Below are positions 1-37,433 of a DNA stretch of 37,433 nucleotides, piece by piece. The translations under genes and the position numbers were made by a program. Every line of letters starts with the position of its first letter. Within the stretch, counting starts at the first letter, position 1. Under the pieces are notes generated by a model that saw nothing but the letters and a program-made list of their open reading frames with translations, was not told the DNA's origin and made no database searches. This DNA is from a virus, in IMG/VR virus record IMGVR_UViG_3300036980_000863, positions 1-37,433 of that record. The stretch is one strand, 5' to 3'.

Positions 1-225
1 CTGTACGGCGTTGTTTAATCTGTATTGCTACATCAATTCGCTGACCACACTCGACGTTAGCACCTGTACGGCGTTGTTTGATCTGGATTGCTCCTACAAT
101 GCGCTGACCACACTCGACGTTAGCACCTGTACGGCGTTGGTTACTCTGTATTGCTACAGCAATTCGCTGACCACACTCGACGTTACCGGCTGTACGGCGT
201 TGGTTACTCTGTATTGCGAATACAA
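1..225 (+). repeat. 63-bp tandem repeat encoding LRR units
   Basis: Near-identical 63-base units begin at 1, 64 and 127, with a partial unit from 190. The unit starts CTGTACGGCGTTG and contains CTGACCACACTCGACGTTA. 63 bases equal 21 codons, so unit gain or loss keeps the frame. More copies probably lie left of the window. Confidence 0.85.
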
Positions 226-388
226 CTCGATGATTAACACACAAGTTGACAATGTGCTTTGTGATGTTGATGTGAATGGGTCGCTAGGCGGGACTCTGAC
301 GATTACCTACAACGCGCCGCCAACAGTGGCGGGTCTGGCTTGCGCCGCAAACCTTATTGGAAAAGGATGGGCGGTGAACCATGATTAA
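1..388 (+). CDS. Leucine-rich-repeat fibre-like protein, 3' end only
   Basis: The gene is cut by the left edge; base 1 is the last base of a codon and the frame is open from base 2, so the TTG at 11 is not a real start. What remains is about three and a half 21-residue repeats of the form CTALxxLxCxxNxLTTLDVS, the Cys-bearing leucine-rich repeat type seen in surface and fibre proteins. They are followed by a non-repeat tail of about 50 residues ending in GKGWAVNHD. In phages such repeats are usually in tail fibres or other host-contact proteins. The stop lies 8 bases inside the next gene, so the two are translationally coupled. The LRR nature is clear; the role as a fibre is inferred from the phage context. 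Confidence 0.75.
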   Translation, partial: CTALFNLYCYINSLTTLDVSTCTALFDLDCSYNALTTLDVSTCTALVTLYCYSNSLTTLDVTGCTALVTLYCEYNSMINTQVDNVLCDVDVNGSLGGTLTITYNAPPTVAGLACAANLIGKGWAVNHD

Positions 389-1433
389 ACGCCTTTTGAT
401 TTTTTCAGGATTGTTTTGGGCGACTCAGGCACTCGCGTTAGTTCCCTTTTTTTCAGACCCAACCTACGAAAGGGATGAGCCAATTGACCCCCCGTGGTTC
501 GTCATGAACAGCGGACAACCCTCCCGGCTTTACCATAACGGAGTCTACCAGTCGCAGGAGACCGGGACCGATGACCTAGACCTACTCGAAGTCTGGTCGG
601 TACAATCTTCGGGGGTTCCGGTTGGCCTGATGGACATGACGGGGCATGGCGTGCGCACCCGGGATTTAGTAGCGACGGTGGCCCCTGAGAGCCCTCAGTA
701 CTATAAAGAGCTAAGCCGCTGGGATGTGCGGGACATCGCGGACGGCATAAACCAAGCTATTCTGGCGGGGTGCCGAGTTGTGGTAATCGGTGAAGGATTT
801 TCCACCCAGAATGCGGCGCTGTACGCGGCGTGCGGAAATGCGGATGCCCAAGGAGTGCTGATATGTTGCGCCGTTCCGAATTCCGAAATCAATCTGGACA
901 GCGGTGCTTGTGACTATCCGTATTCGTGGGCGGGGGAGATTGGGGCAATCATCGGAGTGAACTGCACTGGCCGCACGGGAGCGCATTATGCCCCATCCGC
1001 AGCGGGGGTGCCTGTGTTGGGCGCCCCCGGGCGAAACATCGTGGCGGCGGGGACGTATTCTAGCGGGACGAGTTGGGCGACGGCGATCTTCGCGGGGTGC
1101 GCATCACTCCTAATGGAACGCTATTCCGGCCAGACTCCCGCAGCCTATCGAAATCTGCTAGAGACGACGGCGCGTGCGGGCTCGCGCCGCATTGATATGC
1201 TGGCGGCTTTTCAACTACCCAGGCCTCGATTGGCTATTCGTCCGGGGGTACTCATAGTTTACGGACTCTCCGATTGGCGGTATGTGGTTGAGCGAAGCGG
1301 CGATTTGACGACCTGGAGTTGGCTGGCTGAAGTCAACGGCGGCGACGAGTTACCCGTAACTCCGGGATTTTTTCGGGCGTCCGCAAACGTTGGGTGGCGG
1401 GAACGAATCCCGTTGACTAAACACAAGAAATGA
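381..1433 (+). CDS. Secreted subtilisin-like (S8) serine protease
   Basis: 350 residues. Residues 1-20 are a signal peptide (Lys/Arg then a hydrophobic core ending ALAL), so the product is exported. The stretch from PPWFVMNSGQ to VGLMD matches the start of a subtilase domain. Probable catalytic residues are D85 (VGLMD), H89 (GHG) and S231 in SSGTSWATAIFAG, the family GTSxA motif; N167 is in the oxyanion position. D85 and H89 are only four residues apart, whereas subtilases normally have about 30 between them, so the domain is compacted there and activity is uncertain. Residues 284-335 form a C-terminal tail with DLTTW and FFRA, a type I associate with Verrucomicrobiota proteins. It overlaps the fibre-like gene by 8 bases. 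A lysogenic-conversion factor or fibre-processing enzyme are both possible. Confidence 0.78.
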   Translation: MIKRLLIFSGLFWATQALALVPFFSDPTYERDEPIDPPWFVMNSGQPSRLYHNGVYQSQETGTDDLDLLEVWSVQSSGVPVGLMDMTGHGVRTRDLVATVAPESPQYYKELSRWDVRDIADGINQAILAGCRVVVIGEGFSTQNAALYAACGNADAQGVLICCAVPNSEINLDSGACDYPYSWAGEIGAIIGVNCTGRTGAHYAPSAAGVPVLGAPGRNIVAAGTYSSGTSWATAIFAGCASLLMERYSGQTPAAYRNLLETTARAGSRRIDMLAAFQLPRPRLAIRPGVLIVYGLSDWRYVVERSGDLTTWSWLAEVNGGDELPVTPGFFRASANVGWRERIPLTKHKK

Positions 1434-1449
1434 GCAACTGTTGATTGAT

Positions 1450-1905
1450 ATGGCTACACTTTCAGCATCGGAACAAGCAGCGATTCAAAGCGCAATTGAT
1501 TACCTCGTCGTCGGCACCGCAGTTGAGCGGCCTCTGGATGAAGGTGTGGCGCAGCGGTTGACGCCACTGGTAGAGTCCGGATCGTTTTTGGATGTGGGGA
1601 TGACCTCGGGCGACGTGTACGCCGCCCTGCGAGACCGCCCGTTTTCCAGTTTGATCGCGCTTGCGATGGCGTGTGGTGAGTTGAGCGCCAAGCTGACGGA
1701 GGCCCAGGAGGGGGCTCTTGGGGACACGTCTATGTTGATGATCAGTGCTTCGGCAGTAGAACAGCCGTTTGATGCCGGGATCATCCAGCAGATTGGCGAA
1801 ATCGCGGCTGCCACCGGCTTTCTGACCAACGGCGGCTTCAAAGAAGCGATGCGGGACAACCCAGTCTCGACAATGCTTCGCTGGGCGCTTTTTCTCGGAC
1901 AATAG
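1450..1905 (+). CDS. Unknown protein with an internal duplication
   Basis: Not recognised. The preferred start is ATG 1450 (MATLSASEQ), 151 residues; a TTG three codons upstream at 1441 is possible because GAG lies just before it. The protein consists of two related halves. AVERPLDEG...FL...ALRDRPFSSLIALAM in the first half matches AVEQPFDAG...FL...AMRDNPVSTMLRWAL in the second, each about 50 residues. Both are amphipathic and mostly helical in character, with no Cys, signal peptide or catalytic motif. It follows the protease by 16 bases and precedes the recombinase. Its small size and duplicated fold suggest a structural or protein-binding role; no function can be assigned. Confidence 0.6.
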   Translation: MATLSASEQAAIQSAIDYLVVGTAVERPLDEGVAQRLTPLVESGSFLDVGMTSGDVYAALRDRPFSSLIALAMACGELSAKLTEAQEGALGDTSMLMISASAVEQPFDAGIIQQIGEIAAATGFLTNGGFKEAMRDNPVSTMLRWALFLGQ

Positions 1906-1907
1906 GG

Positions 1908-1943
1908 GTTGTCAGTACGCCCCGGCTGTGATACAGTTGGGGC
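1908..1943 (+). promoter_or_regulatory. Possible promoter upstream of the recombinase
   Basis: In the 38-base gap before the recombinase, TTGTCA is followed 15 bases later by GATACA, a rough sigma-70-like pair. A weak G-rich stretch (TTGGGG) directly precedes the ATG at 1944. Seen by eye only; the spacer is short, so this is a weak call. Confidence 0.2.
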
Positions 1944-2627
1944 ATGAAAACATTTGGTTATCTCCGGGTCTCCGGTCGGGGACAGGTTGAAGGCGACGGT
2001 CCTGAGCGGCAGGCCGAAGCGATCACTCGATTTTGCAAAGCTCACCAACTCACCGAGCCGGTGATGTTTTTCGAGGCTGGGGTTTCCGGAACAGTGGAGG
2101 CGATGGATCGCCCCAAGTTCTCGGACTTGATCGCTGCAACCGAGGCATTGCCAGAAGGGGAAACGGCCTGCATCGTGGTGGAGCGGCTGGACCGGCTGGC
2201 GCGCGACCTCCGGGTGTCGGAATTCCTCCTGGCGGAGTGCCGGAACCGGAAAATCCCGGTCTATGCGGCGGATCAGTCGGTGCTGATTGACGTGGCTTCC
2301 AACGATATTGACCCGACCCGGACCCTCCTTCGGCAGATTCTCGGCGCGCTGGCGGAATGGGAAAAGTCGGCTTTGGTGTACAAGCTCCGCCGTGCGCGCG
2401 AGAGGGTCCGGGCGGAGAAGGGGCGTTGCGAGGGGCGGCTCCCGTATGGGCACGAATCCTACCCGGAGGAGGCCTCCGCGCTGAAGATTCTCGAAGCGTG
2501 GCGGGTGGCCGGCAACTCCTGGCGAACTATGGCCAAGTGGGCAAACGAAATGGGGCTCAAGACGAGACTTGGTAGGCCCTGGACTTTCAACTCGCTCCAG
2601 GGGGTCATGGCGAACCGAAAAAAGTGA
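1944..2627 (+). CDS. Serine site-specific recombinase (resolvase/invertase family)
   Basis: 227 residues. The N-terminal catalytic domain has YLRVSGRGQ with the nucleophile Ser10, a GVSGT segment (46-50) and the conserved ERLDRLARD at 80-88 with Arg81 and Arg84. A long helix follows (about 125-160). The C-terminal part, with ILEAWRVAG and then GRPWTFNSLQGVMANRKK, resembles the helical DNA-binding region of Recombinase-domain proteins. The enzyme would cut and rejoin DNA at paired short sites through a Ser-DNA intermediate. At 227 residues it is nearer to small resolvases than to large serine integrases. It could be the phage integrase, a multimer resolvase or an inverter of the neighbouring fibre genes; no att or crossover site was identified. 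Confidence 0.88.
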   Translation: MKTFGYLRVSGRGQVEGDGPERQAEAITRFCKAHQLTEPVMFFEAGVSGTVEAMDRPKFSDLIAATEALPEGETACIVVERLDRLARDLRVSEFLLAECRNRKIPVYAADQSVLIDVASNDIDPTRTLLRQILGALAEWEKSALVYKLRRARERVRAEKGRCEGRLPYGHESYPEEASALKILEAWRVAGNSWRTMAKWANEMGLKTRLGRPWTFNSLQGVMANRKK

Positions 2628-2660
2628 ACACTCAGCCCCCGGCAGGCGACTGTTGGGGGT

Positions 2661-2786
2661 ATGAACACCATTGTAATCGCGGTGCTCGGCTTCCTCGCGG
2701 GAGCCGTGTTTAGCTACCTGTTCCTCCGGGCCAACCCCAAGAAGAAAGCCTCCCTGGACGAGGCGGTCAACAAGACCAGTAAGTGA
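2661..2786 (+). CDS. 41-residue single-pass membrane protein
   Basis: A short gene starting ATG 2661 and ending TGA 2784-2786. Residues 3-22 (TIVIAVLGFLAGAVFSYLFL) form one membrane-spanning helix with small residues (GxxxG-like LAGA). It is followed by a basic patch, RANPKKK, and a short polar tail. By the positive-inside rule the C-terminus would be cytoplasmic. A GGGGGT run directly before the ATG may serve as ribosome binding site. The stop overlaps the GTG start of the next gene (GTGA), supporting a real coding gene. Small membrane proteins near the terminase are sometimes lysis-related, but there is no specific evidence for that here. Confidence 0.6.
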   Translation: MNTIVIAVLGFLAGAVFSYLFLRANPKKKASLDEAVNKTSK

Positions 2787-3106
2787 GGGTCTTTGCCGTC
2801 TTTTCGGAGCGAAAGGCGGGGTTGATAAGGGTCTGGGTCCGATCATGGTCGGGCCGAGGCTGGGCTCCACAGCTAATCTCGGCGAGCGAGATCAAGAAAT
2901 ATGGCACCGCCCGCCGGGCGGCGGAGGCGCGGGGTAAGGGGCTGCTTAGCGATTTGCAGGTGGTCAATTTCGCGTACCCGGCGCGCTCGCGGCTGCCCCG
3001 GCGGGTAGTTTGTTACGGGCGTACTGGCTGGCAGACGGCCCGGCTGGTGCGGTTTCCGGTTGTCGGCGGGGAAGACTTGGTATTGCGGTGCGGGCGCGCG
3101 GTATGA
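2783..3106 (+). CDS. Small phage protein with a glycosyltransferase-like N-terminus
   Basis: 107 residues, starting GTG 2783 in a GTGA overlap with the small membrane protein and ending in an ATGA overlap with the terminase. Both junctions support this frame. The N-terminal part (GLIRVWVRSWSGRGWAPQLI) resembles the N-termini of the two DXD glycosyltransferases at 15159 and 15821 ([20 protein letters not shown]), but there is no DXD motif and the protein is half their length. The C-terminal half is basic, with GRTGWQTARLVRFP. It may share only the Rossmann-like first strand-helix unit of such enzymes, or be a degraded relative. No activity can be claimed. Confidence 0.6.
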   Translation: MRVFAVFSERKAGLIRVWVRSWSGRGWAPQLISASEIKKYGTARRAAEARGKGLLSDLQVVNFAYPARSRLPRRVVCYGRTGWQTARLVRFPVVGGEDLVLRCGRAV

Positions 3107-6036
3107 CCCCGGAAGCCCAACAGTTGGTTGCCGGGGTGACCGAGCGGGTACACGCCGACAAGATACCGGACGCGGCCAAGCTGGTTGCGAAGACCTGCGG
3201 GATTACCCTGGAGAAAGGGGAGAAGCCGGCGGTCCAGGTCCTTCAGTATTTTCTACACACCCTGCTTGACGGCGGCGCGTTCGCAGAGGCGGCGCAGTTG
3301 CTTTGGACTACCACCCAGTTCAACCCGAATCCGGGCAGCACGAAGGAGGTATGGGGGCTTTTCGACACGGCGGATACCGGGCTGATCATGGGCGCCGCCA
3401 AGATGTCCAAGTGCATCCTCGCTTCTGATCTTTGTCGTAAGTTTGATTTATCGCTGAGCCGGGCGGATGCGGTTCGGGTTGGGGATGTTTTGATGGGCGA
3501 CGACGGGACGCCCCGAAACGTGTTGGAAACAGTTTCCGGGCGGGAGCCCATGTGGGAAATAAAACCCGATCACGCCCCGGCGTTTTGTTGTACCGCTGAT
3601 CACGTTCTGACGTTAGTGTGTACGTGGACTAGGCGCAATAATGGCGGGAGATATGGGATTTCGTCTGGGTACACTCCCGGAAAAATAGTTGACGTACCGT
3701 TGCGGGATTACTTGGGGTGGAGTAAGACGCGCAAACGGGCGTATCGGCTGTTTGTAAAACCGGCGGTATCTCCGGCGAAAGAATTACGAGTTGATCCCTA
3801 TATTTATGGAGCATGGCTCGGGGATGGGACTTGTTGCAGGTGTGATCTGACTTCTCCAGAAGGCCCTATGGTGTCGGAGTGGATTCGGTATTGGCGAAGT
3901 CTGGGGTTTCGGGTAGAGAAAATTGCCAAATACGGGTGGAGCGCGCGACATCAGACCCCCGAAAAACGAATCTGGCCGAACTTTTGGATCAGGTCCAGTG
4001 TTGTGAACGGGGTAAAGCGTATTTTTCCAGAGTATCTGGCGGGGTCATTTGAGCAGCGGATGCAGCTACTCGCCGGATTGATAGATTCGGATGGAACTTC
4101 GGTTGGAGCGGGATATGACATTGTTACAAAGTGGCCCGGGCTAGCAGACGATATCGAGGCGCTGGCACGAAGCCTTGGTTTTTTGGTAAGCCGGAGCGTA
4201 AGAAAGCACAGCATTAAGAGCATCGGATTCTCTGCGGAGTATGCGCACTTATATTTGCGCGGGCCTTGCGATTTGATACCAACGAAGGAAAAAAGAATTG
4301 GTAGGGTGGCTCGAAAGAGTATGACCGGCGATGTGATGACTACCCGGTTTTCGGTCACTCCGGTTGGCGAGCAGAAGTATGCGGGGTTCATGTTGGATGG
4401 TAACCACCGATTTCAACTTGCTTCGGGCATAATCACGCACAACAGTTTTTCGATGGGCGTGCGGTTGTTCCTGGAATGGGTGCGCGACCCGGAGTTTACC
4501 TCGGTGCGCGTGCTTGGTCCCTCTGAGGACCATCTGGAGCAGAATCTTTTTTCGCACTTGGTTTCGCTGCACCAGCACGCTACGCTGCCGATGCCGGGCA
4601 CCGTGGGCAATCTGTTCATCGGCCTGAGCCGGCGGGATCAGCTATCCTCGATTCGCGGGGTGGTAATCCCTAAAGGTACGCAGAAGAAGGCCGGGCGTTT
4701 GCAGGGTTCGCACCGCCGGCCCCGTCCCGCCCCGCACCCGATATTCGGCCCGCTGTCCCGGCTGTTCATTTTTCTGGATGAAATCGAGAACATTCCTACC
4801 GGAGTCTGGCAGGACATTGACAACGTTCTCTCGGAAATAGAAAAGGGCGGTCAGGGGTTCAAAGTCTTCGGGGCTTACAATCCGACGAACCCGACCGACG
4901 AAGTCGGGAAGCGCGCGGAGCCGCCCTTCGGGTGGTCCGACCTGGACGAAGACACGCATTTCCGCTGGAAGTCTGCCCGGGGTTGGGACGTGTTGCGCCT
5001 AGACGGCGAGCGGTGCGAGAACGTGATCGGGGGGCAGGTGATCTACCCGGGGTTGCAGACCCGGGATGGCCTGGAGCGGATCGCGCAGAACGCGGGGGGC
5101 CGCATGGCCGCTGGCTACCGCACGATGGGGCGGGGGCTTTATCCGACGACGGGGATCGAGGCAATGATCATTCCGCTGGGGATGTTGGAGAAAATGCGCG
5201 GGGAGTTTATTTGGTATCAGGACCCGCGCCCGGTTGGCGCCACGGACCTAGCCCTGGAGGGCTCAGATGGGGCGGTGCATACTTTGGGCGATTTTGGGAT
5301 GGCGAGCGGGATCAAGTATCCCCCGTCGTTGGATTATCCCAAGGGGCGTACGCTGATGTTCAAAGACGACATGGGCAACGTAGTTCCCCGCTGGGGTCTC
5401 CAGGCAAAGCAGCAGTTTGTGCTTCCGAAGGGGGACACGGTTGCCATGAAGAACGCGATTCTGGACATCAACCGAAAGGCTGGGGTGCGCCCGGACTACT
5501 ATGCCTGTGACCGCACGGGGCACGGCGCGGGAGTCGCGGACCTGTTGCGGTACGAGTGGTCCACCCAGATTCACGACATCAATTACACATCGGCGGCGAG
5601 TGACTCCAAGATTATGCTGGAGGATTCGCGGATTTGCAAAGAGGAATATGAGCGGGTCTTCACGGAACTTTGGTTCGCGGTCCGGCTGTGGGGGGAGTTC
5701 GGCTACTTGCTGCTCCACCCGATTATGGACCTGGGAAAGCTGACCCAACAGCTTACGCAGCGGAGGTTTTTCACCCGGGGGAGCCGAAAGCAAGTAGAGT
5801 CCAAGACGGATTACAAGTCCAGAGGTTTCGAGTCGCCCGGCGAAGCGGATTCTTTGACGCTGTTATTGCACGCCGCGCGCAAGGGCAGTGGCGTTATCCC
5901 CTCGATGCGCGGGGCGGCGGGTCCCTCGTTTATGGCCGAGGACGAGGATTGGGGCCGCGCGCGGTATCCCGGCGGGGTGCGGATAGACGTCTCGAATCAG
6001 TCCCCGACGCTGGATGATCGGGTCGTGATCATGTGA
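3103..6036 (+). CDS. terL: Terminase large subunit with an intein
   Basis: 977 residues as translated, about 633 after removal of a 344-residue intein. It is the DNA-packaging motor: an N-terminal ATPase and C-terminal nuclease that act at the portal. The P-loop region reads GAAKMSK (97-103), then the intein, then SFSMG. Walker B is LFIFLDEIE (554-562, precursor numbering). The coupling motif is GAYNPTNPTD. RNase H-like nuclease acids are probably D715 (GATDLALEG), D803 (CDRTGHG) and D916 (GEADS). The start is set at ATG 3103, in an ATGA overlap with the upstream gene; in-frame codons back to 3010 lie within that gene and are not used. No small terminase subunit was recognised nearby. Confidence 0.93.
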   Translation: MTPEAQQLVAGVTERVHADKIPDAAKLVAKTCGITLEKGEKPAVQVLQYFLHTLLDGGAFAEAAQLLWTTTQFNPNPGSTKEVWGLFDTADTGLIMGAAKMSKCILASDLCRKFDLSLSRADAVRVGDVLMGDDGTPRNVLETVSGREPMWEIKPDHAPAFCCTADHVLTLVCTWTRRNNGGRYGISSGYTPGKIVDVPLRDYLGWSKTRKRAYRLFVKPAVSPAKELRVDPYIYGAWLGDGTCCRCDLTSPEGPMVSEWIRYWRSLGFRVEKIAKYGWSARHQTPEKRIWPNFWIRSSVVNGVKRIFPEYLAGSFEQRMQLLAGLIDSDGTSVGAGYDIVTKWPGLADDIEALARSLGFLVSRSVRKHSIKSIGFSAEYAHLYLRGPCDLIPTKEKRIGRVARKSMTGDVMTTRFSVTPVGEQKYAGFMLDGNHRFQLASGIITHNSFSMGVRLFLEWVRDPEFTSVRVLGPSEDHLEQNLFSHLVSLHQHATLPMPGTVGNLFIGLSRRDQLSSIRGVVIPKGTQKKAGRLQGSHRRPRPAPHPIFGPLSRLFIFLDEIENIPTGVWQDIDNVLSEIEKGGQGFKVFGAYNPTNPTDEVGKRAEPPFGWSDLDEDTHFRWKSARGWDVLRLDGERCENVIGGQVIYPGLQTRDGLERIAQNAGGRMAAGYRTMGRGLYPTTGIEAMIIPLGMLEKMRGEFIWYQDPRPVGATDLALEGSDGAVHTLGDFGMASGIKYPPSLDYPKGRTLMFKDDMGNVVPRWGLQAKQQFVLPKGDTVAMKNAILDINRKAGVRPDYYACDRTGHGAGVADLLRYEWSTQIHDINYTSAASDSKIMLEDSRICKEEYERVFTELWFAVRLWGEFGYLLLHPIMDLGKLTQQLTQRRFFTRGSRKQVESKTDYKSRGFESPGEADSLTLLLHAARKGSGVIPSMRGAAGPSFMAEDEDWGRARYPGGVRIDVSNQSPTLDDRVVIM
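3412..4443 (+). other. Intein with LAGLIDADG homing endonuclease in terL
   Basis: 344 codons, from Cys1 (TGC 3412) to the terminal His-Asn (4438-4443); the +1 extein residue is Ser (AGT 4444). Splicing block A is around CILASDLCRKF with VRVGDVLMGDDG; block B is CTADHVLTL; the C-terminal blocks are GNHRFQLASGIITHN. Between them are two dodecapeptide motifs of a LAGLIDADG (DOD) endonuclease, YGAWLGDGT and LLAGLIDSDG, which would cut intein-less terL alleles to spread the element. All splicing residues look intact, so the element should be active. By eye the DNA is AT-richer than the flanking terminase. Insertion is inside the P-loop, between Lys103 and the following Ser. Confidence 0.93.
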
Positions 6037-6605
6037 AAAAGATCAATCGCAGTATTTACCCAAAGACGGGCTATCAGTTTACCGAGTCAGACGGCACGGT
6101 GCTCCAGGCGAGCAATTGGGACGGCGTGATAATGCGGGTCAAGCGATATCGGCGCCGGCAGCGGCTCCCCGAGGGAAATGCCGCCCAGGAGGTAATCGAG
6201 CAGGCCTGTCGGGACAACCCGGGAATCTGTTTCGAGGAAAGCCCGGAGTATAAAGCGCAACTCAAGAAAACCTCGCTGAAGGGGTTGGTCTTGCTGTGGA
6301 TCAACGCGGTCCGGCAGCGGCGGGAACGAGAGCCCTTGGTTTTCGTGGGTGATGTGCTTCATGCTGCGCGGGTGGACGTTTGCAGCCGGTGCCCCAAAAA
6401 CACGGAGCTTCCTTCGGGCTGCGGATCGTGTGTGGCGGCGCTGCGGGCTTTGGCGGAGGGGGTGGTCGGCAACCGGCAGCTTGACGGGCGGGTGCATGGC
6501 TGCATCGTGCTGGGGGAACACCTTCCGGTGTCCACCTGGATCGAGACCCCGACGCTGCCCAACCCCGAGTTGCCGGCGGAATGCTGGAGAAAACGCACTT
6601 TATGA
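6033..6605 (+). CDS. Phage protein with a Cys cluster (possible zinc site)
   Basis: 190 residues, starting GTG 6033 in a GTGA overlap with terL. Not recognised as a named family. The N-terminal half is basic and charged (MRVKRYRRRQR). The centre has VCSRCPKN, GCGSCV and, further on, HGCIV, a spaced set of cysteines that could bind one zinc ion. The C-terminus is Pro-rich. It overlaps the next gene by 4 bases (ATGA). Sitting between terminase and portal and beside another Cys-cluster protein, it may assist packaging or bind nucleic acid; this is inference only. Confidence 0.7.
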   Translation: MKKINRSIYPKTGYQFTESDGTVLQASNWDGVIMRVKRYRRRQRLPEGNAAQEVIEQACRDNPGICFEESPEYKAQLKKTSLKGLVLLWINAVRQRREREPLVFVGDVLHAARVDVCSRCPKNTELPSGCGSCVAALRALAEGVVGNRQLDGRVHGCIVLGEHLPVSTWIETPTLPNPELPAECWRKRTL

Positions 6606-6850
6606 TAAAGCTGACCTGGAAATTTTTGTGCGCGATGGCGAGGCACCAATGGGCGAAGTGGCACGGGTTTGAAATACTGGCCTCGACCGGGACGCAGTCG
6701 GACCGGTTCGAGATTTGCGCGCCGTGTGACTACAACGATGAGGGCCAATGCCTTAAATGCCGCTGCCTGATTATATCAAAGACGGTCATGGCGCTGGAAA
6801 AATGCCCGCTGGGCCTCTGGGGCCGGGTCTGGGTCCGACGAAATAGCTGA
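6602..6850 (+). CDS. Small zinc-ribbon-like phage protein
   Basis: 82 residues. ATG 6602 is chosen because it forms an ATGA overlap with the upstream stop; an in-frame ATG at 6581 would overlap by 25 bases. The protein has four spaced Cys groups: ICAPCDYNDEGQCLKCRC and then KCPLGLW. This C-x2-C...C-x2-C-x-C...CP..W layout is familiar from short zinc-ribbon proteins common in phage structural regions (the DUF6171-like type). Zinc binding is very likely; the biological role of the family is not established. It is followed by a 38-base gap and then the portal gene. Confidence 0.72.
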   Translation: MIKLTWKFLCAMARHQWAKWHGFEILASTGTQSDRFEICAPCDYNDEGQCLKCRCLIISKTVMALEKCPLGLWGRVWVRRNS

Positions 6851-6888
6851 CGAAATGGGTATTTCCACGCGACTGTTGTTTTAGTTAT

Positions 6889-8994
6889 ATGGCCGACGTA
6901 GCAAAATCCGCAAACACCCAGGCTCCCACTGGGTACGATCAAAACTATCTGGGGAGCCTCATCCAGAGCCCCAAACTCTCGACGACCGGGAAAGCGCAGC
7001 AGCGGAGCATCCGGGATGCGCAGATGGCGGCGGACGTGGTCAACACGGTAATCGCGGCGGGGCGAAACCGGGCGATTGTCAACTCGCGCATTTTGGCCAA
7101 GTACAATGCGGAGCGCCCGTACGACGCGTACAAGCTGGAAGCCGAGGGCCTGGGGTGGCGGAGCAACTTCACGACGAAGCCCTTGCCTAGCATGATCGAA
7201 AAGATCGCGCCGAGGTTTGTGTCGGTGGTTGACGGGCTGAAGTATTTCACGAACGCGAGCCTGAGCCCGAAGTGGGAGAACAGCACCGAGAAGACCGAGA
7301 CTTTCCGGGCCAAGGTAACGAAGACGATTCGATTTCGCAAGGGATTCCGCACGTTGACAGAAGACATCGCTTTTGACAACGCGCTTTTCGGGCATACGAT
7401 CCCGGCGTGGTTGGACGAGTTTACGTGGTTCCCCAAGCACTTTAAGCAAGAGGAATCTTCCGTGGCGGACGGCACAAAAGCGGACCCGCGCTGGGCGCAG
7501 GTGGTTGTGCTCAAAGAGGTCTACCTGCCGCATGAATTGTTTGCGATGATCAGCCCCAACCCGGAGGCGGCTAAAGATGCCGGCTGGGATTTGACGGAGA
7601 CTCGCGCGGCGATCAACACGGCGGCTCCGTCTCAGATTCGGGACCGGCTGAACGTGGGCGGTACACTGGAGACGTGGTATCAGAACGCGCTACGGGAGCT
7701 TACCATCGGGGCGTCGTATATGGCGGGCTGCTCGGTTATCACGGTCTACACTCTCCTGGCGCGCGAAGTTACTGGGAAGGTGTCGCACTATCGGCTGGCC
7801 GGACCGGGCATGGCTCCTATTTTTCATCGGGACGACCGGTTCCCCAGCATGGAGGATTGTGTCGCGTTCTTCACTTTTCAGAAAGGCAACGGCACGCTGC
7901 ACGGGTCCAAAGGTGTCGGGAGGGACATCTATGAGTTGGCGGGGATGATTGACCGCACCCGCAACGAAGTCGTTGACCGGCTGATTATGTCGGGGAAGAC
8001 TTTGGTTCAGGGCGACATCCGCAGAATTCACACGTTCAAGATGTCGGTGATCGGAAGCACGGTTATCGTGCCGACGGGGTGGAACGTCCTGGAACACAAG
8101 ATTGACGGCAACGTTGAGGGGTTCTTGAAGCTGGACGTATACTTCAAGCAGATCGTCAACGAGCTTATCGGCAGCACTACGACCCCGCAGCCCGGAACGG
8201 GCGGCGAGGATATGCGATCTCCGGCGGCGTGGAATTTGCTGGCGCAGCGCGAGGAGGAAGGCCGTGACGTTCGCATCACCCGATTTTTGGCCCAGTTTGC
8301 GGACATGGTTCAGACCATGCAGCGGCGTTTGTGCGATCCAGACACGATGGAAGACGACGCCAAGCAAATGCAAAAAGAATTGCTGGAGATCATGAGCCGC
8401 GAGGAACTGGATGAGCTAGCGGCCAGCCCGGTGGCGGAGACGGTCCGTGATCTGACTCCGTTGCAGCGGCAGCTTATGATCTCGGTGGCCCAGGAGAAGC
8501 GCGGGAACCCGCTGTACAACCAGCGGCAACTGGAGGTTGAGGACCTGACGGCGCGCATCAACACCGACTTTGCGCAACGGGTTCTCTTGCCGGATGCTGA
8601 CCCGACCGAGCAGGCGGAGCAGAACCGGCAGCAACAGTTGGAGCTTGTGCTGCTGAGTCACGGCCAGCCGGTGCCGGTGAGCCCTCGCGACAGCCACTTG
8701 ATGCACCTGAGCGTGCTCATGCCGGCGGCGGAACAGATGGCCTCGCAGATCACGCAGGGCCAATTTGACACGAGCATCCTGGAGACGGTGATCTCGCACA
8801 TCAACGAGCACTACGCCCAGGCCAAAGCGCAAGGGGCGAAATCGGACATGCTCACCCAGGTCGCACAATTTATCAGTCAGGCCGGCGCCCAGCTAAGTAA
8901 GCTGAAACAACTTGATCAGCAAGCGGCCTTAATGGCGCAGAACCCCAACTCGATGCCCCCACCCGAATATGGAAATCCTAGCGAGCGCGTCTGA
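6889..8994 (+). CDS. Portal (head-tail connector) protein
   Basis: 701 residues. Portals form the dodecameric ring at one capsid vertex through which terminase drives DNA and to which the tail attaches. The call rests on position (after terL, before scaffold and capsid), length in the range of podovirus-type portals, and composition: a mixed central region (about 90-450) with DRTRNEVVDRLIMSGKTLV in the stem-helix position, and a C-terminal half rich in long Gln/Glu/Ala helices (about 460-680). There are no Cys clusters, signals or enzymatic motifs. The C-terminus overlaps the next gene by 26 bases. No strong ribosome binding site is visible before the ATG. Sequence alone gives no single diagnostic motif. 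Confidence 0.75.
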   Translation: MADVAKSANTQAPTGYDQNYLGSLIQSPKLSTTGKAQQRSIRDAQMAADVVNTVIAAGRNRAIVNSRILAKYNAERPYDAYKLEAEGLGWRSNFTTKPLPSMIEKIAPRFVSVVDGLKYFTNASLSPKWENSTEKTETFRAKVTKTIRFRKGFRTLTEDIAFDNALFGHTIPAWLDEFTWFPKHFKQEESSVADGTKADPRWAQVVVLKEVYLPHELFAMISPNPEAAKDAGWDLTETRAAINTAAPSQIRDRLNVGGTLETWYQNALRELTIGASYMAGCSVITVYTLLAREVTGKVSHYRLAGPGMAPIFHRDDRFPSMEDCVAFFTFQKGNGTLHGSKGVGRDIYELAGMIDRTRNEVVDRLIMSGKTLVQGDIRRIHTFKMSVIGSTVIVPTGWNVLEHKIDGNVEGFLKLDVYFKQIVNELIGSTTTPQPGTGGEDMRSPAAWNLLAQREEEGRDVRITRFLAQFADMVQTMQRRLCDPDTMEDDAKQMQKELLEIMSREELDELAASPVAETVRDLTPLQRQLMISVAQEKRGNPLYNQRQLEVEDLTARINTDFAQRVLLPDADPTEQAEQNRQQQLELVLLSHGQPVPVSPRDSHLMHLSVLMPAAEQMASQITQGQFDTSILETVISHINEHYAQAKAQGAKSDMLTQVAQFISQAGAQLSKLKQLDQQAALMAQNPNSMPPPEYGNPSERV

Positions 8995-9286
8995 ATGGAC
9001 CCACATAGACTCCGAGAACTTGGCTAAGTTCCTGGAGACAGAAACCGGGAAGCGGTTAATCCCCCGGTTGACCGAGAACATCCCGCAACTCCTGGACGGA
9101 GGCGACACGAACCGCGTTTTGATCCGCAGCGGCGAAGTGCGGGCTTTCAGCGCGATGCTGGAGACTTTTCTCCTGTTGGCGCACCCGCCGGCCCTGCCGA
9201 AACCGAGTGCGTCCGAGTACCCCTCGCCCGAAGATGATTCGGCCTGGAACGACGGCCAGAAAATAAACGTCGGAGTAGCTAAATAG
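8969..9286 (+). CDS. Small phage protein between portal and scaffold
   Basis: 105 residues, starting inside the portal 3' end (26-base overlap). Residues 1-75 are helical and amphipathic; SGEVRAFSAMLE resembles a motif (GEVRGL...L) seen in short phage head proteins found next to portals. The last 30 residues are Pro/Ser/Asp-rich and probably disordered. No catalytic or metal-binding motif is visible. Location suggests a head-assembly accessory. The function is unknown. Confidence 0.65.
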   Translation: MEILASASEWTHIDSENLAKFLETETGKRLIPRLTENIPQLLDGGDTNRVLIRSGEVRAFSAMLETFLLLAHPPALPKPSASEYPSPEDDSAWNDGQKINVGVAK

Positions 9287-9292
9287 TGACCT

Positions 9293-10639
9293 ATGCCAAA
9301 CCAAGAAGCCCCTACCAATCAGCCGGAAGTCATTGTTGATCCGGCGAAACACAACGCAGAAATAGCCGCGAAGGTCAAAGACCAGGACATTTCCGGGCAC
9401 TCGACCGCGACCGGACAGTTCGAGGATGCCCGCGAGTCGCTGGACAAGCTCGCCGAGTTAGTGTCGGCAAAGAAAGCGGAAGTAAAGCCCGCCGTTGGAA
9501 CGCCGCCCGCCGAGGTAAAGCCTGCCGCTGGAACGCCGCCCGCCGAGGTAAAGCCTGCCGCTGGAACGCCGCCGGCAGAGGTAACCCCGGTGGACGACCC
9601 CGAGCTTGTCAAGAAGGCTGATACTATTTTCAAGGACGCCCCGAAACTTCCGCCCAACGCCAGCCCGAAATCGGCGGAGGCCTTTTCGACGGTCAAAGTT
9701 CGCGCGGCCCAGGAGATCAGCGCCCGGGAACAAGAGATCGAGAGGCTCAAGAAGCAGCTTGAGGAGTCCGGCAAGCCGACTCCGGAGGCTCTGGAACACG
9801 CCAAGGAACTGGAGGAGTTGCGTTCATGGCGGGCCAAGGTGGATGTGGACTTCGATCCCAAGTTCAAGGAGTTCGACAAATCCATTGAGCAGACCCGGGA
9901 GTTTATCTACGCGCAACTTCAGAAGAACCCGGCGGTCACTCCGGAGATCATTGAGCAGATTAAGAAATATGGTGGCCCGGACCAGATCATCCTGACCAAA
10001 TTGTTCGAGGCGATCAAGGACCCGACGTTACAGCGGTTGGTGGAAGCGAAGGTCTCCGACATCGAATTGGCGAAGTACAATCGGGAGCAGGCGATCAAGA
10101 CGACCAAGGAGAACCTGGGTCAGTACGTGAAGGAGCGTCAAGAGGCCCAGTCTAAGGCGGTAGTGGCCCAGGCCCAGGCTACGACGGCGGAATTGACCGG
10201 GATGCTGGACCGGCTGGAGTGGTTCGCCGATCAGACTCCCGATGAGAAGGCTGACGAGGCGGCGAAGAAGCATGCGACGGAACATAACGAATTCATCAAG
10301 AAATTGCGCGGGGAGATCGCCGTCGCCGTCAAAGACGACTCGCCGCAGATGCGGGCGATCCTGATTACCGGCATGGCGCAGTTGTTCAAGTTGCAGCGAG
10401 AAATGCCGGCGGTGAAAAGCGAACTCGAAGCGACCAAGAAATCTCTGGCGGATATCACGGCCAAGTGGGATGCGATGAAGAACGCCAGCCGGTCGCGACT
10501 GAACGAATCCGCAGCGCCGACTTCTGGTATCCCCCCGGCGAGAAAAGACGTTGACATCAACCAGCGCACCGAGGATGCGGTTGACACAATCGCGCGACAG
10601 GTCATGGAGGAGCGCGCCCGCGCGCAGGAACAGAAGTAG
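9293..10639 (+). CDS. Capsid scaffold-like coiled-coil protein
   Basis: 448 residues, acidic and very rich in Glu, Lys, Ala and Gln. The order is a polar N-terminal tail; a Pro/Ala linker made of 11-residue repeats (about 62-98); long heptad-like helices (EISAREQEIERLKKQLEE and following, about 140-200); further helices to about 400; and a basic-acidic tail ending in ERARAQEQK. This composition and the place just before the capsid region fit a scaffolding protein that templates procapsid assembly and then leaves. No protease motif is seen. Unusually, a six-gene sugar cassette separates it from the capsid gene. An internal virion protein is the main alternative. Confidence 0.68.
   Translation: MPNQEAPTNQPEVIVDPAKHNAEIAAKVKDQDISGHSTATGQFEDARESLDKLAELVSAKKAEVKPAVGTPPAEVKPAAGTPPAEVKPAAGTPPAEVTPVDDPELVKKADTIFKDAPKLPPNASPKSAEAFSTVKVRAAQEISAREQEIERLKKQLEESGKPTPEALEHAKELEELRSWRAKVDVDFDPKFKEFDKSIEQTREFIYAQLQKNPAVTPEIIEQIKKYGGPDQIILTKLFEAIKDPTLQRLVEAKVSDIELAKYNREQAIKTTKENLGQYVKERQEAQSKAVVAQAQATTAELTGMLDRLEWFADQTPDEKADEAAKKHATEHNEFIKKLRGEIAVAVKDDSPQMRAILITGMAQLFKLQREMPAVKSELEATKKSLADITAKWDAMKNASRSRLNESAAPTSGIPPARKDVDINQRTEDAVDTIARQVMEERARAQEQK
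9479..9586 (+). repeat. 33-bp tandem repeat in the scaffold-like gene
   Basis: Three nearly identical 33-base units begin at 9479, 9512 and 9545, with a partial fourth to 9586. Each encodes an 11-residue AEVKPAAGTPP unit. The repeat makes a flexible Pro-rich linker; unit number can change without breaking the frame. Confidence 0.85.
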
Positions 10640-10648
10640 GCCCGGGAC

Positions 10649-11572
10649 ATGAATCTCGGAGTCTCCGATACTACAGCGGGGGTCGCGCCGATGTGCGTGG
10701 CTCCCGCCTCGGCTGGGCTGGTCTACAACAAGAAGATCGTTATTGTGCTGCCGTGGTGGAAGCAGGTCTCGCCCATCACCGCGTTCTGCGTGGCGCAGTT
10801 GATTGACCGCAGGCGCACGGCGACCATGATGAACTTTGGGGACGCCTTTGTTGCCCACTCTCGAAACTCGTGCGCGGACGCTTTTCTCAAGACCGATTGC
10901 GAGTGGATGCTGACCATAGACGACGACATGGTGGTTCCATTTGGGCACGCGCAGTGGTACAAAACGAACACGGGATTCTCTGATTTTCCTGAGTCGTTCC
11001 TGAAGCTGAATGCTTTGGACCGGCTGATGAGTCACAAGAAGACGCTGGTTGGCGCTTTGTACTTCGGGCGGCATCCGAATGGCCCTCCGGTGTACAATGA
11101 AGGAGCGATGACGCCGCAGGAGGCGGACTTCGCGAGGCGAGCGCCGCATGATTTGATCAAACCTACCAAGTGGGTCGGCACCGGCTGCATGCTGATCCAT
11201 CGGCAGGTGTTCGAGGACATTGAGCGAAAGTTTCCGAGGCTCTCCAGAGGCGCTGATGGACGCGGGGGCCATTGGTTCACATCAACGGAGGCAAGTCTGG
11301 TAGAGCGGATCATCACGTTGCGGAACAATCTCCAGGGCGGGGCGCTGGACGGGAACAAGGCGTATGCGGCTTTAGCCGGGTTGGAGGAATTGCTATCCCG
11401 GGCCAAGGATGAGAATTCGCTAGGCGTGGGTGAGGACGTAAGTTTTTGCATGCGCGCGGCGGTTGCGGGGCACCAGCCGTATGTGGACATGGGGCTGGTG
11501 TGTGGGCATCTGGGATCGTGCAGTTACGGTCCGCGCAATACGAAGGCCCCGGAGGCATTACATGAATCGTAA
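10649..11572 (+). CDS. GT-A type glycosyltransferase
   Basis: 307 residues. Residues 28-40 (KKIVIVLPWWKQV) form the first strand of a nucleotide-sugar-binding fold. CEWMLTIDDDMVVP (about 88-101) contains the acidic DxD triad that holds the metal and nucleotide sugar. WVGTGCMLIHRQVFEDI and GEDVSFCMRAAVAGH are the acceptor-side and catalytic-acid motifs typical of this fold. The enzyme would move a sugar from a nucleotide donor to an unidentified acceptor. It starts ATG 10649, 9 bases after the scaffold-like gene, and its end overlaps the next transferase by 11 bases. The neighbouring GDP-fucose genes suggest a possible donor, but specificity cannot be read from the sequence. Confidence 0.82.
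   Translation: MNLGVSDTTAGVAPMCVAPASAGLVYNKKIVIVLPWWKQVSPITAFCVAQLIDRRRTATMMNFGDAFVAHSRNSCADAFLKTDCEWMLTIDDDMVVPFGHAQWYKTNTGFSDFPESFLKLNALDRLMSHKKTLVGALYFGRHPNGPPVYNEGAMTPQEADFARRAPHDLIKPTKWVGTGCMLIHRQVFEDIERKFPRLSRGADGRGGHWFTSTEASLVERIITLRNNLQGGALDGNKAYAALAGLEELLSRAKDENSLGVGEDVSFCMRAAVAGHQPYVDMGLVCGHLGSCSYGPRNTKAPEALHES
11551..11555 (+). promoter_or_regulatory. Shine-Dalgarno site deciding the start at 11562
   Basis: GGAGG lies 6 bases before ATG 11562, one of the clearest ribosome binding sites in the window. It fixes the start of the second glycosyltransferase, against an in-frame ATG 33 codons upstream that would lie within the previous gene. Confidence 0.75.
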
Positions 11573-12290
11573 AATCCTTGTTGCGCTTCAATTCTGGGCC
11601 GGCGACAGAGCCCAGACAATGGCGTTGGCTCGGTTCCTGGCGGACATCGAGCCCACTCATTCGGATCAGGCCGACCTCTTGTTTGCGGCGCGGTTCGACT
11701 GCGAACACGACATGAAAACCGTGGAGTACGTGTCACGGAAGTTCAACGTTCGCACGTTCACCAGCCGGCGCCGAGGCGTGGGCTGGCCCTCGGGGTGCAA
11801 TGAACTGTGGTTCTCGGTCATGGAGTGGGCGGCGTCAATGATTGACGCGCGGAAAATCCCAAACTACAAGGCGATCTTTACTACCGAGGGGGATTGCTGT
11901 CCGATTCAGCGTAACTGGGCTTCGCTGCTCTCGCGGTGTTGGGATCGAGAGACAGCGAAAAAGCGGGTTGTCATGGCCGGTCCGCTAGTAGACCCCGGCC
12001 CGCACATTAACGGCAACGCGCTGATGTCCACGGACCTCAAGTTTTTCAGGTGGCTCTCGCGGCGGGTATCCGGCGTCCCTGCCCGGGTTGGCTGGGATTA
12101 CTATCTTGCGCCAGCCCTCAAAGAAATGGGCTGGGCGGATATTCCAGAAATGAAAAGCATTTATCGGACTCCGACGTTCTCAAGAGAACAGTGGGAGGAC
12201 ATGGTCATGAATAACTGGGTGTGGATTCACGGAGTCAAAGACGATTCTTTGATCCGCATCGGTCGGGAGAAATTCCTAGCGAAGCAATAG
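11562..12290 (+). CDS. Putative glycosyltransferase
   Basis: 242 residues. The N-terminus (MNRKILVALQFWAGDRAQ) and the following strand-helix pattern suggest a nucleotide-sugar-binding fold. AIFTTEGDCCPI (about 106-117) sits where a DxD-like motif would be, with E and D as candidate metal ligands. GPHINGNALMS and WDYYLAPALKEMGW resemble acceptor-binding and late catalytic segments of GT-A enzymes. The stop is two bases before the fucose synthase start. A transferase role fits the cassette, but the motif is a variant, so the call is weaker than for the neighbouring enzymes. Confidence 0.65.
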   Translation: MNRKILVALQFWAGDRAQTMALARFLADIEPTHSDQADLLFAARFDCEHDMKTVEYVSRKFNVRTFTSRRRGVGWPSGCNELWFSVMEWAASMIDARKIPNYKAIFTTEGDCCPIQRNWASLLSRCWDRETAKKRVVMAGPLVDPGPHINGNALMSTDLKFFRWLSRRVSGVPARVGWDYYLAPALKEMGWADIPEMKSIYRTPTFSREQWEDMVMNNWVWIHGVKDDSLIRIGREKFLAKQ

Positions 12291-12292
12291 TT

Positions 12293-13222
12293 ATGGATTA
12301 CGGCTCGAAGATTTTTATAGCAGGCCACCGAGGTTTGGTGGGCAGCGCGCTCTGCCGGGTTTTCCGGAAGCACGGGTATCACAACTTGGTCACGGCGAAC
12401 CACACCGACGTTGACCTGACTGATCCAGTGGCGGTCAAATGGTTTTTCAGTTCGTACTTGCCCGAGTATGTGGTGCTGGCGGCGGCGCGCGTGGGTGGGA
12501 TCATCGCAAACGCGACTCAGCCCGTTGAATTCATGGTGGAGAATCTTCGGATTCAGGACAACGTTATTACCAATGCCAAGGAGTATCACGTCAAAAAGCT
12601 GTTGTTTCTGGGCAGCGCATGCGTGTACCCGAAGCATGCGACCGTGCCCATCCACGAGGACCAGCTATTGACTGGCGTGCTGGAGCCCAGCAACCAGGAG
12701 TATGCTCTGGCGAAGATCGCTGGGATTCGGTTATGTCAGGCATATCGTCGTCAGTACGGGTGCAACTTTATTAGCGCCATGCCGACGAATCTTTTCGGGG
12801 TGGGAGACACTTACGGGCCGAATCGTTCACACGTCATCCCTGGAATGATCTATCGAATTCACACGGCGAAGCGGGAAGCTCAGGATGTGATGCTTTGGGG
12901 CACCGGCTCCCCGGTGCGAGAGTTTTTGTATGCGGACGATTTGGCGGAAGCTTGTTTGCTCCTGATGCAGCATTACAATGAGGCGGAGCAAATCAACGTC
13001 AGTTCGGGGCGCCCGGTCGTGTTGCGGGATTTGGCGGGTTTGGTTGCCAAGACCCTGGAGTTCCCGAAACAAGTTCAGTGGGACCACACCAAGCCAGATG
13101 GAACACCCGTCCGCGTTTTGGATTGCAACCGCGTCAAAGAGTTTGGGTGGGCTCCCAGAGTTTCTCTGGAGGATGGACTCACCAGAGCTTACCAGGATTT
13201 TCTATGCCGAAAGCTTTTCTAG
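12293..13222 (+). CDS. fcl: GDP-L-fucose synthase
   Basis: 309 residues, close to the usual ~320. The enzyme converts GDP-4-keto-6-deoxy-D-mannose to GDP-L-fucose by 3,5-epimerisation and NADPH reduction in the cytoplasm. The Rossmann motif is GHRGLVG (11-17). The SDR catalytic set is S108 with Y137 and K141 (YALAK). C110 and H180 match the epimerase Cys and His of the E. coli enzyme. [18 protein letters not shown] and SHVIPG are strongly conserved family segments. The start is ATG 12293, two bases after the previous stop; longer in-frame extensions overlap the upstream gene. Its stop lies 19 bases inside the GMD gene, which makes its substrate, so the pair is coupled. Confidence 0.95.
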
Positions 13223-15162
13223 TTGGAATTTCAGGGCAGGATGGTTCGTATCTGGCCGAGCTTTTGCTGGCCAAGGGGTACGAAGTTCACGGCTTGATCC
13301 GGCGGTCAAGTTCGCCTAATTTGTCAAGGATCGCACACTTGTTGGGAGCGGTTCGGTTGCATTACGGAGATTTGACTGACGGCGGTTCGTTGATGCGGCT
13401 GCTTTCGTGGATAAAACCTAGAGAAGTTTACAACCTGGGGGCGATGAGTGATGTTAAGGTGAGCTTTGCCTCACCCGAATACACCGCGCAAGCCACCGGG
13501 GTAGGAACGCTGAACCTTTTGGAGGCCTGCCGGAATCTGGAGTTGATGCCGAGGATTTACCAGGCATCCAGTAGCGAAATGTTTGGAAGCTCTCCCCCGC
13601 CGCAAAGCGAGAAGACACCTTTTCACCCCCGTAGCCCGTACGGTTGCGCCAAGGTGTTTTCGTACCACATTGCGCAGAACTATCGCGAGGCCTACGGGAT
13701 GCACATTAGCAATGGGATATTGTTCAATCACGAGTGCGTGACTGCTGAGACTCCGATTATCTTTAGGCAAAATGGGTGGGTTGATATCGCCGAGATACAA
13801 GAGTTAGTTCCGCACCGGACTGATCCACGTCATGGGGGAAAATATCAAACGACTCCAGACAGTTTGGAAATTTGGGATGGGGATAGGTGGAGTCGGGTAA
13901 CTTGTGCCACTGCTACGTGGAATGGGGGAGAAAAGACTGTCTATCGCGTTGTATCTCGCGGGGGGGCGTATTGCGCGACTGGAGACCATATCTCGTTCCT
14001 TGACGGACGCCGGGAAATAAAAACAGAGCGAATTCAACTCGGAGACCAGCTTCAATTGTTTCCGCCTCCTGTTGGGGGTGTTGGCGAGGACTCGTTACTC
14101 TCAGAAAAAGAAGCTGAATTTCTAGGGCTAATGGCAGGTGACGGTTACGTGTGCCCGGAGGGTGGGTCCGCCCGGTTTACCAACCTGGACTCGGTTTTGC
14201 TAGAAAAAGCTGCGAATCTATTTAGGGGGTTAACTGGGGGAAAAGCGAGGCGGGACGAAACCAAAATTTCAGGGTATACCGGGGAGGTAGTCCCCTCGAT
14301 GGAGTTTTCAGGAGCGGTCAAATGGTTTTCGTTGTGGCGATCCGAGTTGTACAATGAGCGGCGAATGAAAAAGGTTCCAAAACGGGTTTTGAACGCTCCG
14401 AAGAAGGTTCAACTAGCTTTCCTGCGGGGATACAATGCGGCGGATGGGCTACGCTCGAAGACCTGTTTGGCGGAGTTCAAGTGTTGGGTAACAAATTCGC
14501 CGTTATTGGCGGCAGGGCTATGTTTTTTAGCGGAGGCCCGCGAGCTTCGTGTAGCGATAAATTGGGACCCGCGCGGATATCTTCGACTCAACGTCGGGGA
14601 TAAAGAACCAAAAAAGGGAAAGCATCTACTAAAGCCTTTGGGTGAAGTGAAGGGGATTCAGAAGATTGATCACTCCGGGTGGCTGTTCGATTTGGAAACA
14701 GAAAGCGGAACTTTTTCGGCGGGGGTTGGCCGGACTTGGGTGCACAATAGCCCGCGCCGGGGCGAGTTGTTTGTGACTCAGAAAATTTCCCAAGCGGTTG
14801 TTCAGATAAAGCGCGGCACGCAGCAGGAATTGCTGTTGGGAAACCTCCAGGCGAAGCGGGATTGGGGGTTTGCGGGGGATTTTGTGGAGGCCATGTGGCT
14901 CATGCTCCAGCAGGATACCCCCGATGATTACGTCGTGGCGACCGGAGAAGCGCACTCGGTGGAGGAATTTGTGCAGGAGGCGTTTTCGTATGCCGGGATG
15001 GACTGGAAGGATTTCGTCAAGGTTGATTCTACGCTGTTCCGTCCGGCGGAAGTGGAGCACTTGCTGGGCGATCCCGGGAAGGTTTTTTTCAAGCTGGGGT
15101 GGGAGCCCAAGGTGAAGTTCAAAGAACTGGTCAAGATGATGGTGGACGCCGCCGGGAAGTGA
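13204..15162 (+). CDS. gmd: GDP-mannose 4,6-dehydratase with an intein
   Basis: 652 residues as translated, about 314 after splicing, slightly short for the family. It dehydrates GDP-D-mannose to GDP-4-keto-6-deoxymannose, the first step to GDP-L-fucose. The NAD(P) motif is [12 protein letters not shown] (8-19). The active-site segment is ASSSEMFGS (121-129) with Y146 and K150 in SPYGCAK. The strand [16 protein letters not shown] is split by the intein. The C-extein keeps [21 protein letters not shown] and [13 protein letters not shown], all closely matching the E. coli enzyme. The start is ATG 13204, overlapping fcl by 19 bases. It ends in a GTGA overlap with the next transferase. Confidence 0.95.
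13735..14748 (+). other. Intein with LAGLIDADG endonuclease motifs in gmd
   Basis: 338 codons, from Cys1 (TGC 13735) to the final His-Asn (14743-14748), with Ser (AGC 14749) as the +1 residue. Block A is [18 protein letters not shown]; block B is [10 protein letters not shown]; the C-terminal blocks are [12 protein letters not shown] and GRTWVHN. The dodecapeptide pair [11 protein letters not shown] and [11 protein letters not shown] marks a DOD homing endonuclease; the second is a variant with N-A-A-D, and its cutting activity is uncertain. The splicing residues are intact. The insertion splits the conserved NHE-SPRRGE segment, so GMD should be inactive until spliced. It has little obvious sequence identity to the terL intein beyond the family motifs. 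Confidence 0.93.
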
Positions 15163-15818
15163 ACGCATACGCATACTACAAACCAGTTCCGAATCTGTGG
15201 TCCGACGAGTCGCAGCGGGCGCTGATCGAGATTTGGAAGCGAAGCTGGGCCAAGCACGGTTGGACTCCGGTAATGATCAACGAGGACGACGCCGCCCGGC
15301 ACCCGCGCTATGAGGAGTTCAAGAAGAAGTTTTGGTCGTTTCCGACGATTTACGGGCACGAGTACGTGGTCGGGTGTTTCATGCGCTGGGTTGCGATGGC
15401 GGTGCTCGGCGGCGGTATCATGGTGGACTACGACGTGATGAATTACGGCTTCAAACCGCAGGAATTCCAGTCAGAAAAACTAACCATTATTTCTGACACG
15501 GAAATCCCGGTTACGTACCTTGGAGTCGTCCAGGGACCCGCGCATTTATTCGACGCGATGAGTGAGGTCTTTTTCGCCTGGGAGCCCGATAAACGGGACT
15601 GGAAGGCCGAGGCGAACGCGTTGCATTGCGACGACAACTCGTTTGTTGTGCAGTTCCTCAACTCGCACACCCGGGAGTGCCCCCCGTGGCTGGCGGTCAA
15701 AGACGGCTGCACGCGATTTCCCAAGATTACCGGCCAGTTGGTTCACTACGGCTATGAAATGCGTGCCGCCGGTTATTGGCCGAAGTGCGATTTCGTGGAA
15801 CAGGTCCGCCCATTTTGA
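15159..15818 (+). CDS. DXD-type glycosyltransferase (GT32-like), copy 1
   Basis: 219 residues, starting GTG 15159 in a GTGA overlap with gmd. The central segment [20 protein letters not shown] is the classic 'sugar-binding region containing DXD': a helix with Arg, a GGG turn and then DYD, which binds the metal and nucleotide sugar. The N-terminus ([20 protein letters not shown]) is the start of the fold. It is clearly paralogous along its length to the next gene: [17 protein letters not shown] and LVHYGYEM all recur. It is a cytoplasmic enzyme with no membrane segment. The acceptor is unknown; position beside the GDP-fucose genes makes fucose a plausible donor. Confidence 0.85.
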
Positions 15819-15820
15819 TC

Positions 15821-16477
15821 ATGAATGTCTACACCTACTACATGCCGGTGCTCCACCTTTGGTCTGAGGAATCTCAACGCAGGTTGATTGAGGTCTGGAG
15901 ACGAAGCTGGGCCAAGCAGGGTTGGAATCCCATCGTTTTGAGCGAGGGGGATGCGGCGCAGCACCCTCGGTATGCGGAGTTCAAAAAGAAATTCTGGGAG
16001 TTGCCCACCGAGTACGGGCACGATTACGAGGGGGCCTGCTTCATGCGGTGGGTGGCGACGGCGAACTGCGGCGGCGGGATGATGACGGACTACGACGTGA
16101 TCAATTACAACTTTGCTCCGCGCGAGCCAAAGCCGGACAAGATGGTGATCTTCTCAGAGCCCGATACGGCGCTATTTATGGGCGCGATCCACGCGCCGAA
16201 GGCTCTATTTGAGCAGATGTGCCAGAACTTTCTGGACTGGCAGCCAGATCAGCGGGACTGGAATGCGCACGCGAACCTTTTTCACTGCTCGGACCTGACC
16301 TACCTCCAGCAGGTGATGCTTTTCAAGAATCGGCCCGCGCTTCCGTGGCTGGTCAAAGAGCCCGGGTGTTCCGAATACCCAAACATGGGGGGCTCGATGG
16401 TCCACTTTGGATACCACTTGATCGAGAACGGGTTCAAGCCCAAGCACGCTTGGATTGAGAAGCTGCGACCCCTCTGA
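15821..16477 (+). CDS. DXD-type glycosyltransferase (GT32-like), copy 2
   Basis: 218 residues, starting ATG 15821 two bases after the previous stop. The DXD region is FMRWVATANCGGGMMTDYDV. It aligns end to end with the upstream gene (SQRRLIEVWRRSWAKQGWNP; HPRYAEFKKKFW; DQRDW; MVHFGYHL), so the two arose by tandem duplication and have since diverged considerably. Differences after the DXD motif suggest different acceptors or donors. It is the last gene of the sugar cassette, and a 162-base leader separates it from the capsid gene. Confidence 0.85.
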   Translation: MNVYTYYMPVLHLWSEESQRRLIEVWRRSWAKQGWNPIVLSEGDAAQHPRYAEFKKKFWELPTEYGHDYEGACFMRWVATANCGGGMMTDYDVINYNFAPREPKPDKMVIFSEPDTALFMGAIHAPKALFEQMCQNFLDWQPDQRDWNAHANLFHCSDLTYLQQVMLFKNRPALPWLVKEPGCSEYPNMGGSMVHFGYHLIENGFKPKHAWIEKLRPL

Positions 16478-16639
16478 AGAATCGGGTTGACTTGTTCGCC
16501 CGAAATGCTGACTATTCTCTGATGCCTAATGATCTCCTGTGGCATCCAGGAGACGGCCTAAAAGTGTTGCGTTCGTCGGCCAGGAGCGCGGAAACCACGG
16601 TAACAAATCCGGGGTAATCCCGGTAGAAACTAGCACTTT
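16478..16639 (+). promoter_or_regulatory. Capsid gene leader with alternative hairpins
   Basis: 162 bases without a gene. TTGACT (16487) and TATTCT (16513) resemble promoter elements, but the 20-base spacer is too long. Two hairpins share bases: GATGCC (16521-16526) pairs with GGCATC (16541-16546), while TCTCCTG (16533-16539) pairs with CAGGAGA (16547-16553), so only one can form. A third, CCGGG-GTAAT-CCCGG (16609-16623), ends 16 bases before the capsid ATG. No Shine-Dalgarno sequence is visible there. As the longest gap in the window, before the most highly expressed gene, it probably holds a promoter, an mRNA-stabilising structure or a control element. Confidence 0.45.
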
Positions 16640-17995
16640 ATGGCACTTACTTGTGACGATCCGAGTGATATCTCGGACATAGCGTCGAAAGACGTAAATC
16701 GTATCGTGGGGACTATCGCCAAGACTTTGGCGGCTAACAGTCCCTACATGAACATCATCAACGGCGGCGTTTTCCCTTCTGGCACTTCTGACGCGATTCG
16801 CTCAGTGGTCCAGATGCAGGCAGCCCCCGGTGATTCACTGTCAATCCCTACGTTTGTTTGTGATACAGACATCTGCGGGCACACGGGCGTTCAAGACCTG
16901 ACCGACACGGTGGAGTTCACTCTCCGCCTGGAGTCGTTCCGTGGTCGCGGCCCCAACATCTGCGTCAAGCACGGCTACGCTGCCTTCAAAGGCAGCTACG
17001 TGATGGCGGAGGACTCGCTCAAGAAGCTGATCACCCAGTACATCAACGCGGACATCCGCGCTCAGTTGTATCTGCGGTCGGCCTCCAAATTCACGGCGAA
17101 TTCCGGGTATGACTTCAACTCGCTCTTTACGGGCGGTCTGGAAACCGACCTGGGCGTCCTTTTCGCCCCGCTGTTGCCGACGGGTCCGATGACCTTCAAG
17201 GCGCTGCATTACATCGCGCGGTACATGCGCGAGGTTCTGTTCGGCGAGTGGTACTCGCAGGACAAAGGCATGCCGCACTTCCGGTTTATCGGCGGCGCGG
17301 ATCAGGTTGAGTATTTCCGCTCCGAGGTTGGTGTTCAGAATGTGATGATTGGTCTGACGACCGGTGGTTACAAGCTGGGCGAGACCTCGCTGACGGCGTA
17401 TTCCTTCGAGCAGTCTCCGGCGTACCGGGGTATTGCTTTCGGTGTGGATCAGCGTCCGTTGCGGGCGACTGGCTTCAACGCGGACGGGACTCTGGCGCTG
17501 GTTGACCCGGTGACCATTGTTCAACAGGCTGCCAAAGGCACCGCCTTTGCGAAGCCCAATCCGTCCTGGCTGTCGGCTGAATACGAGGTCGGCGTTCTGA
17601 TCGCCGACGGTAGTTTCGAGCGTCTCGTCCCCGAGAAGTACGTGGGCGAGGGCAGCTTCAAGTTCGCGCCCCAGCTTCACATGGGCGAACTCGAATGGCA
17701 CTACCACGTTGACAATCGGTGCAACCAGTGGGGCGACTACGGGTGGCACAAGTACCAGATCACGCGGGCTTATCGCCCGTTGCGTCCGCAGCACATCATC
17801 CCGATCCTGTACAAGCGGTGTACGGCTGACCTGGGCTTGGTGAACTGCGTCACGTCCAACGCGTCTTCGTATAGTGGCGCCGGCACGTTCGTCTACTCCG
17901 ACGTCGGGGTTTGCTGCGACGACCAGACGCCGATCATCCACGGTGAACCGGGTGATCCGTACGTGACGACTGGCTGCGACGATCAGCCACAGTGA
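16640..17995 (+). CDS. Major capsid protein
   Basis: 451 residues. It is the expected coat protein by position (after portal and scaffold, before decoration and neck genes), by length, and by its own leader and flanking hairpins. The N-terminal arm is helical (DVNRIVGTIAKTLAANSPYMN). The middle contains ADIRAQLYLRSASKFTA and ARYMREVLFGEWYSQDKGMPHF, mixed alpha-beta segments consistent with an HK97-type fold, though no diagnostic motif proves it. The C-terminus is Cys-rich (VGVCCDDQ, TGCDD). The last 15 codons lie in a 40-base direct repeat, and the reading frame ends at the beginning of the second copy; a +1 shift there would add SEPGDPYVTTGCDE and stop at 18033-18035. Confidence 0.78.
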   Translation: MALTCDDPSDISDIASKDVNRIVGTIAKTLAANSPYMNIINGGVFPSGTSDAIRSVVQMQAAPGDSLSIPTFVCDTDICGHTGVQDLTDTVEFTLRLESFRGRGPNICVKHGYAAFKGSYVMAEDSLKKLITQYINADIRAQLYLRSASKFTANSGYDFNSLFTGGLETDLGVLFAPLLPTGPMTFKALHYIARYMREVLFGEWYSQDKGMPHFRFIGGADQVEYFRSEVGVQNVMIGLTTGGYKLGETSLTAYSFEQSPAYRGIAFGVDQRPLRATGFNADGTLALVDPVTIVQQAAKGTAFAKPNPSWLSAEYEVGVLIADGSFERLVPEKYVGEGSFKFAPQLHMGELEWHYHVDNRCNQWGDYGWHKYQITRAYRPLRPQHIIPILYKRCTADLGLVNCVTSNASSYSGAGTFVYSDVGVCCDDQTPIIHGEPGDPYVTTGCDDQPQ

Positions 17996-18031
17996 ACCGG
18001 GTGATCCGTACGTGACGACTGGCTGCGACGA
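17943..18031 (+). repeat. 40-bp direct repeat at the end of the capsid gene
   Basis: A perfect 40-base sequence starting GTGAACCGGGTGATCC occurs at 17943-17982 and again at 17992-18031, a period of 49. Because 49 is not a multiple of three, the second copy is in another frame, and the capsid stop TGA (17993-17995) falls at its beginning. The duplication therefore changed the protein's last residues. Confidence 0.9.
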
Positions 18032-18044
18032 GTAATCGAATCGC

Positions 18045-18062
18045 AGCCCCCTTTGGGGTGCT
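18045..18062 (+). other. Hairpin after the capsid gene
   Basis: AGCCCCCTTTGGGGTGCT can fold into a GC-rich stem with one mismatch and a tiny loop. It has no U-run, so it is not a standard intrinsic terminator. It may stabilise the 3' end of the capsid mRNA. Confidence 0.4.
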
Positions 18063-18093
18063 CGCTGGTGGCGGGCATCAGGGTAGGGGAACA

Positions 18094-18384
18094 ATGGGGG
18101 CGCGGTCCATCCGGATCGCGCCCCTTAGTACTGAAAGAAAAATTGTGTATCGAGTGTTGAGTACGATTTTTGAGGGCGAGAGCCGCCTCTTTGGCTTTTT
18201 GGGGGCGAATGTCACTCTGGGCGGGGCACGAGTAGCGTTGGAAAAATCCGACATAGGCTTGCAAAGTTTTATGCCGTGCTTGGCTAACATGCTGGTAGTG
18301 ATGCAAATACTGGTGGCGTTAGCTACGCTGGTGTATATGGTTCTGAAGGTCCGCCGAGTCTGGAAAGGCAAGCGTGATGAATAG
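18094..18384 (+). CDS. Small protein with one C-terminal membrane helix
   Basis: 96 residues if it starts at ATG 18094, which has a good purine-rich site before it (GGGTAGGGGAACA). The first ten codons, however, lie in a strong hairpin and encode an odd GARSIRIAP; GTG 18145 (79 residues) is an alternative. The frame also extends upstream to 18058. Residues 55-85 (SFMPCLANMLVVMQILVALATLVYMVLK) include one membrane helix, followed by a basic tail, KVRRVWKGKRDE. It overlaps the next lipoprotein gene by 8 bases. A one-helix protein beside a lipoprotein recalls lysis genes, but no holin family is recognisable. Confidence 0.55.
   Translation: MGARSIRIAPLSTERKIVYRVLSTIFEGESRLFGFLGANVTLGGARVALEKSDIGLQSFMPCLANMLVVMQILVALATLVYMVLKVRRVWKGKRDE
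18097..18124 (+). terminator. Strong GC hairpin, possible attenuator or terminator
   Basis: GGGGCGCG (18097-18104) pairs perfectly with CGCGCCCC (18117-18124), and inner TCC/GGA bases can extend the stem. The following bases are TTAGTACTG, not a T-run, so intrinsic termination would be weak. Position about 100 bases after the capsid stop suggests partial termination, RNA processing or mRNA protection, which would lower downstream gene expression relative to capsid. It overlaps the first codons of the next gene if that gene starts at 18094. Confidence 0.4.
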
Positions 18385-19123
18385 ATTTTTCGCCATTATG
18401 GCGGCCCTGTCGCTGACGGGGTGCGGGACTTTGATCCCGAAGCGGGTGGAGCTTTTCCAGGACAAGGTCAAAGAGTTTCCCGAGCACGCGGAGTACGCGA
18501 AGGAATTACAGCGGCAGCTTGTGCAGCGGTTACAGGCTCGGTCTACGCAGACCGTTCAAGCCGCGTTGCTGTCGAACGCCGGCCCCAACGTGCTTGTCCC
18601 GGCCAAGGAGGTCCAGGAGTTGGCCCGTGCGGAAGCCGCGTTTGTTGGCCCGCCGGAGAAGCGGGCTTCGGAGACGACCTCCTCGGGGCTGTTGGCCCGG
18701 AAATTGGAGACGTCGGTAGCGCGATTTAACCAGGACATTGAGGACTTTCGCGTGAACAACAACGAGAATGCGGGAAAGAAAATCGAGGGGACGGGCCTGA
18801 TTCGGGTGCCGTACCTTCTCTGGATTGGCGGCATCGCGGCGCTGCTTTTTGTGGCGTACTTCGTCGGCAAGATCATGCTTTCCATTGCGGCGGTCGCGCA
18901 CCCCGGCGCGGCGCTGGGCCTGAACGTGGTGAATGCCGCCAGCGGGGTGGTCACGAAAGGATTTTCCCAGTTGGTCAAGGGCGGCGAGAACTTCAAGGAT
19001 TGGATAGCGGACGAGATTCAAGACGTGGGGCTGCGGCAGAAGATTCTGGATGCTTTTCGGGTAAAACACGAACAGGCCCAGGACGATGAAGTCCAAAACA
19101 CTGTTCGGGCAATCACTAAGTAG
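18377..19123 (+). CDS. Lipoprotein with an internal membrane helix
   Basis: 248 residues from ATG 18377 (a GTG one codon earlier is possible). Residues 1-16 are a lipoprotein signal with lipobox L-T-G-C, so Cys16 would be lipidated after export. Residues 17-140 are polar and helical, rich in Gln, Glu and Ala. Residues 145-174 (from VPYLLWIGGIAALLFVAYFV) span a membrane. A C-terminal domain of about 75 residues follows. A lipid anchor at one end and an inner-membrane helix further on would let the protein bridge the periplasm, as unimolecular spanins do, but those normally end soon after the helix. Spanin is a possibility, not a finding. Confidence 0.65.
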   Translation: MNRFFAIMAALSLTGCGTLIPKRVELFQDKVKEFPEHAEYAKELQRQLVQRLQARSTQTVQAALLSNAGPNVLVPAKEVQELARAEAAFVGPPEKRASETTSSGLLARKLETSVARFNQDIEDFRVNNNENAGKKIEGTGLIRVPYLLWIGGIAALLFVAYFVGKIMLSIAAVAHPGAALGLNVVNAASGVVTKGFSQLVKGGENFKDWIADEIQDVGLRQKILDAFRVKHEQAQDDEVQNTVRAITK

Positions 19124-19126
19124 CTT

Positions 19127-20158
19127 ATGTCCTGTTGCACATCTAATTGTTTGAACCCGTGCGGAGTCTCGACCACCAACACGGCGGCTTGCGAGTCGCT
19201 CCCGAGCCAAATCGAGAATTTCACGGACCAGTTCTTCGGCGAGGTAATCAAAACCGAAGTGAACGGGCAGGTAGTCTGGTCTTTGCCTTGCAGCCTGGAG
19301 ACCGGGCTCCCCAACAACCCGCGCAGCGAGGGCGAGGGGCTGGCCTGCTATTTTCTCCGGCTATTTCGGGACGGCATCGGCGGGCTGCAAGGCCCCCGAG
19401 GCTACACCGGGGCTCCTGGGGCGGATGGAGTCAACGCTTACACGGTGACGACCCAGGCCTTTGCGCAGCCAAGCATCAGTTCTCCGTTAACTCAGATTGT
19501 GGTGGTCCCCAATCCGTCCATCGTGGAGGGGCTTGGAATTTTCGTCCAGTATTCGGGCATCTACGAGGTAACCGGAGTGGCGAACGGTGGAGTGCTTTTC
19601 GTTACCTTCATTTCGGCGGTGACGAGCCCCCTTGCTACAATCCCGGCAGGCGCTCTGGTTACGCCGGTTGGGGCTCCTGACGGGGCCACGGGTCCGCAGG
19701 GTCCGCAAGGTCCGCAGGGTGCCACTGGGATTGCCGGCGCTACCGTTACAAATGAAAACGGGAACTACGTTCATCTTGCGCTGGATACCTTTTCAGTGCC
19801 GAGCGGGGTGTGGGGTGTGGCCGACTTCGCTGGTGACACGCTCGAATTCACCCCCTCGACGGCAGCGACATATTTAGTGACGGGCGTGCTGTTGTTGGCT
19901 GGCCAAGTTGGCGCGGCGGCAACCGATACTTTTGGCGCGCAGTTTCGTACGTCTGACGGAACGACGTATGATGCAACAACTTCGTATTACGTTGGGGTTA
20001 CCAACGGGGTGCAGGTCAGCGTACCCGTAAGCGGGATCGTAACAACGACTGGCGCCGTTGGGCAGACCGTGCAGTTGTTCACGACGACAACGGGGGCAGC
20101 GGGGTCTGTACTACTCGACGCAACCGGAACGCATTTTTCATGGGTTCGACTTGCGTAG
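19127..20158 (+). CDS. Collagen-like phage surface protein
   Basis: 343 residues. The N-terminus is Cys-rich (MSCCTSNCLNPCG). Two short Gly-X-Y stretches follow: GLQGPRGYTGAPGADG (about 86-101) and GATGPQGPQGPQGATG (about 185-201), the latter DNA-level repetitive. Between and after them are beta-rich, Thr/Val/Gly segments. The C-terminal ~140 residues, ending in THFSWVRLA, have the look of a trimeric C1q/TNF-like jelly roll. Such proteins form trimeric fibres or decorations on virions and bind host or mucus. It starts four bases after the lipoprotein stop and overlaps the next gene by 19 bases. Good confidence in collagen-like; the virion location is inferred. Confidence 0.78.
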   Translation: MSCCTSNCLNPCGVSTTNTAACESLPSQIENFTDQFFGEVIKTEVNGQVVWSLPCSLETGLPNNPRSEGEGLACYFLRLFRDGIGGLQGPRGYTGAPGADGVNAYTVTTQAFAQPSISSPLTQIVVVPNPSIVEGLGIFVQYSGIYEVTGVANGGVLFVTFISAVTSPLATIPAGALVTPVGAPDGATGPQGPQGPQGATGIAGATVTNENGNYVHLALDTFSVPSGVWGVADFAGDTLEFTPSTAATYLVTGVLLLAGQVGAAATDTFGAQFRTSDGTTYDATTSYYVGVTNGVQVSVPVSGIVTTTGAVGQTVQLFTTTTGAAGSVLLDATGTHFSWVRLA

Positions 20159-20634
20159 GCTCTACGGGAACCGGGGACTGCACTGGGACTGTCCCCGTTA
20201 TTCGTGACGGGGAAGACCAGGGGTTGGTCTTTCCGTGTGGTGCCCCCGAGTGCGGGCACAAGACCGTCGGCGTTCCGCAGTACGAGCTTGACATAGTCAA
20301 CCTGGAAGACCCGGAGGAAGCGGCGGGTCCTTCTCCCGAGCCAACTCCGGAGGCACCGGAGTACGATGCCCCCGGGCAAGTGGGAAGCGGCGATCCGGCG
20401 AATGGCGCGGTCGGCGTGAACTCGGGGCTCCTGACAAATTTGTCCTGGACGGCGGCTACTGGGGCTTCCTCGTACTCGGTTTGGATTAATGGAGTATTGC
20501 AGGGGTCCACGATGAGCACTTTTTTCAGCATCGGAGCTTTGGCTACCAGCACGACGTATACGTGGCGGGTAGACTCGATTGGCCCCGGTGGATTAACGAC
20601 GGGCCAGAATTGGACCTTTAGCACCGCCCCGTAA
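20140..20634 (+). CDS. Protein with a fibronectin type III-like domain
   Basis: 164 residues. The N-terminal 45 residues contain five Cys (CVGSTGTGDC; FPCGAPECG). A Pro/Glu linker (about 58-78) leads to an FN3-like domain at about 80-164: GVNSGLLTNLSWTAATGASS, then a TTYTWRVDSIGPGG strand pair and a final WTFSTAP. FN3 and other Ig-like folds are common on phage capsids and tails and bind carbohydrate on cells. It overlaps the collagen-like gene by 19 bases, so the two are likely made together. A decoration or fibre-accessory role is inferred. Confidence 0.7.
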   Translation: MGSTCVGSTGTGDCTGTVPVIRDGEDQGLVFPCGAPECGHKTVGVPQYELDIVNLEDPEEAAGPSPEPTPEAPEYDAPGQVGSGDPANGAVGVNSGLLTNLSWTAATGASSYSVWINGVLQGSTMSTFFSIGALATSTTYTWRVDSIGPGGLTTGQNWTFSTAP

Positions 20635-20663
20635 GCGGGTCGCAGTAACGGAGAACAGAAATT

Positions 20664-20990
20664 ATGAAAGTTGATCTAGGATGTAAGCCAGAAATGTCGG
20701 AGGCGCAGATGCCAAAGAACGAAATGCCGGACGTTCAGTATCCGTCGTTCTACTATCGCGGCGAAAAGAAGCTCGAACTTCCGACGTCCGGAACGATGGA
20801 GATTCAATTCAAAGTCCTGTCCAAGTCTGAGCATAAGCGCGACGACGGGCCGACGCACTACGAGTGCTGCATTGAGGTTCAGGGCATCGAGGAGGTTGAG
20901 TCCGATGAACCCGAAGCGCCGACCAAGCGCCGGGTAGATGCCGAGGAGGCTTTGGACCGAATCGCATCGGCGATCAAGCGCGGAAAGTGA
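20664..20990 (+). CDS. Small head protein, possibly capsid-staple-like
   Basis: 108 residues, with GGAG at 20650 as a reasonable ribosome binding site. The core (VQYPSFYYRGEKKLELPTSG, then MEIQFKVLSK) resembles the short YPSLY...LP..G...I.Y.V pattern of phage proteins annotated as capsid staple or stabilising proteins. The second half is acidic and then helical (VDAEEALDRIASAIKRGK). Its place between decoration and neck genes agrees. The family match is from memory of the pattern only, so it is tentative. Confidence 0.6.
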   Translation: MKVDLGCKPEMSEAQMPKNEMPDVQYPSFYYRGEKKLELPTSGTMEIQFKVLSKSEHKRDDGPTHYECCIEVQGIEEVESDEPEAPTKRRVDAEEALDRIASAIKRGK

Positions 20991-21000
20991 GTCATCGCAA

Positions 21001-22008
21001 ATGTTCACGGTAAACGAAATTTGGGACGAGGCTAAGAAAATTCTTGGTGCCTGTGACGACATCAAGCTTTTTCGCTGGCTAAGTGATTCGGTTTCTCTGA
21101 TCGCCAACAAAGAAGACCTGGAAGGTTGGAAGGGTTACCTGGACATTTGCACTTCGGGGTGCTCGTACTGCACGGGGACCGCCAGTCAATGCAACAATCC
21201 CGCCGGTTGCGGGCGCAAGTGCATCGCGCTGCCCCGCGAGGTTGAAACAGTGATCGCGGTGAACATCGGCGGGCAGCCCGCACTGGGTGTGAGCCAGTTG
21301 TTTTCGTTTCATCTGAACGGACCTGGGGACTGCCGCACGTCATGTGAGTGGAAGTGGCAGGACCTCGGGAAGTTTCACTGTACGTATCGTGACATCATTA
21401 CGCCATCGAAGCTGGTTGCGTATCTCCAGACATCGGAGGACAACGGAAAGCAGCTTATCGTTTACGGATTCGACGATGGGGGTAATGTGTTGCGTCGGCA
21501 GGTTAATGGCGAGTGGATCAACGGGTATCAAGTTCCGACGATCTATGGAGTCGCGGTCCCCGATACCGCCGCTCCGACGATTGCTCGAATCACTGGCTTG
21601 TACAAAGAGCCGACTGTAGGCAGTATTCGGCTTTCGACGATTGACAGTTCTGGGTCAACTGGTTTACTCTTGACTGTTTTAGAACCGGACGAGACCCTAC
21701 CCCAGTACCGGCGCATTCAAGTGAATCGCTCGTGTAACTGGGTGCGGATCGCGTATCGGAGAACCAATCCGGTATTCACGTCACGCTGGGATCACATCCC
21801 ACTCAAAAGCCGGGTTGCATTTTTGCTTGCCGTTCAGGCGCGTAAACATATGAGTGACAACGCAATTGCGGAGGCGCACTCATACGAGGCTGATGCCGCA
21901 CGTTTGGAACTGGAGGCTCAGGCGATTTGTGAACCGCCGGTGTATCATCCACTTCAAGTTTTGGACATGAATAACCCAAGATCAAAGGAAGACTACGATA
22001 TCCGGTGA
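21001..22008 (+). CDS. Neck/tail adaptor-like protein with a Cys cluster
   Basis: 335 residues from ATG 21001; in-frame codons upstream lie within the previous gene. Residues 1-40 are helical (VNEIWDEAKKILGACDD). Residues 49-75 carry six Cys: CTSGCSYC, then C, then CGRKC, with more at CRTSC, which may form disulfides or a metal site. The middle is beta-rich. The C-terminal part (HIPLKSRVAFLLAVQARKHM, then AEAHSYEADAARLELEAQ) is the helical pattern seen in phage head-tail adaptor or tail-tubular proteins. Together with the following large protein it fits a short-tail neck. Ends in a GTGA overlap with a small gene. Confidence 0.6.
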   Translation: MFTVNEIWDEAKKILGACDDIKLFRWLSDSVSLIANKEDLEGWKGYLDICTSGCSYCTGTASQCNNPAGCGRKCIALPREVETVIAVNIGGQPALGVSQLFSFHLNGPGDCRTSCEWKWQDLGKFHCTYRDIITPSKLVAYLQTSEDNGKQLIVYGFDDGGNVLRRQVNGEWINGYQVPTIYGVAVPDTAAPTIARITGLYKEPTVGSIRLSTIDSSGSTGLLLTVLEPDETLPQYRRIQVNRSCNWVRIAYRRTNPVFTSRWDHIPLKSRVAFLLAVQARKHMSDNAIAEAHSYEADAARLELEAQAICEPPVYHPLQVLDMNNPRSKEDYDIR

Positions 22009-22211
22009 TTGGTGTGATCATGTTCTCTAATCCGAACATTCAACTTCCTGTGTTTTTGGGTTGGTGGACCCGAGTTCTTCTTGCGGTTAGGCGAGCACGG
22101 AATCGCGAATATGCAAAAACGAGAAATCGGGAAAAGTATTTGCAATACCAACGCAATTATCAAAAATCTGCAACCACTGTGGGCAACGGAGAATTTGAGA
22201 AAGGGATGTAA
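22005..22211 (+). CDS. Small basic protein
   Basis: 68 residues from GTG 22005 (GTGA overlap with the upstream stop); ATG 22020 would give 63. It has a short hydrophobic stretch (LPVFLGWWTRVLLAV) and then a strongly basic, Tyr- and Arg-rich segment (RRARNREYAKTRNREKYLQY). Not recognised. It could be a DNA-binding or membrane-associated accessory. The coupling to both neighbours supports that it is translated. Confidence 0.5.
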   Translation: MIGVIMFSNPNIQLPVFLGWWTRVLLAVRRARNREYAKTRNREKYLQYQRNYQKSATTVGNGEFEKGM

Positions 22212-22216
22212 GTTTC

Positions 22217-25024
22217 ATGCCGCCTAGCCCGAGCAAGCGCATTCTCGATTACGACTCCACCTTTTTCCAAGGCATGAAGTCGGATTCTGACCCGGGTCAA
22301 GTCCCGTTGGGGTACTACTGGCTAGGAATCAACACGATCAATTCGGGCGGCGCGATTTCGTGCCGACCCGGGTATCGGTGCATCATCACCTTTCCGGACG
22401 GGAATCTTCAAGGAGGCGTAATCTACCGCCCGGCGCAGGGGTTGGAAGAAATGGTCGTGGTGATTGATGGAAAAGCGTACGTCGCTCCGTACCCGTTCAT
22501 AGAGTTTGAGCTTCTTCCCAATATCCAGCTTTCTCCGTATGCCAAGCAGGTGTATTTTGCGCAAGCCACGCAGTCGGTGGAGCGGGTTAGCAATGATTTC
22601 GTGTCCAAGATTCAGGTGATCGCCAGTAAAGAAGTTGTCTTTATCCAGGATGGGGGGCTGTCAGCGCCGGCTTGGTACGATGGCTCCGGCTCGGGGCATG
22701 TTTCGGGAAACCTTTACGAGACTCCGGCGGGTAGCTGCATGATTTGGGTGGGGGACCGACTTTGGGTGTCGGTGGAGGATCAAGTTTTCGCCAGCGATAT
22801 CTCCAACCCGTTTAGCTTTCGGGAGTCTGATTACCTGGGCGGTCAAGTCTCCTTTTTCTTTCGCACGCCCGTGACCGCGATGGCGATCACGCCTTCGATT
22901 GAAGCGCCGCAGTTGATGGTATTCACGGAATCCTCGGGTTCGATCCTGCAAGCGAATATCCGGGATCGGGCTACTTGGAATTCAACGCCAAATTTCCAGG
23001 AGGAAGTAATCGGGGTTGGGTGTGTCTCGGATCGGTCCGTGAAAGCGCACTACGGAGCGTTGACTTGGTATTCCCCGGCGGGAGTTTGTTTCTACGATCC
23101 GGCGACCAGCGGCAAACTGACGACTCGGCTTCCGGTTCGCGACAACGAAATGATGTTCAGCAAGGCCACGCTGAGCGAGGACCTGTCGTTGGTCGCTGGG
23201 GGCGTCTTTGGGCAGTATCTCATGATGTCGGTTCCGGCAGAGGATGTCTATAATCGGCATACCTGGGTGCTGAACCACGCTAGCCTGGAAACGCTTACCG
23301 ACAAATCAGGACCTTCTTGGATGGGATATTGGATCGGAACACGCCCCGTGGTCTGGTTGGGCGGTCAGATCGCCAACACTGAAAGAATTTACCACCTGTC
23401 AGTAGATTACGACGGCAAAAACCGGCTGTGGGAAGCTTTTCTCACAGACCGGCTCGACTGCAAGTGTCCGATTACTTGGGGGGTATTGAGCAGGGGTTAT
23501 TTTGGCGCTACGGGACACTCCACTGAAAAAACACTGGATATTCGTTGCCGGCTTCAGTGGGTGGAATTTGGGATAACCGCCATTGAGGAGGACATCAACA
23601 TCGGGGTGTTTTACGCCCCCGGCACTCGCGGCGCCTTCAGGCCCATGCTGAACCGGCTTATCTCAGTAGAGCGAGGCAGCTTACGATACGATACTGAGAT
23701 AACCGCTGAGTCGCTGGTGTACGCATTCAAAGCGCAGGCGCGCGAGCTTCGTACCGAAGATGCGAATCAGCAAATTTCAGACGATGCTCAGGGCGCCTGC
23801 AACGTGGAGAGCCAGGATCAGGACAACATTGATCACTATCATCAGCTTTTGATTGTGTGTCATGGGCCGGCAACCATAAAGTGGATAGCTCCTTCGGCTT
23901 TATTGGTCCCCGAAGATACTTCAGGAGAACCCTCGGCATGCGAAGATGAAGTCCCGCTGCGAGCGGTGCGGTTCGACGGAGTGGGTATGGTGGAATCCAA
24001 CTTTGACAAGCTGGTCACGGACTTGGCGGCAATTCCGTTGGCGGACTATACATCCCAGAAAACCATCACGCTCGAAGAAGACGATTATCTGGCGGTCGGA
24101 GTTGGCTATGGCGAGAGCGTAGTGTCCCAGGCGGCGGCGGATCGAGTGGCAGAGATCGTCGCAACCAAGATGGCAGAGAACGAATTGATCAACATGTTGC
24201 CCGTGGTAACCTCGATTGGCCTGGGGTTGCCGGTCGCGTCGTACTACCGGACGCTGTCCGGGGGCGCGGTGACGCCGTCACCGGCTCCGGATTCGAGTTC
24301 GTGTCCGCCGGTACTGTTTACCGCGCTGGCAAATGGTATTCAGTGGACTCCGTACTCGGAACAAATGGGCCTAGTGGACTGGGGGACTGCTCCGTACACG
24401 TTTGCGCAGGCCTCCGGCGGGCTTCCTAATGGATTGACGATCAGCCCGACGGGCTTGGTTTCCGGAATGCCGTATGTAACCGGGGCATTTTTGTTCGAGG
24501 TTCGCGTTCGAGACGCGTCTGGATTGGAATGCACGCGCACGGCTTCGATGATCGTGTCCCCCGGCGGGGAGACCAACGTGGCCTGGAGTTCGCTGATCTG
24601 GGGAGCCCCGGTGGTTTCGGGCGGGTTTTCTCCTTCGCTGACCGTTTCTGGCACCGACCTTAGCTATTACCTCCACGGCAGCACCGCTTTCACGGGCTTT
24701 GAGAATGCCAACGGCTCGGTTTCGGGCTCGCTGCGCTACACCGGCTCAGATGATGCGTGCGAATTGCGGTTGACGGTGACCAACGCCGGCAACGGCTCCT
24801 CGAATACCTGCTCGCTGCACATCCAGGTGCTCCAGGACGGGGTTTCCTTGCTTGACGTTAACACTTCGACCCCCTCGAATCCCGCTGTCGGGTTCGTTTC
24901 GTACCCCTTCACTGTTCTCGCGGGTGTGGACCGCCTGATTGAGGTCAAGTTTACCGGATTTTCGGCGCACGGTAACACTACGAGCCAAGCAATCAGCGGG
25001 TCTTTCTGGATCAATAACCTGTGA
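22217..25024 (+). CDS. Large tail (nozzle-like) protein with an Ig-like domain
   Basis: 935 residues. Residues 1-480 are a series of beta-strands with repeated Gly-Trp/Tyr turns (SKRILDYDSTFFQGMKSD; WVGDRLWVSVEDQVFASD; YGALTWYSPAGVCFYDP), a pattern like the propeller of podovirus tail tubular/nozzle proteins. A helical and mixed part follows to about 680. At about 695-781 is a He_PIG-type Ig domain: APYTFAQASGGLPNGLTISP followed by GLVSGMPYVTGAF. The C-terminal ~150 residues are a beta-rich Ser/Thr/Gly domain. Its length and place after the adaptor suggest the distal tail tube. The overlap with the next gene is 4 bases (GTGA). Fused surface domains make a host-contact role likely. Confidence 0.65.
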   Translation: MPPSPSKRILDYDSTFFQGMKSDSDPGQVPLGYYWLGINTINSGGAISCRPGYRCIITFPDGNLQGGVIYRPAQGLEEMVVVIDGKAYVAPYPFIEFELLPNIQLSPYAKQVYFAQATQSVERVSNDFVSKIQVIASKEVVFIQDGGLSAPAWYDGSGSGHVSGNLYETPAGSCMIWVGDRLWVSVEDQVFASDISNPFSFRESDYLGGQVSFFFRTPVTAMAITPSIEAPQLMVFTESSGSILQANIRDRATWNSTPNFQEEVIGVGCVSDRSVKAHYGALTWYSPAGVCFYDPATSGKLTTRLPVRDNEMMFSKATLSEDLSLVAGGVFGQYLMMSVPAEDVYNRHTWVLNHASLETLTDKSGPSWMGYWIGTRPVVWLGGQIANTERIYHLSVDYDGKNRLWEAFLTDRLDCKCPITWGVLSRGYFGATGHSTEKTLDIRCRLQWVEFGITAIEEDINIGVFYAPGTRGAFRPMLNRLISVERGSLRYDTEITAESLVYAFKAQARELRTEDANQQISDDAQGACNVESQDQDNIDHYHQLLIVCHGPATIKWIAPSALLVPEDTSGEPSACEDEVPLRAVRFDGVGMVESNFDKLVTDLAAIPLADYTSQKTITLEEDDYLAVGVGYGESVVSQAAADRVAEIVATKMAENELINMLPVVTSIGLGLPVASYYRTLSGGAVTPSPAPDSSSCPPVLFTALANGIQWTPYSEQMGLVDWGTAPYTFAQASGGLPNGLTISPTGLVSGMPYVTGAFLFEVRVRDASGLECTRTASMIVSPGGETNVAWSSLIWGAPVVSGGFSPSLTVSGTDLSYYLHGSTAFTGFENANGSVSGSLRYTGSDDACELRLTVTNAGNGSSNTCSLHIQVLQDGVSLLDVNTSTPSNPAVGFVSYPFTVLAGVDRLIEVKFTGFSAHGNTTSQAISGSFWINNL

Positions 25025-27165
25025 ACACTGTCCTAGACGTACTATTGCTCCGCCGGGTGCGGTTGGAGTATATCTCTCCGCCGATTTGCCCCGCATTGTT
25101 GAGCGGATCGGGCTCAAGCGTCATGCTGGAGGCTGCCTTTGGCCCGCCGGCACCGACCTCGCTTGAGTTTTTGGGCCAGTGTGAGCGTTTTCTGGTCTGG
25201 GAGGGCGCCAGTGACGCGGTTTGCACGTCTCTCTACCAAGCGCAGAACCCGGCGGACCCGCTTACGGCGTATTTGCTCGTTGCGGAGTGCGTAAAGATCG
25301 GTTTTGCGAACGTTTGCAGCGACGGCTGGTGGAAATACTCGACTTTGTCCGCCGACGGAATCGAAAGCGACCTCAGTGCGGCGATTTTCGTGCCTGGGAT
25401 CGGTACGCGGAGCAGTTTCAAGCTGGAAAAACCCGCCGGGGCGGTTCGGGTGCAATTATATCGTAATTCTGACACCCTTGACGAAAACGGGACTTATGAA
25501 TTGGTCCTTTCGACGGTCGCCAGCAGTGTTTTCGAGATTTGCAACCTAACCGGGCTGTACCGGCTTCAGACTATCTCAGCGGACGGGGCCTCCGAGCTTA
25601 GCGAGCCGCTTAGCCACACGACTTACGCGGGTTGCATCCCTTATCAGCTTCACGACATCGTAGGTCCAGACGCTTTGAGTTGTCTTGGTGACGTCTACTC
25701 CTCAATCTTTACCCCTGTCGGTGGCACGAGCCCCTATACCTGGGCGCTGGCATCCGGCACTCTGCCAACAGGGCTGACGTTGCATGCAGACTCGGGAATT
25801 CTTGACGGGGTTCCGATAGCCAACGGGGTATTCACGTTTTCGGTTACCTGCACGGACTCCACCGGGCACACTCGCACTGAATCGTTCAGTATTTCGATAT
25901 TCGGGATCACAGAATACGCCGGGCTGCCGGATGCGAACACCGATACTGCGTACTCACAAAATCTGACTGCGGATGGCGGAACACCCCCATATAGTTATGC
26001 ACTGACCTCGGGGGCGCTACCGAGTGGGTTTTCGATGAACGCAGCAGGGTTGATCACGGGAACTGCGATCAATCCGGAGATCGCGGATTTTACGGTTACC
26101 GCTACCGACAGCCTGGGGGTCGCTTGCGAGACACCGCTCGAAATCGAAGTACTGGGTTGCCCGGTTCCCGACGTTTTTCCAACCATCGCCTACACGACGC
26201 AGGTTAGCACGTTCCATTCGGCATTCGATCAATCTCGGCGGGTCTGGTGGCTACCTAGAACCTTATACTCGGCTTTGCCACCCCATCAGATGATCTATCG
26301 AGTCAGTACGTTGCTACCGACTCCAGCGTGGATCGCTAATGCTACGGACAGTTCTGGATTGATTAACACTGCCGCCAAAGGAGATATCGGAAGCGGTATG
26401 GGTCGTTGTTTGGTAGACACGAAGTACAACAATTTTGTTGTATTCGGCAACCAGGCCTATTTCAGTTATTACGATCTTGACACTGCCGATTGTGTGGCTT
26501 GCGGGATAAATGCGGGGGCTTCTTTTGGTCAAGTATTGTACAACGATGCTCAAAAAGGTTATGATGCCGTTCGGGGTTATATGTACACTACGGGAGCGTC
26601 TTACTACGCAACTGGTTGGCTACAGGTTTATGATTTTGCCCCCGCCCAGCGAAAGACAATCGCAGTCTATGCGTTAGCCGGATACCATACTGGTGATTCG
26701 GTGTACGTTCCGGATACCGACACGGTTTACATCTGCAACGTGGATGGGGGTAATCTGTTCCACAAGTGGAATGCCAGTACGCACGCCTTTACCTACAACC
26801 AAGGTCCCGCACCGGCTCTGATCGCAGGCCAAGTGCGGTATTTCCCAACAGAAAAAGTTCTGTTGTTCCGGACTGCTAATCGCATCTACCTGATTGATCC
26901 GATGAACGGAGACGCGGTGTTGACTAATTTTGCGAATACGAGTGGAACGCTGGATTACGCTTGCGATGATTCTTGCGCGGGGTATGCGTACCTCGTATTT
27001 AGCTCCGCTTCCAATCCATTCAAACTTTTGCTAACCGCTCCCTATACGCTTTCGATAGTCACTACGGGGCAGCCGCCAGTGTACTATAACTCGATCCAAT
27101 ACGACAGCGCCAGCGGGTTGATGTGGGGAATCTCCCGGGCACCGCTGTTGGTCTCCCATGTTTAA
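25021..27165 (+). CDS. Tail fibre-like protein with two He_PIG domains
   Basis: 714 residues, starting GTG 25021 in a GTGA overlap. Residues 1-220 contain a beta-rich N-terminal part with GLYRLQTISADG. Two He_PIG Ig-like domains follow: about 223-295 (SPYTWALASGTLPTGLTL) and about 297-377 (PPYSYALTSGALPSGFSM). The last ~335 residues look like a beta-propeller, with repeated YxxxG and strand pairs such as KYNNFVVFGNQAYFSYYD and VRYFPTEKVLLFRTANRIYL. The He_PIG unit is shared with the upstream protein, so the two genes exchange or share modules. A receptor-binding role is inferred; no enzyme motif was seen. Confidence 0.68.
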   Translation: MNTVLDVLLLRRVRLEYISPPICPALLSGSGSSVMLEAAFGPPAPTSLEFLGQCERFLVWEGASDAVCTSLYQAQNPADPLTAYLLVAECVKIGFANVCSDGWWKYSTLSADGIESDLSAAIFVPGIGTRSSFKLEKPAGAVRVQLYRNSDTLDENGTYELVLSTVASSVFEICNLTGLYRLQTISADGASELSEPLSHTTYAGCIPYQLHDIVGPDALSCLGDVYSSIFTPVGGTSPYTWALASGTLPTGLTLHADSGILDGVPIANGVFTFSVTCTDSTGHTRTESFSISIFGITEYAGLPDANTDTAYSQNLTADGGTPPYSYALTSGALPSGFSMNAAGLITGTAINPEIADFTVTATDSLGVACETPLEIEVLGCPVPDVFPTIAYTTQVSTFHSAFDQSRRVWWLPRTLYSALPPHQMIYRVSTLLPTPAWIANATDSSGLINTAAKGDIGSGMGRCLVDTKYNNFVVFGNQAYFSYYDLDTADCVACGINAGASFGQVLYNDAQKGYDAVRGYMYTTGASYYATGWLQVYDFAPAQRKTIAVYALAGYHTGDSVYVPDTDTVYICNVDGGNLFHKWNASTHAFTYNQGPAPALIAGQVRYFPTEKVLLFRTANRIYLIDPMNGDAVLTNFANTSGTLDYACDDSCAGYAYLVFSSASNPFKLLLTAPYTLSIVTTGQPPVYYNSIQYDSASGLMWGISRAPLLVSHV

Positions 27166-27168
27166 TTT

Positions 27169-27783
27169 ATGAGCCTAAACGCAACAAACCTGTATATCCA
27201 GGCCTCGCAACTTCCGGCTACTTTCCGGGGAACGCCAAACGATCTGTTCGCGGAAATGATCAAGCGAATGCGGATTCTGTCGCCGAGCGGAACGAACTTT
27301 ATCTACATCGGCGATACGGAGCCGTCGTCTAACGTAGGTCCGTGGCTCAAGAACGGTACGCAGTGGTACGTGTGGAACGACGCCACTAAGCGTTACACGC
27401 CCCAGGACATTTCCGCCTCGTTTACTCCAGCATTCTGGCTGGGGAACACCCGGCCTGCTTCGACGAACCCGCCGGCTTGGCTGCGCACTTCGCTGGACGC
27501 AACCTCGTCTACGCCACTGGCGTATGGGGACCCGATCCGCTGGTTTCTTTGGAACGGGACCGAATGGGTGTGGCCGCACCTGACCCCGTCCAACTCCGGC
27601 GAGCGCCGGCTTTGGACTGGCACCGCAGCGGACCTGTGGTTTTTCGACGGCGGCGATGGGACGGACCCCGCCGGGGCGACCGATACCACGGGCGCTATGT
27701 GGATGGACGCCGGAGGCACCCCGCCGGCTGGAACCAACTATATTATCAAGCGGAGCCCCCGAAAGTTCTATACTCCGCAATGA
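27169..27783 (+). CDS. Structural protein of three Trp-rich repeats
   Basis: 204 residues, starting ATG 27169 three bases after the fibre-like gene. After a helical N-terminus (TPNDLFAEMIKRMRIL) come three diverged units of about 45-55 residues. They are FIYIGDTEPSS...PWLKNGTQWYVWN, FWLGNTRPAS...AWLRT...RWFLWNGTEWVW and RLWTGTAADLWFF...MWMDAGG. Each begins with a strand, Gly and a T/P turn, and then has a Trp-Leu or Trp pair. The pattern suggests small repeated beta domains of a fibre tip. No named family is recognised. It is likely virion-associated by context. Confidence 0.65.
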   Translation: MSLNATNLYIQASQLPATFRGTPNDLFAEMIKRMRILSPSGTNFIYIGDTEPSSNVGPWLKNGTQWYVWNDATKRYTPQDISASFTPAFWLGNTRPASTNPPAWLRTSLDATSSTPLAYGDPIRWFLWNGTEWVWPHLTPSNSGERRLWTGTAADLWFFDGGDGTDPAGATDTTGAMWMDAGGTPPAGTNYIIKRSPRKFYTPQ

Positions 27784-27804
27784 TTTCCGGCGACTATTGC
27801 TTGA

Positions 27805-28245
27805 ATGGTCCAACGCTTGAACACTGAGCAAACAAGACAGATTTTGCATGACTTGGTTCCAAGCGGCTTTACGCAGCTTCGGATACCGGACCCGGTCACC
27901 GAGGAGGCGGTAGCGGGCTTCTGCGCGCCATTGGCGGATACTTCGGTCGGGCGCAGCTACGGGCTATTTGATGGGGGGACCCTAAAGCCGCTGGGCTTTT
28001 TCATGGGCCTGATCATGCCGGACCCGCTGACGGGCGACATGGTGGGGTTCGAGCACATCTGGTGGGCGGCACCAAAGGTGAACGGGCTGCCGTTGCTTCG
28101 ACAATTTGAGGCGGATTGTCAGGAGGCTGGCTGCCGCCGGGTGATTTGCGGGTATTCTGATTTTGTAGACCCGGAGAAGATGAGCCGACTTTACCGCCGG
28201 TTGGGGTACACAAAGTTTTCAACAGCAGTGACGAAAGAACTATAA
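27805..28245 (+). CDS. GNAT-like acetyltransferase of phage type
   Basis: 146 residues. The layout matches small phage GNAT proteins found among internal-virion genes: an early strand-turn (GLFDGGTLKPLGFFMGLI), the long beta-4 region (GFEHIWWAAP), a segment where the acetyl-CoA loop is expected (KVNGLPLLRQFEADCQEAGC) and the terminal LYRRLGYTKFSTAVTKEL, the most typical GNAT ending. The usual Q/RxxGxG/A loop is degenerate, so acetyl-CoA binding may be weak or lost. It sits 21 bases after the previous gene and two bases before the ejection-type protein. A second, better GNAT loop occurs in the giant protein at 30906. Confidence 0.72.
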   Translation: MVQRLNTEQTRQILHDLVPSGFTQLRIPDPVTEEAVAGFCAPLADTSVGRSYGLFDGGTLKPLGFFMGLIMPDPLTGDMVGFEHIWWAAPKVNGLPLLRQFEADCQEAGCRRVICGYSDFVDPEKMSRLYRRLGYTKFSTAVTKEL

Positions 28246-28246
28246 T

Positions 28247-29290
28247 ATGGGAGCGGCAGGAGCATTTGCGGGAATGGCTCAAGGTGTCTTGGGCGGTATC
28301 GGGTCAGTAGTCAGTAGCGCGATGGCAAAAAGTGCCGCCAAGAGAGTCGGCGCGCAGCAGGTCCGCGCGATCAACAAGATCAGGGAGTACACCGAGAAGA
28401 ACATGGACCCCGCTCTACTGGCAGCAAAGGCGAAAGAGCAGGACATCCAGCGGGCAAAAGATCGTCTTGCGCTTCAAGCAGAGATTGATCCGGAGTTGGC
28501 CAAGCAGCGGATGGAATCCCAAAAATTGCTTTCGGAGCAGTTATCCGGAATTGGCTCGTCGGAGTCGGACCGAATCGCTGCCCTAGCCGCAAAAGAAGCG
28601 GCCACCGGGACGCCTGGAATGGAGGCCGTCAAGGCCGAGTTGGTGGATCGGGCGCTTACGGAATTGCGGGCGGGAGCCACCTTGCCGGCGGACGTGCAAG
28701 CCGAGCTTATGCAGGCCGGATTACAGCGGGCTGGGCAGGTGACCGGCACTGGAGGGGCGGCGCCGGGGAGCGTTGGCTCAAGTATTCTTAGTCAAGTACT
28801 GGGGACCGCTGGGCTCAACTTGCGCGCTCAACGCGCCACCCAGGCGGCAGAATTGGCTACCGCAGCGTCTAACCTGGAATCGCAGAGGCAACAAATTCTA
28901 CAACAGCTATTCCCGAATCTCCAGAACCAGCAGTTGAAGAACATCAGTGCGACTTCGGGAATCCTCCAGCAGTCCAACCAGATGCTCCCCCAGGTGGGCC
29001 TCGGCGGCTCGGATGTCGCCAATGCGTGGCTAGCGCGCGTGGGTGCGTTGAATCAGTTGGCTGCCAACAAAGCAAGCGTCAATGCGGCAGCCGCAATGGC
29101 CGAAGCGCAAGCAAAGCAGAACATCTGGGGCACCGTATCCAGCGTGGGCCAGTGGAAGGCCTCCGGTCAGGGCGAGGGCGGCGGTGGTGGAACTGGGATA
29201 GATATCGGAGGGATAGCCAGCCTTTTCAACACGAGCGGCGGCGGCGCTGGCAGTAGTTTCAACCAAAAGGGGAACGTAGCTGGGATGTAA
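28247..29290 (+). CDS. Internal virion / DNA-ejection-like protein
   Basis: 347 residues. The N-terminus is Gly/Ala-rich and hydrophobic (MGAAGAFAGMAQGVLGGIGS). It is followed by long Ala/Gln/Glu helices (about 35-290) and a Gly-rich tail (GQGEGGGGGTGIDIGG). This composition is typical of podovirus ejection proteins, which leave the capsid ahead of DNA and build a channel through the envelope. There are no Cys and no catalytic motif. The position after the tail genes and before two more large proteins of the same kind supports the call. Family assignment is by composition and context only. Confidence 0.65.
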   Translation: MGAAGAFAGMAQGVLGGIGSVVSSAMAKSAAKRVGAQQVRAINKIREYTEKNMDPALLAAKAKEQDIQRAKDRLALQAEIDPELAKQRMESQKLLSEQLSGIGSSESDRIAALAAKEAATGTPGMEAVKAELVDRALTELRAGATLPADVQAELMQAGLQRAGQVTGTGGAAPGSVGSSILSQVLGTAGLNLRAQRATQAAELATAASNLESQRQQILQQLFPNLQNQQLKNISATSGILQQSNQMLPQVGLGGSDVANAWLARVGALNQLAANKASVNAAAAMAEAQAKQNIWGTVSSVGQWKASGQGEGGGGGTGIDIGGIASLFNTSGGGAGSSFNQKGNVAGM

Positions 29291-29291
29291 T

Positions 29292-29447
29292 ATGGGACGC
29301 GACGACGGACAAGACAAAACCGACAAAGCGGAGGAAGTCCGCTTGGCGGAGGAGGCTGTGAAGCAGACTGGAAGGATGCCGTTTTTCGAGTCGGAGCCTC
29401 CGATACCTTTTGGGGTAACTCTCGGGGACGTGTGGCCCCAAAACTAA
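29292..29447 (+). CDS. 51-residue acidic protein
   Basis: Starts ATG 29292, one base after the previous stop, and ends TAA 29445-29447. The N-terminal half is charged (GRDDGQDKTDKAEEVRLAEE). The C-terminal half is Pro- and aromatic-rich (MPFFESEPPIPFGVTLGD). Tight packing between two clear genes supports that it is real. There is no recognisable family. Confidence 0.5.
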   Translation: MGRDDGQDKTDKAEEVRLAEEAVKQTGRMPFFESEPPIPFGVTLGDVWPQN

Positions 29448-29456
29448 AGACATCTT

Positions 29457-30902
29457 ATGCCTGGAATCGAAGACGTACAACCGAAGCAGCTTTCATCGCT
29501 GGGGCAGCCGTTTGTCACTGACCTAACGCCAGCAGTAACGCAGGACGCGGTTCAAAAGCTGGTGGAGGGATTTCGCAGCGGTTACATCACGACTCAGGAC
29601 ATCATGAGCCGGGCGAGCACGCTGTCTGCGACCAAGAGCAGGGCGGAGTTGCAGATGGCCCGGGAGATCATATCGCCCGAGGCGATCCAAGCGCGCAAAG
29701 AGGCGCAAATGCTGGAAGCGGAGAAAGCTCGCGGCGAGCGTGAAGTCGGTCTGGCAAAAGATTTCGTGGGGGCCTATCTTCGGTACAACCTCCCGTTGAA
29801 AAAGGCGGACGGCTCGACCGATTACACCGGAATGGCGGAAGTGGGGCAGAAGTACGCGGACAATGAACGCTTGTTGAAATACGCGGAGTTGGGAACGAAG
29901 GGTGAGCCGCGTCAATTTATAGATGACAAAGGCCGCACTCACACCGTGATGATCAACTCTTTCGGCGAAGACATTACTCCGGTTCCGGGAAAGAAGAATG
30001 CGATCCTGGAGAACTACCAGAAGATGGCCCAGAAAGCCCGGACGTTTTTGCTCCAGAACGACGACGAGCCGGAAGTCCCCGAGGGTGGCACTGCTCCGGT
30101 GATCGAAGTGGCTCCAAAGATCATGACGCCAGGGCCTTCACCGATGATCACCGCGCTTGCGCCGCAGCCGTTTCAGTATGTGCCCGAGGGCGCCGTCCAG
30201 GGGGCCCCCACTCCAATCGCTGCCGCTGCTCCGATGGTTCAACCGGCACAGCCGGTTGCCGCCGCTCCGGTGGTAGCCCCGAAAGTAGCGCCCGGGGTTC
30301 CGGAGTACGAGCCGTTCACCGGCATGATTACCGCGACCACCTTCAAGCCGGACGACTACATGAAAGATGTTCGCGGTTCCGAGCTTTACAAGAACTGGGC
30401 CGAGAAGACCCCGGCGATTGCTGGTTTTCGTGCCACGGTTCGCGCATACCAAGCGGCACCCGGAGCCCAGATCACCACGCAAAACGATATTGACTTGGCC
30501 AACGCGGCTTTACAAATCGCATCACCTGGAGCGACTGCTGGAGGGCGGGGGATGGAGTCGTATCGGGTCACTCGAATCGAGGAGGCCGTTCCGCTTCTGG
30601 AACGCCTGTTGGACTTGCCCGATGTGGTGCTGAAGCGAAATAAGTTTCCCGAGGAGACAAGAAATCGAATCATCGAAATCACGGAACGCAAAGCCCAGCA
30701 GTTGGAAGGGCTGGCCCGGGATACTCTTACCAGCGCCAAGGCTCGGCTCGCCGAGCAGGGGGCCGATTCGGAGTCTGTATTTTTCGGCCCTGAGAAGGAT
30801 TTGTTAGGGGGAGCCCAGTCTTCTGCCAGCGGAGCGGGAACGGTAACCGTCCCGATTACTCTGGGATCGCGAAAATTCAACATGACTGTCAGAAAGCAGT
30901 GA
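29457..30902 (+). CDS. Internal virion-type protein with a Pro/Ala linker
   Basis: 481 residues. Residues 1-200 are helical and charged (AREIISPEAIQARKEAQMLE). About 205-285 is a Pro/Ala/Val-rich linker (IAAAAPMVQPAQPVAAAPVV) likely to be extended. About 290-440 is a second helical domain (VRGSELYKNWAEKTPAIAGF; VPLLERLLDLPDVV). A short beta-rich end (VTVPITLGSRKFNMTVRKQ) closes it. It lies between the Gly-rich ejection protein and the giant gene, with gaps of only a few bases. A role inside the capsid or in ejection is inferred. No motif gives a biochemical function. Confidence 0.6.
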   Translation: MPGIEDVQPKQLSSLGQPFVTDLTPAVTQDAVQKLVEGFRSGYITTQDIMSRASTLSATKSRAELQMAREIISPEAIQARKEAQMLEAEKARGEREVGLAKDFVGAYLRYNLPLKKADGSTDYTGMAEVGQKYADNERLLKYAELGTKGEPRQFIDDKGRTHTVMINSFGEDITPVPGKKNAILENYQKMAQKARTFLLQNDDEPEVPEGGTAPVIEVAPKIMTPGPSPMITALAPQPFQYVPEGAVQGAPTPIAAAAPMVQPAQPVAAAPVVAPKVAPGVPEYEPFTGMITATTFKPDDYMKDVRGSELYKNWAEKTPAIAGFRATVRAYQAAPGAQITTQNDIDLANAALQIASPGATAGGRGMESYRVTRIEEAVPLLERLLDLPDVVLKRNKFPEETRNRIIEITERKAQQLEGLARDTLTSAKARLAEQGADSESVFFGPEKDLLGGAQSSASGAGTVTVPITLGSRKFNMTVRKQ

Positions 30903-30905
30903 ATA

Positions 30906-33900
30906 ATGCCGGTTTCAATCGTCAATATCACCGACGAGGCCGGGAACCCCGCCACGCCGACGCCCGAGGAGCAGGCTCAGCTTGAGCAGATGGCTCAATC
31001 GGTTTCGATTGAGCAGCTTTCTGGAAGCCCCGCTGCCGCCCCACCGAAGACAGGACCGGAGCCGACACTGTTATCAGCGTTCGATCCTCCGCAATTCCAT
31101 GACGACCGGGGCAACCCGGTAAAGCTCACGCCAGCAGAACAGCGCGAAGCCCGAAAGCAAGCCAACGTAATAGACCCGTTGCTTGACTTGACTCCCGACG
31201 AAATGGTGGAGTTGATGCGCAAGCACCCGGAATCTTTTGACATACCTTCCGCATACGGAGCCCGGCCCGATGTCCGCGAGGATCAGGAGGCGGTCCAGCG
31301 CGTTGCGGATGCCTGGGAGAAGTTGCGGGCGAGCACCGGGCTGCTTGACCTGCCCAGCTTGCCGCGAGTCGTTGAGAATATCTGGGGCATGGCGAAGGGG
31401 GCCTGGGAATACGGTAAGGGGATGCCTTTACTGACCCCCTCCCCGGCGGGAACAATCAAGGGTATCAGGGATTGGATTAAGGTTGCCCAAACCGGAGAAC
31501 TAACCCCCGAGCAGCTTGAGAAAGCTCGCGAGGGTGCCGAGAACGTTTATGCTTCCGCGCTGAGCCTGGAAGGGCTCGCCGAGCAGGGTGTAAAGCTGAA
31601 GCGGAAGATCGTTGACATCTTCTCGTCTCCCGGAGAAACTCCGCAGGGGCGCCGGCAGCGGCTTGAGGACTCCGTGGCTTTACTCCAGGAGACTCAGAAG
31701 ATCGCGACTGGCGAGAAAGAACTGCTTCCGGGATTTAACCATTTCAAGGAATATCTAGCAGAGCACGGCTACGCAATACGACCGGAGAAGATTCAGGAAA
31801 AAGCAGCCGGCGATCCGATGACTTTCTACCTTTTCGGGAAAGCCTTCGGGGCTCTGGGGAAAGCGGTACCCCAAAAGGCGGCGCTGGCAATCGAGACTAA
31901 GCTGGCCCAGGCCGGAGCTAAGACCGCTGCCGCAACCGGGGCGATACTCGAACCCGCTGCCAAAGCGGCGGCGTATGTTCTGCCCAAAGTCGCAAAGGTG
32001 GCTCCCGTCGCAATGGCGATCAAAGGTGCGATTATCGGCGGCGAAGCCGGAAGTATTACCGGCGGCGCGGCGCTAGGGTATGCCGCCGGCAAGACTCTCC
32101 AGCGGCAGCTTTTGAAGGCGGTTCCCAAAATGGAGAACCTAGAATCGCTGGGCCGTCAAATCGCCGGGAAAGAGGCGATCTCAAGTGCCTACGCGCAGCT
32201 TGCGCGCAGTGTCGCTGAAACGGCGCCCACCGCTGGCTACGAAGTTGGCAAGGGCGCGCTATTCGATCTCGCGATGGTTTTTCCAGCGGAAACGCCGGAA
32301 GAAGTAAAGAGTATCGGAATCGGAACCGCTTTCGGACTGTTTGGAGGCGGAATGCGCGGGGGCGCGCATGTGCTCAGCGGACAACTGATTGGACCTCGCG
32401 CGCAGGCGCTAGCAAAGCCAGTAGCGGCACGCAAATTTTTCCCCTCGCTGACTGCGTTAGACTCGCAAGCCTATGCCAACGCTACCCCCGGTCAAAAGCT
32501 TCGCCTCAACGCGCTTCGAGCAATCGTAAACGGGCTGGGGGACAACTTCGAGTTTATTTTCGCGGGACCCAAGCCCGCAGAAGGAGTTGACCCGGCTCCG
32601 GCTGCTTTGCTGGCGTTGAAAGACGCTCAGGGACGTCAATTGTTGACGCCAGAAGCCGCAGATACCTGGGCCAGCACACGCGGCTTGATGACCGGCGACG
32701 TCAACGGAAAGCGAATCGTTTTCGTCCGCGACATTGAGGCGGGGCCACACGAAGTCGCCGGGCATGGGTATGAGACCGCACTGGGCGAGTCCACCATGCG
32801 CGGAATTGACCGGATGATCCAGCAAGACCCGAACTATCGGGGGGAACGTTGGGACGCAATAGGGAGAAAATACGCGGGAGACTTCACGGACTCCGCCGGC
32901 AAACCAATTTGGGACCCGACCAAGATGACTTGGCAGGATTTCCTGTTGCAAGTCACCCAACGCGGACGACTGGAAGCACAAGAAAAGTTACTTCGAGACC
33001 GAATCGGCGAGGGTCCGTTTACTTCTGGCGAAGCAGAGGCGCTTTGGTATGACTGGCTGCAACAAGCACCCGGTGAGACTCCACAGGCGCGCGAAATCAA
33101 CGCGGTGAAGGCGATCCTTACTCCCGAGGAGTACGCCGAAGTTGCCAACCGCACGCTGTCCAGGGAGATTTTCGCTGAGAACGCGGATGTCAGCTTTCGA
33201 CACGGTACGGCCCCTGATGCGCAGCTAGCGGACAAGTTAGCTCGGCTAATCGGCGGATTCGTTACCTACCTCGGCGGGAATCCGCTAGCGGGGCAGGTCT
33301 CCCCTGGGGAAAAGTTCCCGCTCAGCCTGGATATCATACAGCAGCACCGAAAAGCCGCGAAGACGCTTTTTGGCGAGGAAGCCGCCCCCGGCGAAGTGGT
33401 CCTCCCGAAGAAAGAGGCGCGGAGGGGCACTGGAATTCCCGCAACTCCAGAACAGCAAGCGAGTGCGGCGGAGCAGGCAAGGGCTACTGCGGCAAGCGCA
33501 CCGGATACACCGCCGGAAGCTGGCGGTACTCGTTCCGCCCGGGAGTTGCTGGGTCAGATCGCGGAAGCAATAGCGGGACGGTTGGGGGTAAAGATCAACT
33601 ACCTCTCGGCTCCCGGAGAGCCCGCCGCAGCCACGACAGCGAGCCGGCCCGTGCGCCGGGCGGTTATCGAGGCGTTCCGAGACATGCCGCAAGCTGCCCG
33701 CGCGTTGTGGGAGAAGCTTTTCACGCCGGAGCGAGTTATTCAGACCAAGGCCGGGAAGTACCAAGTTCTTGGTTGGTCTCCCGAGGTATACGCCGCCAAC
33801 GCTCACCGGACCGCGTTAACGGTAGCCGACATTGTCGCAAACGATCCGCAGTACGCCAAGCTTATCCCGGTGGAGTACCCAATTGATCCGAAGACAGGTA

Positions 33901-36900
33901 GTTTTACAGAGGATGGCTGGCGCCAGCTTTTCCAGGACACCCAGGTCGCAGTTAGGAATCAGATGGCCGGGCGCACGGGTAGTGGGCTTCCGATGGTGGT
34001 CCCAAAAGAAATGCAGGAGACCGGCGCATACGCTCCATCGCTCCAGCCCGGCGATACGTTGCCGCAGGCCCGCGCGGACTTCATCAATTTTCTATTCGGA
34101 TTCAAACTTCCAGAGACGGCCCGCATACAGCGTGGAAAGATGCCGCTTAGTATTGTCGGCGCCGAAGTGTCTGAGGCAACCCTACCGGGCCGCACCGTGG
34201 AGCCGGTCAGGCCCCGCCCGGAGTTTGCCGGGGAGCGCGCTGAGGAAATGGGTATTGCGGGCCGACAAATCCTGGAGGTCAATCCGTTTCGTCAGGCGTT
34301 GGAACAGGCAGCTAAGGAAACCGGTGTCCCGTTGCCTTCAGTGATCGAGGCGATTCAACGCCTCAACCTCGAAAATATCAAAGAGGTAGAAGTCGTTCCC
34401 GAGGCGCCCGAGTTTCGCGGCAATACGTTAACGCTTACCGCCGGATTTCGTCCGGAAGGCCGGGAACGCGCTAACGAGCTTTTTCCGGCGCTCCGCACGA
34501 AGACCGGGCGGATTATCACGGGCAAGGTTGGCCAGGAGCACGCCGACATCTACGCTGCGCGGCCTACCGCAATAGAACGCGCTGAGCTTGTCATGAGCCG
34601 GCCTGAGCACGGCTTTGCGCGCGGAGAGGAATTTCTGACCCGACAGGAGGCCTCAGAATACCTGGGCGAGGCGGAACCTTTGCAGTCGCACCGGCTCCGC
34701 GAGCTTCAGGCGGTCCCGGCGCAATACTCGCCCGCCGTCAACGCTATGCCTCCGGAAGTTGTACCCGATTTTCGCCCCGAGGAGGTCCGGGGTGCCACAA
34801 TTCACACTCCGCGCCTATCCTACTCTGAGGCAGCAGTTAGTGCTGACAACCCGTGGATACGACGTTCTGCGGACCCGGCTCGCTCAGCAGCGGTTGAAAA
34901 TGCGGATCGTACTCTACTGGTTCAACTTTCCAGTGATTTGGTTACCCGTAAAGTTGGCGAGGCGGATGAGGCTTCCCGGTATTATGATTTGCTCTATGCG
35001 GGTACCCGGCCTGGATACGCGCGGTTGCAGGACTTCTGGGAAATCCCGCAGTGGATTGGCTTCGCCAGCAAGTTTATCCCGGATGCGGATGTGTACGTAG
35101 TGCGGGACTTCGCTCAGGCTCAAGAATTTCTAAACGAGGCGGGATACGGGCGCGTTGCATTCAGCGCGCTCGACACGAACAAAGGATTGATCCGAGAGTT
35201 GGTCAAAGACTACCCCGGGCAGGTAGACATCGGCGGTTACGTGGACCCGAAGACTTTTGAAGACCTGCCGAATGTCAAGTGGCATGACACGATGGAATCA
35301 CTGGCCAAGGACATGGGGGTGGAGTACTCCGACGGAGTTGACTACCGACATTTCCAGGGTTCCGACGTGATCCCGCGCCTGACTATGTCGCAAGGCTGCC
35401 GGCATAAGTGCGCATTCTGCTCGGTGCCAAAGAAAGTGACGGAAACGGCTCCTGATACGGTCCGACAGCAGGCGGATGCAATCGCGAAGCTGGGCTCTAA
35501 ACTGGTGTACCTGAACGACAAGACTTTTGGCCAAGCAGGTAACTACAAGATGTTGTCGGATGTGTACCAACAGATCAAGGGACAGAATCCGGACTTTCTG
35601 GGCTTTGTGATCCAGACCACGGCAGCGCAGTTGAAGACAATGTCGCCGGAATTTCTCCGGGATTCGGGGATCAAATTTGTTGAGCTAGGGGTGGAATCGT
35701 ACAACGATCCGATCCTCAAGGCGATGCACAAGCCGGCTACGGAGACGCTGATTGATCAGGTCACCGACAAACTGCGGCAGGCCAACATCGCGCTGATCCC
35801 AAACATCATCATTGGATTTCCGCAAGAGACTGCCGAAACCTACGCGCGGACGGTAAGCTGGCTCAAGGCCAACCAAGACATAATTTCGCACGCCAATATC
35901 TACAACTTAGCTCTTTACAAAGATGCGGAGTTGGGGAAGAAAGTGCTCTCGCTTTCAGAAGGTGATTTCAATGAGAACGTCCTGGAAAAATCTTTTCACA
36001 CTAACCCGGAAGTCCACCGTACTTTCGCGGGCGACGTCTACGGGCTCGCCACGGAAATGCTGCGGGGGAAACCGACTTCGGCTCAATTTCGACCCAAGGG
36101 ACCCCCGGAAAACGTCCGCCCAATTGACGAAATCCCGGATCGCCAGGAAGCCCTGTTCCCAGTGCAACCAACCGCGCAATTTCGCGCCACAACCCCTTCG
36201 GGCAAGGAAATTGAGCGACGAGGTTACCAGATTACCCGCGACGATTACGGTCCGTCAGGCGGGATGATCTACCTGCGGATACACACCGCATCCGGACATG
36301 AAGTTGGTCAGATCACGGTTACCCAGGTTGACCCCAAAACAGCATACGTCAGCATGGTCAACGTGTCGCCCGCGTTCCAGAACAAAGGCTTCGGGGAAAT
36401 CTTGTATCGCGAGGCCGCAACGGAATTGCAAAAACGCGGGGTCACCGACCTTGCGGGGAGCGTCGTCCACCCGGCTCCGCTAAAGATTCGCAATCGCCTT
36501 TTCGGAAAGCCGGTAGTCCGCGAAGAAGCCGGCGCTACTGCCTCGGGTGGAATCGCGTGGCACTCCGTGCATCGAATAGCACCCGATATCCAGTTTACGC
36601 CCAGCAAGGACCCTCGCGCGGTGAGGGAAGCGGCGATCCAGGACCGGGTCTCCGAGCGCGTTTTCACGGCGCCAACGCACTCACAGGCTTACGAGAAAGC
36701 GGACAAAGCCGGCGCGCTGGAAGGGGGCGATTTCCGCGATGGTTTCGTCACAAAAGATGGTGAGTTTTTGTTACCGCAAGAAGCCTACAAGCGCGGGATC
36801 GAGCTACAGCAATTCTCGGATGAGGAATATGCTAAGGCGGTACTATCTCGCGGCGAAACGCCGGCTTTGATGACTGACGAGCCGTTGGAGTCTGAAGCGT

Positions 36901-37433
36901 TTGAGGCTTCCGCACAGTTTTCACCAGCGAGAAAACGCGCGGAGGAGAATCGTCAGACGATGGCGAGTACGTCTATTGCGTGGCTGGACCCTCGCGGAGT
37001 TCTTCACAATGCGAGACCGAATCACGAGGAGTTCGCTAGAATCCGGCTCGGGCTTCCGGCATTAGAATCCACCGGATTGAAAGAAACCTCGGAGCAAGCT
37101 GAGGCCAGCCAGGGCCGGCGGCAATTATTCAAGCAAGGTTGGCAGAGAATTATCCGAGACGATGGCGGCGATCCGCCGACAATCTTTGTCGAAGGCACAC
37201 GAAATCCGAATAGGGACCAACGCGATTCACTTCAAGAATTGGGGGAAGCTCGTAAAAATACCGTCTTCGTAGATCAGTTAGGCGCCCCGATCTATGAGGT
37301 TCAAGCTCCCGAAGTCTCCTACTCCCCAAAAAGAAAGGACACCGAAAAGCAAGCGGCAGACAACCGCCGAGTGTTTTCTCGCGGCCAGCGGTCTACGCAC
37401 GGCTGGTGGATGGACCCCAACGGAAAGCTTTAC
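30906..37433 (+). CDS. Giant polyvalent protein with radical SAM and GNAT domains (3' end cut)
   Basis: Starts ATG 30906, four bases after the previous stop, and stays open to the window edge: at least 2176 codons. N-terminal helices lead to a hydrophobic Gly-zipper segment (359-398, e.g. MAIKGAIIGGEAGSITGGAA). H615-E-V-A-G-H620 resembles the HExxGH site of phage polyvalent metallopeptidases. Residues 1392-1450 look like a cobalamin-binding fold (FSALDTNKG; VDIGG). A radical SAM domain spans about 1480-1680, with C1498, C1502 and C1505 (GCRHKCAFC), VELGVES and NIIIGFP. A GNAT domain has its acetyl-CoA loop QNKGFG at 1825-1830. Two GFxxxxxFLxxxEA motifs (1236, 1946) and two W-x-DPxG motifs (2026, 2168) follow. 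Likely packaged and delivered with the DNA; this is inferred from its neighbours. Confidence 0.85.
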   Translation, partial: MPVSIVNITDEAGNPATPTPEEQAQLEQMAQSVSIEQLSGSPAAAPPKTGPEPTLLSAFDPPQFHDDRGNPVKLTPAEQREARKQANVIDPLLDLTPDEMVELMRKHPESFDIPSAYGARPDVREDQEAVQRVADAWEKLRASTGLLDLPSLPRVVENIWGMAKGAWEYGKGMPLLTPSPAGTIKGIRDWIKVAQTGELTPEQLEKAREGAENVYASALSLEGLAEQGVKLKRKIVDIFSSPGETPQGRRQRLEDSVALLQETQKIATGEKELLPGFNHFKEYLAEHGYAIRPEKIQEKAAGDPMTFYLFGKAFGALGKAVPQKAALAIETKLAQAGAKTAAATGAILEPAAKAAAYVLPKVAKVAPVAMAIKGAIIGGEAGSITGGAALGYAAGKTLQRQLLKAVPKMENLESLGRQIAGKEAISSAYAQLARSVAETAPTAGYEVGKGALFDLAMVFPAETPEEVKSIGIGTAFGLFGGGMRGGAHVLSGQLIGPRAQALAKPVAARKFFPSLTALDSQAYANATPGQKLRLNALRAIVNGLGDNFEFIFAGPKPAEGVDPAPAALLALKDAQGRQLLTPEAADTWASTRGLMTGDVNGKRIVFVRDIEAGPHEVAGHGYETALGESTMRGIDRMIQQDPNYRGERWDAIGRKYAGDFTDSAGKPIWDPTKMTWQDFLLQVTQRGRLEAQEKLLRDRIGEGPFTSGEAEALWYDWLQQAPGETPQAREINAVKAILTPEEYAEVANRTLSREIFAENADVSFRHGTAPDAQLADKLARLIGGFVTYLGGNPLAGQVSPGEKFPLSLDIIQQHRKAAKTLFGEEAAPGEVVLPKKEARRGTGIPATPEQQASAAEQARATAASAPDTPPEAGGTRSARELLGQIAEAIAGRLGVKINYLSAPGEPAAATTASRPVRRAVIEAFRDMPQAARALWEKLFTPERVIQTKAGKYQVLGWSPEVYAANAHRTALTVADIVANDPQYAKLIPVEYPIDPKTGSFTEDGWRQLFQDTQVAVRNQMAGRTGSGLPMVVPKEMQETGAYAPSLQPGDTLPQARADFINFLFGFKLPETARIQRGKMPLSIVGAEVSEATLPGRTVEPVRPRPEFAGERAEEMGIAGRQILEVNPFRQALEQAAKETGVPLPSVIEAIQRLNLENIKEVEVVPEAPEFRGNTLTLTAGFRPEGRERANELFPALRTKTGRIITGKVGQEHADIYAARPTAIERAELVMSRPEHGFARGEEFLTRQEASEYLGEAEPLQSHRLRELQAVPAQYSPAVNAMPPEVVPDFRPEEVRGATIHTPRLSYSEAAVSADNPWIRRSADPARSAAVENADRTLLVQLSSDLVTRKVGEADEASRYYDLLYAGTRPGYARLQDFWEIPQWIGFASKFIPDADVYVVRDFAQAQEFLNEAGYGRVAFSALDTNKGLIRELVKDYPGQVDIGGYVDPKTFEDLPNVKWHDTMESLAKDMGVEYSDGVDYRHFQGSDVIPRLTMSQGCRHKCAFCSVPKKVTETAPDTVRQQADAIAKLGSKLVYLNDKTFGQAGNYKMLSDVYQQIKGQNPDFLGFVIQTTAAQLKTMSPEFLRDSGIKFVELGVESYNDPILKAMHKPATETLIDQVTDKLRQANIALIPNIIIGFPQETAETYARTVSWLKANQDIISHANIYNLALYKDAELGKKVLSLSEGDFNENVLEKSFHTNPEVHRTFAGDVYGLATEMLRGKPTSAQFRPKGPPENVRPIDEIPDRQEALFPVQPTAQFRATTPSGKEIERRGYQITRDDYGPSGGMIYLRIHTASGHEVGQITVTQVDPKTAYVSMVNVSPAFQNKGFGEILYREAATELQKRGVTDLAGSVVHPAPLKIRNRLFGKPVVREEAGATASGGIAWHSVHRIAPDIQFTPSKDPRAVREAAIQDRVSERVFTAPTHSQAYEKADKAGALEGGDFRDGFVTKDGEFLLPQEAYKRGIELQQFSDEEYAKAVLSRGETPALMTDEPLESEAFEASAQFSPARKRAEENRQTMASTSIAWLDPRGVLHNARPNHEEFARIRLGLPALESTGLKETSEQAEASQGRRQLFKQGWQRIIRDDGGDPPTIFVEGTRNPNRDQRDSLQELGEARKNTVFVDQLGAPIYEVQAPEVSYSPKRKDTEKQAADNRRVFSRGQRSTHGWWMDPNGKLY

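Follow-up and report, generated by a model that had tools for sequence, protein, structure and literature searches.

Among mycobacteriophage proteins, none hosts inteins more often than the large terminase subunit (TerL; Kelley et al. 2016, PMC5050341). The TerL1-a inteins interrupt the P-loop after its invariant Lys and before the next Thr, which has been called a classic P-loop insertion; mycobacteriophage TerL inteins splice efficiently in experiments, and their endonuclease activity has been tested on intein-less partner alleles (PMC5050341). The stretch of viral DNA analysed here (the window, 37,433 nucleotides) carries an intein at the corresponding place, between the Lys and the Ser of the Walker A motif of a terminase large subunit (GAAKMSK↓SFSMG, where the arrow marks the insertion point).

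Compared with TerL1-a of mycobacteriophages, the position is alike, but the site residue is Ser instead of Thr and the host terminase belongs to a divergent uncultured family, whose C-extein found no match among 50,697 annotated phage records. The similarity between the mycobacteriophage TerL inteins and the window intein is only partial. Full-length homologues, 32-33% identical, are the helicase inteins of Jersey-like phages (for example in Salmonella phages vB_SenS-Ent1 and FSL SP-031), which likewise lie at a Walker A motif, between Lys and Thr, but have a helicase as host and a canonical block A. Moreover, the two-domain fold predicted for the window intein is that of PI-SceI, the yeast VMA1 intein, over its whole length, although PI-SceI has 454 residues, is hosted by a V-ATPase subunit and shares about 23% identity in the structural alignment.

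Considering all the results, the locus very probably represents a class 1 intein with a LAGLIDADG homing endonuclease in the terminase P-loop, which excises itself, homes and persists selfishly. The intein is real, well bounded and ordinary in kind, and it is most likely active.

Anatomy of the intein and its host gene

The terminase ORF (3103-6036, + strand) runs from the ATG at 3103, which overlaps the stop codon of the upstream ORF (ATGA), to the stop at 6036, and it is open over 977 residues, 344 of which are the insert. TGC (Cys1, 3412-3414) follows the AAG of the Walker A Lys, CAC AAC ends at 4443 (Asn344), and AGT (Ser+1) starts at 4444; the 344 codons contain no stop and keep the frame of both exteins. 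In intein-less homologues the GAAKMSK and SFSMG flanks are joined exactly. With the borders set in this way by empty-site homologues, the initial annotation of a 344-residue intein splitting the terminase P-loop proved exact in its coordinates (Table 1).

Table 1. Positions of the terminase exteins, the intein and its motifs in the window.
Feature	Position	Strand	Remarks
N-extein of terminase large subunit	3103..3411	+	Ends in Walker A ...GLIMGAAKMSK; homologous to the N-terminal region of TerL proteins that lack inteins
Intein, 344 aa	3412..4443	+	Hint splicing domain and LAGLIDADG endonuclease (PI-SceI type)
Block A, residues 1-25 (CILASDLCRKFDLSLSRADAVRVGD)	3412..3486	+	Cys1 present; residues 2-20 atypical in the family
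Block B, T61-A-D-H64	3592..3603	+	His in 73/73 relatives
First LAGLIDADG motif, YIYGAWLGDG	3799..3828	+	D138
Second LAGLIDADG motif, LAGLIDSDG	4069..4095	+	D227
C-terminal splicing blocks F and G (MLDGNHRFQLASGIITHN)	4390..4443	+	
C-extein of terminase	4444..6036	+	First residue is Ser+1 (Walker A); includes Walker B (FIFLDE) and acidic motifs of nuclease type, ATDLALEGSDGA and GEADS

All the splicing residues are present, namely Cys1, T61/H64 of block B, D329/H332 of block F, H343-N344 and Ser+1. As an exact in-frame insert missing from homologous genes, with a nucleophile at position 1, the block B His, the His-Asn pair and Ser+1, the element belongs to class 1; its two motifs with one catalytic Asp each (D138 and D227) are those of a LAGLIDADG homing endonuclease, and its terminase host and its insertion after the Lys of Walker A, before a Ser, correspond to TerL1-a. 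The splicing and DOD endonuclease motifs had been described as intact, which holds for the catalytic residues and both LAGLIDADG aspartates but not for block A, since residues 2-20 are unlike the family.

Pfam recognised Hom_end_hint (6.1e-10) and Hom_end (4.1e-7) in the intein, both above their gathering scores, and PI-SceI was recovered by phmmer at 4e-11. The AlphaFold2 model, built from an alignment of 74 inteins, reached a mean pLDDT of 93.4 and a pTM of 0.90, with values of 97-98 in the block A region. Its residues 1-344 aligned with PI-SceI at Z 31.4, and the splicing part matched Prp8 inteins at 1.4 Å over 138-140 residues (Foldseek E 1e-24). In this model the splicing domain has the Hint fold and the whole is, in silico, a complete intein of the PI-SceI type.

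Regarding the host gene, the label of terminase was right, since homologues that lack the intein match PHROG families of terminase large subunits (lowest E 2.7e-16; phrog_2 in 16 of the 46 members of an aligned sample taken from viral contigs) and conserve the Walker A motif (GAAKMSKS), the Walker B motif (FIFLDE) and the acidic motifs in the nuclease part. Pfam is silent here, with no family matched by the window exteins, and the C-extein alone matched none of the PHROG terminase families. The terminase profile gave only weak matches to solved structures, the best of them (E 0.09) being a large terminase, and the structure model of an intein-less terminase (L007) reached a pLDDT of 37 with five sequences in its alignment, too low to be usable. 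On these comparisons of sequence, the host gene encodes a large terminase subunit of a divergent group known from uncultured phages. A serine recombinase gene (Resolvase domain, 1944-2627) is located just upstream of the terminase, and a similar one also precedes the terminase of L007.

Empty sites, insertion points and mobility

Intein-less alleles, which the initial annotation had proposed to look for, are abundant. A single scan kept 80 terminase relatives, near-copies included; two end before the site, and 77 of the 78 readable ones show K↓S without any insert, the sole intein carrier among them being L120. No intein is present in any of the closest relatives, whose C-exteins are 78-82% identical to that of the window, and the 48 bp spanning the joined site in relatives reach 90% identity with the window. 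These joined sites are candidate cleavage sites for the endonuclease. The L120 terminase is about 70% identical to that of the window, and its intein, at the same site, is 55% identical in amino acids. This identity is found even though only about a third of the third codon positions are identical between the two inteins, which points to purifying selection on the intein protein. Furthermore, inteins of the same family occupy the same position in two far more distant terminases (L002 and L027).

In a phylogeny of 76 terminases, at least three gains or losses on well-supported branches are required to explain the four that carry inteins; the sister of the window (L107) and the sister of L120 (L144) are both empty, and the placement of L002 and L027 is uncertain owing to their long branches. 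This number of events would be as expected of a mobile element. The base composition of the intein (GC 52.4%, GC3 54.9%) also departs from that of the exteins (GC about 62%, GC3 77-81%).

Related loci are common in viral contigs, with at least 517 confirmed in an alignment query. Of the 83 viral relatives studied in detail, almost every one interrupts a Walker A motif, in agreement with the earlier view of the P-loop as a favourite insertion point: 63 do so after the Lys, before Ser or Thr (a strict Walker A pattern fits 30 of these, and by eye most of the rest are GxGK↓T), and another 14 have G↓(S/T)GK or a similar site. In many viral contigs the hosts of related Walker A inteins are terminases and helicases. 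The terminase intein of Salmonella phage Segz_1 (2501-3589) is of the same family and lies two residues upstream, at GGRG↓SGKT; together with the 14 viral contigs at sites of this type, it indicates that the family uses more than one P-loop position. An exact-pattern scan of the viral contigs found no near-identical copy of the window intein, and a single scan of bacterial genomes confirmed no relatives.

We infer that the window intein splices and that its endonuclease cuts. After translation, the intein would most likely excise itself through an N-S shift at Cys1, transfer to Ser+1 and cyclisation of Asn344, and the joining of GAAKMSK to SFSMG would give a normal ATPase. It is reasonable to think that the unspliced TerL would lack ATP binding, so packaging would need splicing. 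The endonuclease, for its part, would most likely cut terL alleles that lack the intein, in the region of the 3411/4444 junction, with the intein being copied in, and the intein would persist as a selfish mobile element. The P-loop is probably favoured because both the target DNA and the protein are conserved there and because an intein lost imprecisely would leave an essential gene destroyed.

These findings extend the host range of P-loop inteins to a divergent, uncultured family of terminases, and the many empty-site relatives are ready material for testing homing. The picture of phage inteins is unchanged, as this is a well-described type of mobile element at a favourite site. The point of note is whether such an unusual block A still permits splicing at the usual speed.

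Block A and alternative readings

Against 73 non-redundant relatives, which average 39.5 bits over residues 2-20 (lowest 16.8), the window intein scores -13.4 bits (z -5.4), whereas its residues 21-69 and 313-344 score as usual (z about -1). The altered positions are T6, M10, G13 and K16. The L120 intein has LCRKFD, including Cys8, in common with the window but keeps T6 and G13 (z -2.6), and the divergence between both inteins is no greater in block A than across the rest of their length. Compensating frameshifts were considered and rejected, as a frameshift-aware profile path was no better than the actual frame. The oddity is probably a lineage-specific change, part of it common to L120, and splicing with the changed block A is likely, but the mismatch could make it slow or impaired.

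This block is what suggests a decaying intein, in which a degenerate block A would splice weakly and leave the terminase of the window phage partly or wholly inactive. It is the worst match in the family, with T6, M10 and G13 among its changes, but neither the reading frame nor the catalytic residues nor the two LAGLIDADG motifs are damaged, the comparison with L120 and the frameshift result speak against decay, and the AlphaFold2 model is confident precisely there. Decay is thus improbable.

A timing or redox role had also been proposed for the intein, according to which conditional splicing (redox, stress or timing) would decide when the packaging motor is activated. Conditional splicing has been reported elsewhere, for example for the mycobacterial DnaB intein (PMC6195587), and slightly more TerL precursor is mentioned for an oxidising E. 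coli strain (PMC5050341). The window intein has nine Cys, several of which, including C1, C8, C60 and C70, are common to L120. Disulfides between extein and intein exist in other systems, but they have no obvious counterpart here because the sole N-extein Cys (KTCG) lies about 70 residues before the junction and the last three N-extein residues are MSK; no extein Cys adjoins the junction. C60 is also present in 29 of the 83 aligned relatives, but C8 is in none of them, so no conserved switch is visible beyond the window-L120 pair. Moreover, the terminases of close relatives have no intein at all, and this patchy distribution indicates that such phages manage without it. The proposed role found no specific support, and a regulatory intein is very improbable. 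The narrower idea that, in the window-L120 lineage, the rebuilt block A and the extra Cys8 slow or condition splicing, with the intein gating the assembly of the packaging motor, is likewise very doubtful. Finally, an assembly artefact joining two genes can be practically dismissed, given the in-frame insert with exact borders and the homologous inteins at the same site in L002, L027 and L120, which come from other contigs, and nothing was found in its favour.

A second insert in the window

A second intein-like insert of 338 aa (13735-14748) is present within a GDP-mannose 4,6-dehydratase, in the ORF 13078-15162 (+ strand). One of its motifs, LGLMAGDGY, resembles LAGLIDADG, a second one, RGYNAADG, does so more weakly, and the match of the insert to LAGLIDADG_3 in Pfam (7e-4) is slightly under the cut-off. 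Its similarity to phage inteins is only weak, no relative of it was confirmed in viral contigs, and no paper was found on an intein within GDP-mannose 4,6-dehydratase. The ORF that carries it adjoins and overlaps another one (12221-13222), both from the NAD-dependent epimerase/dehydratase superfamily, and this pair suggests the synthesis or modification of surface sugars by the phage.
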